Part shown: one piece after another, positions 1 to 64,000 of the stretch
Position numbering within the stretch: the stretch's first letter is position 1
How the letters are laid out: each line of letters begins with the position of its first letter
From: Metabacillus halosaccharovorans
GTDB taxonomy: Bacteria; Bacillota; Bacilli; Bacillales; Bacillaceae
Direction: 5' to 3'
Assembly (NCBI RefSeq): GCF_002019635.1
Contig: NZ_KV917372.1
Coordinates: forward strand, 1 to 64,000
Length of the DNA: 64,000 bases
The notes under the pieces: generated by a model
Told to the model about the DNA's origin: nothing
Databases searched by the model: none
Seen by the model: only the letters and a program-made list of their open reading frames with translations
Translations under genes and position numbers: made by a program

Positions 1-11
1 AATTAACACAA

Positions 12-41
12 AACCTTCCAAATCTAAACAAACGGAAGGTT
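12..41. terminator. Hairpin near left edge
   Basis: Inverted arms AACCTTCC (12-19) and GGAAGGTT (34-41) flank a 14-base loop. It may terminate a gene lying left of the window. The rest of 1-230 is AT-rich and shows no gene or RNA that I recognise; it should contain the downstream end of the IS remnant, but I could not find a clear terminal repeat. Confidence 0.4.
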
Positions 42-230
42 ATTTGGCATGCTTATTTTTAGTATAGCATGATATATTTTAAGTTTTTAATGAAAAATAT
101 TGACAAACTATTAGCTGGTTTAGTTAAACAAGTTTATTTCGATTATACAAATTTTAACATAAGTTCTTAAAGAGGTTTCCGGCTTATTTCAAATTTTTGC
201 ACACCAAATATACCATCAAAAACGGAATTT

Positions 231-1241
231 TTAAGCAGTTCTTAATATCTTCACTGTAGAATGTTTGGAATTCCGGCAAGAACCTAAGAGGAGTTGTTTT
301 ACCCGTTCAGATTTGGCAATAGTTTTTGTTTGGTTAATATATTTGAACCAGAAAAGGTAGTTATCCAAGAACTTGGTCGCCACACCTTTAAATCTTTGCA
401 TAAATTTCTTGAGCTGAGCGTGATAAGCATTGACGTGTTGGATATGGTAAATTGACTTCTTGACGTAAATTCCCTTTCGAATATTCACAATTTCGTGCTT
501 TAGCTCTTTTTCTGCTGCAAACTTCATATAATTGGTTGCGTTATCCGAGCATAACAAAGCGTTATTTTCTATAAATTGACCCAATACACGATCTATCTCA
601 GTACTTTTAATTCTCCCTGTGCCGGCCATTTCCGAAATTACTTGTCCATTTCGATCCTGGGCTACAAGCACGCATATTTGTTCATTAGAAATGCCCCTTT
701 TTGTAGCTACACCGCCTCATTTACGGGCCTCACGGTGGGAGATATCTTTTTTGCCTTTGTGACTTTCCAAAAAGTAAGTTTCATCACTCTCGACAATTCC
801 TTTTAATTTACTGTGGCCTAATGACCTAAGAGCATTAAGGATTTTATGCCGCCAATAGAAAGCGGTTGAGCTATGTGTTTTTAAAACATCAGTGATTTTA
901 GGCAACGTATAGCCATCAACCATCATCTTGAAGTATTCCATCCATTTACTTGGGTAATGGGTGCACGATAGGGGAGTGTTAGTCATATCATTGAACGTTT
1001 TCCCGCAATCTTTACAGAGGTATCATTGCCTTCCTCGATATTTTCCGTTCTTTTTAACCAAGACACTTCCACAATGTAAACAAGCATGGCCTTCGTGAAA
1101 TCGACTTTCACGGATATCCTTAATTATCTTTGCTACGTATCCTTGATCTGCCGGAAACAATAGAAACTTAATCGCATTATATAACTTAAATTGTTCTGAT
1201 TTAGGTAGTTCTGAGAATCCCTGGAATAAACTTTCCCACAT
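231..1241 (-). pseudogene. IS1595-family transposase, two nonsense codons
   Basis: One continuous minus-strand frame of about 337 codons encodes an ISXO2/IS1595-type transposase but is broken by two in-frame TGA codons at 1023-1025 and 717-719. The N-terminal part carries a zinc-ribbon (CLHCGS, then CKDCGKTF after the first stop). The catalytic part shows the first acidic motif ESDETYF, a second Asp in CSDNATNY, and the conserved block HVNAYHAQLKKFMQRFKGVA. Both stops fall where Arg fits (RGRQ-stop-YLCKDC and EARK-stop-GGVATKRG), so each is explained by one CGA to TGA transition. No frameshift is needed. The element is probably immobile. Terminal inverted repeats could not be assigned. Confidence 0.85.
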
Positions 1242-1295
1242 TTTTACCGCCTCCTAGAACGCAATTATAGCAAGGTCCAATTAGTATCGGGAAAA

Positions 1296-1323
1296 AACAA
1301 CAATCTATACGAAAACAGCCTTT
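1296..1323. repeat. Solo copy of a dispersed repeat end
   Basis: This stretch matches, with about three differences over 27 bases, the right arm of the inverted-repeat element at 31181-31207 (shared core CGAAAACAGCCT). No partner arm was found nearby. It lies just outside the start of the dead transposase, so it may be a leftover end of a non-autonomous element. Confidence 0.45.
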
Positions 1324-1469
1324 GTAAAAAAGCGCTATAGTTTAAGTGATAAATGCGCCCATTTACCACAAAAATGCGCCTTTTAACAATCTTTCATAGG
1401 ATTAATGAATCTTTCAGTCGAATATCTAATCTTATAGCATAGAACATTCTTAAAAGGAGTGAAGAGGTT

Positions 1470-2429
1470 ATGAAAACACGTGTAACGGAGATATTCGGCA
1501 TTAAGTACCCAATTGTCCAAGGAGGACTTGCTTACCTTGCTTATGCCAAACTAGCTGCAGCTGTATCAAATGCGGGAGGACTTGGACAAATAACTGCGGC
1601 AACACTACGTACACCTGAAAGACTTAGAGAGGAAATCCGTAAAGTACGGACACTCACCGATAAGCCCTTTGGTGTGAATCTAGCAATTGCAAAACACGAT
1701 GGTCAATATAAAGAATTACTTGAAGTGGCTATTGAAGAAAAGGTACCAGCCATTTCGATAACTGGAGGTAACCCGCAACCAGTTTTAGAAAGAATAAAAG
1801 GATGCAATATTAAAACGCTAGTTTTAGTATCGGGAGTTAGACAAGCACAAAAAGCTGAAGAATTAGGTGCAGATGCTGTAATGGCAGTAGGTCAGGAAGG
1901 TGGAGGTCATTTAGGACGTGACGATATTGGCACAATGGTGCTTGTTCCTCGTGTCGTAGATTCTGTTTCCATCCCAGTATTAGCAAGTGGAGGTATTGGT
2001 GATGGGCGCGGGTTATTGTCAGCATTCGCTCTAGGTGCGGAAGGCATTGAAATGGGTACTCGTTTTATAGCTACTCAAGAATGTGTTCATGCAAATGAAA
2101 TATACAAGCAGGAAATTCTTAGTGCGAAAGAGACAGATACAGTTGTGATAAAGAGAACATTAGGTTCACCGGGACGAGTGTTGAAAAGTCAATATGCGCT
2201 GGGTATTATCGAGCGTGAACAGGAAGGGGCAACCTATGAAGATCTGAAAGAAGTAATTAGCGGTAAAGCTAATACTAGATATATATATGATGGGGATGAA
2301 ACAGAAGGGTTTGGGTGGGCTGGTCAGGTAATCGGTCTTATCGATCATATTCCAACAGTTCAAGATTTATTTGATGAAATGATATTAACTGCAGAAAAAG
2401 GATTGAGTCGTTTGCATAAGATTTTTTAA
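1470..2429 (+). CDS. Nitronate monooxygenase family protein (FMN)
   Basis: A 319-residue TIM-barrel flavoprotein of the nitronate monooxygenase (formerly 2-nitropropane dioxygenase)/FabK superfamily, predicted cytosolic, oxidising nitronates with FMN. Visible signatures are the N-terminal KYPIVQGGLAYLAY strand, SNAGGLGQI, the GQEGGGHLGRDD loop, and the phosphate-binding segment SIPVLASGGIGDGRG followed by GAEGIEMGTRF. The start has AAAGGAG upstream. It is a single gene, with a strong bidirectional hairpin after it. FabK-type enoyl-ACP reductases share the fold and the EGGGH-like loop, so a FabK-like role is the main alternative. A second, more distant family member lies at 5095-6186. Confidence 0.8.
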   Translation: MKTRVTEIFGIKYPIVQGGLAYLAYAKLAAAVSNAGGLGQITAATLRTPERLREEIRKVRTLTDKPFGVNLAIAKHDGQYKELLEVAIEEKVPAISITGGNPQPVLERIKGCNIKTLVLVSGVRQAQKAEELGADAVMAVGQEGGGHLGRDDIGTMVLVPRVVDSVSIPVLASGGIGDGRGLLSAFALGAEGIEMGTRFIATQECVHANEIYKQEILSAKETDTVVIKRTLGSPGRVLKSQYALGIIEREQEGATYEDLKEVISGKANTRYIYDGDETEGFGWAGQVIGLIDHIPTVQDLFDEMILTAEKGLSRLHKIF

Positions 2430-2491
2430 CATTATAGTTTGATTACTTAGTTTTTTGGTATCTGTTAATTAGATAAATACACTTTGATAGA

Positions 2492-2537
2492 AGTACTCAC
2501 GGATTATAAAAAAGATTGCTCAATATCCGTGAGTACT
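2492..2537. terminator. Bidirectional terminator
   Basis: Perfect 13-bp inverted repeat: AGTACTCACGGAT at 2492-2504 and its complement at 2525-2537. It lies between the convergent nitronate monooxygenase (+) and GNAT (-) genes, with T-rich flanks, and can serve both. Confidence 0.8.
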
Positions 2538-2545
2538 ATTTCATG

Positions 2546-3079
2546 TTAGTTCCGTAAATCTAAGTCTGAACGTAACATCCCATATACAATGCTATCTGTC
2601 CATTCATTCTTATTCCAAAAATCCTGAATAAAATGAGCTTCTTTTCTCATTCCTATACGCTCACATAATTTTTGTGAAGCTTTATTTCTTGCATCAAGAT
2701 TTGCTTGTATACGATGCACATTAAATGTATCAAATAACGTCTTGACTAAACTACTCACGGCTTCTGTAGCAAAACCCCTTCCTGAAGAATCATTAGAAAA
2801 GCTATAACCAATTTCAACGGTATCTTTCATAGATGTATACCAAACAGATAAATCACCAATTACTTTTGTATTGTTGACTACTGCCAAACTTAAAGATGTT
2901 TCTTTTGTAAGTTCTCTATTTTCTAGCTTTTTATTAAATTCTTCATGCATATTTTCAATTGTCCACTTATCATGTAAAAGATATTTACATGTATCATCGT
3001 TGTTATAAATAGTAAATACATCATGTAAGTCATTACTTGTATAAGGTCTGATTGTTAATCTTTCAGTTTTAAATTCCAA
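2546..3079 (-). CDS. GNAT N-acetyltransferase (RimJ/RimL type)
   Basis: A 177-residue acetyltransferase that would move acetyl from acetyl-CoA to an N-terminal or small-molecule amine. It opens with the RimJ/RimL-like FKTERLTIRPYTSND. The acetyl-CoA site is around residues 85-100 (IGYSFSNDSSGRGFATEAV, a variant of the R/Q-x-x-G-x-G/A loop), followed by HRIQANLDARNKASQKLCERIG, typical of ribosomal-protein acetyltransferases. The start is TTG at 3079, six bases after AGGAGGA. It is monocistronic. The substrate cannot be told from sequence; similar genes are often annotated as RimJ/RimL-family proteins of unknown target. Confidence 0.85.
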   Translation of the reverse strand: MEFKTERLTIRPYTSNDLHDVFTIYNNDDTCKYLLHDKWTIENMHEEFNKKLENRELTKETSLSLAVVNNTKVIGDLSVWYTSMKDTVEIGYSFSNDSSGRGFATEAVSSLVKTLFDTFNVHRIQANLDARNKASQKLCERIGMRKEAHFIQDFWNKNEWTDSIVYGMLRSDLDLRN

Positions 3080-3241
3080 AAATGCTCCTCCTCTCTGATG
3101 CCTGAAAAAGGACTAGTTGACATCCTATTCCAATTTTAATCTATTATGATTATAAAATGAACAGGCAGTTTGATAAGAAGGTAATTTCTGATCAAGAAAC
3201 AAAATATGCATAAAGAATGAAAAGGGATGGAGAGTGAAACT

Positions 3242-3712
3242 ATGAGTGTGGATTGGAAAAAAGACCGTTTTAGAGCTATAGAACGTGGAGAAAATCCTTT
3301 GGTTATTGCAAAAATGAAAAGTGGTTATGCAGTAATTGGGGATACTCAGTTTTTGCCTGGATACTGTGTATTACTTGCATATCCGAAAGTTTACACTCTT
3401 AATGATTTAACAATTGAACAGAGAGGTGATTATTTAGTAGATATGAGTCTAATAGGTGATGCCATTCAATCTGTATGTAATCCAAGACGCTTAAATTATT
3501 CGATGTATGGAAATTCAGATGCGTTTTTGCATGCTCATATTTTTCCTCGCTATGAGTGGGAACCTGAGGATAAGAAACCTTATCCAGTTTGGCAGTATGG
3601 TGATTTATGGCATTGGGAAGAGCTGCAATACAGTGAGGAAAAACACGGTGAGTTAAGAAAGAAAATAAAAGAAAAATTAATTGAAATAATGAAGGAGAAA
3701 TATGGTGATTAA
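3242..3712 (+). CDS. HIT-like protein with altered histidine triad
   Basis: A 156-residue protein with a histidine-triad-type core: residues near FLHAHIFPRYEW line up with the HxHxH motif of nucleotide hydrolases or transferases, but the first His position is Phe. The middle, nucleophilic His is present. Activity on dinucleoside polyphosphates or similar nucleotides is possible but uncertain. I chose ATG 3242 because GGAGAG lies about seven bases upstream; the in-frame ATG at 3227 is crowded against the purine-rich site. The C-terminus is Lys/Glu rich. It is a single gene, followed by a hairpin at 3775-3809. A separate, decayed HIT gene is at 44407-44673. Confidence 0.65.
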   Translation: MSVDWKKDRFRAIERGENPLVIAKMKSGYAVIGDTQFLPGYCVLLAYPKVYTLNDLTIEQRGDYLVDMSLIGDAIQSVCNPRRLNYSMYGNSDAFLHAHIFPRYEWEPEDKKPYPVWQYGDLWHWEELQYSEEKHGELRKKIKEKLIEIMKEKYGD

Positions 3713-3774
3713 CCCTACCTTCTTTCCAACCGGTGCAAGAGTATTAAGACAAAAATAGCATTATGGCACCTTTT

Positions 3775-3809
3775 CTTCATGCAATAACACATCAAGTTAG
3801 TGCATGAAG
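3775..3809 (+). terminator. Hairpin after HIT-like gene
   Basis: CTTCATGCA (3775-3783) pairs with TGCATGAAG (3801-3809), followed after five bases by a short T run. Confidence 0.5.
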
Positions 3810-3864
3810 GTAAAGTTTTTAATATTTATAGAATATGTCTTTAAAAGAAAAATGGAGGAGTTAA

Positions 3865-4755
3865 ATGGGCGAAATGCAGGTTATCAATTTAGATAGAGTA
3901 TCCTTTCAATTAAAAGAAAGACATAACTTCGAATGGCTAACAAACATGGGAGAAGTATTCAGTGTTTTTGATGAGCAAGACTCAGGGAATATATGTTTTG
4001 GTATTGAAAAAGATGGAGTAAAAAAATTTGTGAAGTATGCAGGTGCAAAAACAAAAGAATATACCGGACAACCAGAAAAAGCGATCGAGATATTAAAGAA
4101 TTCAATTTCCCTATATGAAAATTTGCGACATAAACACTTGATAAATTTACTTGAGCATTTTGAAAAAGATACAGGATACGTGTTGGTTTTTGAGTGGTTT
4201 GAAGGTGAATGTCTTCACTCCCATTGGTCATTCCCGCCACCACATAAATACACTCACCCAGAGTCACCTTATTATCGGTTTAAAAAATTACCAATTGAAC
4301 AACGTTTAAAGTCATTTAAAAATATAGTAGAATTCCATCTAAATGTAGAAAGGAATGATTATGTAGCAGTTGATTTTTACGATGGGAGTATTTTATATGA
4401 CTTTAAAAATAATATCACGAAGATTTGTGACATTGATTTATATAAGAAAAAACCATTTATCAATCCAATGGGGCGACTGTGGGGATCATCTAGATTTATG
4501 TCCCCGGAAGAATTTGAGTTAGGTGCCAAAATTGACGAAAGAACAAACGTATTTAATATGGGAGCAATCGCATTTGGATTGTTAGGTGGAGAACTTGACC
4601 ACTCATTTTCTAAGTGGGATGCTGGACAGGAACTTTATCAAGTAGCAAATAAGGCAGTTAAATTAGATAGAGTAGAAAGATATTCAACAATAGAAGAATT
4701 CCTATCTGCTTGGGAAACAGCTTCAAAACAGGGGGTGAAACCTAGGACAGTATAG
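3865..4755 (+). CDS. Protein kinase-like protein with degenerate motifs
   Basis: A 296-residue cytosolic protein with a protein-kinase-like fold. Residues near FVKYAG may hold the ATP lysine, LRHKHLINLLEHFE resembles the N-lobe, and VAVDFYDGSILYD aligns with the catalytic loop: the Asp is kept but the usual Asn is Ser. The magnesium loop DFG is replaced by DIDLY. A later GSSRFMSPEE resembles the activation-segment GTxxYMAPE, which strongly supports kinase ancestry. Activity may be weak, or the protein may bind nucleotide only. ATG 3865 has GGAGG six bases upstream. No phosphatase, FHA or receptor partner is adjacent. Confidence 0.6.
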   Translation: MGEMQVINLDRVSFQLKERHNFEWLTNMGEVFSVFDEQDSGNICFGIEKDGVKKFVKYAGAKTKEYTGQPEKAIEILKNSISLYENLRHKHLINLLEHFEKDTGYVLVFEWFEGECLHSHWSFPPPHKYTHPESPYYRFKKLPIEQRLKSFKNIVEFHLNVERNDYVAVDFYDGSILYDFKNNITKICDIDLYKKKPFINPMGRLWGSSRFMSPEEFELGAKIDERTNVFNMGAIAFGLLGGELDHSFSKWDAGQELYQVANKAVKLDRVERYSTIEEFLSAWETASKQGVKPRTV

Positions 4756-4828
4756 CATATTAATCAGTAATCTTTATATGTATCGAGTAGTTTTTTCTTC
4801 AAGGAGTGCGTTATTGATTAACTACATT

Positions 4829-4861
4829 AAAGCGCTTTTCTTGAACAAAGAAAGGTGCTTT
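4829..4861. repeat. Dispersed hairpin (AAGCGC...TTGAACAA type)
   Basis: AAAGCGCTTTTCTT (4829-4842) pairs imperfectly with AAGAAAGGTGCTTT (4848-4861) around GAACA. Similar hairpins occur after other genes (7576, 44190, 56703). It may terminate the kinase-like gene. Confidence 0.5.
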
Positions 4862-4939
4862 CTCATGTTAGGGACAGATTGGAGAAAATCACTTAGAATG
4901 GGAAGAGGGATTGTGATGCGTTTTACATAAAATACCGGA

Positions 4940-4984
4940 GCAGGGTAGTACAGTAACGGATATTGTGTTACTGTATTACCTTGC
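4940..4984. other. Long intergenic hairpin, 18-bp stem
   Basis: Arms at 4940-4957 and 4967-4984 pair over 18 positions with only two G-U pairs and a nine-base loop. It lies between convergent genes but has no T tract on either side, so it may be a structured transcript end, a protein-binding dyad or a remnant. Apart from this hairpin and the one at 4829-4861, the gap 4756-5094 shows nothing else. Confidence 0.55.
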
Positions 4985-5094
4985 CTACTTTTATAGTAGA
5001 AATTAATAAAAAATGTCAACAAGAAATATTTGGTTGGCATTTCAAAACCTATAGGAATTAGTTTGAAAAGAGTTCTACATAGGACCCCAATGAG

Positions 5095-6186
5095 TTATAA
5101 GAACCTTTGTATATCTAAATTTATTTTGTTAGCTTCTGCAATAATATTTTTAATTAATGATTCAACTGTTTGACTTTTAGCTAATCTTGGGCTTTGACCA
5201 GACCAAAGTGACACGAAATCTAGATTATTTTGATCACTAGAAGTCTTCCTAATATCCTGGGTTAGTATATTAAGAACAGGGAAATCTGGCAAAAATCTTT
5301 CGTGCCTCTGCATTTCTAAAATAAATTTATTTTTTATTCCTCTTGCCCATTTACCAGAAAATGAACGAGTTAATACAGTATTATCCTCGGTAGCATTAAG
5401 TATTGCCTCTTTATGTATCTTATGTGCTCCACTTTCAATACAAGTCAGGAAAGCAGTACCCATTTGTACACCCTTTGCCCCTACACAAATTGAAGCCATT
5501 AACCCTCTTCCATCCATAATACCTCCTGCGGAAATAACCGGAATGTTTACATTGTCAACAACTTGTGGGATAAGTGACATTAAACCAACTAAACTCTCCT
5601 GATACCCATCGATAAAGTTCCCACGATGTCCACCGGCTTCACTTCCTTGAACAACAACAATATCCATTCCTGCTTTTTCATTTTCAACTGCTTCTCTAAC
5701 AGTAGTAGCAGTACCCACCAAAATTATGTTATTTTTTTTCAGTTTAGCAATTACTTTCTTAGAAGGAATGCCAAATGTAAAGGAACAAATAGGAACCTTC
5801 TCTTCAATTACGACCCCTATTTGATCAATAAATGTTTCGAAAACAGTGTTAAAATTAGGGATTTCAACACTATCTTTTCCAGGTAAATCCAGTTGTTTGC
5901 GAATAGGGTTTAATATTTCGTTAACTGATTTTACTTCTTCCTCTATAACATCATATTCATCAGGAACAAATAGATTTATACCGAAAGGGTTTGATGTTAA
6001 CTGTTTTATTTCTTTAATTTGTTCCCGCATTTGGTTAGGTGTCATATAACCTGCACCAATCATTCCTAGACCTCCAGAATTTGAAACCTCGGCTACTAAT
6101 TTCGAAGTTGATACTCCGCCAGCCATAGGAGCTTGTATAATCGGATATTGAATTTGTAAAAGTTCTGTCATTTCATTCTTTAGCAT
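5095..6186 (-). CDS. Nitronate monooxygenase
   Basis: A 363-residue FMN-dependent nitronate monooxygenase, closer to the classical enzymes than the gene at 1470. Signatures: LLQIQYPIIQAPMAGGVST at the N-terminus, SNSGGLGMIGAGY, the family hallmark QGSEAGGHRG, and INIPVISAGGIMDGRGL-like phosphate binding (here VNIPVISAGG), then GVQMGTAFLTC. It should detoxify propionate 3-nitronate and other nitronates in the cytosol. I prefer ATG 6186: GAGGTG sits six bases before it, and the upstream in-frame GTG at 6195 is part of that ribosome site. Upstream on the same strand is a ruined MFS gene, and beyond it a divergent LysR gene, suggesting a once-functional regulated locus. Confidence 0.88.
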   Translation of the reverse strand: MLKNEMTELLQIQYPIIQAPMAGGVSTSKLVAEVSNSGGLGMIGAGYMTPNQMREQIKEIKQLTSNPFGINLFVPDEYDVIEEEVKSVNEILNPIRKQLDLPGKDSVEIPNFNTVFETFIDQIGVVIEEKVPICSFTFGIPSKKVIAKLKKNNIILVGTATTVREAVENEKAGMDIVVVQGSEAGGHRGNFIDGYQESLVGLMSLIPQVVDNVNIPVISAGGIMDGRGLMASICVGAKGVQMGTAFLTCIESGAHKIHKEAILNATEDNTVLTRSFSGKWARGIKNKFILEMQRHERFLPDFPVLNILTQDIRKTSSDQNNLDFVSLWSGQSPRLAKSQTVESLIKNIIAEANKINLDIQRFL

Positions 6187-6530
6187 AAATCTCACCTCGT
6201 GATTTTAAATACATTCTTTTTTTGTGATGATCCGTGGTATTCTCCTTAAATTGTATTCCAAATAAAAGTATTCCTGCTCCAATTAAAATGACACTAGCTG
6301 CTCCTATCAATGCTGTATTAAAATTATACTTCTTAAAAGGAAAGGAACCTGCTAAAATTGCCCCAAGCAAATATCCTAAGTAATATAACCAGCAATTGTA
6401 TTTGAAAAAGAAAGTTCTTTTTGCATAAGTGGAAGAATAGGAGTATATGCAAATCTTCCAATCCCCATAGCAATGACTAAAGACAACATTCCTCCTAAAA
6501 AGTTACTCTATTTAAAGGATATCTGTTTTT
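6173..6530 (-). pseudogene. YbfB/YjiJ-like MFS transporter, truncated and frameshifted
   Basis: The minus-strand translation gives FLGGMLSLVIAMGIGRFAY, then TPILPLMQKELSFSNTIAGY, the characteristic first helix of YbfB/YjiJ-type MFS proteins. The frame then ends at a TAG near 6375 and resumes one frame over as GYLLGAILAGSFPFKKYN and a third hydrophobic helix, reading into the start of the downstream monooxygenase. Only about 110 of roughly 390 residues remain and no start codon is visible. A frameshift plus a large 3' deletion explains the remains. Such MFS genes are commonly found next to LysR regulators, as here. Confidence 0.75.
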
Positions 6531-6610
6531 TGGTATATTGAATAATACATAATAATGATAGTTGCTATCAGTTAATTAGATGGCTAAATGGAAGTTGGGG
6601 GAGTAATACA

Positions 6611-7471
6611 ATGGATTTGCATACATTAAAAATTTTTCAGACTGTTGCTAAAATGGGAAGTATTTCTCAAGCAGCAAGAGAACTTCAATATGCACAGTCA
6701 AATATCACAATGAAAATACAGCAGTTGGAATCGGATCTTCAAACAACGCTTTTCTATAGACATAATCGCGGAACTGCATTAACAGCCAAAGGAAGCTTGT
6801 TGCTAACATATGCAGAAAAAATATTCGATCTTATTGAAGAAACTCAAAATATGATGACTGATGATCAAACACCAAGAGGTCCGTTAATCATTGGTTCAAT
6901 GGAAACAACCGCTGCAGTTCGATTACCAAGCGTACTTTCAAAGTATCATAAAGACTTTCCTGAAGTAGATCTAACGATAAAAACAGGTTCTACGGAAGAA
7001 AATATTCAAGGAGTACTTCAGTATGAACTTGATGGAGCATTTGTAGCTGGACCTATTAAGCGCCCCGAACTGATTCAGAAGGAAATATTTGAAGAGGAAT
7101 TGGTACTAGTTACTGATACAAAACATCCACCTATTTCTTCTATTAAAGATATTCAAACAAGGACGATGCTTGTATTCCGTACTGGATGTTCTTATCGGGA
7201 AAAGCTTGAACAATGGTTACAGCAAGAGAGGATAATCCCAAATAAAATAATGGAATTTGGCACCCTGGATGCAATCATTGGTTGTGTATGTGCTGGACTT
7301 GGTCTAAGTATGCTACCACTGAGTGTGGTTGCAAAGCATATACAAGAAGGAACCCTTAGACAGCATTCAATTCCGAATGAATATGGAATAGTAAAAACAA
7401 TATTCATTTATAGAAAAGAAAGGTATGTAACTACGCCTTTATTTAAATTTATAAATACATTAGGTAATTAA
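6611..7471 (+). CDS. LysR-family transcriptional regulator
   Basis: A 286-residue LysR regulator: N-terminal winged helix (residues 1-60, DLHTLKIFQTVAKMGSISQ, then the recognition helix with NITMKIQQLE) and a periplasmic-binding-like effector domain (residues 90-286). It probably controls the divergent MFS/nitronate monooxygenase locus, but the MFS gene is broken, so the regulon may be partly orphaned. GGGGGAG lies seven bases before ATG. The effector is unknown. The intergenic region 6531-6610 should hold its operator; I could not assign a T-N11-A site with confidence. Confidence 0.88.
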   Translation: MDLHTLKIFQTVAKMGSISQAARELQYAQSNITMKIQQLESDLQTTLFYRHNRGTALTAKGSLLLTYAEKIFDLIEETQNMMTDDQTPRGPLIIGSMETTAAVRLPSVLSKYHKDFPEVDLTIKTGSTEENIQGVLQYELDGAFVAGPIKRPELIQKEIFEEELVLVTDTKHPPISSIKDIQTRTMLVFRTGCSYREKLEQWLQQERIIPNKIMEFGTLDAIIGCVCAGLGLSMLPLSVVAKHIQEGTLRQHSIPNEYGIVKTIFIYRKERYVTTPLFKFINTLGN

Positions 7472-7575
7472 AGTGAGCTTTTACGTTTAATGGGTTGAAA
7501 ATTGTCTTAAATCAAAAGCTCTTGAAGGATTTACTTAACCTAACGGGTGATCTCGGATAATAACAGTCTTCAGCA

Positions 7576-7612
7576 ATCAAGCTCTTTCCTGGAACAAGGA
7601 AAGGCGCTTATT
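7576..7612. repeat. Dispersed hairpin after lysR
   Basis: The AAGCTCTTTCCT/AAGGAAAGGCGCTT arms around GGAACA form a hairpin of the recurring intergenic family, preceded by CTTCAGCAA as at 44184. It is a plausible terminator of the LysR gene. Confidence 0.45.
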
Positions 7613-7654
7613 TCAATTTAAATTCATTTTATTAAAGAAAATAGTGAAAGTAAT

Positions 7655-7673
7655 TGGATATTTATGTTAAAAT
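7655..7673 (+). promoter_or_regulatory. Shared promoter-leader block, copy 1
   Basis: The block TGGATATTTATG-TTAAAAT recurs at 54360 and, with one change, at 58329. TG-T-TAAAAT reads as an extended -10 element. A conserved TTGTGA follows 10-13 bases later, before the ribosome site. This implies that the ATG inside the block (7664) is not the start of the next gene. Confidence 0.5.
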
Positions 7674-7705
7674 ATTTTGGGATTGTGAGAAATGAGGTGT
7701 TACGG

Positions 7706-8014
7706 TTGATAAGTGCTTCTACTTGGTTTGATCCCTATGTTTTGGAAGTTCTTGAAATACCAATAGCTATTATTCTAGGAACGCTATCAGCATGGATTAC
7801 CAGGATCGTAATACTTGGCCCGTTAATACATGTTTTACTGTCTTTGCTATTTTATATGTGGGTTTGGGGATATTTTTATTCATACAATTCATCACAATTT
7901 TTTGCTATACATATGAATCACTTGGAGTCATATCTAATAGAAGGATTTTTTATTGGTGTTACTTGGGTGTTATCAAAGGGCTTAGTAAGTACAAGAAAGA
8001 AGAATGTTTACTAA
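7706..8014 (+). CDS. Small membrane protein, unknown
   Basis: A 102-residue protein of unknown family. It has two to three hydrophobic segments (roughly residues 17-50, split into two helices, and residues 78-95) and a basic C-terminus (STRKKNVY), fitting an inner-membrane protein. I chose TTG 7706 because GAGGTG lies six bases upstream; the ATG at 7664 lies within a promoter-like block repeated elsewhere in the window. It is a single gene, and no function can be assigned. Confidence 0.5.
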   Translation: MISASTWFDPYVLEVLEIPIAIILGTLSAWITRIVILGPLIHVLLSLLFYMWVWGYFYSYNSSQFFAIHMNHLESYLIEGFFIGVTWVLSKGLVSTRKKNVY

Positions 8015-8152
8015 TATAATAGTTTGAATACATACTTAATAACCTTAAGTCATCAAGCGCTTAGATTGAAGACCATGCCTTTAAGAAGAGGGATAATATA
8101 TTCAATTGAAATATAATTTAAGCAATATTCTAATCTAAATAGGAGATAAATT

Positions 8153-8362
8153 ATGAGGAAGTATTACTTATTGCTGTTATCATTTGCAATTATTATCATA
8201 AGTGGGTGCGGATATAATGGTGAATATGTACGTTGGGGAGATACTGTACCTGTTGTGAACACAGACAGACTAGAAAAGAATAATATTCCTTATAAGATTA
8301 AAGACAATAAAGTTTATATTCCAGAAGATGCCTTTGATAAAGCAATTTTTTGTTGTTCATAG
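8153..8362 (+). CDS. Small lipoprotein, unknown
   Basis: A 69-residue predicted lipoprotein: MRKYYLLLLSFAIIIISGC is a short signal peptide ending in a lipobox (ISGC), so Cys19 would be acylated and the mature 51 residues displayed on the outer membrane face. AGGAG lies seven bases before ATG. The C-terminal AIFCCS looks abrupt, so the gene could be a truncated remnant of a longer lipoprotein. No relative recognised. Confidence 0.55.
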   Translation: MRKYYLLLLSFAIIIISGCGYNGEYVRWGDTVPVVNTDRLEKNNIPYKIKDNKVYIPEDAFDKAIFCCS

Positions 8363-8455
8363 TCCTTTTCATAAAAGTAGGTTAGCCAAAGAAGTACCGA
8401 GATTATAAACATGTATATGATTAAGAACAAATTCATATGAAAGGTGCTGCAAGTA

Positions 8456-8770
8456 ATGAAAATCAAAATGATTATTTTTCTAACATCTTCAAAAAAAGAA
8501 AATACTACATCGGAATTAGTCATGAAAACAATTGAATCGACTATTCGTCCTGTTAAAGGAGATATAATTCATGACCCTGGATTTGACTCGAGATTTCATA
8601 ATGGATATGAAGTTGTAAAAGTTACTATAAATTATGAAAGAAATGAATGCTATGTATCTCTACAACCCCTTGCAATAGAATTAGAGGAAATTGATATCAA
8701 AGACTATTTAGACAAACTTGTAGCAAATGAATGGCGTATTGTTTCAAAAGAAGAATTATTAATTTCATGA
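8456..8770 (+). CDS. Hypothetical cytosolic protein
   Basis: A 104-residue protein, probably soluble, with mixed alpha/beta composition and an acidic C-terminal half (IELEEIDIKDYLDKL). Residues 27-60 (VKGDIIHDPGFDSRFHNGYEVVKV) suggest a beta-rich domain. ATG 8456 with AAAGGTG nine bases upstream is preferred to GTG 8444. I do not recognise a family. Confidence 0.5.
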   Translation: MKIKMIIFLTSSKKENTTSELVMKTIESTIRPVKGDIIHDPGFDSRFHNGYEVVKVTINYERNECYVSLQPLAIELEEIDIKDYLDKLVANEWRIVSKEELLIS

Positions 8771-8872
8771 GTTATTGTTTGCTAAAGAGACAGGTTAGTT
8801 AACTTAAAAAAGAATAAAATATTGTGAGATAATATTATTGATTTTCTAGCTGTTATGGAGTTGAGAAAGTCA

Positions 8873-8906
8873 AAAAAAGAGAACCCGCCTAATTTTGGGC
8901 GAGTTC
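8873..8906 (-). terminator. Rho-independent terminator
   Basis: GAACCCGCC (8881-8889) pairs with GGCGAGTTC (8898-8906). On the minus strand it is followed by seven T, so it terminates the 8951-10642 gene. Confidence 0.8.
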
Positions 8907-8950
8907 CTTTTATATGCTATTGTTTTTTTAGGCGTTTTTTATTAAAGCCC

Positions 8951-10642
8951 TTATTCCAACCCGTCGATCACCATTTCTTTAACCGGCAAGAAGTTTTCTC
9001 CCGTTTCCAGATAGGTTATCGTGACTTTGTCGTTTTCCTGGAGATATATGGCCAACGGTTGATTTTCAGATGAGATGACGAAATTTTTACGATTGTCTAA
9101 AAGAAATGAAACAATCGTGAAATCACCGGTTTTTTCTTTGTAAACACGTACTACTGTTCCTGTTACAGTTTTTTCTTCTGCATCAGATGTTCCATCTACA
9201 CTGCTTCCACCTTTTTGCAAGGCGATTTTATAATTCTTTAATGCTTCGTTAGGTGTAGCGGCATATACAGATATTTCCGGATTGGCAGCAGAAACAATAA
9301 AGTAATTTTGTAAAAAGCCGTTAGAGTCTAAAACAGGTGTTAGCCAGCTGGCTTCTCCATAGAAATTATATAAAACAGGCATTTCGCCATGCCATTTTTT
9401 TTCGATGAATTTCTTTTCGATTATTTGCAGAGCGCCTTGGGAATCCATATATGATTCTTCAAGATTTCCAGTATAGTAAGTTGCTTTACCGGTTCTTGAG
9501 TTAGTGAGGGAGTATCCCAACATAGAATCGACGCCTTCTTTAGGGCTTGTAAAATCGGTAAAGTAATACATATCACCATTTTCATCAAAAATAGGGCTGA
9601 CATTCGCTTCCGTTCCTTCATCAGAAGGCAGTTTTACATCAGATTTGCCAAAAATACTATTCCAAAATCCGTGTATATAATTTCCATAGTAGCTGTTCTG
9701 TAAGCTAACTGTTTCAGGGGAAACAGCTCCATCAATGAATGAAGGTACGTCAGCTAGTTTATAGTCTTTCGTATCCCCGTTTTTAGGATCTACCATAACA
9801 ATTCCTTCCACCTTGAAACCATTACGTGCTGAAACATATTGGCCATAGGTACGGAGATAATATGGTTTTCCTTCTTCGTCAATTTCTAATTGAACATCTC
9901 CATAAAAAATATGTTTAGGGTAGTTCATTCGAATATGACGCTCCACTTTTTTATTAAAATAAGAGGAGGGTGTATAGGTCATTTCAGATTTAATAAATTT
10001 AGGGTTTTTTGATGAATCAGTAGCACTTAACGTGAAATATCCAGGTATTTCGTCACCATTAAGCCATTTGAAAAATCCGGAAAATTCAACAGGCGCGATA
10101 TAAACAAACTCGCCATTTACCTTTTGAATTTGTAGATGTCCAAGTTCATAATAACTCGTATTTGGTACTTGACCAAATGCCTTTTTCATTTTATTTCTTG
10201 CAAACTCCGGCGGTACACTTGCAGGTGTTTTGGTTTCATCAAATGCTTTAATTTCGACCGATTCCTTCATATCAGCATATTCGAATTTTTCATTTGCATT
10301 AAAGAAAGGTGCTGAGAGAAGATATATGCCAAATACTAAACTTCCTAAGAAAATAACGCCCTTTATTATTCTTTCCTTACCTGAAGCAATCATTGCTCCC
10401 AATGCAGAAACAACTATCATAAAAATCCATAATGATGAAATATTGCGGTCTAAATTGCTCATGTAATAAAACGCAAACGTCCCGATCATAATGAGGGCGA
10501 GTAGTGTGCTAATAGCCCCTATACTGAGTGTTTTTTGAGCTGTTTTGTTTTCTTTCTTTGCTGGCTTTTTCTTTGTAAAAGGAATAATCAGAATGGCTGA
10601 AACGAGCCCAATAATAAGAGAAAAGATAAGAATATTGACCAT
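8951..10642 (-). CDS. Membrane-anchored protein with large extracytoplasmic domain
   Basis: A 563-residue protein. Residues 1-21, about 41-61 and 70-115 form three or four transmembrane helices; a basic loop (TKKKPAKKENK) lies between the first two. Residues from about 120 form a large, soluble, beta-rich region, probably extracytoplasmic, ending in a small OB-like module (TVTGTVVRVYKEKTGDFTIV). I do not recognise the family with confidence; similar proteins in Bacillus are annotated as hypothetical or putative cell-surface proteins. ATG 10642 has GGGAG six bases upstream. It is a single gene with a strong terminator. Confidence 0.65.
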   Translation of the reverse strand: MVNILIFSLIIGLVSAILIIPFTKKKPAKKENKTAQKTLSIGAISTLLALIMIGTFAFYYMSNLDRNISSLWIFMIVVSALGAMIASGKERIIKGVIFLGSLVFGIYLLSAPFFNANEKFEYADMKESVEIKAFDETKTPASVPPEFARNKMKKAFGQVPNTSYYELGHLQIQKVNGEFVYIAPVEFSGFFKWLNGDEIPGYFTLSATDSSKNPKFIKSEMTYTPSSYFNKKVERHIRMNYPKHIFYGDVQLEIDEEGKPYYLRTYGQYVSARNGFKVEGIVMVDPKNGDTKDYKLADVPSFIDGAVSPETVSLQNSYYGNYIHGFWNSIFGKSDVKLPSDEGTEANVSPIFDENGDMYYFTDFTSPKEGVDSMLGYSLTNSRTGKATYYTGNLEESYMDSQGALQIIEKKFIEKKWHGEMPVLYNFYGEASWLTPVLDSNGFLQNYFIVSAANPEISVYAATPNEALKNYKIALQKGGSSVDGTSDAEEKTVTGTVVRVYKEKTGDFTIVSFLLDNRKNFVISSENQPLAIYLQENDKVTITYLETGENFLPVKEMVIDGLE

Positions 10643-10866
10643 GATGCTCTCCCTTCGGTTTGTGTATATTCTTAATACGGTTTACGTTCATGAATGGTTT
10701 CATTTATTTGTTGGTATCGTTTACCAGCATATTTGAGTCGTTAAAAGGAGGGGACGATTCCTCTCCATTTTTCATTTGGGGATTTAATAATGAAATGTTT
10801 GAAATGGATAGTTTTTGTGTCTTAAATCGCCATAGTTATTTAGGGCTACCTCTCCTAAAATAGAAC

Positions 10867-10880
10867 TATAAGCGCTTTCA
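10867..10880 (+). promoter_or_regulatory. Candidate cre (CcpA) site
   Basis: TATAAGCGCTTTCA matches the cre consensus TGWNANCGNTNWCA at every fixed position but the second. It lies about 30 bases before the MFS start codon, where CcpA would block transcription of the rhamnoside operon when preferred sugars are present. Confidence 0.55.
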
Positions 10881-10910
10881 ACAAATAAAAAGAGAAAGAA
10901 GGGGTTGGGA

Positions 10911-12182
10911 ATGAATTCTAAAGCAATAACACCGTTTCCTAGATTGATAGCAGGCATTTCAATTGCAAACTTTGGGTACATTGTTGGGGCGATTGTTCCG
11001 ATTGCATTATTACTTACAATGAAATTAGCTATGCTTGATCCTGAAAATGTAACCAAAAACTTTAGTATTGTATCAATTGTTAGTGCTTTAGTAGGGATTG
11101 CAGGTCTTTATTTGGCAGGGTATATAAGTGACCGTACATCGTGGAAATTTGGCCGGCGTCGTACTTGGATTTTAATAGGGGCATTAACAGGTGGTGCAGC
11201 ACTTTACATGGTTGGTGCCGCTCAATCAGTAGTCATGGTGTGTGTGACATTCGCAATTGCTAAATTTTTGTTAAGTTTTATCATGAGCTCTGTATATGGA
11301 CTAATTCCTGATCAGGTTGATGAAAGCAAGCGAGGTACTGCTTCGGGGATTATAGGGATCATCTCTCCACTCGGAATTATGCTTGGTATTAATGTCATGC
11401 TTATTTTCAACAGCTGGAGTATTGAATTTAAATTTTTGTTACTAGGGCTAGTTGTGATTGTATCCGCTATCATTTCTTGCGTTTTAGTAAAAGAAGAGCA
11501 AGTCATCTACCAAAAGCAGAAACAAACATCAGAATCAGTATCTTTTGGGCAAAAACTGGCACGTATTTACCCAAGTCCAAGAAAATACCCGAATTATTCG
11601 TTTGGGTTATTAACAAGATTTTTCATGGCAATCGGGTATGCAGCTTCAACATATACAAGTGTTTATTATTTAGAGCATTTCGGTGTTTCTCCTGAAAATC
11701 TGACACATTATGTATCAACAAGCATGAATATAACCGTTCCATTACTTGCCATCTTTAGTATACTTGGCGGTTTTCTATCAGATAAAGTTGGACGCCAAAA
11801 ACCGTTTATTTATAGCTCGGCACTTGTAACGGCAATCGGAATTATAGGTTTTGGCTTTTCACCAAGTATTACGATTTCCTATATTGCGGCAGCGGTGATT
11901 TCGATGGGATTTGGAATGTTTTTAGCAGTCGATATTGCCATAATGACGAGAGTATTACCGAACAAAGAAGATGCAGGAAAAGACATGGGGATTGTCAATA
12001 TAGCGAATGATATTGGTGCTCCATTTGCAAACTCGATCGCAAGCCCGCTCGTATCTGCAGGAGGTTATCCATTATTCTTCGGTGTCCTTTCTATTTTTGC
12101 AATATTGGCTGGAGCTGTTGTAAAACCAATACCGGAATTAGAAGTGAAAGAAGAGGATGACGATTTATTGATTGCTAAGTAA
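10911..12182 (+). CDS. MFS transporter, probably for rhamnosides
   Basis: A 423-residue major facilitator protein with about 12 helices. The inter-helix-2/3 loop SDRTSWKFGRRRTW and the second-half equivalent SDKVGRQKPF mark the two MFS repeats. The N-terminal half recalls the GPH/sugar-cation symporter-like group. As the first gene of an operon with a GH78 alpha-L-rhamnosidase, it most likely imports rhamnose-containing oligosaccharides or glycosides. ATG 10911 with AAGGGG six bases upstream is preferred to TTG 10905. A candidate cre site lies just upstream. A weak hairpin (12192-12218) after it may reduce read-through to the downstream genes. Confidence 0.8.
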   Translation: MNSKAITPFPRLIAGISIANFGYIVGAIVPIALLLTMKLAMLDPENVTKNFSIVSIVSALVGIAGLYLAGYISDRTSWKFGRRRTWILIGALTGGAALYMVGAAQSVVMVCVTFAIAKFLLSFIMSSVYGLIPDQVDESKRGTASGIIGIISPLGIMLGINVMLIFNSWSIEFKFLLLGLVVIVSAIISCVLVKEEQVIYQKQKQTSESVSFGQKLARIYPSPRKYPNYSFGLLTRFFMAIGYAASTYTSVYYLEHFGVSPENLTHYVSTSMNITVPLLAIFSILGGFLSDKVGRQKPFIYSSALVTAIGIIGFGFSPSITISYIAAAVISMGFGMFLAVDIAIMTRVLPNKEDAGKDMGIVNIANDIGAPFANSIASPLVSAGGYPLFFGVLSIFAILAGAVVKPIPELEVKEEDDDLLIAK

Positions 12183-12191
12183 TTTTAGGTG

Positions 12192-12218
12192 CTCCGCGTT
12201 TCCTTACGTGGAGTTTTA
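12192..12218 (+). terminator. Intra-operon hairpin
   Basis: CTCCGCGT (12192-12199) pairs with ACGTGGAG (12206-12213), followed by TTTTATC. It lies between the MFS gene and the small membrane ORF and is probably a partial terminator or 3' stabiliser. Confidence 0.5.
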
Positions 12219-12246
12219 TCTCTTTTATTTAGGAGGAGGGAAAAAA

Positions 12247-12345
12247 TTGGCTATGATCATCACAATTGCAGCGCTGATATTACTGGAAATCTTTATAACA
12301 CCATGGATGTTAAAAAGAAAAATGTTGAGGAGGAATAGAACATGA
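12247..12345 (+). CDS. 32-residue membrane peptide in rhamnoside operon
   Basis: A short frame starting TTG at 12247, six bases after AGGAGGAGGG (one of the strongest ribosome sites here). It encodes a hydrophobic helix (AMIITIAALILLEIFITPW, residues 2-20) followed by a very basic tail (MLKRKMLRRNRT). Its TGA overlaps the ATG of the rhamnosidase gene by four bases (ATGA), indicating translational coupling. The helix plus positive-inside tail fits a single-pass membrane protein, possibly a small partner of the MFS transporter. The alternative is a translated leader that only serves to couple ribosomes to the next gene. Confidence 0.6.
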   Translation: MAMIITIAALILLEIFITPWMLKRKMLRRNRT

Positions 12346-15137
12346 TACAAATTACCCAACTTAGAACAGAAAATCAGGAACACTTATTTGGGACAGATAT
12401 TTTACACCCCCGATTTAGCTGGACATTAAAAAGCAACAAACAAAATGTGATTCAACATGCGTATCAGATTCATGTGTTTGAAATCGATAGTTTTGGAAGA
12501 AAACAGATCATATGGGATACAGAAAAGGTTGAATCTGATGATTCTGTTCATATTTCTTATAAGGGTCCGCAACTGCGTAGTAGAGCACACTATTGTTGGA
12601 AGGTTCGAATATGGTTTTCTACCAATGAATACACATCATGGAGTAAAGAAGCCCATTGGGAAATGGGATTCCTAAATTCAAACGATTGGGTGGCAAAGTG
12701 GATTGAACCCATACAGGAGAGTGTAATAGAAGAACCGGAGCTTACATTGGAGGATATGTTTTTAAACAAGAAAAAAGGAGAGCAGATTTCGCCGGAAAAA
12801 AGGCTTCATCCACCTAAATTGGTGAGAAAATCATTTTCCATAAAAGAAAAGGAGATTGCTAGAGCAAGATTATATATTACTGCACATGGCCTCTATCATG
12901 CAAGAATCAACGGAAAAAAAATAACGGATGCTGAATTCACACCGGATTATACGTCTTACTCTAACTATCTTCAGTATCAAACATATGATGTCCTTCCTTT
13001 CTTGGAAAAAGGGGAAAATGTTCTAGGTGTTATTTTAGCGGATGGCTGGTATGCAGGCAGAATCAGTATTCCTGGGGGTAGTGCTCAATTTGGAAATAAA
13101 TTGGGATTACTTGCTCAGTTGGAGATTACTTATAGTGATCAATCAAGTGAAGTGATTGGAACAGATTCCTCATTTATTTCTTCGGAAGGTGAATATATTT
13201 ACAGTGATCTTTTTATCGGAGAAAAACAGGATCGTAACTTAGAGAAGGTGGGCTGGGATTGTCCAGGTTATGAAGACGTAGCTCAAAAGTGGAGAAACGT
13301 TGAAGTTACGAATGACACATTAGATCATTTACGTGCTCAATATGGTGAGTTTGTTAAACCAATGAAGAACATCTCGCCTATCAATATCTCGAAGGACAGT
13401 AATAACGTGTATGTAGTAGATTTTGGGCAAGTTATTGCAGGCAGAATTCGACTGCACTTACAAAGCACCAAAACACAAGAAATTAAAATCGAGCATAGTG
13501 AAGTGTTAAATGAACGAGGAGAATTTTTAAGCAATATTGTCGGTAGAAACAAAGATCAAACAGATTATTATCTTTCTCGTGGAGATGCTGAGGAAATATT
13601 CGAGCCTACTTTCACGTTTCACGGTTTTCGTTATGTTCGAATAACAGGGTATGATGGTGAGCTTCGTCCTGAAAATATTTCAGCGATTGTTTTGTATTCA
13701 GATTTGAGGGAAACAGGTAATTTTTCCACTTCAAACACGAGTATCAATCAACTTTGGAATAATATTCAATGGAGTCAACGCGGAAATATGTTATCGATAC
13801 CAACCGATTGCCCTCAGCGGGAAAAGGCTGGTTGGACAGGTGATCTGCAAGTTTTCGCTCCAACGGCTGCATTTAATATGGAGGTTGACTCGTTTTTATC
13901 AAGGTGGCTATGGAATCTGATGGTAGAACAGACCGATGAGGGGGAAGTACTGAACTACTGTCCGGCGCCTAAGGATATTTGGAATGATCTAAAGTTTACC
14001 GGCTCGATTTCTTCAGCAGGCTGGGGAGATGCCATAATCATTGTTCCATGGATTCTTTATCAAAAATACGGAGATAAAAGAATTTTGGAGCAATGTTATC
14101 CGGCAATGGAAAAATGGATGAAGTATGTACAAGAAAGTGCAGCAGCTAATAAAGAAAGCGATATGTCACCCTATTTGTGGGACACAAAATTTCATTATGG
14201 CGACTGGATGATTCCGAGCTTTATGTTAGGTGAAAAACCGTTAGGACCAATTGAATCAGCCAAAGCCACGAAAGATAGTATGGCAACAGCTTTTTATGCT
14301 TATTCTGCTAAGCTTTTAAGTGATATTTCTATGGTGCTTACCAATTACGAAAAAGCTGAATCTTATCTTCACTTACATCAAAAAGTCAAGAATGCCTTTG
14401 TAAGTGCATATGTGAAAGACTCCGGGCTGTTAACAGCTGATTACCAGGGTGTATATACAATTGCACTTACTTTTAAATTATTGTCAGGAAAACAGAAAAC
14501 AATGGCAGTGAATAGATTGGTAGAACTGATTCGAAACAATGATTATAAAATCGATACAGGATTTTTATCCGTTCCGTATATCATGGATGTTTTATGTGAT
14601 CATGGCTATGAAGACATCGCCCATAAACTTCTTTTTCAGAGGGAGTGTCCTTCCTGGCTTTATGAAGTGGATCAAGGGGCCACAACAATTTGGGAATCGT
14701 GGGAAGCAATTAAACCGGATGGCACAGTCGGAGATTTTTCCTTTAACCACTATGCATTTGGATGTATCGGTGACTGGTTGGTGCGTTACTTTGGCGGATT
14801 AACTCAAATAGAACCTGGATACAAAGTGTTTAAGGTTGAACCACATTGGTGTGATCAAATAAAAGAAGTAAAAACAGAGTATAAATCCGTTTATGGACAG
14901 ATTAGAGTCGAATGGAAAATTGTTAGTGGAAATGAAATGGTTCTTAACGTAGAGGTTCCGCCAAATTCAAGTGCACTTATTTCATTACAACATATAAATC
15001 TAAAGGATCTTTCGAGATTTGAGGAACAATTTGAAGGATATACAGAGCTTGAAAGTGATAGCCATTTAAAGTTCACAGTACCTAATGGTAAATATGAATG
15101 GCGTTATCAATTAGATGGTCAATTTGTTAGGAGTTAA
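12342..15137 (+). CDS. Alpha-L-rhamnosidase, GH78
   Basis: A 931-residue glycoside hydrolase of family GH78 that would release L-rhamnose from plant or bacterial rhamnosides. Domain order fits the family: N-terminal beta domains (residues 1-330), a concanavalin-like domain, then the (alpha/alpha)6 barrel. Around residue 490 is the hallmark TDCPQREKAGWTGD, holding the catalytic acid region, and near 785 WESWEA precedes SFNHYAFGCIGDWLVRYFGG. There is no signal peptide, so it works in the cytosol on imported substrate, in line with the upstream MFS gene. ATG 12342 has GAGGAGG eight bases upstream and overlaps the preceding small ORF. The length is typical of full-length GH78 enzymes. Confidence 0.93.
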   Translation: MIQITQLRTENQEHLFGTDILHPRFSWTLKSNKQNVIQHAYQIHVFEIDSFGRKQIIWDTEKVESDDSVHISYKGPQLRSRAHYCWKVRIWFSTNEYTSWSKEAHWEMGFLNSNDWVAKWIEPIQESVIEEPELTLEDMFLNKKKGEQISPEKRLHPPKLVRKSFSIKEKEIARARLYITAHGLYHARINGKKITDAEFTPDYTSYSNYLQYQTYDVLPFLEKGENVLGVILADGWYAGRISIPGGSAQFGNKLGLLAQLEITYSDQSSEVIGTDSSFISSEGEYIYSDLFIGEKQDRNLEKVGWDCPGYEDVAQKWRNVEVTNDTLDHLRAQYGEFVKPMKNISPINISKDSNNVYVVDFGQVIAGRIRLHLQSTKTQEIKIEHSEVLNERGEFLSNIVGRNKDQTDYYLSRGDAEEIFEPTFTFHGFRYVRITGYDGELRPENISAIVLYSDLRETGNFSTSNTSINQLWNNIQWSQRGNMLSIPTDCPQREKAGWTGDLQVFAPTAAFNMEVDSFLSRWLWNLMVEQTDEGEVLNYCPAPKDIWNDLKFTGSISSAGWGDAIIIVPWILYQKYGDKRILEQCYPAMEKWMKYVQESAAANKESDMSPYLWDTKFHYGDWMIPSFMLGEKPLGPIESAKATKDSMATAFYAYSAKLLSDISMVLTNYEKAESYLHLHQKVKNAFVSAYVKDSGLLTADYQGVYTIALTFKLLSGKQKTMAVNRLVELIRNNDYKIDTGFLSVPYIMDVLCDHGYEDIAHKLLFQRECPSWLYEVDQGATTIWESWEAIKPDGTVGDFSFNHYAFGCIGDWLVRYFGGLTQIEPGYKVFKVEPHWCDQIKEVKTEYKSVYGQIRVEWKIVSGNEMVLNVEVPPNSSALISLQHINLKDLSRFEEQFEGYTELESDSHLKFTVPNGKYEWRYQLDGQFVRS

Positions 15138-15358
15138 ATAATATATATGTAGACCGTACCATGGTGTACGTGTAAAAAAACTGTAATTGATAAGCTTTAT
15201 TTTCTATTTTCTTAATATATTTACTATTATCAAAATTTATTTACTATTTTTCTAGTTTATTTTCGATTATTGAATTTTATAAACTATTTGTCAAATTTCG
15301 ACAAGTTTCAACGTGATTACAAAAAAAAAGTCTGTCTCAATAAAATAGTTCAAAATTA

Positions 15359-15405
15359 AAAACCAACGGCTTAATCAACTAATTATTGATTAAGCCGTTG
15401 GTTTT
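15359..15405. terminator. Bidirectional terminator inside araC 3' end
   Basis: A 20-bp inverted repeat (15359-15378 and 15386-15405) with T-rich flanks on both sides. The right arm encodes the last residues of the AraC regulator (NQRLNQ), so the stem serves as coding sequence and as terminator. The stretch 15138-15358 upstream is AT-rich and shows no other gene. Confidence 0.8.
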
Positions 15406-16396
15406 CTTTTCGGTATTTGGCAGGTGTAACTCCATGGAACTTTTTAAACGTTTTATAAAAGAACGTAATATTTGTATAGCCGGTTTTATTGGCAATTTGA
15501 TCAACGGTTAGATCCGTGTTTTCAAGCATTGTACAAGCATTTTTTATTTTTAATTGATGTGAAAGGTCAATAAACGTTTTATTTAGATTTGTTTTGAGCA
15601 ATCTGGTTAAATGGTTTGGATGGAAGTGGAAATATTCCGCTGTTTTTTCTAATGTGAGAGTGTCATAGTTTTTTTCCATGTAATCTAAGATCTCAGAAAT
15701 AATTCCTTTTTTCATAACCGGTTGATCGATGTTATGAGGAGAGTCATGATAGATCCTGACTAATTCCGTGAAAATTAACAGCATGTATGAATTTATCGCT
15801 TCTTTGGAACATAATTGCGGTTGGCTGTATTCTAATAATGCCTGTAAAATTAACTCTCTTAATTTGCTAGTAGAGTGCTTTGAGAAAATAATGTATCTGC
15901 TATCTTCTTTATGTTTATAGATGGTGTTAACAAAAAAGTCTGTAAGTAAATCATTTCCTGATAGTCGTCTAAGTAACGCCGAATCAAAATAACTTGTTCG
16001 AATCATAATGTTAATCACAATGTCATTCTCCCCGGCTTGATCAATCGCATGTGTCACATTGGTATCCAGCAGGCACAAATCTCCTTCTTTCAACATCACT
16101 TCTTTTCCATTAATCATTTGTTTACAGGATCCCGAAAGGACATAATTCATTTCAATAAATGAATGTTTGTGTGTCGAGAATTTTATATATCGGGGATGTT
16201 TTAAAAAGACAACATTCTGCTCCGGTTTGAAAAAGTACTCAGTAGGGACAACGTCTGGTACTTCATTTTGTGGAGACAGGACGAGTTCGGATCCAATAAG
16301 TGTAGAAAAACTGTTTGGTTTTTCAGGGGTTCCGGAATACTTTTGTTCGAAACTGTTCATTATCTTTAATTGTTTTTCAAGAAGTGTAGCATTCAC
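15383..16396 (-). CDS. AraC-family regulator with cupin sensor
   Basis: A 337-residue regulator. Residues 60-150 form a cupin-like sensor (KFSTHKHSFIEMNYVLSGSC, then LLDTNVTHAIDQ); the C-terminal 100 residues hold two helix-turn-helix motifs (FHFHPNHLTRLLKTNLNKTF and TGYTNITFFYKTFKKFHGVT) ending in the family's TPAKYRK. Convergent to the rhamnosidase operon, it probably activates it in response to a sugar ligand such as rhamnose. GTG 16396 has AAGGGG seven bases upstream. Its architecture matches the regulator at 33113, which sits beside another glycosidase. Confidence 0.85.
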   Translation of the reverse strand: MNATLLEKQLKIMNSFEQKYSGTPEKPNSFSTLIGSELVLSPQNEVPDVVPTEYFFKPEQNVVFLKHPRYIKFSTHKHSFIEMNYVLSGSCKQMINGKEVMLKEGDLCLLDTNVTHAIDQAGENDIVINIMIRTSYFDSALLRRLSGNDLLTDFFVNTIYKHKEDSRYIIFSKHSTSKLRELILQALLEYSQPQLCSKEAINSYMLLIFTELVRIYHDSPHNIDQPVMKKGIISEILDYMEKNYDTLTLEKTAEYFHFHPNHLTRLLKTNLNKTFIDLSHQLKIKNACTMLENTDLTVDQIANKTGYTNITFFYKTFKKFHGVTPAKYRKENQRLNQ

Positions 16397-16582
16397 TGGG
16401 AGACCCCTTTCATATGTGGTGTTTTCTTTCTATTATAATAAAAAACTTGATATTCCCCAAATTGAATTAGTTGAGAAAAAAATATTTTGAAAAATTTTTA
16501 AAAAAGTACGCTACTCTTCTTCGTAATTTTTATATATAGGGGGTGAAAGAAAACTTATAAGAAGAAAGGGTAGTGATGAAAC

Positions 16583-17530
16583 ATGGCGAGATACCGGATG
16601 ATTAATACTGATTTTTGGATGACACCGATTGTAGGGGAGGAGTTGACAGCAGATGAAAGGTATTTATATATCTATCTTCTGACAAACTATCATACAACTC
16701 AAATTGGAATCTATCGTATTTTAAAGAAACAAATAGCAGTGGAAATGGGGTTTTCGTTAGAGCATATTGAATCTTTAATGGAAAGTTTAGATCAGCAGCA
16801 CAATTTGATTCGTTACAATCCTGAGACAAGAGAGGTTGCAATGATAAATTGGGGAAATATGATTCATAGTAGAGGTGGTAAACCTGTCATGGATTGTATT
16901 GATTCAGAATTAAGGAAGGTTGTAGATACCTCGCTTATTTCATATGTTTTGGATTCTATTAAAAGACCTGAAATTCGTAGTCTTTATGAAAAGTTTTGTG
17001 ATCGAAATGGTAAGAATTATGAGGAAGGGGACGATACACCTTCACTAGATGAACCGATACGTAGGCAAAAAAAAGAAGAAGAAAAAGAAAAAGAAAAAAA
17101 ACAACAACAAAAAGCTCTTAAAACAAATATAGAGAATAATCCTAATACGCGAGAACAAAAGCAAAATCAAAACCCAAACGATGTGAAAGAGATTATTGAG
17201 TTTTGGGACGATAATGTATTTGGCTTTTCAAACGTGAATGCTAAACAGCAGCTGTTAGCTTGGTTGGTAGATTCCAACTTTTCAAAGCCAAAAGACGTTA
17301 TTTTAAAAGCTTTAATGATTGCCTGCTCAAATAATAAGCGCAAGTTAAACTATGTTGTTGGCATCCTTAAAAACTGGGAAAATGAATCGTTATTGACCGT
17401 TGAAGAAATTGAGGATTATCACGAAAGCAAAAGGCAGGACCAAAACGCAAGAAAGCCAATTCAATCGTTTTCAACCGGGAGAGATATCCCGCGTGGATTT
17501 GTTCTTGATCTAACGGCTGGTGAAGAGTGA
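16583..17530 (+). CDS. DnaD-like replication initiation protein, phage type
   Basis: A 315-residue protein like those of temperate phages and integrated elements of Firmicutes. Residues 1-95 form a winged-helix DnaD N-terminal-like domain (DFWMTPIVGEELTADERYLY). Residues 150-190 are an extremely charged, Lys/Glu/Gln-rich linker. Residues 195-265 match the DnaB_2/DnaD C-terminal domain (IIEFWDDNVFGFSNVNAKQQ, then LNYVVGILKNWENE, a variant of the YxxxIxxxW motif). It would bind origin DNA and load the helicase encoded next. The overlap with that gene is one base. No other phage genes flank the pair. Confidence 0.8.
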   Translation: MARYRMINTDFWMTPIVGEELTADERYLYIYLLTNYHTTQIGIYRILKKQIAVEMGFSLEHIESLMESLDQQHNLIRYNPETREVAMINWGNMIHSRGGKPVMDCIDSELRKVVDTSLISYVLDSIKRPEIRSLYEKFCDRNGKNYEEGDDTPSLDEPIRRQKKEEEKEKEKKQQQKALKTNIENNPNTREQKQNQNPNDVKEIIEFWDDNVFGFSNVNAKQQLLAWLVDSNFSKPKDVILKALMIACSNNKRKLNYVVGILKNWENESLLTVEEIEDYHESKRQDQNARKPIQSFSTGRDIPRGFVLDLTAGEE

Positions 17531-18765
17531 TGAATCTTGCAGAAAAAGGTTTCTTAGGAACGTTGATGAAGGCTGAGTATCTGCTTAAAGATACGGTGAT
17601 TCAACCTGAGCAACTGGAAAGTACACGTCATAAAGAATTAATGCACAGAATGGTGAAGTTAAATCGAGCGGGAAAGAGCACGGATTTAGTCTCTTTGACA
17701 ACCTTACAAGACCTTGAATCGTTTGGCGGTATGACCTATCTTAGGGAGCTTGAATCATATGCAGATGTTGAAAAATTTGAAGTTTTAGAAAAGCTCATTC
17801 TGGACCTTTGGAAGGAACGGGAAAAGCGTAATATTTTAAACATTGCGGCTGTGAATGATTGGGAGATTGCTAAGGTCATTGCTGAACTGGATAAAATTAA
17901 TCAAGCCAAGATGGATGATCATACATCACTGGAACAAGCGTTGCTAAAAATCTTTGAAGCACCATGGCAGGATCAACCATTTTCGAAAGGTGTGCCAACA
18001 GGCATCAAAAAGCTCGACGAAATGACGGGTGGCTTTCAGAGTGGGGAAGTGACAATCATCGCAGCAAGACCATCAATGGGTAAAACCGATGTCATGCTTC
18101 ACTTTGCCAAATGGGCGGGATGGGCAGGATATTTACCGCTTATCTTCTCATTGGAAATGCCGGAAACCTTAATAACAAAACGATTAATTGCATCAACAGG
18201 TAACATTAACCGCAGTAAATTGAGGGAACCGAAACGAATGCTAAGTGAAAACCAAAAGAAGAAATGGCCGGATGTCATTGGTGAACTGAATGAAACATCC
18301 ATGCAGATTTTTGATGGAGCAGGACAAACAATCGCTGAGATGAGAGCGAAAACTAGAAAAATAATCAACCAGTTTCCAACGAAAAAACCAATCCTTTTAA
18401 TTGATTATTTAACCCTCATTCAATCCAGTGAAACATATGGCGGGAATGCTCATTTACAAGTAACAGAAATTTCAAAATCACTCAAAACGATGGCAAAGGA
18501 TTTTGATTGTGCAGTTATTTGTTTGGCTCAGTTAAATCGCTCGGTGGAATCAAGAGCAAATAAACGGCCGATGATGTCGGATATTCGTGAATCAGGAAGT
18601 GTAGAACAGGACGCCGATGTCATCATGTTTTTGTATCGTGAGGCGTATTACGACAAGGAAACGGAAGATCGGTCACTTGAACTTATTCTTTCAAAAAACC
18701 GAAATGGTCCAGTTGGTTCAGTCAATGTGAATTATAACGAGTATACAGGAATGATTGAGGAGTAA
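17530..18765 (+). CDS. DnaB-like replicative helicase, phage type
   Basis: A 411-residue hexameric 5'-3' helicase. Residues 1-95 form the DnaB N-terminal domain (AEKGFLGTLMKAEYLLKDTV). The RecA-like core carries Walker A (ARPSMGKTD, about residue 180), Walker B (ILLIDYLTLI), the H3 segment AVICLAQLNRSVESRANKRP and the arginine-finger block SDIRESGSVEQDADVIMFLYR. It is shorter than chromosomal DnaC (about 454 residues) and lacks its typical linker length, as in phage helicases. ATG 17530 overlaps the TGA of the loader gene. It is probably an element-specific helicase kept after loss of the element. Confidence 0.88.
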   Translation: MNLAEKGFLGTLMKAEYLLKDTVIQPEQLESTRHKELMHRMVKLNRAGKSTDLVSLTTLQDLESFGGMTYLRELESYADVEKFEVLEKLILDLWKEREKRNILNIAAVNDWEIAKVIAELDKINQAKMDDHTSLEQALLKIFEAPWQDQPFSKGVPTGIKKLDEMTGGFQSGEVTIIAARPSMGKTDVMLHFAKWAGWAGYLPLIFSLEMPETLITKRLIASTGNINRSKLREPKRMLSENQKKKWPDVIGELNETSMQIFDGAGQTIAEMRAKTRKIINQFPTKKPILLIDYLTLIQSSETYGGNAHLQVTEISKSLKTMAKDFDCAVICLAQLNRSVESRANKRPMMSDIRESGSVEQDADVIMFLYREAYYDKETEDRSLELILSKNRNGPVGSVNVNYNEYTGMIEE

Positions 18766-18817
18766 TCGATCAGATATAGTAATGAAGACGTTAAATTCTT
18801 AAATCGGGGTGTTATAA

Positions 18818-19288
18818 ATGATTGTAAAAGACCTTTACCTTGAATCTATACGTGATGAGGAATCTTCATTGGCCCATTATATATGCCATTTACTTGAGGA
18901 ACAGAAAATATCATTAGAAGACGATGTATCCAAAATAGACTTTGATCAAGCTGATCAGCGGAAAGTAGCGGAAATGATTGAAAAGAATAGATTAGGTTTT
19001 CAAAAGGTTGGTATTTATTCACTGAAGATGAGTGAGAATGAATTTGTTTTTATCTTTGCTGGAAGTAGGGAACAAGCCACCCAATTCTATATGAAAACAT
19101 TTCGAGATTTCCCATTGAATTGTATTGAATATTCGCTTGATTTTCATCTTACTAGAGGAATAGGTGTGATTTCGTTCCGGGAGATGAGAAAGGAGTTTGA
19201 GAGTTTTCCGGTTGTGGCCGGGTATTTTGAGAGGGAGTGGGTTAAGGAAAATATGGCAGAAACTTTGAATGAATTTGCTTCTGTCTAA
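18818..19288 (+). CDS. Hypothetical protein after helicase
   Basis: A 156-residue protein of unknown family, 52 bases after the helicase gene and probably co-transcribed. It is soluble and mixed alpha/beta; residues 55-105 (KVGIYSLKMSENEFVFIFAG) suggest a central sheet with a following helix. It has no metal or nucleotide motif that I can see. Its position suggests it travelled with the replication pair. The start lies after GGGGTG with adequate spacing. Confidence 0.6.
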   Translation: MIVKDLYLESIRDEESSLAHYICHLLEEQKISLEDDVSKIDFDQADQRKVAEMIEKNRLGFQKVGIYSLKMSENEFVFIFAGSREQATQFYMKTFRDFPLNCIEYSLDFHLTRGIGVISFREMRKEFESFPVVAGYFEREWVKENMAETLNEFASV

Positions 19289-19391
19289 TTTTAAAGCTTG
19301 ACCAATTAAAGATTGGTTAATAGGAAAAAGAAGGAAATTATCGTGTTTTGTAGAATAATCATTTAGATAAATGTAGGATGGAGTGAAGAAA

Positions 19392-19793
19392 TTGATGAGA
19401 TTAAAAATAATTAATAATATAAAAACAAATAATTTTAGCGATAATCTCTTGATGGAAAAGATCACAGGTTTGTGGAAGGAAGCTTCTAATCACTTACCGG
19501 ACCGAGATATGAATATCTACGGTGTTTATCATGATTACGAAAGTGATTATAAAGGTGATTACAGATTAAGTATTGGAATAGAAGATAGCAAAAGTGACCC
19601 TTCACTAGAAATACCGGATCATGAAAAGTATGAAATCTTCAAAGTGGACACAGAGGATGAACAAGGTATTATAAACACTTGGAAAATGATTTGGGAACGT
19701 GAGAATTCAGGTGCTTTGAAAAGGGCGTACACATACGATTTTGAGAAATATGATCCTGATGGTGAAATTGAGATATACATAGCAATAAAATAA
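19392..19793 (+). CDS. GyrI/effector-binding-like protein
   Basis: A 133-residue protein resembling stand-alone AraC-type effector-binding (GyrI-like/SHS2 fold) proteins: NIYGVYHDYESDYKGDYRLS resembles the strand pair of that fold, with the acidic GIEDSKSD next, and the C-terminal DGEIEIYIAIK is the typical closing strand. Such proteins bind small amphipathic ligands; an enzymatic role is not expected. I chose TTG 19392, eight bases after GGAG; ATG 19395 is the alternative. It lacks a DNA-binding domain. Confidence 0.6.
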   Translation: MMRLKIINNIKTNNFSDNLLMEKITGLWKEASNHLPDRDMNIYGVYHDYESDYKGDYRLSIGIEDSKSDPSLEIPDHEKYEIFKVDTEDEQGIINTWKMIWERENSGALKRAYTYDFEKYDPDGEIEIYIAIK

Positions 19794-19820
19794 TGAAAAG
19801 AGGAATTTATTTTGACAAAA

Positions 19821-19852
19821 AGGGAACCAGTATATAAGGGTTCCCTATTTTT
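19821..19852 (+). terminator. Rho-independent terminator
   Basis: AGGGAACC (19821-19828) pairs with GGTTCCCT (19839-19846), followed by ATTTTT. Confidence 0.75.
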
Positions 19853-19952
19853 ATTTGATTTTGAGTCAAATAAAAGCTGAAGAGAGGAATTGGGAAAGTA
19901 GTATTAATAAAAAGGTTAATGTCAAAGCTAAAATATAAAAGGAGTGATTTTA

Positions 19953-20429
19953 TTGAAAAAATTAGCTAATCTAGTCTTATTATTAGCAACTGTTTGCATT
20001 GTACAAGCTTGTAACAATGATGAAGTGTCAGATCCTCCACCGGCAGCTCCTGTGGAGAAAGATGATTCAGTAAATCAAGATACCGTTGACCAAAATGAAA
20101 ATGCCGACGCAATGTTTAATTTTACTAATTTTGACTTAGATGTAGATTATCCTGATAACAAAAATTATGATGTTGATTATGATAATGAGCAGGATGGTAT
20201 GGAAGCAGAGATTGAAGATACGTTAAATCAAAACAATCTTTCAGGTGACGAGGCTTTTGAAGAGCTGAAACCTAAATTTGAAAAGTTAACATTTGATCAA
20301 AACACAAAGAATGAAGATGTTCTAAGTGAAGTGAAAGAAGTCTTTGAGATTAACGATGATTATACGAGAATCAAAGTGGAAGTTGAGTTTGCAGATGGTA
20401 CGGAAAAAGAATATAGTGAACAGAAATAA
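19953..20429 (+). CDS. YusW-like lipoprotein
   Basis: A 158-residue predicted lipoprotein. MKKLANLVLLLATVCIVQAC is a signal peptide with a lipobox-like VQAC. A Pro/Asp-rich linker follows, then a domain (residues 55-158) whose NFTNFDLDVDYPDNKNYDVD and EVEFADGTEKEY strands resemble YusW-family proteins of Bacillus. The function of YusW is unknown. The TTG start at 19953 is nine bases after AGGAG; GTG 19944 overlaps that site. The mature protein is very acidic. A perfect terminator follows. Confidence 0.75.
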   Translation: MKKLANLVLLLATVCIVQACNNDEVSDPPPAAPVEKDDSVNQDTVDQNENADAMFNFTNFDLDVDYPDNKNYDVDYDNEQDGMEAEIEDTLNQNNLSGDEAFEELKPKFEKLTFDQNTKNEDVLSEVKEVFEINDDYTRIKVEVEFADGTEKEYSEQK

Positions 20430-20430
20430 A

Positions 20431-20458
20431 GATGCAGAGTTTTACCTGCATCTTTTTT
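20431..20458 (+). terminator. Rho-independent terminator
   Basis: GATGCAG (20431-20437) pairs with CTGCATC (20446-20452), followed by six T. Confidence 0.85.
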
Positions 20459-20469
20459 GAAAGGTTGTT

Positions 20470-21699
20470 TTATTTGTGGTTTCCAATAAATGGTGGGACA
20501 GTGAACCTGTCCCCCTGTCCAAATTTCATTATTTCAGATGCAGCGCGTTTGTAGCCGCCTTTTTCTTGTAGGAGGGTTCCAAATTCAGTGCAGTTTTGTT
20601 TGTATTTTTTATTGTTTAATAAGTTTAGTAATGATTGTTTCAGAGTTTCTGAGTTACATTCTTTTAAATGGATGCCGCATCCTAAACGTTCAACTTGTTG
20701 TGCAATCATTTCTTGTTCTTGTTGTTGAGGATAGAGGATTAAGGGGACTTTAAAATATAATCCTTCTTGGGCACTGTTCATTCCTCCATGTGTAACGAAT
20801 ATGTCTACTTTTTGCAGCAAGTCTATCTGATTCACAAAGCTATAAAGAATAAAATTTTCAGGTATAAAAGAAAAATCAGTTTCGTTCATTTTTTTTCCTA
20901 AAGATAGGATAAAGGTTGCTTCGATATCTTTAAAAGCTTGAAAGCAGTCCTCGTAAAATTTTTTGTTATCTCCAAATATACTTCCCAGAGAAATATAAAC
21001 GATTGGTTTTTCACTTTTAGGCAGTGCAACGATTTCTCCTTCTTTTCGATCCGATATAGAAGGGCCTACAAAACAATATGTATGATCAAACACATTTTTG
21101 TTTGGAGTAAATTCCGCAGCGGTAAAGACTATATTCAATTTTTCTTTACTACTCAAAGCATCTAAAAGAGGAGGTTTCTTCATATTGTATTTTTTGCATA
21201 AATGGTGTTGAATGCTTAATGCTTTAACAAGATGTTTTAAATCTCCTCGTGCAAATTGAAATACCAAATTGAGTAGCTCTTTTGGCATATTTAAGAATGA
21301 TTCATGAAATGGAAAGGTTGTTGTGGAACAAATGGTAGGAATGTTTTTAATTTGACCTACATATTTACCCCAAGTTGCTAAAGAATCATGAATAATATAG
21401 TCAGGTTTTTCTCTGTCGACTTCGCTTAATAAAAAGTCTAACATTTTCTCAGTGCTCTCGATACAAACCCTAAAAACAATGGGAAAGTATTTCAGCTGTT
21501 CTTCTGTATAATTTGTATCCTCTAAACGATTGATGCTATAAGGCATATATGTAGCACCAGTTTCTTCAATCTTTTCCTTTAAATCAGGAAAAGAGTAATA
21601 TAATACTTCTTCTCCTTGATAAATTAACTCTTCCACTAAAGCGAGAGTAGGGTTTGTATGACCATGAGCTGGAATATTAAAAAAGATAGCTTTACCCAA
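20470..21699 (-). CDS. Macrolide-type UDP-glycosyltransferase (GT1)
   Basis: A 409-residue GT-B glycosyltransferase of the MGT/YjiC type. The N-terminal domain starts KAIFFNIPAHGHTNPTLALV with the catalytic His of the GT1 family (H13 in AHGH). The C-terminal domain carries PIVYISLGSIFG and the donor-binding signature FVTHGGMNSAQEGLYFKVPL followed by PQQQEQ. Relatives glycosylate macrolides, flavonoids and other lipophilic alcohols; a self-protection role is possible. TTG 21699 has AAAGGAG upstream. The last 13 residues or so (GDRFTVPPFI...) come from a dispersed repeat also found at the end of the AraC gene at 33113. Confidence 0.88.
   Translation of the reverse strand: MGKAIFFNIPAHGHTNPTLALVEELIYQGEEVLYYSFPDLKEKIEETGATYMPYSINRLEDTNYTEEQLKYFPIVFRVCIESTEKMLDFLLSEVDREKPDYIIHDSLATWGKYVGQIKNIPTICSTTTFPFHESFLNMPKELLNLVFQFARGDLKHLVKALSIQHHLCKKYNMKKPPLLDALSSKEKLNIVFTAAEFTPNKNVFDHTYCFVGPSISDRKEGEIVALPKSEKPIVYISLGSIFGDNKKFYEDCFQAFKDIEATFILSLGKKMNETDFSFIPENFILYSFVNQIDLLQKVDIFVTHGGMNSAQEGLYFKVPLILYPQQQEQEMIAQQVERLGCGIHLKECNSETLKQSLLNLLNNKKYKQNCTEFGTLLQEKGGYKRAASEIMKFGQGDRFTVPPFIGNHK
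20483..20520 (-). repeat. Dispersed hairpin repeat, copy 1 (in CDS end)
   Basis: The minus strand reads GGGACAG-GTTCA-CTGTCCC, a perfect seven-pair hairpin, followed by ACCATTTATTGG. It is translated as the C-terminal tail of the glycosyltransferase. Copies lie at 21876-21914 and 33119-33158, all on the minus strand at gene ends. Confidence 0.8.
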
Positions 21700-21875
21700 G
21701 AAAATTTCTCCTTTAATTAATTAGTAATGTTTTCCTTATTATACACGTGATAACTGAAATTGTTTTATCTTTACTATCAATATTGCAAAAGATAAATGTA
21801 TAGGAAGAAAAAAGCTCATCTCAGGAGCATGAGGAGACAATCTATGAAAGAGAGTGGAATTATTTAATGGATTTA

Positions 21876-21914
21876 CCAATAAATGGAGGGACAATGAACC
21901 TGTCCCTCAGGTCC
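21876..21914 (-). repeat. Dispersed hairpin repeat, copy 2 (after NhaC stop)
   Basis: GGGACAGGTTCATTGTCCC and CCATTTATTGG follow immediately after, and overlap, the TGA of the NhaC gene. Here the stop codon precedes the repeat, so no tail is made. Confidence 0.8.
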
Positions 21915-23325
21915 ACAAGGCAGTTACAACAAATAATACAGCTGCGATTAGTCCGCCGATTGTGGAGATTTTCAGTTTATAGCGTGCGTAATCGATGAGG
22001 TCCATGTCTAGGATGGATGCGGTTGTAATGGTTGTGTCGCCTAGTGGGGAGGTTAGTGCACCGAATGCTCCGCTGGCGAATACTGCACCGACTGTTAATG
22101 GAATGGAGGCTCCGGTGGATACGGCTAGTGTGATGCCGAGTGGCATGAACAATCCCCACGTTCCCCAGGAGCTTCCGATAAAGTAACCGACAACAGAACC
22201 AAGAACAAATATAGCCGCAGGAGTCAGATAGGCTGGCAAAAAGCTTCCTAGTGAACTGCTGATAAACTCGGAAAAACCAAGATCTTCAGCTGCTAAGGTT
22301 AAGGTCCATATGAGAATAAGGAGGCTGATCGCTTCCATCATCTGATTTCCGCCGTCGTAAAAATGGTAAAGGGTTTCGTTCATTTTCACACGTCTGATCA
22401 CATAAAAAATAAAGGTTAAAACAAGAGTGATAAATACAGCCAAAAGCATCACAAACGTTGCATCAGCCATAGAGTAGGCCTCGAAAATCGTTTCAGCCCC
22501 TTGAGCTATACCGTTTTGCCATAATAAAAATAAAGATAATGATAGCAATAAAAAGACAGGAACAATCAAATGCCATGGCTGTGCTTTCACAAGGGACAAT
22601 TCTTTTTTAATTCCTATGCGGTGAAATTCGTGTTCTTCTTCTTCCAAATCTTTCTGTGCTCGCTTGTCGGTTTTAGACTTTTTAGGTGTCCAAAACGTCT
22701 GCACAATTCCAATGAGAAGCATAACGATTGCATAAAAATTAAACAAAATACTTAATAGGAATACCTCATAAGGGGACATACCTAAATTTAATTCACTTAT
22801 GCCACCTTCCACTAATGAGACCATAAAGCCGACAAAAGCTGTTGCGACCGGCAGCAGCACGATCATTGATTCTGTTGAAATATCTAATGTTAATCCCACT
22901 TTTTGCTTGGAAAGGTTCATTTTTTTGATAAGTGATTTAATAATCGGTCCTATCATCATAATCCGAAACATTGGCATCATAAACGTAAAGGGGAGGGTAA
23001 GCCAAATAAAGATAAGAAGTCCTCGTTCAGTGCGAATTTTAGATCCGGCCCATTCTGAAAACCCCTTAATGCCGCCAGATATATTCATCATCCCGACAAG
23101 ACCACCAAATAAATATAAAAAAACGATGATCTTAATATTTGTTTCATCGGAAAGGGTGGTGACAATGTAGGAAACAGCTTGCTCTGTTCCAGAAAGCAGA
23201 TCGGCTGAAACTAGAATGGATCCAACTAAAATCCCAACAACTAAACCAGGCAGGATGTTTTTTAACCAAACAGACATGCCAATGACGATAATAAATGGTA
23301 ATAATGAGAGCCAGGTTTGATTCAA
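21907..23325 (-). CDS. NhaC-family Na+/H+ antiporter
   Basis: A 472-residue antiporter with 11-12 predicted helices, exchanging sodium for protons to maintain pH and salt balance. Conserved family parts are ISTESMIVLLPVATAFVGFM, GSSWGTWGLFMPLGITLAVS and the late ASGAFGALTSPLGDTTITTA. A charged cytoplasmic loop (KKSKTDKRAQKDLEEEEHEF) sits near residue 220. TTG 23325 follows GGAGGAG by six bases. It lies downstream of the beta-lactamase gene on the same strand, with about 80 bases between; I see no clear terminator there, so some read-through under beta-lactam induction is possible. Confidence 0.9.
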   Translation of the reverse strand: MNQTWLSLLPFIIVIGMSVWLKNILPGLVVGILVGSILVSADLLSGTEQAVSYIVTTLSDETNIKIIVFLYLFGGLVGMMNISGGIKGFSEWAGSKIRTERGLLIFIWLTLPFTFMMPMFRIMMIGPIIKSLIKKMNLSKQKVGLTLDISTESMIVLLPVATAFVGFMVSLVEGGISELNLGMSPYEVFLLSILFNFYAIVMLLIGIVQTFWTPKKSKTDKRAQKDLEEEEHEFHRIGIKKELSLVKAQPWHLIVPVFLLLSLSLFLLWQNGIAQGAETIFEAYSMADATFVMLLAVFITLVLTFIFYVIRRVKMNETLYHFYDGGNQMMEAISLLILIWTLTLAAEDLGFSEFISSSLGSFLPAYLTPAAIFVLGSVVGYFIGSSWGTWGLFMPLGITLAVSTGASIPLTVGAVFASGAFGALTSPLGDTTITTASILDMDLIDYARYKLKISTIGGLIAAVLFVVTALWT

Positions 23326-23404
23326 AAGTTACTCCTCCCGGGACAAAAAATACAATGCTTAGATTAGTTTGTCTAGAGAGGAGTTGGATTATGATTGTTC
23401 GTAA

Positions 23405-24304
23405 TTATTTTTTCTCAAATGCTGAAAGTACGACTTTTGTTGCTTCTGCAATGAGCTCATCATCATAAGTAGCATCTTTTTCATTTCGGTTTGATAGAAT
23501 GGCTAAAACAATTGGATCTTCATTTGGTGGCCAAATGATCGCAATATCATTTCTAGTGCCATACGATGCTGCTCCGGTTTTATCTGCTACTTCCCAACCT
23601 TTTGGTACTCCGGCACGAATTAATGCATCACCGGTTGTATTTCGCTTCATCCAGTCAATTAAAAGCTCACGTTTTTCTGGTGGAAGAGCATCTTCAAGTG
23701 CAAAAGTCTGAAGGCTTGCAGCAAGGGCTTTTGCTGTACTTGTATCATGGGTTTCACCAGGGGCTACATCGTTTAATTCTGGTTCCATTCGTTCAGGATT
23801 TGTCATATCATCACCAATTTGTCTTAGGGCATGTTTAAATTCTTCAGGTCCACCTATTTGTTCAAAAATGAGATTTGCAGCGGTATTGTCACTGTAGCGT
23901 AATGATGCATCAGAAAGATCCCGAAGTGTCATACCGGTATCGACATGTTGTTCTGTAATTGGACTATATGTAACAAGGTCATCACGGGAATAGGTGATCG
24001 TTTCGTTCAGATCTTCAATAGATTTCTGCTGCAAAAGGACTCCTACCGCCAAAGCTTTACTAGTTGATGCATATGCAAATCGTTCATCAGGTCGATAGGA
24101 AATGGCCACATCTGTTCCGGTGTCCAGAGCGTAAACTCCCAGCTTAGCATCATATTTTTCTTCAAGTTTAGAAAATTCATCCTGACTAGCAGGTTCATTT
24201 TTTTGTTGTACAGATTGAGTTGATTGTGCTGGATCGTTTGAACATCCCATAAGAACTAGAAAGGAAAGTAATAACACAGATGCCAGTTTGTTTTTTGTTT
24301 TCAT
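23405..24304 (-). CDS. bla: Class A beta-lactamase, lipoprotein
   Basis: A 299-residue serine beta-lactamase hydrolysing penicillins and perhaps cephalosporins. All class A motifs are present: S80-T-S-K83 (S70xxK), S138-D-N140 (SDN130), E174-P-E-L-N178 (the omega-loop E166), and K242-T-G (KTG234). The leader ends in LMGC, a lipobox, so the enzyme is probably membrane-anchored, with possible release, as in Bacillus licheniformis BlaP. Its promoter (24372-24400) is overlaid by one BlaI-type dyad, with a second at the transcription start. It lies downstream of blaR1 but has its own promoter after the blaR1 terminator. Confidence 0.95.
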   Translation of the reverse strand: MKTKNKLASVLLLSFLVLMGCSNDPAQSTQSVQQKNEPASQDEFSKLEEKYDAKLGVYALDTGTDVAISYRPDERFAYASTSKALAVGVLLQQKSIEDLNETITYSRDDLVTYSPITEQHVDTGMTLRDLSDASLRYSDNTAANLIFEQIGGPEEFKHALRQIGDDMTNPERMEPELNDVAPGETHDTSTAKALAASLQTFALEDALPPEKRELLIDWMKRNTTGDALIRAGVPKGWEVADKTGAASYGTRNDIAIIWPPNEDPIVLAILSNRNEKDATYDDELIAEATKVVLSAFEKK

Positions 24305-24351
24305 TAAATCTTACCTCTTTCTTTGTTAATTTTGTTTTATCCTAATAAAAC

Positions 24352-24363
24352 TTACATATGTAA
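24352..24363 (-). promoter_or_regulatory. BlaI operator A (bla)
   Basis: A perfect palindrome TTACATATGTAA, 23 bases from operator B (centre to centre). It covers the likely start of bla transcription, and its sequence equals the classical BlaI/MecI dyad core. Confidence 0.8.
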
Positions 24364-24371
24364 TACTTAAA

Positions 24372-24400
24372 ATATTACACGTGTAAGTTTTTGGAGTCAA
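24372..24400 (-). promoter_or_regulatory. bla promoter with BlaI operator B
   Basis: On the minus strand: -35 TTGACT (24395-24400), a 17-base spacer, and -10 TAATAT (24372-24377). The perfect palindrome TTACACGTGTAA (24375-24386) overlaps the -10, so bound BlaI would exclude RNA polymerase. Confidence 0.85.
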
Positions 24401-24433
24401 CACTTTTTTGTGAGTGTTTTACATCAAATAAAT

Positions 24434-24462
24434 AAAAAAACCCACAGATGTTAATCTGTGGG
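24434..24462 (-). terminator. blaR1 terminator
   Basis: CCCACAGAT (24441-24449) pairs with ATCTGTGGG (24454-24462); on the minus strand seven T follow. It separates blaIR1 from the bla promoter. Confidence 0.85.
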
Positions 24463-24485
24463 GAGGATGGATTCTTTCAAATTCA

Positions 24486-26282
24486 CTATGATTTAATAAT
24501 ACCTTCCTTCTTCAATATGGAAAGGGCGATTTCCGATGCAGTACTTCCTCCAGCATCTTTTTCACCTTGTATGTGTACAGCAAAAAAGAACGTATTATCT
24601 GCGGTCTCTACATATCCAATAAACCAACCATCAATATTTTTACCGTTTACTTCTGCAGTTCCCGTTTTTCCGGATAATCGATGTTCATTTGTTTTTTCTA
24701 GTAGTATTGCGTCTTTGACAGTTTGAATAGTAGATGGATCAAAAGATAAATCATTATGATAAAACGTTCTCAACATACCAATCTGTTCAACAGGTGAGAT
24801 TTTTAGTGAGCCATCCATCCAATAATCAGTCATGTTATTTGACATATCTTTGTTTCCGTAATTCAATTGTTCAAAGTAAGTTAGCAACTTCTTTTTACCG
24901 AGATGCTTGTCAAGATGTTGAAAATACCATGTGGTGGAGTTTTTCATAGCCGTAAATAAATCCTGGTCTTGATTCCATTTATCATATTTGTGTAAAGTTC
25001 CATCCCAGGCTAATTCGGAATTTTCTTTTGAAATAATCCCATTTTCCAACGCAAACAAAGCACTGAAAATTTTATAAGTAGAATTGGGAGCGAACCTCGT
25101 AGTACTTTCATCCTTATTGTATATTGTGTACTGATCCATTTTGCTGTCGTATAAGACGGCACTTCCAGTAAGATTCTCAAAATAAGGAGAATAATCTTTG
25201 TTAACAATATTTTGATGCGAAAATGGATGTGTGTCTTTGTTGAAAGCAAGCACAGATATTGAAGGAATACTACCTAGTATGAACACAAGAACAGCTGTAA
25301 AGATTAGTCCGCTTTTTACTTTTTGCCGTTTTGATTCTACTTGGAAATTTACGATCGTCACTATGCGCCGTTTTACTTGTTTATACGAGCTGCTAATTTC
25401 TGATGCAGCAACTAAAGGTGAAACTTGTTTTGATTGAGAAGCAAATTTTAATATAACCTCACCATATTTAAGCTGAGAATCTTCATCAAGCTTTTTTAAA
25501 ACAGCATAATCGCAAGTAATCTCCATCTCAGTTTGCATTTCTTTTAAGAAATACCAAACGATAGGATTAAACCAATAAACAATTCTAGATAGACCCATTA
25601 CATAATTGATGAGAATATCTTTACGTTTACAATGAACCAATTCGTGAAGTAACACACTTTTCATATCGTCATCAGTAAGCATTGAAAAATTGATTGGTAA
25701 GACAATATATCGTCTGAAAAACCCAAATGTAATGGGGGACTTTACTAAAGGTGAATAGGCTAATATGACCTTTTTATGAAAGTCTATATCCTTTTTGCAT
25801 GCTGTAAGTAGGTTTGTTAAATCTCGGTTTACATTAACTTTTAAACTCTTTTTTATCTTATGGATTCTTAGATTACTAGAAAAAGTAGCCAGAAGGATAA
25901 CCATCATTCCTATTATCCATATGCAAAAAAAGACAGAATCCAGCATGTTTAAGGGTGATTGTTCAATAGAATTGGAAAAGTTTTGTTGCCAATTTCCATT
26001 CTGAAGAAACGTTTCAGTCATGGTTGCATCAGAATTGATGTCGGTTTGGCTTGGATGATGAACTCCAAAATTTATGAACTGTCGAAAAAATGAGTTGATT
26101 TCAAGGAATTGCAAGGGGATAAAAGGTGCAAACAAAACCAAAAGAGAAATTAGACTGATGTGATATTGGGTATTGACAGTGATTTGCTTATTTAACCCCT
26201 TTTTTATAACGAAAATGATACAAAAGATGACAGATACAATCATGTTACTAATGAAGAAGAGAGTGAAGAAAGAATTGCCCAT
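24486..26282 (-). CDS. blaR1: BlaR1 beta-lactam sensor/signal transducer
   Basis: A 598-residue membrane receptor. The N-terminal part has four predicted helices and a zinc metalloprotease domain with HELVHCKRKD near residue 210 and a downstream EMEITCDYAV segment. The C-terminal third is an extracytoplasmic penicillin-binding sensor (class D-like): STYK near residue 397 supplies the acylated Ser, and SGKTGTAEVNG is near 537. Acylation by a beta-lactam should trigger the protease domain and inactivate BlaI. Its ATG overlaps the end region of blaI with one base between, so the two are translated together. The length matches BlaR1/MecR1 proteins (585-600). Confidence 0.93.
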   Translation of the reverse strand: MGNSFFTLFFISNMIVSVIFCIIFVIKKGLNKQITVNTQYHISLISLLVLFAPFIPLQFLEINSFFRQFINFGVHHPSQTDINSDATMTETFLQNGNWQQNFSNSIEQSPLNMLDSVFFCIWIIGMMVILLATFSSNLRIHKIKKSLKVNVNRDLTNLLTACKKDIDFHKKVILAYSPLVKSPITFGFFRRYIVLPINFSMLTDDDMKSVLLHELVHCKRKDILINYVMGLSRIVYWFNPIVWYFLKEMQTEMEITCDYAVLKKLDEDSQLKYGEVILKFASQSKQVSPLVAASEISSSYKQVKRRIVTIVNFQVESKRQKVKSGLIFTAVLVFILGSIPSISVLAFNKDTHPFSHQNIVNKDYSPYFENLTGSAVLYDSKMDQYTIYNKDESTTRFAPNSTYKIFSALFALENGIISKENSELAWDGTLHKYDKWNQDQDLFTAMKNSTTWYFQHLDKHLGKKKLLTYFEQLNYGNKDMSNNMTDYWMDGSLKISPVEQIGMLRTFYHNDLSFDPSTIQTVKDAILLEKTNEHRLSGKTGTAEVNGKNIDGWFIGYVETADNTFFFAVHIQGEKDAGGSTASEIALSILKKEGIIKS

Positions 26283-26283
26283 A

Positions 26284-26670
26284 TTATTCTTTCCTTTTGT
26301 TCTTACGATCTTCTAAAATTTGATACAACTCATTAATTTCATGCTCTGACAGCTTATCTTTTTCCAAGAAGTTTAAGACCATGGAATTGAGAGTACCATT
26401 ATAAAACCGATTTAAAAAACTATGACTCTCTTCTTCTATATAATCACTTTCCTTAACATTTGCTGTATAAACAAAGATACGGCCTTCTTTATGGTTTTTG
26501 AGGGCGCCTTTTTTAATCAATCGCAATAGCATCGTTTGAATTGTTTTAGGGCTCCAATCACTCGTTTTGGATAATTTTTCGATCACCTCATTTGTATTGA
26601 TCGAAGGGTGTTTCCATACGATTTTCATTACTTCTAATTCAGCATCTGAAATTTGCGGGATATTTTTCAT
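26284..26670 (-). CDS. blaI: BlaI/MecI-family repressor
   Basis: A 128-residue winged-helix repressor. The N-terminal ISDAELEVMKIVWKHPSINT and the recognition region TSDWSPKTIQTMLLRLIKKG (residues 37-57) are typical of BlaI/MecI, followed by a dimerisation helix region ending in Lys-rich KNKRKE. It should bind TTACA-NN-TGTAA dyads as a dimer and be removed after BlaR1 signalling. I chose ATG 26670, five bases after GGTGG, over GTG 26679, which is part of that ribosome site. It is autoregulated by operator C. Confidence 0.93.
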   Translation of the reverse strand: MKNIPQISDAELEVMKIVWKHPSINTNEVIEKLSKTSDWSPKTIQTMLLRLIKKGALKNHKEGRIFVYTANVKESDYIEEESHSFLNRFYNGTLNSMVLNFLEKDKLSEHEINELYQILEDRKNKRKE

Positions 26671-26687
26671 CGTAACCACCTTTAAAC

Positions 26688-26735
26688 TTACATTTGTAGT
26701 ATTTTTATTATATTCCGCTTTTAGGTTGAAGTCAA
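26688..26735 (-). promoter_or_regulatory. blaI-blaR1 promoter with operator C
   Basis: Minus strand: -35 TTGACT (26730-26735), 17-base spacer, -10 TATAAT (26707-26712). The dyad TTACATTTGTAG (26688-26699, read on the plus strand) covers the expected start site, giving autoregulation. Confidence 0.82.
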
Positions 26736-26752
26736 TGAAACGAGAAAAAGGA

Positions 26753-26780
26753 TTGACACAAAAACTTACATGTGTAATAT
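26753..26780 (+). promoter_or_regulatory. pbp promoter with BlaI operator D
   Basis: -35 TTGACA (26753-26758), 16-base spacer, -10 TAATAT (26775-26780). TTACATGTGTAA (26766-26777) overlaps the -10 exactly as in the bla promoter; the spacer ACAAAAACTTACA is nearly identical to that of bla. This promoter is divergent from the blaI promoter, with 17 bases between the two -35 elements. Confidence 0.83.
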
Positions 26781-26838
26781 TTACCTTATTAGTTCAGTGA
26801 CCTCTTAGAAATAGGTGAAATGGAAAGGAGATCATAGT

Positions 26839-28902
26839 GTGACAGCAAGAATTGAACAACACAAGTTACAAAAAACAAGACTTATGCGGGTGAATATCTT
26901 TTTTATTATAGTGTTTTTATTTTTTGTCGCTCTTATTTTAAGACTTGGATTTGTCCAAATTGTTTACGGAGAAGAATATAAAAAAGAAGTAAGGAAAACT
27001 GTTGATACTGTCGTTAGTATTCCGGTTCCACGTGGGAAAATCTTTGACCGGAACGAAAAGGTCATTGTTGATAATGTTGCAGTTAAAGCCATCACATATA
27101 CGAGGATGAAAGGGACAACTCCACAAGAAATGCTTGGAACGGCAAAGGTGCTTTCGAACATGATTGATATGGATGAAGAAGAAATCAAACAGAGGGAACT
27201 CAAGGATTATTGGATGGTCACCAGACCTGATAAGGCAAGAGATAAGATAAAAAAAGAATTACTAGATGAAAGCTTAACTGATAAAGATCTATATGATCGA
27301 CAAATCGAACGAATCACCTCTATTGATTTAAAAGAAATAAACAAGGAGGAGCTAAAAATTGCAAAAATATTTACAAAAATGATTAGCGGCTATACCCTCA
27401 CTCCACAAATCATTAAACGCTATGTGACGGAAGAGGAGTTTGCCGTTATAGCAGAACATTTAGCGGATTTGCCAAATGTAGACATTTTAACGGATTGGGA
27501 CCGTCACTATCCGCACAAAAATATTTTTCGTTCTGTATTAGGAAATGTGACATCATCAAAAGAAGGATTGCCAAGCTCTAAGTTAGATTATTTTTTATCC
27601 AGAGGGTATAGCAGAAATGATCGAGTTGGAAAAAGTCAGCTGGAATTATATTATGAAGACGTTTTGCAAGGTCAGAAAGCAAAGGTAAAACATGTAACAG
27701 ATCAGAGTGGTAATCTTTTAGAAACAGTAGACGTCTCTGATGGACAAAGTGGGAAAGATCTCGTTCTATCGATTGATTTTGATTTGCAGAAGGCAGTAGA
27801 ACAAGTGATTCAAGGTGAACTTAGCAGAGCAAATGGGAGAAACAGTTTTCTAAATCGTGCATTTGTTGTGATGATGAACCCTAATACAGGGGAAGTGCTT
27901 TCAATGGCTGGGAAACAACTTGTTCGAGAAAACGGGAAAGATGTGTTTCGAGATTATGCATTAGGAACAATTAATTCCCAATATGAAATGGGCTCAGTCA
28001 TAAAAGGGGCAACGGTATTAGCAGGGCTAGAAGCTGGTGTTATTTCTCCTGAAACAGTGTTTAGTGATGAAAAATTAAATTTAAAAGGTACACCGCTGAA
28101 AGGGTCACATTCTACCTCATTAGGTACGAATGGAATTGAAGGAGCATTAAAAAAGTCCTCGAACGTATTTATGTTTAAAACAGCGATTCGAATGATGGGG
28201 AAAGAATATCAATCAGGGATGGCACTTCCTAAAAAGCCTGAGGCTGTTCAACAGTTCCGGAATTCTTTAAGTCAGTTCGGTTTAGGTGTGAAAACTGAAA
28301 TCGATCTTCTGAATGAATCGGACGGGTTAATCGGTAAAGAAGCTTACACGAAGCCTGGTTTATTCCTTGACCTTTCAATCGGCCAGTATGATAACTATAC
28401 AACAATGCAATTGGCACAATATATTTCGACGATTGCAAATGGCGGTTACAGATTGAAACCACAATTAGTGAAAGCCATTCATACATTCTCAAATTCCGAT
28501 GACATAGGTGCAGTGGTTCAAGCAGTACAACCAGAGGTTTTAAATAAAATAACAATGGATGATAGGTATTTACAACAAGTGCAAGAAGGGTTTCGACAAG
28601 TTTACCAAAGTCCTGGTGGCACAGCTTATAAATATTTTGGAGGAGATCGTCGGTACAAGGAATTTCAAGCAGCAGGAAAAACAGGGACAGCACAGTCTTT
28701 TTATCATGATCAGAATACAAAAAAAACTTACTCAACTTACAACTTAACGTTAGTCGGTTATGCTCCGTACAACAATCCCGAAGTTGCATTCTCGATTGCT
28801 GTTCCTAATTTGGATACAGATACTGACCCAGTTAATAAATATATTGGACAAAAAATACTAAAAGCATATTTTGATTTAAAGAAGCAACACAATGAAGAAT
28901 AG
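26839..28902 (+). CDS. Class B PBP, PbpA/PbpH-like transpeptidase
   Basis: A 687-residue monofunctional DD-transpeptidase. It has one N-terminal membrane helix (residues 18-40), a PBP dimer domain with PRGKIFDRNEKVIVDN, a region typical of Bacillus PbpA/PbpH (YTLTPQIIKRYVTEEEF and SVLGNVTSSKEGLPSSKLDY), and the catalytic domain with GSVIKG near 385 (SxxK), KSSNVF near 440 (SxN) and GKTGTAQ near 613. It should cross-link peptidoglycan during elongation. I chose GTG 26839, eight bases after AAAGGAG. The BlaI-type operator over its promoter implies beta-lactam induction, and divergence from blaI supports this. Confidence 0.88.
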   Translation: MTARIEQHKLQKTRLMRVNIFFIIVFLFFVALILRLGFVQIVYGEEYKKEVRKTVDTVVSIPVPRGKIFDRNEKVIVDNVAVKAITYTRMKGTTPQEMLGTAKVLSNMIDMDEEEIKQRELKDYWMVTRPDKARDKIKKELLDESLTDKDLYDRQIERITSIDLKEINKEELKIAKIFTKMISGYTLTPQIIKRYVTEEEFAVIAEHLADLPNVDILTDWDRHYPHKNIFRSVLGNVTSSKEGLPSSKLDYFLSRGYSRNDRVGKSQLELYYEDVLQGQKAKVKHVTDQSGNLLETVDVSDGQSGKDLVLSIDFDLQKAVEQVIQGELSRANGRNSFLNRAFVVMMNPNTGEVLSMAGKQLVRENGKDVFRDYALGTINSQYEMGSVIKGATVLAGLEAGVISPETVFSDEKLNLKGTPLKGSHSTSLGTNGIEGALKKSSNVFMFKTAIRMMGKEYQSGMALPKKPEAVQQFRNSLSQFGLGVKTEIDLLNESDGLIGKEAYTKPGLFLDLSIGQYDNYTTMQLAQYISTIANGGYRLKPQLVKAIHTFSNSDDIGAVVQAVQPEVLNKITMDDRYLQQVQEGFRQVYQSPGGTAYKYFGGDRRYKEFQAAGKTGTAQSFYHDQNTKKTYSTYNLTLVGYAPYNNPEVAFSIAVPNLDTDTDPVNKYIGQKILKAYFDLKKQHNEE

Positions 28903-28930
28903 TAGCAAATCAATCTCTCTTATATCAATC

Positions 28931-28959
28931 TTTACAACTAAAACTTACATTTGTAATAT
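28931..28959 (+). promoter_or_regulatory. Second pbp promoter with BlaI operator E
   Basis: -35 TTTACA (28931-28936), 17-base spacer, -10 TAATAT (28954-28959), with TTACATTTGTAA (28945-28956) over the -10. It gives the second PBP its own BlaI-controlled start inside the two-gene unit. Confidence 0.8.
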
Positions 28960-28998
28960 TTATTACCCATCAAAAGGTAGATGCGAGGAGGAAATCTA

Positions 28999-31005
28999 AT
29001 GAAAAAGAATCATCTGCTAGATCCATTGTTTATACTGATAATAGTCTGCTTTTTAGTTATATCTGGCTGTTCAAAAGAAAATAAACAGAATGAGACGTTT
29101 GATCAATTTTCGAATCTGTTATCAAATCAAACATATGATCTGCTATATGATTTATTATCTAATGAATCAAAAAGAACAATCACAAAGGAAGAGTTTGTAA
29201 CACGATATACAAATATTCACTCTGGTATTGAAGCGGTTGATATAAACATAAAAAGAGTAGACGAAGAAAGTGACGAAAATGTGATACCTTTCTCTATCGA
29301 AATGGACACGGTAGCAGGAAAGCTGTCATCATCACCTTATCAACTACATCTAGTAAAGGAAGAAAATGAATGGAAAATTCAGTGGGACGAAAGCTTAATT
29401 TTTCCTGCCATGAAAAAAGGTGATAGAGTCAAGGTGAATACAATGAAAGCAACAAGGGGACGTATACTTGCACGAAATGGATATCCACTTGCTAAAGATG
29501 GTGAAATCAAAACGGTAGGTATTAATCCTGAGGTGTTTGATAAAAACAATCGCGAAGAAAAAATACAAGAACTGGCAGCGTTGTTAGACATAAGTGAAGA
29601 AACGATTATGAAAAAATTAGATCGGAATACAAATCCAATTTATTTTGTTCCTATTGTAGATATGTTGCCGGATGATGAAAAACTAAAAAAATTAGAAGAT
29701 CGAGGTGCTGAGGGTATTTTTGTAAATGATAAACTTTCAAGGGTGTATATCAATCATAAAGCTTTCGGACGACTTCTTGGATATGTCGGAAATATTACGG
29801 CTGAAGAAATGGAAGAAAACAAAGAAAAAGGCTATAGTACGACATCACTAATCGGAAAGGCTGGTCTTGAGCAAGTATATGAAGAAACATTAAGAGGAAT
29901 TGATGGAGTAGAGATTTATATTGTAAGAGATAATGAAAAAATAGAAACCCTTGTAAAAAAAGAACCACAACATGGTCAGGATATTAAATTAACGATTGAC
30001 TCGAATTTACAAAGTATCATTTATGATGAAATGAATGGTGAGAAAGGTTCAGCAGCAGCCGTTCATCCAAAAACTGGAGAAGTACTTGCTTTAGTAAGTT
30101 CTCCCTCTTATAACTCAAATCGTTATACAACCTATGTGACAAAAGAAGAGCAACAAAGACGTGAAAAAAGTAAATTTACTGATGAAGTGAATCGATTTAG
30201 TAAACTGTATTCACCAGGATCTGTATTTAAATTAGTGACTGCAACGGCTGGACTTGAAAAAGGTATATTAGATCCTGAAAAGCAAATTTCCATCAAGGGC
30301 CGTTCATGGCAAAAAGATCGTTCATGGGGGAACTACAGGATAACAAGGGTGAATAACCAATCCTCTGTTAATTTAATAGATGCGGTAAAATACTCAGATA
30401 ATATTTATTTTGCGATGACTGCACTTGATTTAGGCAAAGAGGAATTTATAGCTGGTGCAAAGAAATTTGGAATTGGTGAGCCATTAGAGATTGGTTATCC
30501 ATTGGGAGATAGTCAAATATCAAATGGAGAACGCCTAGACCGTGACATCCTGCTTGCTGATTCAGGATACGGACAAGGAGAAGTGATGGTTACATCATTA
30601 AATATGGCTCTTGCTTATAGTGCATTTTCAAATGAGGGAAATATCATGGCACCATCATTAATTCAATCAGATAATCAGAAAATAACAGTTTGGAAAGAAG
30701 AGGCTATCCCATCTGCACATCTATCTACTTTGCAACGTGCATTTACTGCTGTTATTAATGAAGAGGGTGGTACAGCTAGTGCTGCAAAAATTTCGGGAGT
30801 TTCATTAGCGGGAAAAACAGGAACAGCGGAAATAAAAGCATCCCAAGTTGATGAAAATGGAACGGAAAATGGCTGGTTTATTGCAACTGATTTAGATTCT
30901 GGCAGAATCTCTCTTGCGGTCGTACTTGAAGATGTAAAAGAGAAGGGTGGTAGTCATGCTACCTTACCGATTATAAAAAACACATTATTATCTTATTTAC
31001 AATGA
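28999..31005 (+). CDS. MecA/PbpC-like low-affinity class B PBP
   Basis: A 668-residue lipoprotein-type PBP: the leader MKKNHLLDPLFILIIVCFLV ends in ISGC. Residues 30-140 resemble the MecA N-terminal NTF2-like domain (FDQFSNLLSNQTYDLLYDLL, then EEFVTRYTNIHSGIEAVDI), followed by the dimer domain (KATRGRILARNGYPLAKDG) and the transpeptidase: SVFK near 407, SDN near 465, GKTGTAE near 608. PBP2a of Staphylococcus aureus and PbpC of B. subtilis have this same layout and length. It would keep cross-linking while other PBPs are acylated. ATG 28999 follows GAGGAGG. Low beta-lactam affinity is an inference from the family. Confidence 0.9.
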   Translation: MKKNHLLDPLFILIIVCFLVISGCSKENKQNETFDQFSNLLSNQTYDLLYDLLSNESKRTITKEEFVTRYTNIHSGIEAVDINIKRVDEESDENVIPFSIEMDTVAGKLSSSPYQLHLVKEENEWKIQWDESLIFPAMKKGDRVKVNTMKATRGRILARNGYPLAKDGEIKTVGINPEVFDKNNREEKIQELAALLDISEETIMKKLDRNTNPIYFVPIVDMLPDDEKLKKLEDRGAEGIFVNDKLSRVYINHKAFGRLLGYVGNITAEEMEENKEKGYSTTSLIGKAGLEQVYEETLRGIDGVEIYIVRDNEKIETLVKKEPQHGQDIKLTIDSNLQSIIYDEMNGEKGSAAAVHPKTGEVLALVSSPSYNSNRYTTYVTKEEQQRREKSKFTDEVNRFSKLYSPGSVFKLVTATAGLEKGILDPEKQISIKGRSWQKDRSWGNYRITRVNNQSSVNLIDAVKYSDNIYFAMTALDLGKEEFIAGAKKFGIGEPLEIGYPLGDSQISNGERLDRDILLADSGYGQGEVMVTSLNMALAYSAFSNEGNIMAPSLIQSDNQKITVWKEEAIPSAHLSTLQRAFTAVINEEGGTASAAKISGVSLAGKTGTAEIKASQVDENGTENGWFIATDLDSGRISLAVVLEDVKEKGGSHATLPIIKNTLLSYLQ

Positions 31006-31033
31006 ATCAATTGCACCTCTAAGATCATAATTT

Positions 31034-31207
31034 AAGGCTGTTTTTGCATACTTTGTTGTTTTTTGATGTATTTTTAAGGTGAACATTAGTACGTTCCAAA
31101 GCGTTCCATTCCCTGGCTTTCCTCTCTCAGGAGCAGAGTGTCTTCCACTCCAATTCACTATAAATTAAAATAATATTCATAAGCAACAATCTTTGCGAAA
31201 ACAGCCT
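31034..31207. mobile_element. MITE-like element with inverted ends
   Basis: The left arm begins AAGGCTGTTTTTGCATA (31034) and the right arm ends TTTGCGAAAACAGCCT (31207); they are inverted copies over about 27 bases with roughly six differences. The 174-base unit has no ORF. Its interior includes GAACGCTTTGGAACGT-like and GGAGTGGAAGACACTC-like segments seen in common Bacillus intergenic repeats. It fills most of the gap 31006-31453 after the MecA-like gene. Confidence 0.6.
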
Positions 31208-31453
31208 AATGATATAAGGTCGATCAAATTTCTCCTGCTAGAGAAATAGAAAAAAATAAAAAGAGATTTACATTGTTGAACAACAGTAAGGTGCAGATGT
31301 GTTTTTGAATCCTTTTATTTGAGAAATCGATACCCTTAATGAAAGAAAATGAATTTATTTATCGTTTTCTCCTACGTTCGTACTAGTCAGAATTTCCTTT
31401 ACTCCATTATAATAGTATTAGCAATAGTGTTTGTAATCAATGGAGTTGAATTT

Positions 31454-33010
31454 ATGCCTAATGAAGCTTTCGTATACATAGTGGTCGTTAGTTTAGCCGG
31501 AATTTTAAGTTCTTTGTTATGTTTGTACGCTTATTTTCGTCTGAAGGATGTTCCAGGGGGAAAGCCGTATATATTCGTCACCTTATTTTCTGCTATATTC
31601 ACATTTTCTTATGCGGTGGAGTTATCAAGTACAACTTTGGAGAAAATCCTCATTTGGTTAAGTGTCGAATATCTTGTTTTGCCATTCATTCCTACATTTA
31701 TCCTGTTGATGTGCTTAGGGTATGTGGGGCAAACATTAAAACAATGGATGTCCTATCTATTATTTCTACTTCCAATTTTGACAATCTTTATGCATGCCAC
31801 AAATGAGCTTCATCATCTTTATTACACATCTATTGAATTAAATCGTGACAGTCCATTTCCGATCTTGAAATTGGAATACGGTCCTTGGTTTTATGTTCAT
31901 TCGATCTATTTCTTTTTGTGTTTCATGATGAGTATGATTTCGTTAGGTATGGAATTGAGAAAAACAAGATTATTTCGATTTCGTATGCAAATTATATTGA
32001 TGGTAGCAGGAATTATGGTGCCAATCATAGCAAACTATTTTTATTTAAATGATTTGAGTCCATATGGTATTGATCTGGGACCGGTTTCTATGAGTATTTC
32101 TTTTATCCTTCATGGTGCAGCCCTTTTTTCTTATCAAATGTTTCATGTCACACCTGTTGCCAGAGAGACAGTGTTTGAAAATATGAGGGAGGGGGTTATT
32201 GTTTTAAATCAAGAGGGAGTGCTTGTTGATTATAACCACGCCATGCTTAATGTCATTTCAACCTTAAGCTCTCAATGTATTGGCAAGCCTATCGTGGATG
32301 TTATTGGAAGAGGGACAAACCTTGCTGAAATCGTCTTACATGAAAAAGAATGTGACTTTCGATCATCTTTATCAGGTGATAACACCTATTATCATATTCG
32401 GTTTTCAAATGTGAAAAATAAATATAAATTCATGAAAATTATCACATTTGTTGATGTGACTGAAAGAGTAGATTTACAAGAACAGTTACAATATTTAGCT
32501 CGAATTGACGGGTTAACAGAACTTTATAATCGTCACTTTTTTATGGAAGAATCTGAGAGACTTGTAGATTCTTTGAATAAAAAAGGTGGAAACGTATCCA
32601 TTATCATGTTTGATATTGATCATTTTAAAAGCATTAATGATACATTCGGACATGAAGCAGGTGATTTGGTTTTAGCACGTGTTGCTGGTGTGGTGAAGAA
32701 TTGTCTGAGATCTCATGATATTGTTGGGAGGTATGGCGGGGAGGAATTTATTCTATGTATGCCTGATGCGTCCTTACTTGCAGCGGAGGAAATGGCAGAT
32801 TTTATTCGAAGGAATATCTCTCAGGCGGTTGTACGTTATTCGGAGAAGGAAATTACGGTTACGTCAAGCTTTGGGATATCTTCTGTCTTGATAGGAGGAG
32901 AAGCTGATCAAACAATCTTGCAAACTCTCATAAGAGAAGCCGATCAAGCCCTTTATGCTGCAAAGCGGAAGGGGAGAAATTGTGTTGAACTTTTTGAGAA
33001 GGTAGGTTGA
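31454..33010 (+). CDS. Membrane diguanylate cyclase (7TM-PAS-GGDEF)
   Basis: A 518-residue c-di-GMP synthase. Residues 1-220 form a seven-helix HisKA_7TM-type sensor, then a PAS-like domain (FENMREGVIVLNQEGVLVDY) and a GGDEF domain whose active site reads RYGGEEF. An RSHD motif five residues before it is an intact inhibitory I-site, so product feedback is expected. Also present are DGLTELYNRHFF and MFDIDHFKSINDTFGHEAGD. I start at ATG 31454, eight bases after GGAG; the upstream ATG 31349 has no ribosome site and adds an extra helix that is not usual in the family. There is no EAL partner nearby. Confidence 0.9.
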   Translation: MPNEAFVYIVVVSLAGILSSLLCLYAYFRLKDVPGGKPYIFVTLFSAIFTFSYAVELSSTTLEKILIWLSVEYLVLPFIPTFILLMCLGYVGQTLKQWMSYLLFLLPILTIFMHATNELHHLYYTSIELNRDSPFPILKLEYGPWFYVHSIYFFLCFMMSMISLGMELRKTRLFRFRMQIILMVAGIMVPIIANYFYLNDLSPYGIDLGPVSMSISFILHGAALFSYQMFHVTPVARETVFENMREGVIVLNQEGVLVDYNHAMLNVISTLSSQCIGKPIVDVIGRGTNLAEIVLHEKECDFRSSLSGDNTYYHIRFSNVKNKYKFMKIITFVDVTERVDLQEQLQYLARIDGLTELYNRHFFMEESERLVDSLNKKGGNVSIIMFDIDHFKSINDTFGHEAGDLVLARVAGVVKNCLRSHDIVGRYGGEEFILCMPDASLLAAEEMADFIRRNISQAVVRYSEKEITVTSSFGISSVLIGGEADQTILQTLIREADQALYAAKRKGRNCVELFEKVG

Positions 33011-33046
33011 GTGTTCGGTCTGAGTTTTTTATAAATCAATCTAAAA

Positions 33047-33080
33047 AAATTCCCTGCTTTGATAAGTGGGGAATTTTTCA
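33047..33080. terminator. Bidirectional terminator
   Basis: AAATTCCC (33047-33054) pairs with GGGAATTT (33069-33076), with A and T runs outside. It lies between the convergent GGDEF and AraC genes. Confidence 0.7.
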
Positions 33081-33112
33081 AATCCAAACTATGTATATTT
33101 TGGTAGTTTTGG

Positions 33113-34132
33113 TTATTTTCTAATAAATGGTGGGACGGCGAACCTGTCCCCATGTCCCTTTCGGTAGTCACTTGGAGTCATGTTAAAGATTTGTTTGAAT
33201 TTTTTGTAGAAGAAGGTGACGCTTGAGTAGCCTACTTCGTCGGCGATTTCAGGGATTGGGATGTTTGAGTTTATGAGCATCATGCCTGCTTTGCTTATTT
33301 TTTGGAGTTGCAGGAGGTCTTTGAACGATTTGCCGGTTCCCTTTTTTAATAAGTTAGATAAATAGTTTGGGTGAAAATTAAAGTGCTTTGCCATTGAAGT
33401 TAATGAACAGTCTTGATAATGGTCTTCGATATACTGTAAAAAATCGATCAATGTATAGTTATTGGAATTTGGAACATGAGTGTGCCGCTGACTAATTTCA
33501 TCTTCACGGATGAGCTCCGAAAACAAAATAACGAGATAGGAGTTAACAATTTCATCAGAATACATTCTTTTGTGAAAGTATTCCCACACAATATTGTTCA
33601 CAACTTCAATAATTTTTTTGTTTTTCCCATGGTTAAATAATAGATAACGATTCGACTCTCTGCTCTCCATTAGTAAATCAACAAGGAAAATGGATATGAT
33701 ACTTTGAGAGGAAAGTCTACTTAAAAAGCTGGGAGATAAATAGTCTTTTTTTAGTGTAATGCTTAATACAATATCATCTTTACCGGTTTCTTCCACTGTA
33801 TGAGGCGTATATTTGTCAATCATAACCAGTGTTCCTTCAGTTAGAGGAATAACATTCTTATTAATCACAACATTGCATGTGCCTCTAAAAACATAGGTGA
33901 GTTCAATGAATTCATGGACATGAACGGGTATCTCTGAATGATAGGGCTGTTGTGTGATCACGATGCTATCTTCTATAACAGTATTTTCTATTGCATTAAT
34001 TGTGTAATTATATAAAAATACTTCCTCATCATCTATTAAAACAGTCTCAGCTGGTATGAGTGCTTCAATTTCTTCTCTTTTCTTTATAAATTGTCTCGCC
34101 ATTAAAAATTCGGTTAATTCCATCGCATCCAT
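33113..34132 (-). CDS. AraC-family regulator with cupin sensor and repeat tail
   Basis: A 339-residue regulator with a cupin-like N-domain (PVHVHEFIELTYVFRGTCNV, then MIDKYTPHTVEETGKDD) and two C-terminal helix-turn-helix motifs (FHPNYLSNLLKKGTGKSF and VGYSSVTFFYKKFKQIFN). It is similar in plan to the regulator at 15383. It is divergent from a GH1 glycosidase gene and probably controls it. I chose ATG 34132, with GAGGGGAG just upstream. The natural end would be SDYRK; the extra GHGDRFAVPPFIRK is encoded by a dispersed repeat shared with the glycosyltransferase at 20470. Confidence 0.85.
   Translation of the reverse strand: MDAMELTEFLMARQFIKKREEIEALIPAETVLIDDEEVFLYNYTINAIENTVIEDSIVITQQPYHSEIPVHVHEFIELTYVFRGTCNVVINKNVIPLTEGTLVMIDKYTPHTVEETGKDDIVLSITLKKDYLSPSFLSRLSSQSIISIFLVDLLMESRESNRYLLFNHGKNKKIIEVVNNIVWEYFHKRMYSDEIVNSYLVILFSELIREDEISQRHTHVPNSNNYTLIDFLQYIEDHYQDCSLTSMAKHFNFHPNYLSNLLKKGTGKSFKDLLQLQKISKAGMMLINSNIPIPEIADEVGYSSVTFFYKKFKQIFNMTPSDYRKGHGDRFAVPPFIRK
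33119..33158 (-). repeat. Dispersed hairpin repeat, copy 3 (in CDS end)
   Basis: The minus strand reads GGGGACAGGTTCGCCGTCCC then ACCATTTATTAG, closely matching the copies at 20483 and 21876. It is read in the same frame as copy 1, giving the same GDRFxVPPFI tail. Confidence 0.8.
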
Positions 34133-34240
34133 AGTCTCCCCTCGACAATTATCCAAACCTTAGCTTAAGACATTTTTAACACTAGTTTTACTCGAAGTCA
34201 AGGGTAAATAATCGAGGGGAAGCTATATGTTTTCTACAAA

Positions 34241-34254
34241 TGATAACGCTAACT
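34241..34254 (+). promoter_or_regulatory. Candidate cre (CcpA) site
   Basis: TGATAACGCTAACT matches TGWNANCGNTNWCA at all fixed positions but the last. It lies between the divergent AraC and GH1 genes, about 100 bases before the GH1 start. Confidence 0.5.
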
Positions 34255-34354
34255 CAAAATCTTTGAAATGAGTAAGGATAATCTTTAGTTCTAACATTAT
34301 AAGCGATTCAATTAATTGATAGTATGTAATCAAATAGTAAATGAGGTGAATGAA

Positions 34355-35635
34355 ATGAACCGTAGTTTTCCGCAGCAATTTATTTGGGGATCAGCAACTG
34401 CAGCATATCAAGTAGAAGGAAATAATGTAAATAGTGATTTTTGGGCTGAAGAGCATGCTGAAGGTTCTCCTTATAAAGATAAATCCGGCGATACAATTGA
34501 TCATTATAGTTTATACAAGAAAGATATTGAATTGATGGCGAAGTTAGGATTTAAAGCGTATCGTTTCTCAATTGAATGGGCACGAATTGAACCGGCAAAA
34601 GGGCACTTCTCAGTTTCTGCGATTCTACATTATAAAGATGTATTAGAAACATGCCATGCATATGGATTGACTCCTGTTGTAGCACTCCATCATTTCTCAT
34701 CACCACAATGGTTAATGAGAGTGGGAGGGTGGAGCAGTCCTAACATTCCTGAGCTTTTTGCTAATTATTGTGAAGTCGTGATGAAAGAATTGGGACACTT
34801 AATTCCATATGTGTTGACGATGAACGAAGTGAATTTACCAGTCATGCTTAAGGAAATTTTCTCAAAAATAGGCTTTGTTCCACCTGTTGGAATTGACAGA
34901 GAGTCATGGGTAGCCCCTAAGTGGAGACAATCCGCTGCCACTCTATGTGGTGCAGATCCAAGTCAATATTTCACTTTCCACATGATTTCTGATGAAAAAT
35001 CGATCAAGCTTATGAAAGAAGCACATAAACAATCACGTGCAGTTATTAAAAAAATTCACCCGGAAACAAAAGTGGGCTTTTCTATGGCACTTCCACATAT
35101 CGACTCTATTCCTGGTGGTGAACTGTTAGCGAAAGAAAAATGGAATAGTTATTTTCTCCAATTTCTCGATATGATGGAGGAAGACGACTTTTTCGGATTG
35201 CAAAATTATACGCGTGAAATTTATGGACCAAATGGACAGATTCAACCAGATCAACATACAGAAGTAACACAGATGGGATATGAATATCATCCTGAAGCAC
35301 TAGGAAAAGTTGTCGAGGAAGTAGCAAAATCTGTAACGATTCCAATCATGGTCACAGAGAACGGTCTAGCAACAGCTAATGATAAAAAGCGTGAAGAATT
35401 TATACAAAGGGCGTTAACAAGCTTGCATGCTTGCATAGAGAATGGCATTGAAGTCATCGGGTATTTACATTGGTCAACATTCGATAATTTTGAATGGCAA
35501 TCAGGGTATGGTATGCAGTTTGGATTAATCGAAGTTGATCGTACCACACAAGAAAGAATTCCTAAGAATAGCGCGTATCTTTTAGGGAAAGTGGCAAAAG
35601 AAAATAAATTGGCGGTAAATTTGGAGGTACGCTGA
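34355..35635 (+). CDS. GH1 family beta-glycosidase
   Basis: A 426-residue retaining glycosidase of family 1. It starts SFPQQFIWGSATAAYQVEG, typical of GH1. The acid/base Glu lies in LTMNEVN near residue 155 (usually TxNEP; here Val replaces Pro), and the nucleophile Glu in MVTENGLA near 334. The C-terminal YLHWSTFDNFEWQSGY forms the aglycone wall. There is no signal peptide and no phospho-specific Ser/Lys/Tyr triad that I can identify, so a plain beta-glucosidase-like enzyme is more likely than a 6-phospho one. ATG 34355 has GAGGTG six bases upstream. The divergent AraC gene and the cre-like site suggest inducible, glucose-repressed expression. Confidence 0.9.
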   Translation: MNRSFPQQFIWGSATAAYQVEGNNVNSDFWAEEHAEGSPYKDKSGDTIDHYSLYKKDIELMAKLGFKAYRFSIEWARIEPAKGHFSVSAILHYKDVLETCHAYGLTPVVALHHFSSPQWLMRVGGWSSPNIPELFANYCEVVMKELGHLIPYVLTMNEVNLPVMLKEIFSKIGFVPPVGIDRESWVAPKWRQSAATLCGADPSQYFTFHMISDEKSIKLMKEAHKQSRAVIKKIHPETKVGFSMALPHIDSIPGGELLAKEKWNSYFLQFLDMMEEDDFFGLQNYTREIYGPNGQIQPDQHTEVTQMGYEYHPEALGKVVEEVAKSVTIPIMVTENGLATANDKKREEFIQRALTSLHACIENGIEVIGYLHWSTFDNFEWQSGYGMQFGLIEVDRTTQERIPKNSAYLLGKVAKENKLAVNLEVR

Positions 35636-35658
35636 TTCTAAATAAATAAGAACATTAA

Positions 35659-35697
35659 GAGGTATAATGGTACTTTCATAGTGTCATTATACCTCTA
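35659..35697 (+). terminator. GH1 terminator
   Basis: A perfect 12-bp stem: AGAGGTATAATG (35659-35670) and CATTATACCTCT (35686-35697), then ATTCTCC. From here to 36308 the DNA is AT-rich with only short frames. A plus-strand stretch at 36064-36165 reads SPTIIIAAGIGTYLFLHQSG and could be a scrap of a membrane protein, but I cannot identify it. Confidence 0.75.
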
Positions 35698-36308
35698 TTC
35701 TCCATATGCGATTTAAACACTTCCATAAATAAGTGCAATTCTTTAATCCGATTTCTTTTTATGAGTAGTATAATGGGAGAAAGCAGCAGAAGGTAGAGAT
35801 ATACTATACTCGCATTTTACACATGCTCATAAAATTTATAAATCTCTATTTAAATACTTAAGGTAGTGTTATCAATAATCTAACTGCCGTAAATACAAAA
35901 GAAGTTCACCTTTACTATTTTTTATCATTTTATACAAACGCATTTTGCTAGTAATCTTTTCAATTTTCTTTTGTTCATCTTGTTCGTACTTTTTATTCTT
36001 AAATAATTTGGATCTGCGCTTATTTTGAAGAAAATGGCCATTTCCCTGTAGGACCATTTTATTTAAAAGATATGAGCCCTACAATCATAATTGCAGCTGG
36101 AATTGGAACATATCTCTTTCTTCATCAATCAGGCCAGATTGTTCAGGATCAATGTATAGCATAATAGAGATTGTGAAGAATTACACTTAAAGTAACGGGC
36201 AGGATTGTTGAATTAGTTTTATATAAAAAAATGAACACTAAATGTGCAAAAGTAAAACAATATCATTAAAATGAGATGAAAATAAAAAATGGTTATCGGA
36301 GGTAAATC

Positions 36309-36587
36309 ATGAAAAATGAAAAATGCGACTTGATAAACGCGAACGGTATTAAGGAAAAGAAACTTGAAGTGATTGATGGATACACGATAAAGTACCATGC
36401 AAACGGAAAAACTATATGGTCAAAGGGGAAAATAATTGAAGATAAGCCAGAGGGCTATTGGGAATGGTATCGTTTCGATGGCACAATAAAACGTTCAGGA
36501 TATTTTGAAATGGGTGAGCCTGTTGGTGAATGGGTGACCTATGATAGCAAAGGTGAAAAATACAAAACCACCAATCGTAACAAATAA
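36309..36587 (+). CDS. MORN-variant repeat protein (YwqK-like)
   Basis: A 92-residue protein with about three MORN-like repeats: YHANGKTIWSKGKIIEDKPE, GYWEWYRFDGTIKRSGYF and GEWVTYDSKGEKYK, each with the W-x-x-Y-x-x-x-G pattern. Similar repeats occur in YwqK-family proteins, some annotated as antitoxins of polymorphic toxin systems. No LXG or nuclease toxin is nearby, so an orphan immunity-type protein is only a possibility. GGAGG precedes ATG by seven bases. It is probably cytosolic, as there is no signal peptide. Confidence 0.65.
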   Translation: MKNEKCDLINANGIKEKKLEVIDGYTIKYHANGKTIWSKGKIIEDKPEGYWEWYRFDGTIKRSGYFEMGEPVGEWVTYDSKGEKYKTTNRNK

Positions 36588-36706
36588 TAAATAATAGGTT
36601 ATCTATTGTGGAAATAGCATCTTTACCTTATTACAAAGAAATACATTGCAACAAAATATGTAGTTAAGTTTGACGGAGACTTATTTTTCAATCAATGAAT
36701 TGCCTT

Positions 36707-36726
36707 TTCTTATTGAAGTAACGGGG
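36707..36726. repeat. Dispersed motif TTCTTATTGAAGTAACGGGG
   Basis: It matches 63677-63696 at 19 of 20 positions. Both copies lie in gene-poor DNA next to remnants or tiny ORFs. Similar motifs are familiar from intergenic regions of Bacillus cereus-type genomes. Confidence 0.5.
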
Positions 36727-36802
36727 GTAGCTTTCCTTAAGGAATGAAAAATCATCCTTTTTTGTATCAGTTATTAGGGGCAGTTTAGAAGGGTGTTTTT
36801 GA

Positions 36803-37140
36803 AGTAAGAAGTATTTAAAAAAATTAAAACCCAAATTAATATTTTCTAAAAGTGGATTTGTTTCAGTACCTGTTATTTTAGCTGCAAAATCCTTAAGAAT
36901 CCCTATTTATATTCATGAAAGTGATATGACACCAGGATTAGCAAATAAAATTTCTCAAACATTTTCAACAAAAATTTTTACTTCCTTTGAAGAAACAAAA
37001 AAGTTTTTACCAGAACATAAAACTACAGTTATAGGTTCACCGATTAGAAAAGAAATATTAAACGGATCCGCGTAAAAGGTAGAAGTTTACTTGTATTTGA
37101 TAAGAATAGGCCAATCTTAACCATAATACCGGTTCACATA
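36803..37140 (+). pseudogene. MurG-like glycosyltransferase fragment
   Basis: An open stretch without a start reads LKPKLIFSKSGFVSVPVILA, then IPIYIHESDMTPGLANKISQ and FTSFEETKKFLPEHKTTVIG, closely resembling the N-domain of MurG (lipid II synthesis), especially MurG paralogues of Bacillus. A TAA follows at 37073, and in another frame the homology continues as FDKNRPILTI. About 80 N-terminal residues and the whole UDP-GlcNAc-binding C-domain are missing. It is non-functional, a remnant of a paralogue and not the essential murG. Confidence 0.75.
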
Positions 37141-37364
37141 TATGGAACGGACATGCAATATTTTAAATGTTGAAAAGAAGTGATTTTATGACTTACATAC
37201 ATATTGTAATCATAGTTAATGAAATTTACAGTGAATAAAATGATGGTGATTTATTTGGTAGACATAGAATGCATGCTTACTTTAATAGTAGATATGAGTT
37301 ATTAAGAGTTAATATATAGAAAAAAATTAGATCTTTTCAATACGAGTTGGAGGATATTTGTTTT

Positions 37365-37613
37365 ATGATTGAATATAAGGATGGAAAAAAGTATTGGAAC
37401 AGACGAGAATGCGATGCTAATTTTGTTAATCGTACATTAGCAGATATGTTCCCTCAAGATTATGAGAAATATATTAAGGACTCAAGAGATTTTATTATAA
37501 ATAATACAGTATTACACTGCAAAATTTGTTATTACGAATGGGTACATAATGAATCCAAAATAACTCCAGCTCAATGTCCCTCATGCAAATCATTTAAAAC
37601 ATATAAATTGTAA
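37365..37613 (+). CDS. Small zinc-ribbon protein
   Basis: An 82-residue protein whose C-terminal half has two Cys pairs, CKIC and CPSC, 20 residues apart, a rubredoxin-like zinc ribbon. The N-terminal half (DGKKYWNRRECDANFVNRTL) is basic and may bind nucleic acid or protein. No known family recognised. ATG 37365 lies 11 bases after GGAGG. It is isolated between remnants. The gap from 37141 to 37364 contains only short broken frames. Confidence 0.5.
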   Translation: MIEYKDGKKYWNRRECDANFVNRTLADMFPQDYEKYIKDSRDFIINNTVLHCKICYYEWVHNESKITPAQCPSCKSFKTYKL

Positions 37614-37855
37614 TTCCTTATACTTTTACGTTTGTAAACAGGATTATAATTGAGTGTTTAAGATCTCCAGCAAGAAAGCGCTTATCTTGAGGAGAAATCA
37701 TATTTCTTAATGAAAAAAGGTCATTTTCTTTAATAAGAGAAGAGGTTATCTGTAAGTAATCGAACGATAACTTATCCGATACCGAGAGCAGTATTCTTCA
37801 AAAATTCCTGTGTTATTTTATTGTTAATGACTTATTAAAAAATGAGGTGAAAGCA

Positions 37856-37873
37856 ATGGTGAGAAGGAGATAG
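37856..37873 (+). other. Five-codon leader ORF (Met-Val-Arg-Arg-Arg)
   Basis: ATG with GAGGTG six bases upstream, then GTG and three rare Arg codons AGA-AGG-AGA, then TAG. It is followed immediately by a long-loop hairpin, TAGCCTCCT (37875-37883) with AGGAGGCTA (37917-37925), ahead of the kinase gene. It could be a leader peptide or only the first codons of a deleted gene. The rest of 37614-37976 shows nothing else. Confidence 0.3.
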
Positions 37874-37976
37874 ATAGCCTCCTGGAATAGATGTGTTATT
37901 AGTTTTAGGAGGCTACCTAATTGGCAATTGTTATTGAACAAAAGTGCAGTTTAGCGGCAGAAAGGAGGGTCTAGCA

Positions 37977-38492
37977 ATGGGAATTAGGAATTATTTAATT
38001 GAAGGCGTTTCAGGCACTGGCAAAACTTCGGTCTGCAATGAATTGAAACGGCGCGGCTACCATGCCATTAATGGTGACCGTGAATTGGCTTATCAAGGCG
38101 ATCCGGAAACTGGTACACCGACGGAGGGTGTCACGCACGTGCACCACATTTGGCATGTAGATAAAGTAAAAGATTTGGTCGCCAACCAGGATGAGGAGGT
38201 AACATTTTTTTGCGGTGGTTCAAGGAACTTTTCGAAATTCATCGATCTATTTGATGGCGTGTTTGTCCTCGATGTCGACCTTGACACATTGAACCGGCGC
38301 CTTGACGAGCGACCAGAAGATGAGTGGGGCGGAAAGGGAAGAAAAACGGAACGGGAACTCATTGTGCGATTACACCAAACGAAAGAAGACATTCCGAAAA
38401 ACGGTATGATAATCGACGCCACCGCACCGATCGAAGAAGTCGTTGACGAGATCGTCCGTCAAAGCGAAGAAAATAAACACGAACGACAGTAA
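37977..38492 (+). CDS. P-loop kinase, GC-richer than neighbours
   Basis: A 171-residue nucleoside/shikimate-kinase-like P-loop protein. The Walker A is GVSGTGKTS (residues 9-17), with a later DVDLDTLNRRLDERPEDEWG lid-like region rich in Arg. It probably phosphorylates a small molecule; the substrate is unknown. ATG 37977 has AAAGGAGG eight bases upstream. Base composition is visibly higher in G+C (many GCG, CCG and GAC codons) than in the surrounding genes, suggesting recent transfer. A 12-bp palindrome spans its stop codon. Confidence 0.7.
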   Translation: MGIRNYLIEGVSGTGKTSVCNELKRRGYHAINGDRELAYQGDPETGTPTEGVTHVHHIWHVDKVKDLVANQDEEVTFFCGGSRNFSKFIDLFDGVFVLDVDLDTLNRRLDERPEDEWGGKGRKTERELIVRLHQTKEDIPKNGMIIDATAPIEEVVDEIVRQSEENKHERQ

Positions 38493-38507
38493 TTTACTGT
38501 CGTTCGT
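38479..38507 (+). terminator. Palindrome across the kinase gene's stop
   Basis: ACGAACGACAGT (38479-38490) and its perfect complement (38496-38507), followed by ATATAACA and not a T run. A terminator or transcript-end stabiliser. Confidence 0.6.
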
Positions 38508-38599
38508 ATATAACACAATACGCAGAAGACTGATCTTAAAAACAACAGATTACATAATTACTAGATAAATTATAAATACATAGAAATTTTCTACTTCAT

Positions 38600-38616
38600 T
38601 TGTTCAAAATGAACAA
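38600..38616. promoter_or_regulatory. Palindromic operator-like site
   Basis: TTGTTCA-AAA-TGAACAA is a perfect 7-3-7 dyad of the kind bound by TetR-type repressors. A related half-matched site (GTTCA...TTGAACAA) lies at 38797-38815, just before the MFS gene. No regulator gene is intact between them. Within 38508-38868 there is also a terminator at 38752-38776. Confidence 0.4.
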
Positions 38617-38751
38617 GTTTGAAGAGCAACTGTTTTCACTAAAAAAATTAGTGAAAACGAGAGTAAGAATACATGGAGGGACCTACCTGATGAAGATATT
38701 TCCATTGATATTAAACCAGCTTCATTGGAACGGATGATCATGAATGAGATC

Positions 38752-38776
38752 GGTTGCTTATTAAGCAGCCTTTTTT
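38752..38776 (+). terminator. Terminator upstream of MFS gene
   Basis: GGTTGCTTA (38752-38760) pairs with TTAAGCAGCC (38761-38770), followed by six T. There is no intact gene before it, so it probably marks a deleted gene, perhaps a regulator. Confidence 0.6.
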
Positions 38777-38868
38777 ATTTATCGTACTTTAATAAACGTT
38801 CATTTTATTTGAACAATTAGGATTCTAAAAAATATACATAGAATAATAATTGTAAACGGGGGGATGTA

Positions 38869-40014
38869 ATGGGCTCAAGAGGGAGAGTCAGCTTAAGTGT
38901 TGGTTGGATCACTTTGTTTCTGATAGGTACAGATTTATTTGTCGTATCTCCGTTACTACCGTTCATTTCGGAAGCGTATAATGTTAATCCAGCGATGACA
39001 GGATGGATGGTAACTGTTTTTGCTATAACATATGCGATTGCAGCACCTCTCTTTGGTTGGGCTTCAGATAAAAATGGAAGAGGGATTTTTATTACGTTTG
39101 GGTTATTGTTATTATCCTTCTCTAATACCTTAACCGCTATTTCACCTTCTTTTACCTGGTTAATCATGAGTCGTATTTTAGCTGGTTTGTCGGTAGCTGC
39201 GATCACCCCTTTGATTTATGCCATTATCGGGGATATTGCACCATCTAAGCGGAGAGGAACTTGGCTTTCTATTGTTGTTTCAGGACATTTAACAGCTCTT
39301 TGGGCAGGAGCACCAATCGGTACGTTCCTAGAGCATTTTCTTGGTTGGCGTTCCGTATTTGTTGTAATGGCTGTTGTAGGGATTATAATGGCAGTATTAA
39401 ATTTCAAAACATGGAAATATGTTCCACGAAGTGATTTGACAAGAAATCTAGTAGAAGGAAATCTGCTAAGAATACTTGGTTCGGTAAGTGTTACCACCAT
39501 TTGGGCGATTTCAATGTATGCTCTTTATGTTTACTTAGGTGCGGCTCTTTATTCAGAAAATAGATTCTCTTCTTCAGAAATCGCAATAGCTGTTACTTTT
39601 TATGGTATTGGTGCGGTTTTAGGCAGTCTTATAAGTGGACAATTTACAGATAGGTTTGGAGTAAGGAAGATTTCGAAAGCTACATTTATCTTTTTGACTG
39701 TAATACTTGTTTGTTTAGGAATATTCTTTTCGTCTGGCGATTGGATTTATATCTTTCTGTTTATATGGGCTTTGGTGGGATATTCAGGATTTACATCATA
39801 CCAAGCGCGATTAGCAGTCGAATATCCAAAGGAACGAGGAATTGTCATGGCCTGGAATAATACGGCTCTTTATATTGGTATTACGATTGGTTCAATGATA
39901 GGTGGCTATGTCATAACTAACTGGGGATACCCTTTCCTTCCGTATGTTTGCAGCATCGCAGCATTTATTAGTTTTGTGCTTAGTATCCGAACAAAGACCC
40001 AAGAAAAAATTTAG
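38869..40014 (+). CDS. MFS drug-exporter-like transporter (DHA1)
   Basis: A 381-residue, 12-helix MFS exporter. It shows the inter-helix loop GWASDKNGRG, motif D-like LFVVSPLLPFISEAYNV and the antiporter motif C region GHLTALWAGAPIGTFLEHFLGW, which marks proton-driven drug exporters. It should expel small toxic molecules through the cytoplasmic membrane; the substrate is unknown. GGGGGG lies a few bases before ATG. Palindromes upstream suggest repressor control by a regulator missing from this window. Confidence 0.85.
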   Translation: MGSRGRVSLSVGWITLFLIGTDLFVVSPLLPFISEAYNVNPAMTGWMVTVFAITYAIAAPLFGWASDKNGRGIFITFGLLLLSFSNTLTAISPSFTWLIMSRILAGLSVAAITPLIYAIIGDIAPSKRRGTWLSIVVSGHLTALWAGAPIGTFLEHFLGWRSVFVVMAVVGIIMAVLNFKTWKYVPRSDLTRNLVEGNLLRILGSVSVTTIWAISMYALYVYLGAALYSENRFSSSEIAIAVTFYGIGAVLGSLISGQFTDRFGVRKISKATFIFLTVILVCLGIFFSSGDWIYIFLFIWALVGYSGFTSYQARLAVEYPKERGIVMAWNNTALYIGITIGSMIGGYVITNWGYPFLPYVCSIAAFISFVLSIRTKTQEKI

Positions 40015-40279
40015 CTTTCCACAGATGGATAACTTCAGAATATAGTCTTTTTATTTAACGAACGAGCGTTTTAATTTAATAGTGATATTTAATAATCGAG
40101 TGCTGTTCTTGAATAAGGATATCTGCTTTTTTTATTTAGAGGACCCTCCTAAATAAGATCCCTTTGTATGATAAGAGAAAAGTGGAACGTTTAAATTAGA
40201 ATAACGGAACATTAGTTTAATTTCTAAATGAGTAACCTTTCATCATTTTATACGTCTTTAATTATAAAGGGGGTTGGTT

Positions 40280-40729
40280 ATGAAAAAATGTCTTTATTTA
40301 TTAATCGTTCTTTTTGGTCTAACCAGTACGGGTTGTTCTAAGGGCATGTTGGGAGATAAACCTCCTGAGGTATATATAGATATTGGAAATGAAAAGTATG
40401 AAACAAAACTTGGTGCTTATTGTTGGAAAGGTACATGCGTTGATACGGCTGGACCTATTGAGCTGTTAAAGGGAAAAGAACCAATTAAAGTAATTCCTGG
40501 TGAGAAAATATCTTTTATAATGGAATATGAACCTAAACCAAATGAATTTCATCTTATCCAAATGAATGAAAATAATGAGAATGACATCATAGTTAAAGAA
40601 AATAGTTTTTCCGCACCAACACAAAAAGGGATTTATTATTATTCTTATGGTGTATGGTGGATGGATGAAAAGGAAGAGAATCTATCTAATGGAGATGCTT
40701 TTTACGCATTAGTTCTTGAAGTAAAGTAG
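40280..40729 (+). CDS. Lipoprotein, unknown
   Basis: A 149-residue lipoprotein with leader MKKCLYLLIVLFGLTSTGC and lipobox STGC. The mature part has a Cys pair (CWKGTC) that may form a disulfide, and a beta-sandwich-like region (ISFIMEYEPKPNEFHLIQMN). Proteins with this pattern occur in Bacillus as hypothetical lipoproteins. ATG 40280 follows AAAGGGGG by six bases; the TTG at 40274 is inside the ribosome site spacer. It is a single gene. Confidence 0.7.
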   Translation: MKKCLYLLIVLFGLTSTGCSKGMLGDKPPEVYIDIGNEKYETKLGAYCWKGTCVDTAGPIELLKGKEPIKVIPGEKISFIMEYEPKPNEFHLIQMNENNENDIIVKENSFSAPTQKGIYYYSYGVWWMDEKEENLSNGDAFYALVLEVK

Positions 40730-40816
40730 TTCTTATTAATCTATTTAACTAAATAAAACACTTCCACATCAAGCTAGAATTTTATACCTTACTATTACTA
40801 TATTGGAGATGTATGA

Positions 40817-41575
40817 ATGATGAAACAAAACAAATATGATGATGAAAACTTCTTTTCTGCATATGAGAAAATGCCACGATCGATCAATGGACTTGAAGGT
40901 GCGGGAGAATGGCATGTTTTAAAAGCACTGATGCCAGAGTTGAAGAATAAGAATGTGCTTGATTTGGGTTGCGGTTTTGGTTGGCATTGCCGTTATGTTC
41001 GTGAGCAAGAAGCAAGTTCAGTGATAGGTGTAGATATTTCGGAAAAAATGCTTCAAAAAGCTCGCGAAAACACAGATGATCCATTAATTTCTTATATAAA
41101 AATGCCAATTGAAGAAATCAATTTTACAGACTCTCAATTTGATGTGGTTATTAGTTCGTTGGCTTTTCACTATATTATGTCGTTTGAAGAAATCTGCAAA
41201 AAAGTCTACAAATGCCTAACAACTGGCGGTACTTTTTTATTCTCAGTTGAACATCCAATATTTACTTCCCAAAACGAACAAGATTGGTATTACGATGAAC
41301 AAGGGTATCGTCTACATTGGCCAGTAGATCATTATCAATCAGAAGGAGTACGTGAAACGACATTTTTAAAAGATAATGTAATGAAATATCACCGTACAAT
41401 CTCTACATATATAAATGCCTTAATTGGTGCCGGCTTTAGTATAAGAGCAGTCAAAGAACCAACTCCTTCTGATGAAATGTTAAAGAGTGTACCCGGAATG
41501 ACTGATGAACTCCGAAGACCCATGTTTTTAATGATCTTAGCAGTAAAGGATAATACATCTTCAAATAAAATTTAG
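40817..41575 (+). CDS. Class I SAM-dependent methyltransferase
   Basis: A 252-residue methyltransferase. The SAM-binding motif I reads NVLDLGCGFGWHCRYV (residues 39-54), followed by motif II VIGVDISEKMLQKARE and motif post-I FDVVISSLAFHYI. The remainder, with SVEHPIF and YHRTISTYINALIGAGFSI, fits the UbiE/SmtA-like small-molecule methyltransferases of Bacillus. The substrate is unknown. GGAG lies eight bases before ATG. It is monocistronic, with a strong terminator. Confidence 0.88.
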   Translation: MMKQNKYDDENFFSAYEKMPRSINGLEGAGEWHVLKALMPELKNKNVLDLGCGFGWHCRYVREQEASSVIGVDISEKMLQKARENTDDPLISYIKMPIEEINFTDSQFDVVISSLAFHYIMSFEEICKKVYKCLTTGGTFLFSVEHPIFTSQNEQDWYYDEQGYRLHWPVDHYQSEGVRETTFLKDNVMKYHRTISTYINALIGAGFSIRAVKEPTPSDEMLKSVPGMTDELRRPMFLMILAVKDNTSSNKI

Positions 41576-41593
41576 TTGATTACTTCAAAAGTA

Positions 41594-41626
41594 AGCGTTC
41601 CCATAAAAAGTAGGAACGTTTTTTCT
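41594..41626 (+). terminator. Rho-independent terminator
   Basis: AGCGTTCC (41594-41601) pairs with GGAACGTT (41613-41620), followed by TTTTCTT. Confidence 0.8.
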
Positions 41627-41697
41627 TGTTTCTGTTTTGGGATTTCTGCAAAAAGCTACAACTTTTCAAAAAAACTCCGTACTCTGGCTATTTGAAA

Positions 41698-41736
41698 TTT
41701 ACATAACTTTAACATTTTCCCTATATTCAAATAACA
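41698..41736 (+). promoter_or_regulatory. Pho box (PhoP binding site)
   Basis: Four hexamers at exact 11-base spacing: TTTACA (41698), TTAACA (41709), CCTATA (41720) and ATAACA (41731), matching the B. subtilis PhoP direct repeat TT(A/T)A(C/T)A with five-base spacers. A -10-like TATAGT follows at 41746. It precedes the secreted phosphatase gene. Confidence 0.7.
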
Positions 41737-41866
41737 TATAATCCTTATAGTAAAATTTGTGTCTTAAATTTCGTCTAGGAAATTGAATAAATATTAAAAA
41801 GAGAAAAAAAGTAGTTAAGTTTTAATCATTCAAAAATTTGCAGAGAAAAGGAGAAACACAAAAGGT

Positions 41867-44158
41867 ATGAAAAAAAAATCAATAATATTACTTGCAACAC
41901 TAACTATGGCATCTTCTACACTACCTGTTCAAGCCGCCAGTCAATATTCTGATATCGAGCGGAGCTTTGCGAAAAATGAAATTCAAACTGAGATTGATAA
42001 TGGCTCAACAAAAGGATATCCTCACGGTTCTCGTACAGAAGCAGGAGTTACATCAAATAATACGTTTAAAAAAGGGAAGCCTTCAAAACCTGCAAAGCCA
42101 CAAGGGACTACTGAAGAAGTAGATTTAGATGCTTCTGAAGTTGATCAACCTTTACCAGCAGTGGATAATGGCGGAAATGCTAATGATCCTATCTTAAAGA
42201 ATATAGCTGCGACTAATCCTTTTATAAATATTTTAGACGGTTTTGATCAAATATGGTCTATGAATCAATCAGATTGGAGAGACGGATCAGCGTTAACTAA
42301 ACTAGGAGCAAATGGTAAGGTTGCAAACTATGGTGACGGACCTACCGTTTATTTTGATGGATATAAAAATGATAAGACCAAAATAGTAGCAGATAAGAAG
42401 ACATATGCTAACGAAGAAATCAGAGATTCAGAGACTTGGGAAGCTAATATAAAATATGTAGAAGACGTTACCCAAAACAGAACTGATGAAGAGGCGTTAG
42501 CGGCCTATTATGATGATCAAAGAGATAAGATTTATAGTATGATGGAGGCTTATGGTCCTTTAGCTAATACATACGTGGATATTGTTAACCCGATTACAAG
42601 TGTTGTAAGATCAACAGAGGACATGAATAAAGTATTGGAAGAAACGACTGTTGAAGACCAAAGTCAAGGAATGGGACAATGGAAGGGATCTGAACTATCA
42701 GATGCGATGGATTTAGTTCATTTAATCCGATTTAGGAATCCTTCTTCGTCAAACCCTTCTAAGTACTTTTTCTCTTCTCCAAGACCGTACAGAATGAATT
42801 CAAATGGAGAAGTGAAGGAAGTTGTTGATAAGAACGGTTTACCTGTTTGGAAAACAATAGGTAGTGGTGAAAGTACAGTAGAAGAATTACCTTCAGGTGG
42901 TACAAAAGAAACGGGAGAAAGACATTTTCAACAATATGAAACAAATGTGGAAGTTATTCCTGCGTTAGAATATGTAAAAAGAGAAGCGGAAGATGGAAGA
43001 GGAAAAGACGGAGCTTTTCCAAGTGGGCATACGAGTGCATCTTATTTGTCAACATTCGGATTTGCATATGCAACACCGGAAAGATATGCTGAATTTTTAA
43101 CAAGAGCAGCTCAAATGGGAGAAAACAGAATAGTAAGTGGAATGCACTCTCCGCTTGATGTAATAGGAGCAAGAATACAATCTACAGCAATGACTGCCTA
43201 TGCTTACAATCTCCCAGAAAACAAAGAGGTATTGGATAAGGCGTATGAAAATGCTGGAGAAGTATTCGGTGAATTAGCTGAATCAAAAGATATGAGCTTG
43301 TACGAATATGCACATACAGTAACTGAGGATTATAAGTTTGAAAGTGCGTACGATGAAGAAAAGTGGGAAGATCATGAAGCAAATAAAGCTTTCTATCGGG
43401 AAAAACTTACTTACGGATTACCTCAAACAGGAACAAAAGGTTTAGACCCTGTAGTACCCAAAGGGGCAGAAGTTTTATTGGAAACTCGTCAGCCTTATTT
43501 GACAGATAAACAACGTAGAGAAGTATTGTATACCACTGAAATTGAATCAGGTTACCCTGTCATAGACGAGTCAAATGGTTGGGGAAGACTTGATTTGGTA
43601 ACAGCATCTGATGGATATGGTGCGTTTTTAAGCAATGTAACTGTGGATATGGATGCTTCAAAAGGAAGATTTAATGCCCATGATTGGTGGAGAAATGATA
43701 TTACTGGCAGTGGTATGCTTACCAAGAAAGGGACGGGAACACTCACATTGACAGGAAATAATAGTTATTCAGGGGGCACATTGCTACAAGGAGGTACGTT
43801 AGAAGCTACTTCTAAGACTGCTTTTGGTGAAGGCGATCTTTATGTAGAAAATGGTACAGTTTTAGTTAATGTAAATGGACCTTTAAATTTAAAGGGCCAT
43901 TTCACAATGGAAGCTGGAAACCTGGATATTGCAATGGATGATGACAAAAGTCAACTAAATGTAGATGGACTGTTATACCTTGATGGTGGGGACTTGAATT
44001 TGGACCTTTCTAATTATGAATTAGAAAAAGGTACAAACATTACTTTAATGACTGCCGACAAGGTGAAAGGTAAATTCGATCATGTAACTGCTGATGGTTA
44101 CAAGGTAACTGTTACTTACAGAAAAAATAGTGTCGTTGCACATATTAAAGCAAAATAA
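41867..44158 (+). CDS. Secreted PAP2 acid phosphatase with autotransporter-type repeat
   Basis: A 763-residue exported protein. MKKKSIILLATLTMASS plus LPVQAA is a Sec signal peptide. Residues 330-450 hold the PAP2/class A acid phosphatase motifs: KREAEDGRGKDGAFPSGHTS, then GENRIVSGMHSPLDVIGARI (the G-x3-SR-like and H-x3-D parts). The C-terminal 150 residues carry an autotransporter-associated beta-strand repeat (GTGTLTLTGNNSYSGGTLLQ, then GGTLEATSKTAFGEGDL), a module common in Gram-negative adhesins, followed by further beta-helix-like strands. There is no LPXTG or S-layer anchor. It should release phosphate outside the cell; the Pho box upstream fits induction on phosphate limitation. A hairpin terminates it. 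Confidence 0.88.
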   Translation: MKKKSIILLATLTMASSTLPVQAASQYSDIERSFAKNEIQTEIDNGSTKGYPHGSRTEAGVTSNNTFKKGKPSKPAKPQGTTEEVDLDASEVDQPLPAVDNGGNANDPILKNIAATNPFINILDGFDQIWSMNQSDWRDGSALTKLGANGKVANYGDGPTVYFDGYKNDKTKIVADKKTYANEEIRDSETWEANIKYVEDVTQNRTDEEALAAYYDDQRDKIYSMMEAYGPLANTYVDIVNPITSVVRSTEDMNKVLEETTVEDQSQGMGQWKGSELSDAMDLVHLIRFRNPSSSNPSKYFFSSPRPYRMNSNGEVKEVVDKNGLPVWKTIGSGESTVEELPSGGTKETGERHFQQYETNVEVIPALEYVKREAEDGRGKDGAFPSGHTSASYLSTFGFAYATPERYAEFLTRAAQMGENRIVSGMHSPLDVIGARIQSTAMTAYAYNLPENKEVLDKAYENAGEVFGELAESKDMSLYEYAHTVTEDYKFESAYDEEKWEDHEANKAFYREKLTYGLPQTGTKGLDPVVPKGAEVLLETRQPYLTDKQRREVLYTTEIESGYPVIDESNGWGRLDLVTASDGYGAFLSNVTVDMDASKGRFNAHDWWRNDITGSGMLTKKGTGTLTLTGNNSYSGGTLLQGGTLEATSKTAFGEGDLYVENGTVLVNVNGPLNLKGHFTMEAGNLDIAMDDDKSQLNVDGLLYLDGGDLNLDLSNYELEKGTNITLMTADKVKGKFDHVTADGYKVTVTYRKNSVVAHIKAK

Positions 44159-44189
44159 TAGCATTACCAGTCAAGAGCAATCTTCAGCA

Positions 44190-44229
44190 AATAAGCGCCT
44201 TTTTGGAACAAGATAGGCGCTTATTATAT
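44190..44229 (+). terminator. Phosphatase gene terminator (dispersed family)
   Basis: AATAAGCGCCT (44190-44200) and AGGCGCTTATT (44215-44225) form a perfect stem around TTTTGGAACAAGAT. It belongs to the recurring AAGCGC hairpin family. Confidence 0.75.
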
Positions 44230-44406
44230 TTAGGCCAGATATATGAAAGAATATTAAATAAGTAGAAAAAAAGAAGGGGTGTGTAATGCCCTTTAATTCA
44301 TTCTGTCTAAAAATTGGAGGCAGTTCAAAATAGAAAAGCGTTTTTCTTCATGGAAGGGCAGATTGTTGAGGAGTTGTTTTCTTTAAAAGGATATTACATA
44401 AAATAT

Positions 44407-44673
44407 AAAAAAGCCACCGTTTTGAAACACAGTAATTCAATCAGGATTAAACAATTTCTTTATAGCTTTTGTGATAATCCTTGATGCCTTAATTACCGAG
44501 TTTCCAGTATTTTCGTCAAGTTCGTCAAAGTATCGTATATGTTTTTTAGGCAAAATCAGGACGTGTCCTTCGTTATAAGGATTGTGGTCTAAGATGCAAC
44601 AAACATAATCGTCTTCTCATACAACATTAACAGCCTCTTCTTTATATGCTAAATGACACCCTAAACAGTTCAT
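44407..44673 (-). pseudogene. HIT-family protein, decayed
   Basis: From ATG 44673 the frame reads NCLGCHLAYKEEAVNVV, stop, EDDYVCCILDHNPYNEGHVL and ILPKKHIRYFDELDENTGNS, ending KKLFNPD. Another in-frame TGA (44437-44439) follows, then ITVFQNGG. This is a clear HIT hydrolase N-terminal two-thirds, with the Cys pair CLGC; the first stop replaces an aromatic residue and the second a Gly of NPDG. The HxHxH triad that should follow QNGG is lost. Two nonsense mutations plus truncation make it inactive. Confidence 0.78.
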
Positions 44674-44884
44674 TTATATTCCCTCCCTTTTGCTCACATT
44701 ATATACAAATATATATTCACTTTTTAAATTGTGGAAAACTCTCGTAAGTAGATTATATCTTTGATGTCAAAAACCTTTTTAGTTATTCCAAGTCGTTCCA
44801 GCAGGGGTTAGTCTTTTGCCATCATACATTTGGTTAAAGCATATTGAGCGTATTTTGGGTTAAAGTTATTCCGTAATAGAACAT

Positions 44885-44922
44885 GAGTTGTTGATCAATG
44901 TATGATCGACAGCTCTTTTTTA
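44885..44922 (+). terminator. Hairpin with T run
   Basis: GAGTTGTTGATC (44885-44896) pairs with GATCGACAGCTC (44904-44915), including two G-U pairs, then seven T. No intact gene precedes it; 44674-44884 shows nothing recognisable. Confidence 0.6.
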
Positions 44923-45001
44923 TTTGTATAGATGTAGGAGGAATAGATATCTTTTTATCGAATGTTTGGAAGGGAAATCAAATATGGGGGATTAGATTAT
45001 C

Positions 45002-45472
45002 ATGGCTTATAATCCAAAAAAAATTAGTATAGATGAAGCTCGTGCGGCTGGTGTAGATTTGAATTTTGAACTAATGAATAATGGAGAAAAACGTTATAGG
45101 TTAATTAGTTCCGATGGAAGTTCATATTGTCGTACGGTTGGTTCAAAACAAGGTGCATGGCAAAATAGTCATTATCACAAATCCTGTTCCGAGTTTTATG
45201 TAGTTCAATCAGGGTGGATTGTTTATGCACAAATTAGTGTAAATGGAGAATTGGATTTATGCTTACTTAGTGAGAAAGAAAGTGTAACAGTAAATCCATT
45301 TGTTCATCACAATATTTTTATGTCTTCTCATTCAGTTGTTCATACAATTAAATATGGAGTAGGAGGGTCTGAGCCTGATTGGTATCCTTCTTTAGAATTT
45401 GATAAATACACCAAAAAACTTTCCGAAAATGATTTGCTTGAGTTGATGAGAGCTAAAGAAAAAGGAGAATAA
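45002..45472 (+). CDS. Cupin-domain protein
   Basis: A 156-residue protein with a double-stranded beta-helix: NSHYHKSCSEFYVVQSGWIVY supplies the first cupin motif (H-x-H-like, with H and E ligands) and VNPFVHHNIFMSSHSVVHTI the second. It probably binds a metal and acts on, or senses, a small sugar or carboxylate; the family cannot be narrowed. It lies three codons before the NUDIX remnant at 45474 with an intact ribosome site between, so the two once formed an operon. ATG 45002 follows GGGGG at 11 bases. Confidence 0.7.
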   Translation: MAYNPKKISIDEARAAGVDLNFELMNNGEKRYRLISSDGSSYCRTVGSKQGAWQNSHYHKSCSEFYVVQSGWIVYAQISVNGELDLCLLSEKESVTVNPFVHHNIFMSSHSVVHTIKYGVGGSEPDWYPSLEFDKYTKKLSENDLLELMRAKEKGE

Positions 45473-45473
45473 G

Positions 45474-45700
45474 ATGGATTACATAAAACAATTAAGATCT
45501 ATGGTTGGTCACGAAAAAGTGATTATGGTCGTTTCAGGGGCATATGTAGACAATATATGGGTAACTTAATTGAGACCAACGAGGAATCGATACAAAATAA
45601 GTTTTTTTTACTTGAAGAGCTACCGGAAAATCTGTTTACGGAACACCAGATGTTGATCAATGATTTATTAGCAAAAAAACAAATTCCTATTATTGGTTAA
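45474..45700 (+). pseudogene. NUDIX hydrolase with internal deletion
   Basis: ATG 45474 follows AAAGGAG. The first 31 codons (MDYIKQLRSMVGHEKVIMVV) match the start of NUDIX hydrolases of Bacillus, ending at TAA 45567. In another frame the C-terminal part follows (FFLLEELPENLFTEHQMLIN, DLLAKKQIPIIG, TAA 45698). The central portion with the NUDIX box GX5EX7REUXEEXGU is absent. An internal deletion of roughly 80-90 codons left both ends joined out of frame. Confidence 0.75.
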
Positions 45701-45829
45701 TACATCTATTTTTTAAAAGTAACAGTCCAGAATTGTTGTTCAATAAAACTCTAAATACGCTGTAACTTTAATACCTATTTCTACAACTAACCTAGTGAAG
45801 AGAAATATTTATTAAAGGAGAGATATATA

Positions 45830-46156
45830 ATGAAAAAAAGAAATAGTTTGTTAATAATAATTTTATTAAGTAGTTTACTATATGCATGTAATTCAGAGTA
45901 TACCAAGAATGAAAAGGATAAAGTAAACGCAACTTTTATCGGAACAATTGAAGAAATTACGGATAATAAAATCGGACTTGTAGAAGTTGAAGAAGGAGAA
46001 ATTCTTAGTTCTGGTAGTAGAGTATCAGTCAAACTTTCGGTTAACCCTACAGAAACATTTCAAATAGGAGACAAAATAAAAGTAGGATTTGATGGTACGA
46101 TAATGGAAAGTTTCCCATTACAGATTAATACCCTAACTGTTGAACATGTTGAATAA
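45830..46156 (+). CDS. Small lipoprotein (DUF3221-like)
   Basis: A 108-residue lipoprotein: MKKRNSLLIIILLSSLLYAC is a leader ending in a lipobox-like LYAC. The mature domain (ATFIGTIEEITDNKIGLVEV, then SVNPTETFQIGDKIKVGFDG) is an OB-like beta barrel resembling DUF3221 proteins. The function is unknown. AAAGGAG is nine bases from ATG. It is a single gene. Confidence 0.65.
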   Translation: MKKRNSLLIIILLSSLLYACNSEYTKNEKDKVNATFIGTIEEITDNKIGLVEVEEGEILSSGSRVSVKLSVNPTETFQIGDKIKVGFDGTIMESFPLQINTLTVEHVE

Positions 46157-46247
46157 TTTTAAGAGCGATTAGAAATGATTTTTGACTCATACCAACCATG
46201 TCCATTTAGCATTGTAGTAAGAAACAGTAAGAAGAGGTGGAACATAA

Positions 46248-46499
46248 TTGAAATTTGATAATAGTGGATTGAACCTCGAATAATTTACTCAGTTTATAAA
46301 AGAAAATTACCAAATTGGGAGTATAAACTCTATCCGCTTTATTCCAAAAGGAGAAGATGGATACGGCTATTCAATTAAAACGGATAGTGACAATCATTAT
46401 TTTGTAAAGGCTCAAAAATCTAATGAGAACTCAAATTTCTTCATTTCGTTAAAAGCAGTTTCAGATTTAAGTTTCAAAGTACGATTATTTTTTCAATAA
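46248..46499 (+). pseudogene. Aminoglycoside phosphotransferase-like, truncated
   Basis: TTG 46248, with AGAGGTGG upstream, begins MKFDNSGLNLE, an in-frame TAA, then FTQFIKENYQIGSINSIRFI and GYGYSIKTDSDNHYFVKAQK, the N-terminal ATP-binding strands and lysine of the phosphotransferase (APH/choline kinase) family. It ends within 85 codons, inside the 3' end of the convergent VanZ-like gene. The catalytic HGD loop and DFD are absent, so it is inactive. A deletion fused its stump to the VanZ-like locus. Confidence 0.7.
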
Positions 46500-47040
46500 A
46501 TGGTGTAAGCGTATTGTTAAATACCCAAGCAACAAGGAACATCAACAAAAATAACCCCGTTATGGACATTCCTATCGAAATAAAAAACGTTGTTAAAGTA
46601 TTCATTTGTTTACTAACTCTATAGGAAATGAAACCAATTGTTGCACCCATTGAATTGACAAGAATGTCCGTTGTATCAAAGCTCCCTAAATAAGTTACCA
46701 TTTGAACAATTTCCAAGCAAAGAATGAAACACACAAACAAAACAATAAATTTAAAATATGTTTTTATTCGCTTTTCAAACACCATCGGTACAAGTATTCC
46801 GAATGGAACAAATGCTAAAAGGTTGCCAATAGCAAAAATCCATAGTTGCAAAATATCTAATGTAAATTGATTAGGTAGCCACAATGGAATGGAAGTAGGT
46901 ATTAACGAATACCGGTATTCGTGGATCTCTATCTTTTGCGGCCTGCCAAATCCGAAAAACATAAAGTAGATTAACATTGCTAGATAAATAACTAAGAATA
47001 TATATATTAACATCTTTTTCTTCTTTTCAAGACGGTTCAA
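46474..47040 (-). CDS. VanZ-like membrane protein
   Basis: A 188-residue protein with five predicted transmembrane helices and the VanZ-family pattern: YLAMLIYFMFFGFGRP near the N-terminus, GNLLAFVPFGILVPMVF, LCLEIVQMVTYLGSFDTTDI (the conserved E-x-x-Q and R/D region) and DILVNSMGATIGF. VanZ of Enterococcus raises teicoplanin resistance; most Bacillus homologues have no proven role. The start is TTG 47040 after AGGAAG. The 3' end overlaps the phosphotransferase remnant. Confidence 0.85.
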   Translation of the reverse strand: MNRLEKKKKMLIYIFLVIYLAMLIYFMFFGFGRPQKIEIHEYRYSLIPTSIPLWLPNQFTLDILQLWIFAIGNLLAFVPFGILVPMVFEKRIKTYFKFIVLFVCFILCLEIVQMVTYLGSFDTTDILVNSMGATIGFISYRVSKQMNTLTTFFISIGMSITGLFLLMFLVAWVFNNTLTPFIEKIIVL

Positions 47041-47240
47041 CTAAAATCACTTCCTTAGTCTAAAAAATTCTAAATCTGTATCAAGCTAATTATAGATAAT
47101 ATAAGAATATATAAAGTAAGTGAATAAATCTACTAAAAACATGAGAACAGTTTATAAACGGAGAAAATTTATTATTTACGAATGTGGAATAATGTTTGAT
47201 GAAATTTAAGCTGTATATCAAATAGAGGAGAATGTAGTAG

Positions 47241-48029
47241 ATGAATAATCTGACTAATAAAGAAATACCAAATGAAGCGATTCAAGCATTAAAAATCGTA
47301 GAGGAATTGCTTGGAAGTTCGATAATCGGGGTATATCTATATGGTTCATCAGTAAAAGGTGGTTTACGCATAAACAGTGATGTAGATGTCTTAGTGGTCG
47401 TGAGTCATAACTTATCTGAAGACAGTCGAAAAGAACTATCTGATAGATTGATGCTTATATCTGGAAAGATAGGGAATACAGATTCTGTGCGATCACTTGA
47501 GGTTACAGTTATAAACCATAGCGATGTCGTACCCTGGAAATATCCTCCCAAAAAAGAATTCATCTATGGTGAATGGCTTAGGAGTGATTTTGAAAAAGGG
47601 AAAATCCAAGAACCTACATATGACCCAGATCTAGCTATTATCTTAGCAAAAGCACAAAAGTATAGTGTTTCACTATTTGGTTCTGAAGTTTCTGATTTAC
47701 TTGACCCCATTCCAATAACAGATGTAAGAAGGGCAATTAGGGAGTCTATGACAGAATTAATTGAAGGGCTTAATGGAGACGAACGTAATGTGATTTTAAC
47801 TCTGGCTCGAATGTGGCAGACAGTAGCAGTAGATGAAATCTCTCCAAAAGATGTGGCAGCAGAATGGGCTATACCTCGGTTACCTAATGAACATGCGGAT
47901 TTACTCGATTTAGCTAGAAAAGCGTATCGAGGAGAGTATGTTGATAAGTGGGAAGGACTGGATTCCGAGGTGGTTTCACTTGTTAATTATATGAAAAACT
48001 CAATAGAGTCGTATTTTCGTAACAACTGA
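47241..48029 (+). CDS. ANT(9)-like spectinomycin adenylyltransferase
   Basis: A 262-residue nucleotidyltransferase of the AadA/ANT(9) type. GVYLYGSSVKGGLRINSDVD carries the GSS-x-D-x-D active site (the two Asp of SDVDVLVV), and the C-terminal DUF4111-like domain includes NVILTLARMWQTVAVDEISPKDVAAEWA (residues 178-205). Transfer of AMP to position 9 of spectinomycin is the expected activity; streptomycin use is less likely from the ANT(9)-like length. Chromosomal homologues occur in Bacillus. AGAGGAG lies nine bases before ATG. There is no mobile element beside it. Confidence 0.85.
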   Translation: MNNLTNKEIPNEAIQALKIVEELLGSSIIGVYLYGSSVKGGLRINSDVDVLVVVSHNLSEDSRKELSDRLMLISGKIGNTDSVRSLEVTVINHSDVVPWKYPPKKEFIYGEWLRSDFEKGKIQEPTYDPDLAIILAKAQKYSVSLFGSEVSDLLDPIPITDVRRAIRESMTELIEGLNGDERNVILTLARMWQTVAVDEISPKDVAAEWAIPRLPNEHADLLDLARKAYRGEYVDKWEGLDSEVVSLVNYMKNSIESYFRNN

Positions 48030-48061
48030 GCAAGTCTTGGGAGAATACGATCTTCATCAAA

Positions 48062-48095
48062 CGGCGCATTTCTCTAAGAAATGCGTCTATTTTCA
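48062..48095 (+). terminator. Terminator of the adenylyltransferase gene
   Basis: GGCGCATTTC and GAAATGCGTC form a stem around TCTAA, followed by TATTTTCATTT. Confidence 0.65.
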
Positions 48096-48276
48096 TTTAA
48101 GTCCATTTTTGTTTAATAACTCATTTCAAATAGTTACATTTGTTTTCAGCTTTTCAACTAGAATATACTGTCCTACCATTCTTTTTTAAATCATTGAATT
48201 CTCCTGATACTGCTTTACAATATTTGAAGTGAATATAATACTAGGTTTGAACAGTATTTCGACAATAAATTCCATA

Positions 48277-48295
48277 TTGTAACTTTTTTGTAACT
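48277..48295 (+). promoter_or_regulatory. Tandem TTGTAACT direct repeat
   Basis: TTGTAACT at 48277-48284 and 48288-48295, spaced by 11 bases (one helical turn), the typical layout of OmpR/PhoB-family response-regulator sites. It lies about 80 bases before the lipoprotein-TCS-asnB operon and may be the binding site of its own regulator. In the remainder of 48096-48374 I see no gene. Confidence 0.5.
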
Positions 48296-48374
48296 CTTTT
48301 ATAGAGTAAGACATATATAATAAATTTATTCGAAGGAAACAGTAATTTTTGGAAAAATGAATGGAGTGTCCATC

Positions 48375-49634
48375 ATGAGAAAGAAAAGCAAATTAACATT
48401 AATAATGGGTCTAGTTATGAGCAGCATGATGTTATCGGGATGTCAACTTGTTGAATCTCCTAATGCATTAATTGAAGCTCCACAACAGGAGAAAGAACAG
48501 AATATAGAATTGAGTAAAAAAGCGGCAGAGCTGCTCCCTTCTAATAGTGAATTACTAACTCCGGTAAATTCTAATAAAAAACAGTCAATTTTTATTGCTG
48601 ATATTAATGACGATGGGAACCAGGAAGCATTTCTTTTGTATAGAGGTTTAGGGGAAAATCGTAAAGTTCATCTTCTTTCATTACAAGAAACTGAAGATGA
48701 CTGGAGAGAAGTATCAGACTTTGAATTGGATTACCTGCAGTTTGATTATTTTGATCTCCATGATTTAGACAATGATGGACGAATAGAAATAGTCATTGGT
48801 CTTGGAGGGTCAGACTTTGAATCAGAGAAAGAGCTTATGATATACCAATGGAAGGAAGAGGGACTGACAAAAGTAGTAAATAAAGGCTATGAAGTCCTTG
48901 ATATCGCGGACTATGATCGTGATGGAAAAGCAGATGTTCTAATTGTCCACGGGAAGAGAAGGGAATTTATGGAGGCGGAGCTTCTTACATTTAGGTCTGG
49001 TCAACTAGAGACAACTTCAAGTGTAAATATGGATGCTTTTGCATTTCATGAAAATGCTGTCAGTGGAAAATTATCTGATGGTAATCAGGCATTGTTTATT
49101 GATGGAGCAGTTGGTGCTCATTCTATGGTGACTGAAATCATTGCCTTTGAGGACGGGAAGCTTATTAAGGTTGATGAAAGAGCAGGTGGGATGCTCATTA
49201 AAGAATACCCACTTTATAGTAAAGATATTAATGACGATGGGGTCATTGAAGTAGGTGGGATGTATATCCCTAAAGGGTGGGAAGAAGAGGCATTTGCTGA
49301 TATTCCGTTTATTGAATACTATTCAACATATTCAATAAATGGGGATGAAAAAAAGATTGAGGAAAGATATACGAACAGAGCACATAAGTTTTACATCACA
49401 ATCCCAGTTGATTGGCATGGTAAGGTTACGATTAAAAAGGTTGATAATAGTATCCAATTAATCTCTGTTTCAGATGATGAACTGCTTTTTGAGGTTAAAT
49501 GGGGTAACCGCGAATCCGTTGAACCGAAAGGCCATGTCTTTAAGAAAACAAAAGATACAATTTTTTATACAGAAATGAAAGAAAAAGATGCTTTTCCATT
49601 TAATGAGTTTCATTTATTAGAAGATGAGTTTTAA
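48375..49634 (+). CDS. FG-GAP/VCBS-repeat lipoprotein
   Basis: A 419-residue lipoprotein. The leader MRKKSKLTLIMGLVMSSMML ends in SGC. The mature part has four calcium-type repeats: DINDDGNQEAFLLYRG, DLDNDGRIEIVIGLG, DYDRDGKADVLIVHG and DINDDGVIEVGGM, forming a beta-propeller-like domain, then a C-terminal beta domain with VDNSIQLISVSDDELLFEV. It probably acts as an extracellular sensor or accessory for the histidine kinase encoded next. ATG 48375 is eight bases after GGAG. Its 3' end overlaps the preferred ribosome-site region of the regulator gene. Confidence 0.85.
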   Translation: MRKKSKLTLIMGLVMSSMMLSGCQLVESPNALIEAPQQEKEQNIELSKKAAELLPSNSELLTPVNSNKKQSIFIADINDDGNQEAFLLYRGLGENRKVHLLSLQETEDDWREVSDFELDYLQFDYFDLHDLDNDGRIEIVIGLGGSDFESEKELMIYQWKEEGLTKVVNKGYEVLDIADYDRDGKADVLIVHGKRREFMEAELLTFRSGQLETTSSVNMDAFAFHENAVSGKLSDGNQALFIDGAVGAHSMVTEIIAFEDGKLIKVDERAGGMLIKEYPLYSKDINDDGVIEVGGMYIPKGWEEEAFADIPFIEYYSTYSINGDEKKIEERYTNRAHKFYITIPVDWHGKVTIKKVDNSIQLISVSDDELLFEVKWGNRESVEPKGHVFKKTKDTIFYTEMKEKDAFPFNEFHLLEDEF

Positions 49635-49647
49635 GAGAGGGAAGTTT

Positions 49648-50346
49648 ATGCATAAAATTCTTGTTGTTGAAGATGAGTTATCCATACGTAGCTTTGTCAG
49701 CTTAAATCTAAAAAAGAGGGGGTACCTTGTAACGGAAGCAGAAACTGGAGAGGAAGCATTACGACTCTATCATCGAGAGAACTTTGATATTATTTTGCTT
49801 GATTTAATGCTCCCGGGTGTTGATGGATTTGAAGTATGTCAAGAAATTCGAAAGATCAATCAAACAGTGGGCATTATTATGTTAACGGCTCGTACACAAG
49901 AGAAGGATAAGGTCGAAGGTTTAATCATTGGTGCAGATGATTACTTATATAAACCATTTAGCTTAGTCGAACTTGAGGCTAGAATCTTTTCTCTGCTACG
50001 GAGACTAACTGTCGACCGTTCACTTTCAAAGGAAAATGATGAAAGGATTACTTCTGGTCCTTTTCAATTGGACATGAAAACGAAGCGATTAATCAGTTCT
50101 GGACGAGAAATAAAATTGACTCCAACTGAATTCTCTATTCTTCATTACTTTATGGGCCATCCAAATCGTGTCTACACAAGAGACGAATTATTGGATGAGA
50201 TATGGGGAAAGAACTATGTTGGTGATTTAAAGGTCGTGGATGTAAACATTAGACGAATCCGACAAAAAATCGAGACAGACCCGTCCTCGCCAGTCTATTT
50301 ATGTACGGAGTGGGGGTTAGGGTATATATGGATGGGTAATGTATGA
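49648..50346 (+). CDS. OmpR-family response regulator
   Basis: A 232-residue regulator. The receiver domain has DE acidic pocket residues (VVEDE), phosphorylatable Asp in IILLDLMLPGVDGFE (about residue 52), the T in MLTAR and the K in YKPFSL. The DNA-binding winged helix at residues 130-228 ends with TEWGLGYIWMGNV. ATG 49648 follows GAGAGGGAAG; the longer reading frame beginning at 49624 lies within the upstream gene. The ATGA overlap with the kinase gene shows coupling. It probably autoregulates through the repeat at 48277. Confidence 0.93.
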   Translation: MHKILVVEDELSIRSFVSLNLKKRGYLVTEAETGEEALRLYHRENFDIILLDLMLPGVDGFEVCQEIRKINQTVGIIMLTARTQEKDKVEGLIIGADDYLYKPFSLVELEARIFSLLRRLTVDRSLSKENDERITSGPFQLDMKTKRLISSGREIKLTPTEFSILHYFMGHPNRVYTRDELLDEIWGKNYVGDLKVVDVNIRRIRQKIETDPSSPVYLCTEWGLGYIWMGNV

Positions 50347-51725
50347 AACGAAAAGTCATCCTTTATTTCATGATTATTATCCTTTTGACTTTAAGCTTAG
50401 TCATGACGGTGTTTGGCTTTGCCTTGACAAATTATTATTATCAAGGAATAGCAGGTACTTTTCGCAGTCATGTTGAAGCAATTAATCCGATTTGGGAAAA
50501 AGGAAACGATCTTAATTATGGCAGTTTAGAAGATTATAGTGATCTCATTATTAAAAGCTATCAATATCATTCTGCAGAATTGCAACTATTATCAAATGAT
50601 GGAGAACTTATTCAATCATCATCTGGTTTTTATGAAGACAAAACATATTCAATTGATCCTGATGTATTTACCTATGAAACAGTTTATAAAAAGGAAGTTA
50701 TTAAACAAACAGGAGAAAAAGTGATTGCTGTCTACATACCACTAATGTTAGACGGTCAGGTTGTTGGGGTGCTCCGGTATATTTCTTCGTTAGCAAATGT
50801 TCATGATGTCATTCAAAACCTGGTTAAGTATGGAATCTTGATTTGTGCAGGTGTTGCAATCGTTGTCTTTCTTATTAGTCTTCGTCTTGCAGATTCGATT
50901 GTAAGGCCATTTAAAAAAATCATTCAACATACACGTGAATTATCAAAAGGACGATTTGAAAAACGATTAAATGAAATATACCCTCATGAACTTGGCGAAA
51001 TGGCGAACACACTAAATTATATGGCGGATGAAATTGTCAAGATGGATCGATTAAAAACAGATTTTATTTCCTCGATTTCCCATGAGCTCAGAACGCCGCT
51101 TACAGGAATAAAAGGGTGGGTTGAAACGATCGAGTCACCAGAAGACTTAACAGAGCAGGAAGTGAAATTTGGCTTAAGGATGATTCACACTGAATCTGAG
51201 CGTTTGATGAAATTAGTTGAAGATTTACTGGATTTTTCTAGGTATGAGTCAAATCGAATCACTCTTAACCAAGTTGAATTAAATTTTGATGAACTCGTAT
51301 ACGAAGTGACATTACAGCTTCAAAGGAAAGCAAAAGATAAAAATGTCTCGATTGACTTAGAAAGTGTATCGGTTCGGCTTATGGCTGATGGAGATAAAAT
51401 GAGACAAGTCATGTTAAATTTACTGGATAACGCGATCAAATTTTCAAAAAAGAATGGTGAAATTCAAATAAATCTCTATAAAAGAAATCATTTTGCTGTA
51501 CTTGAAATTAGTGACAATGGAATAGGGATGAAGCCAGAAGAGTTATCACATATTATGGATTCCTTTTATAAAGTTGATTCAAAATCAATTGGCGCCGGAC
51601 TTGGTTTAGCGATCACTCGAAATATTGTCACAAAACACGGCGGGAAAATTGAAGTTCTTAGTCAGTATGGAAAAGGAACAACAGTAGTCGTTCAATTACC
51701 TTTGGTTATGAATTCAGTGGAATAA
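50343..51725 (+). CDS. Sensor histidine kinase
   Basis: A 460-residue kinase: transmembrane helix 1 (residues 8-28), an extracytoplasmic domain of about 130 residues, helix 2 (about 160-180), HAMP (IVRPFKKIIQHTRELSKGRF), HisKA with SSISHELRTPLTGIKGW, and HATPase with NLLDNAIKF, SDNGIGM and GAGLGLAITRN. The extracytoplasmic part resembles a PAS/Cache-like sensor (DLNYGSLEDYSDLIIKSYQY). It overlaps the regulator gene by four bases. A signal from the cell wall or outside is likely, with the FG-GAP lipoprotein as a possible partner. Confidence 0.93.
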   Translation: MKRKVILYFMIIILLTLSLVMTVFGFALTNYYYQGIAGTFRSHVEAINPIWEKGNDLNYGSLEDYSDLIIKSYQYHSAELQLLSNDGELIQSSSGFYEDKTYSIDPDVFTYETVYKKEVIKQTGEKVIAVYIPLMLDGQVVGVLRYISSLANVHDVIQNLVKYGILICAGVAIVVFLISLRLADSIVRPFKKIIQHTRELSKGRFEKRLNEIYPHELGEMANTLNYMADEIVKMDRLKTDFISSISHELRTPLTGIKGWVETIESPEDLTEQEVKFGLRMIHTESERLMKLVEDLLDFSRYESNRITLNQVELNFDELVYEVTLQLQRKAKDKNVSIDLESVSVRLMADGDKMRQVMLNLLDNAIKFSKKNGEIQINLYKRNHFAVLEISDNGIGMKPEELSHIMDSFYKVDSKSIGAGLGLAITRNIVTKHGGKIEVLSQYGKGTTVVVQLPLVMNSVE

Positions 51726-51752
51726 GTAAAATAATGGAAAGAGGTAAAGCAG

Positions 51753-53651
51753 ATGTGTGGGTTTATTGGATATATGAGTACTAATCTAAAAGAACAAGCA
51801 CTTGAAAAAAGACTAACTACTGTTGATATGACAGCTATGATAACCCATCGGGGGCCAGATGATGTAGGCTATTATACAGATGAAAATATTCACTTAGGCT
51901 TCAGGAGATTAAGTATTATTGACGTTGAAACTGGTAGACAGCCTCTATCGTATGATGATGATCGTTACTGGATTACGTTTAACGGTGAAATTTATAATTA
52001 TATAGAGCTAAAAAAAGAATTAGAGAAGAAAGGATATAAGTTTCATACTGATTCAGATACAGAGGTTATTTTAGCCTTATATAGCCATATTGGAACACGA
52101 GTTGTTAATGAATTGCGCGGTATGTTTAGCTTTATTATTTGGGATCGGGAGAAAAAGGAAGTATTTGGTGCTAGAGACCACTTTGGGATAAAGCCATTTT
52201 ATTATTATGAAACAGATGATGAATTCTATTGCAGCTCGGAAAAGAAAAGCATAGTTAGTGCTATTAAAGGTAACGGCATTATGGATTTAGAATCTTTACA
52301 TCATTATTTGACTTATCAATATGTCCCAGAGCCTCAAACTTTATCAAAAGAGATTAAGAGACTAGAGCCAGGTTGTTTTTTCACAAAAAAACTGGAAGGA
52401 GCTATGGTTATTCACTCCTTTTATAAACCAACCTTTTGTCCAACTAATCAACCGTTTTCACAAGAGGTAAAGAAGATTCAACATGTATTAAGAGATTCGG
52501 TTGCTATGCATTTACGAAGTGATGTACCAGTTGGCGCCTTTTTATCCGGAGGAATTGACTCATCGAGTATTGTCGCTTTGGCAAAGGAGATTCATCCACG
52601 TATAAAAACGTTTACCGTTGGATTTAAAAGAACTGGATATAGTGAAATCGAATTGGCTCAGGAAACAGCTGCCGCATTAAGTGTAGATAATCTTCATTAT
52701 ATTGTAACGCCTGAGGAGTTTATTAAAGAACTTCCTAAAATAGTCTGGCATCTAGATGAACCAGTAGCAGACCCAGCTCTAGTTCCATTATATTTTATTG
52801 CACGTGAAGCTAAGAAGCATGTCACAGTGGTTCTCTCTGGAGAAGGGGCCGATGAATTATTTGGAGGTTACAATATTTATAGAGAACCACATTCGCTAAA
52901 ATACTTGAAGCATTTCCCAAGTAGTATGAAGAAAGGCTGGCTTGCATTAGCAAGTAAATTACCTGATGGTGCGAAAGGGAAAAGTTATATTGAAAGAGGT
53001 ACAACAAATCTGGAAAAAAGATATATTGGTAATGCGAAGATATTCTCTGAACGTGAAAAAAGCCAGCTCCTACGAAACTACCAAGGGGATTGGACGTATA
53101 CAAATGTAACGAAGGAATATTATCAAACAATTAACCACCTTCATGATATTCAAAAAATGCAATACATTGACATCCATACCTGGCTGCGTGGTGATATCCT
53201 CGTCAAAGCAGACCGAATGACGATGGCGCATTCTTTAGAGCTAAGAGTTCCATTTCTCGATAAAGAGGTGTATAAAGTTGCATCTCAGCTAAGTCATGAT
53301 AAAACGGTTACAAATCAACAAACCAAATATATACTTAGAAAAGCGATGGAAGGAATAATTCCTGATTCCGTGCTAAATCGCAAAAAACTTGGTTTTCCGG
53401 TTCCAATCAGACACTGGCTACAAAACGAGCTATTTGATTGGGCCTATCAATTAATAATTGACAGTCAAACAGATCATTTATTTGAAAAGAACTATTTGTT
53501 ATTTTTATTATCTGAACATCAAAGAGGGGTACATGATAACAGTCGGAAAATCTGGACAGTATTAATTTTTATGATATGGCATCAAGTATATGTCGAAAAG
53601 AAATACAACTTTCATCACCTTTCTATGGAGAGGGAAACGGTTGTCGTATAA
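51753..53651 (+). CDS. asnB: Glutamine-dependent asparagine synthetase-like, AsnB type
   Basis: A 632-residue class II amidotransferase. Cys2 of MCGFIGYMST is the glutaminase nucleophile, with RGPDDVGYY and GFRRLSIIDVETGRQPLS next. The synthetase domain has the ATP-binding PP-loop AFLSGGIDSSSIVAL near residue 270 and LSGEGADELFGGYN. It has the same length as B. subtilis AsnB, which is known to amidate meso-diaminopimelate in peptidoglycan; a role in free asparagine synthesis is the alternative. GAAAGAGG precedes ATG. It follows the TCS directly and is followed by an LprI-like lipoprotein, pointing to a cell-wall job. Confidence 0.9.
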   Translation: MCGFIGYMSTNLKEQALEKRLTTVDMTAMITHRGPDDVGYYTDENIHLGFRRLSIIDVETGRQPLSYDDDRYWITFNGEIYNYIELKKELEKKGYKFHTDSDTEVILALYSHIGTRVVNELRGMFSFIIWDREKKEVFGARDHFGIKPFYYYETDDEFYCSSEKKSIVSAIKGNGIMDLESLHHYLTYQYVPEPQTLSKEIKRLEPGCFFTKKLEGAMVIHSFYKPTFCPTNQPFSQEVKKIQHVLRDSVAMHLRSDVPVGAFLSGGIDSSSIVALAKEIHPRIKTFTVGFKRTGYSEIELAQETAAALSVDNLHYIVTPEEFIKELPKIVWHLDEPVADPALVPLYFIAREAKKHVTVVLSGEGADELFGGYNIYREPHSLKYLKHFPSSMKKGWLALASKLPDGAKGKSYIERGTTNLEKRYIGNAKIFSEREKSQLLRNYQGDWTYTNVTKEYYQTINHLHDIQKMQYIDIHTWLRGDILVKADRMTMAHSLELRVPFLDKEVYKVASQLSHDKTVTNQQTKYILRKAMEGIIPDSVLNRKKLGFPVPIRHWLQNELFDWAYQLIIDSQTDHLFEKNYLLFLLSEHQRGVHDNSRKIWTVLIFMIWHQVYVEKKYNFHHLSMERETVVV

Positions 53652-53691
53652 ATAAAAATAAGATAAAGCACGTGAAAGAAGAGAAGAGTAA

Positions 53692-54198
53692 ATGAAAAAG
53701 TCAATTGGGTTAATTGGGCTTGTTTGTTTCTTATTCGTTGGATGCAATCCTAAACCAACAACTGAAGTAATAAATAGAACCTTCGATAAAACAATGAAAG
53801 AAGCTGAACTAGCTGAAACAGAACAAGTACCAACTGTGAGTAAACGAGAGGATTTTTTGAAAAAGCTTGATAAGATTGAACAAAGTCTTGCTGAATTTGA
53901 TCAGGTATTAGAAAACGGGACGACTGTTGAATTAAAACAGGCTCAAGGTGAAATTTTTAAAAGATGGGATAAAGTGTTAAATGAAATTTACCAAGCACTC
54001 GAAGAACAGCTTTCTCCAAGTGATATGGAAAAATTAAGAGAAGAACAAAGGGAATGGATTAAATACCGTGATGATACTGCAAGAGAAGCTGCCGCTAAAT
54101 ACGAAGGTGGGACGATGGAATCGCTGGAATATATAAGCGTACAAGCAGGGCTAACAAAAGAAAGATGTTATGAATTAGTTGATAGGTATATGGAGTAG
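53692..54198 (+). CDS. LprI-like lipoprotein (DUF1311)
   Basis: A 168-residue lipoprotein: MKKSIGLIGLVCFLFVGC is a leader with lipobox FVGC. The mature part has the DUF1311/LprI pattern: WDKVLNEIYQALEEQLSPSD, EKLREEQREWIKYRDDTARE and the ending GGTMESLEYISVQAGLTKER. LprI of Mycobacterium tuberculosis inhibits lysozyme. Being the last gene of the asnB operon supports a role in wall protection. Unlike LprI, Cys pairs are few here. AGAAGAG is near ATG; a perfect terminator follows. Confidence 0.82.
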   Translation: MKKSIGLIGLVCFLFVGCNPKPTTEVINRTFDKTMKEAELAETEQVPTVSKREDFLKKLDKIEQSLAEFDQVLENGTTVELKQAQGEIFKRWDKVLNEIYQALEEQLSPSDMEKLREEQREWIKYRDDTAREAAAKYEGGTMESLEYISVQAGLTKERCYELVDRYME

Positions 54199-54209
54199 TA
54201 CCTGTGATT

Positions 54210-54245
54210 AATCCGCTAATCCAGAGAGGAAAGCGGATTTTTTAT
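54210..54245 (+). terminator. Terminator of the asnB operon
   Basis: AATCCGCT (54210-54217) pairs with AGCGGATT (54232-54239), followed by TTTTATAT. Confidence 0.8.
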
Positions 54246-54359
54246 ATAGAAATTCAAGCTTTATGAATTAACTTTATATTTTTTATTATATATGGAATAG
54301 AACATTTAATAAATTTAAATAAAAACCTTAAACATGTTGAATAAATAGATAATGAAATA

Positions 54360-54378
54360 TGGATATTTATGTTAAAAT
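54360..54378 (+). promoter_or_regulatory. Shared promoter-leader block, copy 2
   Basis: Identical over 19 bases to the block at 7655-7673, followed by ATATTGTGAAATGAAAG, with the same TTGTGA motif. Extended -10 TG-T-TAAAAT. Confidence 0.5.
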
Positions 54379-54428
54379 TTTATGTGATATTGTGAAATGA
54401 AAGTAAAAGAGGTTCGAGTATGTGATTT

Positions 54429-54884
54429 ATGAATATTGTTGGAAGATTTAAGTTTATTGTTAAAAAAATATCAGAGGGGGAAATTGCTATTTTAAAAAGA
54501 AAAATTTTATCTGCTATTCTTAGTAGTTTGTTATTTGCACTTATCTTTTCCTTTCTTGGTGGCTTCGAAGTGGACAGATTTTTTAATTTATATTTTAATT
54601 TATATTTTTTAAACCTTATGTTTGTCATGACGTACGGAGTTATTGTTTCCTTCTTTAGTGACTGGCTTAGTAGGAAGGTTTCTAAAAGGGCATATACTCG
54701 CGAAATTACTTCCTTCTTATTTCATTGTTGTTTCGGAGCAGTATTACAAGTTTTTGGGCTTGGTTCTGCTATCTTATTCTTTATTGTTGACCGTTTATTA
54801 GGTAGGGTGAAGATTGGATGGCTTTCAATAATCATAGCATTATTGATCGTAGTAGTAGCATTTATCATTTTGATAAATATGTAG
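54429..54884 (+). CDS. Small membrane protein, unknown
   Basis: A 151-residue protein with four predicted helices (about residues 30-48, 58-76, 95-118 and 130-150) and a basic N-terminal amphipathic segment (GRFKFIVKKISEGEIAILKR). No family recognised. ATG 54429 lacks a close ribosome site; AGAGG is 15 bases upstream, so the start is uncertain. It lies behind the repeated promoter-leader block. Confidence 0.5.
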   Translation: MNIVGRFKFIVKKISEGEIAILKRKILSAILSSLLFALIFSFLGGFEVDRFFNLYFNLYFLNLMFVMTYGVIVSFFSDWLSRKVSKRAYTREITSFLFHCCFGAVLQVFGLGSAILFFIVDRLLGRVKIGWLSIIIALLIVVVAFIILINM

Positions 54885-54921
54885 AAAGGTATTATTTTTA
54901 TTTAAAGAGGTTTCAGAGAGG

Positions 54922-55032
54922 AAGCATAAAGAAAGGTTTACTTGTTCTCATTGCCATTCCAATAACACCGTTCGTTCTGGTAAATATATTGTAATTTTAA
55001 ATTGTACTTTTCATAAAAGGTGGAATGATTTT
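54922..55032 (+). pseudogene. Possible transposase zinc-ribbon scrap
   Basis: The translation RFTCSHCHSNNTVRSGKY resembles the N-terminal zinc ribbon of IS1595- or ISL3-type transposases (CxxC...G-K-Y). The frame stays open into the next gene, but no start codon is present. Too short to assign with confidence. Confidence 0.3.
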
Positions 55033-55512
55033 GTGAAATATTTTACTCAGTTCCTAATAGCAACTATGGTAATGGTTTTTTCAACGTTTTCTGCATGGTA
55101 TGAAGGAAGTGCTATAAGAGATAACCCTTGGGAATGGAAATACACTGCCTATTTTTCGAAATTACTAAATGGTGAAATTACAAGTAGTGCAGATTTATCA
55201 CAATTAGATCATTTTATATATGCAGCAAAATTCAGCCCTATCTATCCATCGTTCATTGTTTTAAGCTTATTTTATATTTTGATATTAAGTGGTTACTTGT
55301 TCTTAAAAAGTGAAATGAAAAGAATGAGATATTTCATATTCCTGTGTATTATTTCCTTTTTAATTGGAGTAGCTGTATCAGACTCCCCAACAATAGGAGG
55401 CAGATACTTTTCCATTATCTTTACAACACTTGGAATTATTCATTTAGCTCTAGCATTATCAATTTATTTAAAGCTAAAAAAGAAAAAGGGACATATAGAG
55501 AATTTAGTTTAA
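55033..55512 (+). CDS. Membrane protein, unknown
   Basis: A 159-residue protein with four predicted helices: residues 4-22, 72-95, 103-118 and 125-148. Between the first two is a polar segment (WYEGSAIRDNPWEWKYTAYF), probably extracytoplasmic. The basic end (KLKKKKGHIENLV) is expected in the cytosol. GTG 55033 lies nine bases after GGTGG. I do not recognise the family. Confidence 0.55.
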   Translation: MKYFTQFLIATMVMVFSTFSAWYEGSAIRDNPWEWKYTAYFSKLLNGEITSSADLSQLDHFIYAAKFSPIYPSFIVLSLFYILILSGYLFLKSEMKRMRYFIFLCIISFLIGVAVSDSPTIGGRYFSIIFTTLGIIHLALALSIYLKLKKKKGHIENLV

Positions 55513-55596
55513 TTACGAACAACTCGATTTTATATTCTTATCTTGGGTAATTAGAATCTATTTCTTTACTTACTATCGAGAGGAGAAGGTAGTACT

Positions 55597-55728
55597 GTGA
55601 AAACAACAGAAAATTTTACCGACAAGGCCGATGTCTATGCGGAATATCTCCCCTATTTCGAAAAACACAGTAAGAATGGAAAAAGTGTTCCCCAAAACAT
55701 AACACGAAGCTATCTAGGAAATGTTTAA
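55597..55728 (+). pseudogene. Methyltransferase remnant (internal deletion)
   Basis: A 43-codon frame joins the first 18 or so residues of the methyltransferase at 59073 (KTTENFTDKADVYAEY versus KTTENFTEKADIYAKY) to its last 24 or so (VPQNITRSYLGNV versus VLQNITRSYLGNV). About 200 central codons, including the SAM-binding site, are missing without loss of frame. The upstream ribosome site is also duplicated. The rest of 55729-55983 is AT-rich with no gene, and its end (55915-55983) is duplicated near 59915. Confidence 0.8.
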
Positions 55729-55983
55729 ATAGCAGAACATATAATGAAGATTTAATCGAAGTTTCCTATGTGAATTTTAGTTTATCATACGATTTTAGCA
55801 ATTGAAAATTTTGATATAGAAATTACAGAATTGATCGATAAAGCAATAAAAAAAGTTTTCACCTCAAGAACCCATCTATAAAAATCATTTTACTTACTAT
55901 TTTAAATGTATCTTTTATAAATAAGGACAGATGCAGTATAATGAAAAAGAAAGTTAATAATTGTAAAAAATGGAGGGGTTTGG

Positions 55984-56622
55984 TTGGGGGGACAATGGAT
56001 ACTTGAGGAGAAATTTCAAAGTGAACAATTAAATAGCTTACTAAAATGGCGTTGTGAACCTAAGAAATGGATTATCGACACAACGAGTTCTCAATTGGTT
56101 TTAAATACCGATCAGGAAACAGATTACTGGCAAAAGACACATTACGGCTTTGAAGCAGATAATGGTCATTTTCTTTATATGAATACAGATAAGAATTTTA
56201 GGATGACAACAAAAGTCAAAACTTATCCAAAGTCAAAGTATGATCACGCAGGGTTGATGATTCGCTTTTCAAAGAATGTGTGGGTTAAAACTTCTCTAGA
56301 ATTTATAACAAATACTTTGAGTAAAATGGGGACAGTAGTTACAAATGGGGGTTACTCTGACTGGTCCACACAATATATGGAGTCTAAAGAGATTGACCAA
56401 TATTTTCGAGTATCCAGAATTGCTCAAAATTGTTATGTTGATTTTTCCTTTGATGGGGAAGAATGGATGCAAATACGCATAGCTCACTTGGATATTCCGT
56501 CTGACTCAACAATTTCAGCTGGATTATTTGCATGCAGCCCTCAAGGAAAGGATCTTACTGTGCGTTTTGATTTTCTTACGATTGAAGAGCTTTCTTCTGA
56601 TCCGAAAGAAGCTTACCTATAA
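55984..56622 (+). CDS. DUF1349 concanavalin-like protein
   Basis: A 212-residue beta-sandwich of the DUF1349 family (concanavalin A-like). Signatures: WRCEPKKWIIDTTSSQLVLN, YDHAGLMIRFSKNVWVKTSL, then FRVSRIAQNCYVDFSFDGEE and AGLFACSPQGKDLTVRFDFL. It may bind carbohydrate; no catalytic motif is known. TTG 55984 lies seven bases after GGAGG. A truncated copy of its first part is at 59976. Confidence 0.85.
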   Translation: MGGQWILEEKFQSEQLNSLLKWRCEPKKWIIDTTSSQLVLNTDQETDYWQKTHYGFEADNGHFLYMNTDKNFRMTTKVKTYPKSKYDHAGLMIRFSKNVWVKTSLEFITNTLSKMGTVVTNGGYSDWSTQYMESKEIDQYFRVSRIAQNCYVDFSFDGEEWMQIRIAHLDIPSDSTISAGLFACSPQGKDLTVRFDFLTIEELSSDPKEAYL

Positions 56623-56702
56623 CAGGCATATTATTAATGGAGTTATTTTTATCAAAAGGTTGCTTTCCTTAAATAAAATTCAGTAACGATCATCAAAAAT
56701 AG

Positions 56703-56742
56703 AAGCGCTTATCTTGTTCAAAGATAATGCGTTTTTTTTTAT
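56703..56742 (+). terminator. DUF1349 gene terminator (dispersed family)
   Basis: AAGCGCTTATCTT pairs with AAAGATAATGCG (with one bulge) around GTTC, then nine T. It belongs to the recurring hairpin family. Between 56743 and 57062 I see only AT-rich DNA and short frames. Confidence 0.7.
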
Positions 56743-57062
56743 AGAGCATGTTTAAGGTGTAAACTGACCTAAGTTTTTAAGAACCTGTTGAGTAATTTAC
56801 GAATTAGAATGGAAGTAAATATTGATGTTAAAACATCTTTTTATGGTTGAATATGAATATGGAAGTTTTTTATGTATCATTTTCTAACGGAGTGACAGAA
56901 AATTTTCTTTGCTTTATAGCTAATTTTGCAAGTGTAACGAAAGAGATTCTGATGGTTGCAAATATGATTCTTTCCCGCACCAAATGTATGGTCTTATAGA
57001 GATTCGACTTCTTTTTATATTATGTAAGACAAATTTGCTAAAACGATGGATTTTGCAAAAAA

Positions 57063-57102
57063 AAATGGAACAAGAGATCTTTGGGATCACTTGTTCCATT
57101 TG
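57063..57102 (-). terminator. DUF3231 gene terminator
   Basis: ATGGAACAAG and CTTGTTCCAT, with inner GAGATC/GATC pairing, form a long stem; the minus strand continues into eight T. Confidence 0.85.
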
Positions 57103-57106
57103 AAAG

Positions 57107-58114
57107 CTAATTTTCCGCCAACTCCTCCCTATTCGGAGTGTGTGGAGGTTCTTCCAGCCATCCTCTTTCTATCAAAATGTCGGTCCCATCCTTACCAAAC
57201 TGCAATATTTCAGGAATAAGTTTTGAATATTCAGTAGCGAGGTCTATTCTTGCTGATGAAGCTAATGCATGACCAATATAGGTTATTCCTTGAGTATTGA
57301 GTATAGTCACAAGGTTCATGATGAGCTTTTCTGAAAAAGGAGATGTAGTAGAAGTTGACACTTCCGAGTTAACCATTATAGTGCCAAGCAGATCTTCCTT
57401 GATTAAAGTTTGGTTTAGGAACTGAATTTGTTTTTGAGCTAATTCTTTTCCTTTTGTCAAAAATTTCTTTATTTGTTCATCTTTCACAACTTGAATAAAT
57501 CCAGTGAGTAAAACTAGAGCAAAATAGTTCCTTTCAATGTTAAAAAATATTTCAGATAGTTCAAGAACATTTAGAGGACGTTTCCTCTCGAACCATTTGG
57601 ATAAAAAAGTTTCCTTCTTGTTAATAAATTCAACTTTATCGGGATAAGGGATCATTGTTGGGCGATCGTATATTCCTTTTGAAAGCATTACATTTACTAT
57701 TGTATTATAAAGATCCAATGTGGAAGTTAAACACTTAGAGAAGAAAGATCGAATATCTTCGCGGGCAACATTAGAAATTAGCATACTATAGTTTACCATA
57801 GACAAACGACTCATCCCGTAAGCATAACTGACAGGAAATAAATCGAAAAACAAAGGTGGAGCTGAAAGATCAATGTCTTCATCGGAAAATCCCTTTGGAA
57901 TAGGGAAATTCTCCTTTTTAAAAATATTCTTGATTTCCTCAATATGTTTTTGTGATATATCTAACGTTAATTGAATAATAGGTTTCACATCTTCGTTGTT
58001 CGACTGTTGCATGAAATGCTTCGAGAGACAGATAGACATGCTATCATTAATATAAGTGGCCCATAATCCTGCAATTTCTGTTGATGATAAACCTACAGTA
58101 TGTTTAGTATTCAT
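57107..58114 (-). CDS. DUF3231 family protein
   Basis: A 335-residue all-alpha protein of the DUF3231 family, known from Bacillus and related spore formers. It has two homologous halves: GLSSTEIAGLWATYINDSMS begins the first and PLNVLELSEIFFNIERNYFA the second. Each half resembles a ferritin-like four-helix bundle (IQLTLDISQKHIEEIKNIFK, KGKELAQKQIQFLNQTLIKE). Function unknown; some relatives are spore proteins. I chose ATG 58114, nine bases after GAGGAG, over the ATG at 58165, which has no ribosome site. It is a single gene with a strong terminator. Confidence 0.85.
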   Translation of the reverse strand: MNTKHTVGLSSTEIAGLWATYINDSMSICLSKHFMQQSNNEDVKPIIQLTLDISQKHIEEIKNIFKKENFPIPKGFSDEDIDLSAPPLFFDLFPVSYAYGMSRLSMVNYSMLISNVAREDIRSFFSKCLTSTLDLYNTIVNVMLSKGIYDRPTMIPYPDKVEFINKKETFLSKWFERKRPLNVLELSEIFFNIERNYFALVLLTGFIQVVKDEQIKKFLTKGKELAQKQIQFLNQTLIKEDLLGTIMVNSEVSTSTTSPFSEKLIMNLVTILNTQGITYIGHALASSARIDLATEYSKLIPEILQFGKDGTDILIERGWLEEPPHTPNREELAEN

Positions 58115-58328
58115 TTTGAAGAACTCCTCATAATATTGGATTTTTCTAAGATAAGTATTTCTCATAGGGGATCAACTTATTCTTCTTTCTTATATAAACG
58201 AGTTTTATAAATCGTTGGTGAAGTTCAAGAGCCAATAATCTTCAATATACGAAGGGCTGTTTTTGAATAAAGCCAGTGACTTCTTTATATAAATAGGCAT
58301 TAAATAGAATAAAACTTGGAATCACAAT

Positions 58329-58347
58329 TGGATATTTATGTTAATAT
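58329..58347 (+). promoter_or_regulatory. Shared promoter-leader block, copy 3
   Basis: It differs from copies 1 and 2 at one base (TTAATAT in place of TTAAAAT), keeps the TG-T extended -10, and is followed by AGTTGTGAAG. It precedes a GNAT gene by about 50 bases. Confidence 0.5.
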
Positions 58348-58399
58348 AGGTGTGGAGTTGTGAAGAAGTCAGGTGATAAAAAGGATACGGGGGAAAGTT

Positions 58400-58852
58400 A
58401 TGATAAAAAAAATTGATATTACTAATCCAATACTTGCCCAAGAAGTGTTACACATTCAACTACTTTCATATAAGGTAGAGGCAGAAATAATTGACTTTTA
58501 TGAAATACCGCCATTAAAAGACACAGTTGACACTCTACAACAATGTGGAGAGACTTTCTTTGGCTATTTTATCAATGAAGAGTTATGCGGAGTCATTTCT
58601 ATAACAGCAGAAAATGGAGTAATTGATATACATAGGTTAATAGTACATCCTAAACATTTTAGAAAAGGAATTGCCAAGATGCTATTGAATTTCATTGAAA
58701 GCAATCATGGAGGAAATGAAACGATGATAGTGTCAACTGGAACCAAAAATATACCAGCTGTAACCTTCTATTTGAAAAATGGATTTTTAAAAGCAGGAGA
58801 AACAAAAGTAACAGACCGCCTTTCTCTAACTTCTTTTATAAAGGAAATTTAA
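58400..58852 (+). CDS. GNAT N-acetyltransferase
   Basis: A 150-residue acetyltransferase. The acetyl-CoA loop RLIVHPKHFRKGIAKMLLNF (R-x-x-G-x-A) is near residue 87, with ISITAENGVIDIHRLIV before and IPAVTFYLKNGFLKAGE after, the usual GNAT order. The target is unknown. ATG 58400 lies after GGGGGAAAG; the ORF start at 58373 lacks a ribosome site. Confidence 0.85.
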   Translation: MIKKIDITNPILAQEVLHIQLLSYKVEAEIIDFYEIPPLKDTVDTLQQCGETFFGYFINEELCGVISITAENGVIDIHRLIVHPKHFRKGIAKMLLNFIESNHGGNETMIVSTGTKNIPAVTFYLKNGFLKAGETKVTDRLSLTSFIKEI

Positions 58853-58872
58853 TATGGTTTTATTAAGCAACT

Positions 58873-58904
58873 ATCGGGAACGTATGGTAAAAGCCCGATT
58901 TTTC
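58873..58904 (+). terminator. Rho-independent terminator
   Basis: ATCGGG (58873-58878) and CCCGAT (58894-58899), followed by TTTTT. Confidence 0.7.
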
Positions 58905-59075
58905 ACTTTATATATTGAGAAAAATTAGTTATCACAAAAATCACGAGATATTATTAGGGATCCATAATGACGGAGGCAGATCCATCTACATAAGTGGTAG
59001 ACTTAGAGAGAATAGAAGGGGTACTTATGTAAATCAATCTGAACTTACAATCGAGGGGAAGAAGGTAGTATTGTG
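58905..59075 (+). pseudogene. Unidentified gene remnant
   Basis: An open stretch without start reads HNDGGRSIYISGRLRENRRG then TYVNQSELTIEGKKVVL and ends at a TGA overlapping the GTG of the methyltransferase gene. The sequence looks protein-like (Arg/Gly/Tyr rich), but I cannot name a family. It could be the end of a lost gene once coupled to the methyltransferase. Confidence 0.3.
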
Positions 59076-59828
59076 AAAACAACAGAAAACTTTACCGAAA
59101 AGGCTGATATATATGCGAAATATCGCCCACATTACCCTATTGAATATATCAATTATTTATTTTCAGCAAACAAACTGAAAGAGGATCAAATTGTTGCGGA
59201 TATTGGTTCAGGTACTGGGATTTTTAGCCTTCAGATGCTTGAAAAAGGTTTAAATGTTATTGGAGTAGAGCCAAATGATGACATGAGAAAGTTGGCTGAG
59301 CAATCATTAAAACGATTTTCTCGTTATACATCAATTAAGGCAACTGCTGAAAATACCACATTAGAAGGGGAAAGTATTGATTTAGTAACTGTTGCCCAAG
59401 CATTTCATTGGTTTGATAAAAAAGCATTCAAAATTGAATGTCAGCGGATATTGAAACAAAAGGCAAATGTCGCTCTTGTTTGGAATAGTAGAGATTTAAC
59501 TAACCCAATTATTAAAGAAATTTCAGAAATTTGCCAAAAGACCTGTCCGAATTTCAAAGGATTTAGTGGTGGAATGGAGGAATCTCCACAAATGTTTAAC
59601 TGCTTTTTTCAGGAAGGAAAGTATGAGTTTAAGAAGTATCAAAATGATTTGCAATATGATTATGAAGGGTTTTTAGGAAGGAATTTATCAGCGTCTTATG
59701 CTCCGAAAGAAAATGACAAAGAGTATAAACGTTTTGTTTTTCTTCTTTCAGAGTTATTCGAAAGGTACAGTGAAAATGGAAACATTGTACTCCAAAACAT
59801 TACGCGAAGTTATCTAGGAAATGTCTAG
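59073..59828 (+). CDS. Class I SAM-dependent methyltransferase
   Basis: A 251-residue methyltransferase of the Methyltransf_11/25 type. FTEKADIYAKYRPHYPIEYI is the usual N-terminal helix, IVADIGSGTGIFSLQMLEKG the SAM motif I, VIGVEPNDDMRKLAEQ motif II, and TVAQAFHWFDKKAF the post-motif with the typical QAFHWFD. Target unknown; relatives are often annotated as trans-aconitate-methyltransferase-like. GTG 59073 follows AAGG by seven bases. A duplicate survives only as a 43-codon deletion product at 55597. Confidence 0.88.
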   Translation: MKTTENFTEKADIYAKYRPHYPIEYINYLFSANKLKEDQIVADIGSGTGIFSLQMLEKGLNVIGVEPNDDMRKLAEQSLKRFSRYTSIKATAENTTLEGESIDLVTVAQAFHWFDKKAFKIECQRILKQKANVALVWNSRDLTNPIIKEISEICQKTCPNFKGFSGGMEESPQMFNCFFQEGKYEFKKYQNDLQYDYEGFLGRNLSASYAPKENDKEYKRFVFLLSELFERYSENGNIVLQNITRSYLGNV

Positions 59829-59975
59829 AATGGCAGGTTAGGTAAAGAAGAATTTTACATACTATCAGAGTACACTTTTTCAATAACTATCTTAAAATGT
59901 TTCCTTATATGGATATGGACAGCTGCATTATAATGAATAAGGAAGTTAACGATTGTATAAATTGGAGGGATTTGG

Positions 59976-60072
59976 TTGGGGGAACGATGGATTCTCTAAA
60001 CAATTAAATTGCTTACCAAAATGGCGTTGTGACCTTAAGAAAATGTTTATCGGCATTAAAGTGGGACTTTAG
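59976..60072 (+). pseudogene. Truncated DUF1349 copy
   Basis: TTGGGGGAACGATGGATTCT aligns with the start of the DUF1349 gene at 55984 but ends at TAA 59997 after seven codons. Beyond it LNCLPKWRC (aligned with LNSLLKWRC) continues in another frame and then fades. The preceding region 59915-59975 is also duplicated. Only about 30 codons remain. Between 59829 and 60225 I see no other gene; 60134-60163 holds a weak hairpin of the dispersed family. Confidence 0.72.
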
Positions 60073-60225
60073 TTTTTTGTGAAAAATTGGTTATTAATAT
60101 GTGCAATTCGCTTAAAGAATGATGTAGCAAACTCAACTTTTCTGGAACAAGAAAGAGTACCTTTTGCAGGATTAGAAAAGATCGAAAAAAGGTGCATCAC
60201 TTTGTGAATACACCACTCAAACAAA

Positions 60226-60696
60226 TTAATCCCAAATACGTATTCTTGGAACGCCTCCTGTTCGTAAATAATCCAATAGCTGTCCTGTATGGACAGATTC
60301 GTGATAGGCAATACGAAGTAGCATATCACCTAATTTCCTTATGTAGCCTACATCAGATCTGTCAATCAGTATGTTCTCTAAATCTTCTTGTGAAAAATCT
60401 TTAATATTATCGATAAACTGATTTCTATATGAATCTGCAAATTCTAATTCTGCTTTTACAGATGTGAAAGGCCGATTTTCGAAAGGGGAGTTGAAAATAG
60501 ATAAACTACCTCTATTTTGAATGGCCAAATGATAGTAATATTCGCTTTCCAAAACATGTCTAATCATTTCTAGGCAATTCATGGCCTCCTGATCTGGCTT
60601 CCATAGAAGGTATTCATTTGGAATAGATGTCCAAACCTTTATACTTCTTCTTCGAATTTCATTAAAGTTTAAAAGAATTAAATCAATAGAGTTCAT
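60226..60696 (-). CDS. DinB-family protein
   Basis: A 156-residue four-helix-bundle protein of the DinB/YfiT superfamily. Likely metal ligands are H47 (CLEMIRHVLESEYYY), then H132 and H136 in LRIAYHESVHTGQLLDYLR. Relatives include bacillithiol-dependent S-transferases and proteins of unknown role. It begins SIDLILLNFNEIRRRSIKVW. The start has GGGAGG upstream. It is monocistronic; a palindrome-like GGTATACC sits in its promoter. Confidence 0.85.
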   Translation of the reverse strand: MNSIDLILLNFNEIRRRSIKVWTSIPNEYLLWKPDQEAMNCLEMIRHVLESEYYYHLAIQNRGSLSIFNSPFENRPFTSVKAELEFADSYRNQFIDNIKDFSQEDLENILIDRSDVGYIRKLGDMLLRIAYHESVHTGQLLDYLRTGGVPRIRIWD

Positions 60697-61048
60697 ATAA
60701 CTTCCTCCCTTAAAAGGTATACCTTAATTATACACGAATAAACGTTCGTGAAAATATTACTATAGAAGCAAAAAAATACGCATTTCATGTTAAGAGTAAA
60801 GAGCCATCTTCAACGATAGATGTGTTTTTCGGGAATAGCGCTTACTGGGAGAGCTGAAAAGAAAAATGTGTTATGCAAGACCACAACAGGTTTTTGTTTA
60901 CTGGATGCTTATTTATCTGAGGATGCTCTGGAAGAAACGTATATAGGTTGGTCATGATCCACAGACGGCAACCCAGAATAGGTCTGTACTAAAGGATATT
61001 TTGGTGGAATAATTAGGTAAATGGGAATTATGACTCTGGAGGAGAAAA

Positions 61049-61114
61049 GTGAAGTTAATAAGAATATTTTTAGCGGCTTTCTTGATTAAAGTTATTTTGA
61101 TATTAAGCATTTAA
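61049..61114 (+). CDS. Possible 21-residue hydrophobic peptide
   Basis: GTG 61049, four bases after GGAGGAG, encodes MKLIRIFLAAFLIKVILILSI and stops. It could be a small membrane peptide or the stump of a signal peptide from a lost gene. Otherwise the gap 60697-61360 contains degenerate short frames (for example a plus-strand CLLDAYLSEDALEETYIGWS near 60900) that I cannot identify. Confidence 0.25.
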   Translation: MKLIRIFLAAFLIKVILILSI

Positions 61115-61369
61115 CATTATCTTTCATCATTCAAAATTTGGAGTAAGGCTTAAACTTTTTCTACATGAATTTTGTTCCTTTTTCAACAATCACTAATTAC
61201 TTTGATTCAAATAATTACATAGTTAGTAAAGCGCTAATCTTGGTAAGGGTGTGTGTTCTTTATCATGTTTTGTCCAGGATGTGTTTTTTGAAAAATTTTG
61301 CACCTGATTTAACAACCTCTTCACACCTGAACAAAATTGTCCTAAAAAGGAATAATTCCTATTTACAAA

Positions 61370-61384
61370 TCGTAATGATTACGA
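61370..61384 (+). promoter_or_regulatory. Zur box
   Basis: TCGTAATGATTACGA is a perfect 7-1-7 dyad equal to the B. subtilis Zur consensus, flanked by AAA and TAT. It lies 36 bases before the zinc-binding lipoprotein gene and overlaps its likely -10 region. A palindrome AGGAATAATTCCT lies just upstream (61348-61360). Confidence 0.88.
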
Positions 61385-61420
61385 TATATTATTTTATGTG
61401 AAATAAAGAGGAGGATACAT

Positions 61421-62989
61421 ATGAGAAAAATATGGATGGCTTTTCCTAGTTTATTGATTGTCTTTTTCCTTGCTGCATGTGGTGGAGACAATGCAAATAG
61501 AACTAATGGTGAGGAGGAGGAAGCTTCTTCAGCAGAGCAGCTGGAAATTTACACAACGGTATACCCACTTCAGTTTTTTGCAGAACAGATTGCAGGCGAA
61601 GAAGCGTTGGTCGAATCGATTTTGCCCCCTGGTTCGGACTCCCATACATTTGAGCCGACTACAAAAGAAATGATAAACATTGCAGAAGCAGATGCATTTA
61701 TTTTTAATGGTGCGGGATTAGAGACTTATGCTGAAAAAATCGCAAATGCGGTTGAATCAGAAGATGTGAAAATCATCGAAGCTGCCGTAGGAATTGAGTT
61801 GAATGAAAGTGATCACGACCATGACCACGATCACGACCATCACCACGATCATGGAGATCAGGACCCGCACGTGTGGCTTGATCCAATCCGTTCTATTAAA
61901 CTAGCCGAAAATGTAAAAGATATGTTAGTAGAGTTAAGGCCTGAAAAAGAAGAATTTTTTAATGAGAATTTTGAGTCACTAAAAGAGGAGCTTGAGGGTC
62001 TTCATGAAGAATTCTCCACTCAATTGAAAGAGACGCCAGGCAATCACTTCATTGTCTCTCATGCAGCTTATGGTTATTGGGAGGAAGCATACGATGTACA
62101 TCAAATTGCTGTCTCTGGCTTAAGTCCAACAGATGAGCCTTCACAAAAAGAGTTGGAGAATATTATTGAAACAGCCGATCAATATGGGTTACACTACGTC
62201 TTTTTCGAACAGAACATAACAACAAAAGTAGCGGAAGTCGTCAGAGAAGAAATTGGCGCAGAAACCCTTCGACTACATAATCTTTCAGTTTTAACAGAAG
62301 ATGATATCGAGAAGGAAGAGGACTATTTCACATTAATGCGTCAAAACCTTGCTCAATTGACGACTGCATTGGCAGATTCGGCTGCTGTAGAAGTTGATGA
62401 ACACGATCATGATCATAGTCACGAGCACAACCATGAATTAGACGAAGAGGCACAAAAAATCTATGATGGATATTTCGAAGATGATCAAATTAAAGATCGT
62501 GACTTATCAGACTGGGACGGTGACTGGCAATCCGTCTACCCTTATTTAATCGATGGAACATTAGACGAAGTATTCGCTCATAAAGCAGAAGAGGGAGATA
62601 TGACAGCTGAGGAATACAAAGAATACTATACAATCGGTTATAAAACAGCCGTGGATCGCATTATCATTGAGGGAAATACGTTTACCTTCTTTGAAGATGG
62701 CGAACAGTCGTCAGGAAGCTACGTCTATGACGGCTACGAAGTGCTGACCTATGAAAAAGGAAACCGCGGAGTGCGATACATTTTCAAACTTTCTGAAGAA
62801 CAGGAAGGAAAAATGCCAGCCTATATCCAGTTCAGTGATCACAGCATCGAACCAACCGATTCACATCACTATCACTTATATTGGGGAGATGACCGGGAAG
62901 CACTACTTGAAGAAGTAACTAACTGGCCGACCTATTACTTCTCTGATCTAAGCGGTGAGGAAATCGCTGAAGAAATGATGATGCATTGA
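61421..62989 (+). CDS. adcA: AdcA/ZnuA zinc-binding lipoprotein with ZinT domain
   Basis: A 522-residue zinc receptor. The leader MRKIWMAFPSLLIVFFLAAC has lipobox LAAC. The first part (residues 40-320) is a ZnuA-like cluster 9 binding protein with ligands H76 (GSDSHTFEPT), a His/Asp-rich loop (DHDHDHDHDHHHDHGDQDPH), H in PHVWLDPIRS, H in FIVSHAAYGYW and the later E/D. A second His-rich linker (EHDHDHSHEHNHE) joins a C-terminal ZinT/YodA domain (DWDGDWQSVYPYLIDGTLDE, then DSHHYHLYWGDD). This is the AdcA layout of streptococci. It should deliver zinc to an ABC importer, whose genes are not in this window. The Zur box indicates induction in zinc shortage. Confidence 0.95.
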   Translation: MRKIWMAFPSLLIVFFLAACGGDNANRTNGEEEEASSAEQLEIYTTVYPLQFFAEQIAGEEALVESILPPGSDSHTFEPTTKEMINIAEADAFIFNGAGLETYAEKIANAVESEDVKIIEAAVGIELNESDHDHDHDHDHHHDHGDQDPHVWLDPIRSIKLAENVKDMLVELRPEKEEFFNENFESLKEELEGLHEEFSTQLKETPGNHFIVSHAAYGYWEEAYDVHQIAVSGLSPTDEPSQKELENIIETADQYGLHYVFFEQNITTKVAEVVREEIGAETLRLHNLSVLTEDDIEKEEDYFTLMRQNLAQLTTALADSAAVEVDEHDHDHSHEHNHELDEEAQKIYDGYFEDDQIKDRDLSDWDGDWQSVYPYLIDGTLDEVFAHKAEEGDMTAEEYKEYYTIGYKTAVDRIIIEGNTFTFFEDGEQSSGSYVYDGYEVLTYEKGNRGVRYIFKLSEEQEGKMPAYIQFSDHSIEPTDSHHYHLYWGDDREALLEEVTNWPTYYFSDLSGEEIAEEMMMH

Positions 62990-63033
62990 TTAGCAACCTT
63001 TAAGATAAATCAATACAAAAACGATTTTAGTCA

Positions 63034-63075
63034 AATATCCGGTGCCCCTATCCATTGGTACCGGATATTTTTTAT
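63034..63075 (+). terminator. adcA terminator
   Basis: AATATCCGGT (63034-63043) and ACCGGATATT (63060-63069), a perfect 10-bp stem, then TTTTT. From 63076 to 63399 I see no convincing gene; a GTACC-containing segment resembles non-coding repeat DNA. Confidence 0.85.
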
Positions 63076-63399
63076 GAAATACGGCACTGTTGAACAGTAG
63101 GGTTGTGCTGTGCAGCAATGGTACCCCTTTTGGCAGCTTCTTAATTTCGTGTAAAATATTTATTAGCACCACTAAAAATGAGAAGTTAATCGTCTTAATT
63201 CCTTGATAGTACTGGGATTGAGGCTTTTTTAGTGTACAGAAACCAAGGATATGCGTTATTAACACCTCTAGAGGAATGAAACATCAGATTCTAAACATAT
63301 CTCTTTCTTCGGCATACGGGCCCGATTGTGGAAGATCTCCGTTAAGTATGCAGTAGACAACATATTGCGCAATAAATATGATGATTATGAGGTGACTTT

Positions 63400-63501
63400 G
63401 TGAACAATGTACTTAAGCTAACGGGCAAATTTAGTGGAAGAAGTTGGTTATTAGAGATAGAATTAATGAATAAAGAAATGGGGAGATTTGTGAATGAATA
63501 A
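63400..63501 (+). CDS. Possible 33-residue ORF
   Basis: GTG 63400, five bases after GAGGTG, encodes NNVLKLTGKFSGRSWLLEIE and a short tail, and overlaps the next ORF by eight bases (ATGAATAA). It could be a coupled small peptide or a chance frame. Confidence 0.25.
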   Translation: MNNVLKLTGKFSGRSWLLEIELMNKEMGRFVNE

Positions 63502-63673
63502 TTGGTGGTACAGTTTTTACTTCTTGATTTTAGGTGTCATTGCTTTTTTTACAGGAGAAATTATAACCTTTATAATGCTAGGCTTTATATTATTAAGCCT
63601 AAATAATATAAACAACACACTGAAAAAGATATACAAAGTTAATCAGCAAGATAAATTAGATTCAGAAGATTAG
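63494..63673 (+). CDS. 59-residue membrane protein
   Basis: ATG 63494 lies eight bases after GGGGAG. The protein has an N-terminal NNWWYSFYFLILGVIAFFTG helix, a second hydrophobic stretch (EIITFIMLGFILLSL) and a polar, charged tail (NTLKKIYKVNQQDKLDSED). It resembles the many small two-helix membrane proteins of Bacillus; no family recognised. Confidence 0.6.
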   Translation: MNNWWYSFYFLILGVIAFFTGEIITFIMLGFILLSLNNINNTLKKIYKVNQQDKLDSED

Positions 63674-63676
63674 TTA

Positions 63677-63696
63677 TTCTTATTGAAGTAACAGGG
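63677..63696. repeat. Dispersed motif TTCTTATTGAAGTAACAGGG
   Basis: Second copy of the motif at 36707-36726, followed here by CTTTTTT, so it may act as the 3' end of the preceding small gene. The region 63697-63926 shows nothing else. Confidence 0.5.
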
Positions 63697-63926
63697 GCTT
63701 TTTTATAAAAAGGAACGCTCTTTTCGGTATCTAATTAAAAGGAAGTAAATGTTATTATTATATTAAAGATGGTTGCTCTTCTATTATAGTCGGAGAAAGC
63801 TTTGCTACAATATTAAAAAAGGTAAACTTTGGAGGCACACCACTGCAATAAGACTTATAACGAAATTAAGATCTTGATATATCCCGTCAAGGACATAGTA
63901 TAAAACTAATAAAGGAGTTGTATAAA

Positions 63927-64000
63927 ATGGATGGAAAAAAAGATACAGTAATAAAACGCTCTTCAAAAGCAGTAAACATTCTATCTCAGATCAATAGTGA
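63927..64000 (+). CDS. Truncated gene at right edge
   Basis: ATG 63927 lies nine bases after AAAGGAG and starts MDGKKDTVIKRSSKAVNILS, continuing past the window end. It begins with a basic, soluble segment. Only 24 codons are visible, so no function can be given. Confidence 0.6.
   Translation, partial: MDGKKDTVIKRSSKAVNILSQINS

What the first reader, a model, noticed from the sequence alone, without database searches (positions are those of the whole stretch)
23405..31005. One BlaR1/BlaI circuit appears to drive a beta-lactamase and two penicillin-binding proteins
Seen: class A bla, blaR1 and blaI on the minus strand; two class B PBP genes divergent from them; BlaI-type dyads at bla, blaI and both PBP promoters. 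Known: in staphylococci BlaR1/BlaI and MecR1/MecI control blaZ and mecA, and MecA is a 668-residue low-affinity PBP. Inference: this Bacillus locus is a compact equivalent that combines drug hydrolysis with induced replacement transpeptidases, one of them MecA/PbpC-like with the same length and layout as PBP2a. I know of no standard description of a bla operon in Bacillus that also carries a PbpA-type PBP under BlaI.
Basis: partly seen in the sequence, partly recalled or inferred. Interest (0 to 1): 0.88.

Follow-up and report, generated by a model that had tools for sequence, protein, structure and literature searches.

The report
Penicillin alarm controlling two spare wall-builders
A Bacillus relative appears to use one penicillin-sensing switch to turn on both an enzyme that destroys the drug and two extra cell-wall enzymes, and similar arrangements recur in related bacteria.

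Summary
Confirmed. bla, blaR1, blaI (minus strand) and two class B PBP genes (plus strand) carry five BlaI-type dyads on, or just behind, the -10 of four promoters. A published operator consensus finds 21 places with at most one mismatch in the 5.4 Mb genome: five here, including the only two exact ones (Poisson P about 5e-11). Operator-free PbpA- and PbpC-type copies lie elsewhere in the genome.

The arrangement recurs. Of 55 BlaR1 loci read in Bacillales, 34 have a class A bla alone; 18 have PbpC/MecA-type and/or PbpA-type PBPs, 11 both. Five congeners have circuit and both PBPs but no class A bla match. A Priestia megaterium plasmid has all five genes in another order. PbpA-type genes joined such loci several times.

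Best reading: a rod-cell version of a combined bla/mec circuit, inducing drug hydrolysis plus division- and elongation-type transpeptidases. The wiring is well supported; induction, low affinity and replacement are inferred. bla plus one MecA-type PBP beside one circuit is published (Macrococcus); the elongation-type PBP is the variant.

The parts
23405..24304 (-). class A beta-lactamase (bla), lipobox-like LMGC, motifs STSK, SDN, EPELN, KTG
24441..24462 (-). terminator-like hairpin behind blaR1, separating blaI-blaR1 from the bla unit
   Evidence: 4 terminator-like sites found against 5.3 expected in shuffles; the placement is the argument
24486..26282 (-). blaR1: M56 metallopeptidase (HELVH) plus penicillin-sensing transpeptidase-like domain (STYK, KTG)
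   Evidence: (NF000326 676 bits, cut-off 400)
26284..26670 (-). blaI repressor, 128 aa, with Asn100-Phe101 near the place where staphylococcal BlaI/MecI are cleaved (Asn101-Phe102)
   Evidence: staphylococcal site from passages of PMC3305447 and PMC5341023
26839..28902 (+). class B PBP of the elongation type (PbpA/PbpH; S. aureus PBP3 and pneumococcal PBP2B kin), 687 aa, SVIK, SSN, KTG
28999..31005 (+). class B PBP of the PbpC/MecA type with MecA_N domain, 668 aa, lipobox-like ISGC, SVFK, SDN, KTG
24349..24366 (.). BlaI-type dyad 1 at bla, just behind the -10; exact match to the published consensus
24372..24389 (.). BlaI-type dyad 2 at bla, over the -10 and part of the spacer (promoter 24400-24372, minus strand)
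26685..26702 (.). BlaI-type dyad 3 at blaI, just behind the blaI -10 (promoter 26735-26707, minus strand)
26763..26780 (.). BlaI-type dyad 4 at the pbpA-type gene, over the -10 (promoter 26753-26780); core conserved in three congeners
28942..28959 (.). BlaI-type dyad 5 at the pbpC-type gene, over the -10 (promoter 28931-28959); exact match to the published consensus

Best explanation
This is a single beta-lactam-responsive regulon. BlaI dimers sit on five dyads and hold down four promoters (bla; blaI-blaR1; the PbpA-type PBP; the PbpC/MecA-type PBP). When a beta-lactam acylates the outer sensor domain of BlaR1, BlaI is inactivated and all units are expressed: the lipoprotein-type beta-lactamase destroys drug, while two further class B transpeptidases are made beside the housekeeping ones. 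By family, the PbpC-type enzyme is a drug-tolerant back-up of the division transpeptidase and the PbpA-type enzyme is an elongation (rod) transpeptidase. A rod-shaped cell has two wall-building machines, and this circuit supplies an extra catalytic subunit for each. Shown here: genes, operators, promoters, separate operator-free homologues in the genome, conservation of the operators and recurrence of the arrangement. Inferred: BlaI binding, induction, low affinity of the PBPs (good family precedent for PbpC, none that I tested for PbpA) and division of labour.
For: Five operators with promoters in one locus and nowhere else at equal quality in 5.4 Mb. Homologues elsewhere in the genome, PbpA-type 45% and PbpC-type 38.5% identical, have no dyad. 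Linked PbpC-type genes have a dyad within 220 bp upstream in 20 of 20 rows (19 distinct records), against 0 of 19 unlinked PbpC-type and 0 of 37 unlinked PbpA-type rows. Five congeners (G003, G006, G009, G016, G018) have blaI-blaR1 and both PBP types but no class A bla match at E <= 1e-30, so the PBPs do not depend on bla for their place in the circuit. PBPs occur in 18 of 55 surveyed BlaR1 loci, both types in 11. The PbpA-type gene reached such loci several times (8 changes, at least 5 forced by starred branches; one-clade tree rejected). In the 12 survey genomes with a linked PbpA-type gene in the tree, each has at least one further PbpA-type copy. The catalytic motifs are present in both window PBPs. 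The linked PbpC-type active site reads S-x-F-K in 19 of 20 rows against 3 of 19 unlinked rows, as in the solved low-affinity PBP5 (STFK, alignment); the rows are related, so this is a hint only. B. subtilis PBP 3 can supply the activity of PBP 2B in division, carries MecA_N, and needs its active-site serine for oxacillin tolerance (PMC5656894).
Against: No expression, binding or acylation data. Two close congeners (G010, G014; BlaR1 89% identical) keep bla-blaR1-blaI at the syntenic site without the PBPs, so the pair is an optional module. Of 14 linked PbpA-type rows, seven have no dyad within my 220-bp limit: five would have to be read through from pbpC (G009, G018, G351, G415, G181), the P. 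megaterium one from pbpC-bla, and G001's has a core about 175 bases before its frame, outside the limit because that was measured from a later start codon. In five genomes (G003, G006, G016, G349, G415) the linked PbpC-type gene is the only PbpC-type match at E <= 1e-60, so it is not always a spare. Class D-like frames exist in G001, G009, G011, G015 and G018, so 'no class A bla' is not 'no beta-lactamase' there. Linked genes are sometimes damaged: G003's PbpA-type matches only up to residue 591, short of KTG; G001's blaR1 lies in two frames; G284's second locus has pbpA in two pieces. The SxxK motif of linked PbpA-type rows shows no like marker.
Confidence: 0.72

Rival explanations
1. Both PBPs are under BlaI, but only the PbpC/MecA-type is drug-tolerant. 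The PbpA-type helps by dosage: more copies of a sensitive elongation enzyme titrate drug and replace acylated molecules.
For: The PbpC family has a drug-tolerant member in B. subtilis (PMC5656894), and linked PbpC rows share an S-x-F-K motif. PbpA-type copies were recruited repeatedly from ordinary PbpA genes, some recently (G009, G018 and G001 copies 74-75% identical to the window genome's other PbpA; tree), which fits dosage. The three motifs of linked and unlinked PbpA rows are of the same kinds, apart from two cut-short rows without KTG, one linked and one unlinked.
Against: The window's PbpA lineage is deep and shared with G351 and G181 (98*), which leaves room for specialised properties.
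Confidence: 0.4
2. Only bla and blaI-blaR1 are BlaI targets. The PBPs are neighbours whose dyads are chance or inert.
For: Close congeners lack the PBPs at the same site.
Against: Dyads cover the -10 of both PBP promoters and are kept in three aligned congeners without a class A bla match (at pbpC one full dyad plus one near-dyad in those three); 20 of 20 linked PbpC rows against 0 of 19 unlinked; five sites in 7.6 kb against 16 in the rest of the genome.
Confidence: 0.04
3. The PBPs are induced but serve wall repair or remodelling under wall stress, or act as a drug sink, rather than replacing blocked transpeptidases.
For: The B. licheniformis circuit is reported to respond to a peptidoglycan fragment (PMC3305447, title, abstract and passages), so the signal may be wall damage as well as drug.
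Against: The catalytic motifs are kept in both window PBPs, and for B. subtilis PBP 3 the active-site serine is needed for tolerance (PMC5656894).
Confidence: 0.15

Closest known systems
bla divergon of Bacillus licheniformis (blaP / blaI-blaR1, operators OP1-OP3)
   Same: Same kind of regulator pair, class A bla and operators at both promoters (PMC3305447, passages).
   Different: No PBP genes; bla stands divergent from blaI there, whereas in the window it lies downstream of blaR1 on the same strand
Macrococcus mecB complex (blaZm-mecB-mecR1m-mecIm)
   Same: One sensor/repressor pair beside a beta-lactamase and a MecA-type PBP (PMC5341023, passages)
   Different: One PBP only; no PbpA-type partner named; PBP sequences far apart (window protein 344 bits in the MecB model, cut-off 1450)
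Staphylococcal mec complex (mecA, mecR1, mecI)
   Same: PBP gene with MecA_N domain beside a BlaR1/BlaI-type pair; same protein length (668 aa)
   Different: The window protein fails the PBP2a family cut-off (445 bits against 750); the mec complex has no elongation-type PBP (recalled)
Bacillus subtilis pbpC (PBP 3) and pbpA/pbpH
   Same: Same PBP types; PBP 3 backs up the division enzyme and gives oxacillin tolerance (PMC5656894)
   Different: There they are ordinary chromosomal genes; [quoted passage not shown] The window genome keeps operator-free homologues of its own

Membership tests
BlaR1/BlaI-controlled beta-lactamase locus | blaR1 and blaI of the families, next to a bla gene | tested here: met
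   blaR1_generic 676 bits over cut-off 400; Penicillinase_R 135.5 over 22.6; class A equivalog NF033103 320.5 over 200
BlaR1/BlaI-controlled beta-lactamase locus | mec/bla operator consensus at bla and at blaI | tested here: met
   one exact and one single-mismatch site at bla, one single-mismatch site at blaI
BlaR1/BlaI-controlled beta-lactamase locus | induction by beta-lactams through BlaR1 | not testable with these tools
   needs cells
mec gene / PBP2a (MecA-D) | score over the PBP2a family cut-off | tested here: not met
   NF000237 445 bits against 750; MecA 399 against 1490; MecB 344 against 1450; MecC 367 against 1500; MecD 383 against 1450
mec gene / PBP2a (MecA-D) | MecA_N + PBP_dimer + transpeptidase layout | tested here: met
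   window protein, and 20 of 20 rows of alignment A1 (19 linked, 1 housekeeping)
mec gene / PBP2a (MecA-D) | low affinity for beta-lactams | not testable with these tools
   needs an acylation assay
PbpA/PbpH (PBP2b-type elongation transpeptidase) | best match to PBP2b-type enzymes with PBP_dimer and transpeptidase domains | tested here: met
   chains named PBP3 and PBP2B are the best solved relatives; 45% to the genome's other PbpA-type copy. The NCBIfam strep_PBP2B cut-off is not reached (500.6 against 975); it is a streptococcal model
PbpA/PbpH (PBP2b-type elongation transpeptidase) | works in the rod elongation machine | not testable with these tools
   needs complementation

The most novel reading that the evidence does not exclude
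Bacillales have repeatedly assembled a rod-cell counterpart of the mec system: a BlaR1/BlaI circuit that induces catalytic subunits for both wall machines, a dedicated MecA/PbpC-type for division and a PbpA-type, recruited several times over, for elongation, with or without a beta-lactamase. Cocci, which grow mainly at the septum, would make do with the MecA-type alone.
Probability: 0.5. Interest if true: 0.75.

Novelty: new variant of a known kind. Interest (0 to 1): 0.6.

Why it matters
It points to beta-lactam-inducible target duplication as a recurrent trait of Bacillales rather than a staphylococcal speciality, with bla as an exchangeable part. It also gives a direct test of a simple idea: that a rod needs two drug-tolerant or reinforced transpeptidases where a coccus needs one. 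Some copies are on plasmids (Priestia, Niallia, Enterococcus), so annotation that looks only for bla or mec misses part of the likely inducible repertoire.

Tried and rejected
Considered and rejected: (1) Dyads by chance: rejected by the genome-wide counts. (2) The window PBPs as the genome's only PbpA- and PbpC-type genes: rejected, second copies exist in G000; but in five other genomes the linked PbpC-type gene is the only match. (3) The PbpC-type gene as a true mec gene: rejected by family cut-offs. (4) PBP remnants at the empty site of G010/G014: none found (best translated match E 0.28); the space holds unrelated sequence, 87% alike between the two. (5) One origin of linked PbpA-type genes: rejected.

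Weak points of my counts: 'linked' means within the fetched regions of up to 20 kb. G158's PbpC-type gene (L104, about 2.7 kb from blaR1) has no dyad and is that genome's only PbpC-type match; I counted it as unlinked. By distance alone, 19 of 55 loci have PBPs and 16 of 17 survey PbpC-type genes have a dyad. G411 and the KF18 plasmid are one record, so 20 linked PbpC rows are 19 records. One unlinked PbpA row (L192, ORF at 3) starts at a contig end and has no upstream DNA; my notebook says two rows, and the second was wrong. G015's unlinked PbpA copy on C16 falls in the tree beside linked copies and may belong to its locus across a contig break; one search found no PbpC end there, so this stays open. 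G284's broken linked pbpA was left out of the trees. Trees are quick ones without bootstrap, and several long rows are unsure. The BlaR1 survey used the window protein at E <= 1e-90, and one search scored at most three first-look candidates a genome, so distant BlaR1 is outside it. Contig ends cut or border the regions L074, L089, L090, L093, L107, L110, L111 and L113, so absences there are unsure. Structure prediction was not used: it would not show drug affinity. Changes made on checking: five congeners, not three, lack class A bla; dyads 1 and 3 lie behind the -10, not on it; the sole-copy genomes, the class D-like frames and the S-x-F-K observation were added.
Full report
What is there. 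The window is the start of contig 2 of a 5.4 Mb genome in four contigs. Its family code is shared with G065, whose contig 2 has the length and the BlaR1 position of the Metabacillus dongyingensis plasmid NZ_OK052578.1, so it is probably a Bacillaceae relative of Metabacillus. Between a Na+/H+ antiporter-family gene and a GGDEF gene stand bla, blaR1 and blaI on the minus strand and, divergently, a PbpA-type and a PbpC/MecA-type class B PBP gene. The best solved relatives of the first PBP are chains named PBP3 and PBP2B; those of the second are a PBP3, low-affinity PBP5, PBP2a and PBP4. Active-site motifs of bla, BlaR1 and both PBPs are present. BlaI has Asn100-Phe101 where staphylococcal repressors are cut at Asn101-Phe102 (cut site from passages of PMC3305447 and PMC5341023).

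Operators. Five dyads lie at four promoters. A pattern taken from the sites has five perfect hits in the genome, none with one mismatch and 41 with two; the reversed control has 92 with up to two, so the two-mismatch hits are noise. The published consensus seen in PMC5341023 has 21 distinct places with at most one mismatch in 5.4 Mb, five of them here and the only two exact ones here (reversed control 13 rows); P is about 5e-11 by Poisson. The dyad covers the -10 at pbpA and pbpC; at bla one covers it and one lies just behind; at blaI it lies just behind. A hairpin behind blaR1 separates blaI-blaR1 from bla. In three congeners (G016, G006, G003) the blaI-pbpA region keeps both dyads and the TTGACA of pbpA, and the pbpC promoter has a full dyad further upstream plus a near-dyad (TACG for TACA) at the window's position.

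Other copies. The genome has an operator-free PbpA-type gene at C2:1129008-1131038 and an operator-free PbpC-type gene at C2:1196266-1198248, 45% and 38.5% identical to the window pair. In the 24 genomes tested, all have at least one match of each type. Each of the 12 survey genomes with a linked PbpA-type gene in the tree has a further copy. Of 16 with a linked PbpC-type gene, 11 have a second match and five (G003, G006, G016, G349, G415) do not.

Survey. BlaR1 was sought with the window protein in the 80 genomes held for the family (21 with a match, own included) and in 397 genomes sampled from the order (37 with a match, some the same). All 55 loci, window included, were read in regions of up to 20 kb. 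Content: class A bla alone 34; PbpC plus PbpA without bla 9; PbpC alone 3; class A plus PbpC 3 (one, L104, without operator); class A plus PbpA 2 (one with pbpA in pieces, L110); class A plus PbpC plus PbpA 1 (the window); class D plus PbpC plus PbpA 1 (L090; class D by NCBIfam); class D alone 1; class B alone 1. Leaving L104 out, 18 of 55 have PBPs and 11 of 55 have both types.

Operators at the PBPs. In one search, 20 of 20 linked PbpC-type rows (survey loci plus plasmids; 19 distinct records) have a TACANNTGTA core within 220 bp upstream, against 0 of 19 unlinked PbpC-type rows and 0 of 37 unlinked PbpA-type rows (one without upstream DNA). Of 14 linked PbpA-type rows, seven have a dyad of their own (G000, G016, G006, G003, G311, G215, Niallia). 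Of the other seven, five follow pbpC on the same strand (G009, G018, G351, G415, G181), the P. megaterium copy follows pbpC and bla, and G001's has a core about 175 bases before its frame, beyond my limit.

A possible marker. The residue before the lysine of SxxK is Phe in 19 of 20 linked PbpC-type rows and in 3 of 19 unlinked ones. The solved low-affinity PBP5 has STFK at that place, and the PBP3 chain 7bn9 has STIK. Relatedness of the rows explains part of this, and G401 and G411 have Phe in both copies.

Exchangeable parts. The two nearest congeners, G010 and G014 (about 93% DNA identity over the shared stretch), have antiporter, bla, blaR1, blaI and the GGDEF gene in the same order, but the stretch from 26737 to about 31372 (G010) or 31429 (G014) is replaced by an unrelated 0.75 or 1.1 kb without PBP remnants. 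G016, G006 and G003 have the opposite half: blaR1-blaI with both PBPs (80-82% identical to the window's) and no class A bla match. G009 and G018 also have both PBP types and no class A bla match, though each has a class D-like frame elsewhere. In G006 the AraC-family gene that lies beyond the GGDEF gene in the window lies directly beyond pbpC. Whether the five-gene state is ancestral or a fusion is not settled.

Plasmids and other hosts. Priestia megaterium plasmid NZ_CP018877.1 has pbpC-bla-pbpA facing blaI and blaR1. NZ_CP069398.1 has the two PBP matches and the BlaR1 match at the same spacing (its annotation was not fetched). The KF18 plasmid has pbpC-bla and blaI-blaR1 without a PbpA-type match. 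The Niallia taxi megaplasmid has pbpC-blaI-blaR1-pbpA. The Enterococcus avium plasmid NZ_CP034168.1 has blaI-blaR1 and a PBP4(5)-family PBP, with cores upstream of blaI and of the PBP. Other plasmid BlaR1 loci have no PBP (Peribacillus; Metabacillus).

Trees. For PbpC-type proteins the linked label needs two changes on the tree (13.4 in shuffles), and 17 of 20 linked rows lie in two clades. For PbpA-type it needs eight (12.5 in shuffles), at least five of them forced by starred branches, and six after dropping four long rows. The one-clade tree is rejected for both (p 6.5e-75, and 0.001 without the long rows, for PbpA; 1.8e-75 for PbpC). G215's linked copy is sister to its own genome's copy (99*), the P. 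megaterium plasmid copy to the copy on contig 1 of G411 (100*), G415's lies among its own paralogues (99*), and G001/G009/G018's inside the genus's ordinary PbpA clade (99*). The window copy belongs to a deeper linked lineage with G351 and G181 (98*).

Mechanism. That BlaR1 acylation leads to BlaI inactivation and frees bla is described for B. licheniformis and S. aureus (PMC3305447, passages). PBP 3 of B. subtilis is MecA-like, can supply the activity of PBP 2B in division, and gives oxacillin and cephalexin tolerance, for oxacillin through its active-site serine (PMC5656894, abstract and passages). That PbpA and PbpH serve rod elongation is recalled knowledge. Put together, the circuit would supply extra catalysis for division and elongation while bla removes drug. 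The last step is inference, and a dosage role for the PbpA-type enzyme is a serious rival.

Known and new. bla plus one MecA-type PBP beside one sensor-repressor pair is published (blaZm-mecB-mecR1m-mecIm, passages of PMC5341023). Ten paper searches, judged by titles and abstract beginnings, listed nothing that describes a PbpA-type PBP under BlaI or PBP-bearing BlaR1 loci in Bacillaceae. They cover open-licence full texts only, and one search listed 20 of 101 papers. Hence: new variant of a known kind.

Noticed in passing
window 31028-31212: MITE-like repeat with imperfect terminal inverted repeats (AGGCTGTTTT...AAAACAGCCT) directly behind the PbpC-type gene; at least 29 matches in this genome, and matches in 20 of 21 genomes of the genus, own included (candidates scored were capped).
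   Followed up: partly
L066 (G015:C129, match 1501-2352), core at 2364: In congener G015 a frame resembling the BlaR1 sensor domain and so class D-like (32% identity, one TAA reported) lies on another contig than the BlaR1 locus but has a perfect BlaI-type operator just upstream: a possible distant regulon member, or its remnant.
   Followed up: partly
L090:3170-3985 (G351): A locus with a class D (BPU-like) beta-lactamase, PbpA-type and PbpC-type PBPs, blaI and blaR1: the same five-part set with another beta-lactamase class.
   Followed up: yes
L034:1312-3321 (Clostridium sardiniense contig NZ_JAFBDA010000012.1): A MecA-type PBP 53-54% identical to the window's PbpC-type protein, closer than any row outside the window's genus, without TACANNTGTA cores in the 11 kb read; transfer between distant groups is possible.
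   Followed up: partly
L048 (Enterococcus avium plasmid NZ_CP034168.1): blaI-blaR1-PBP4(5)-type PBP near IS-type transposase genes, with BlaI-type cores: a mec-like set on an enterococcal plasmid. Two E. raffinosus records have BlaR1 and PBP matches side by side.
   Followed up: partly
L043 (Metabacillus dongyingensis plasmid NZ_OK052578.1): blaI and blaR1 84% and 63% identical to the window's, beside a gene annotated as subclass B1 metallo-beta-lactamase.
   Followed up: no
G008:C11:64818: A perfect AACTTACANNTGTARTA site in a congener without a BlaR1 match; neighbours not read.
   Followed up: no
window 61421-62989: ZnuA-type zinc-binding protein fused to a ZinT domain.
   Followed up: no
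window 47241-48029: AadA_C-type aminoglycoside nucleotidyltransferase-like gene; with bla and the macrolide-type glycosyltransferase (20470-21699) a third resistance-like gene in the window.
   Followed up: no
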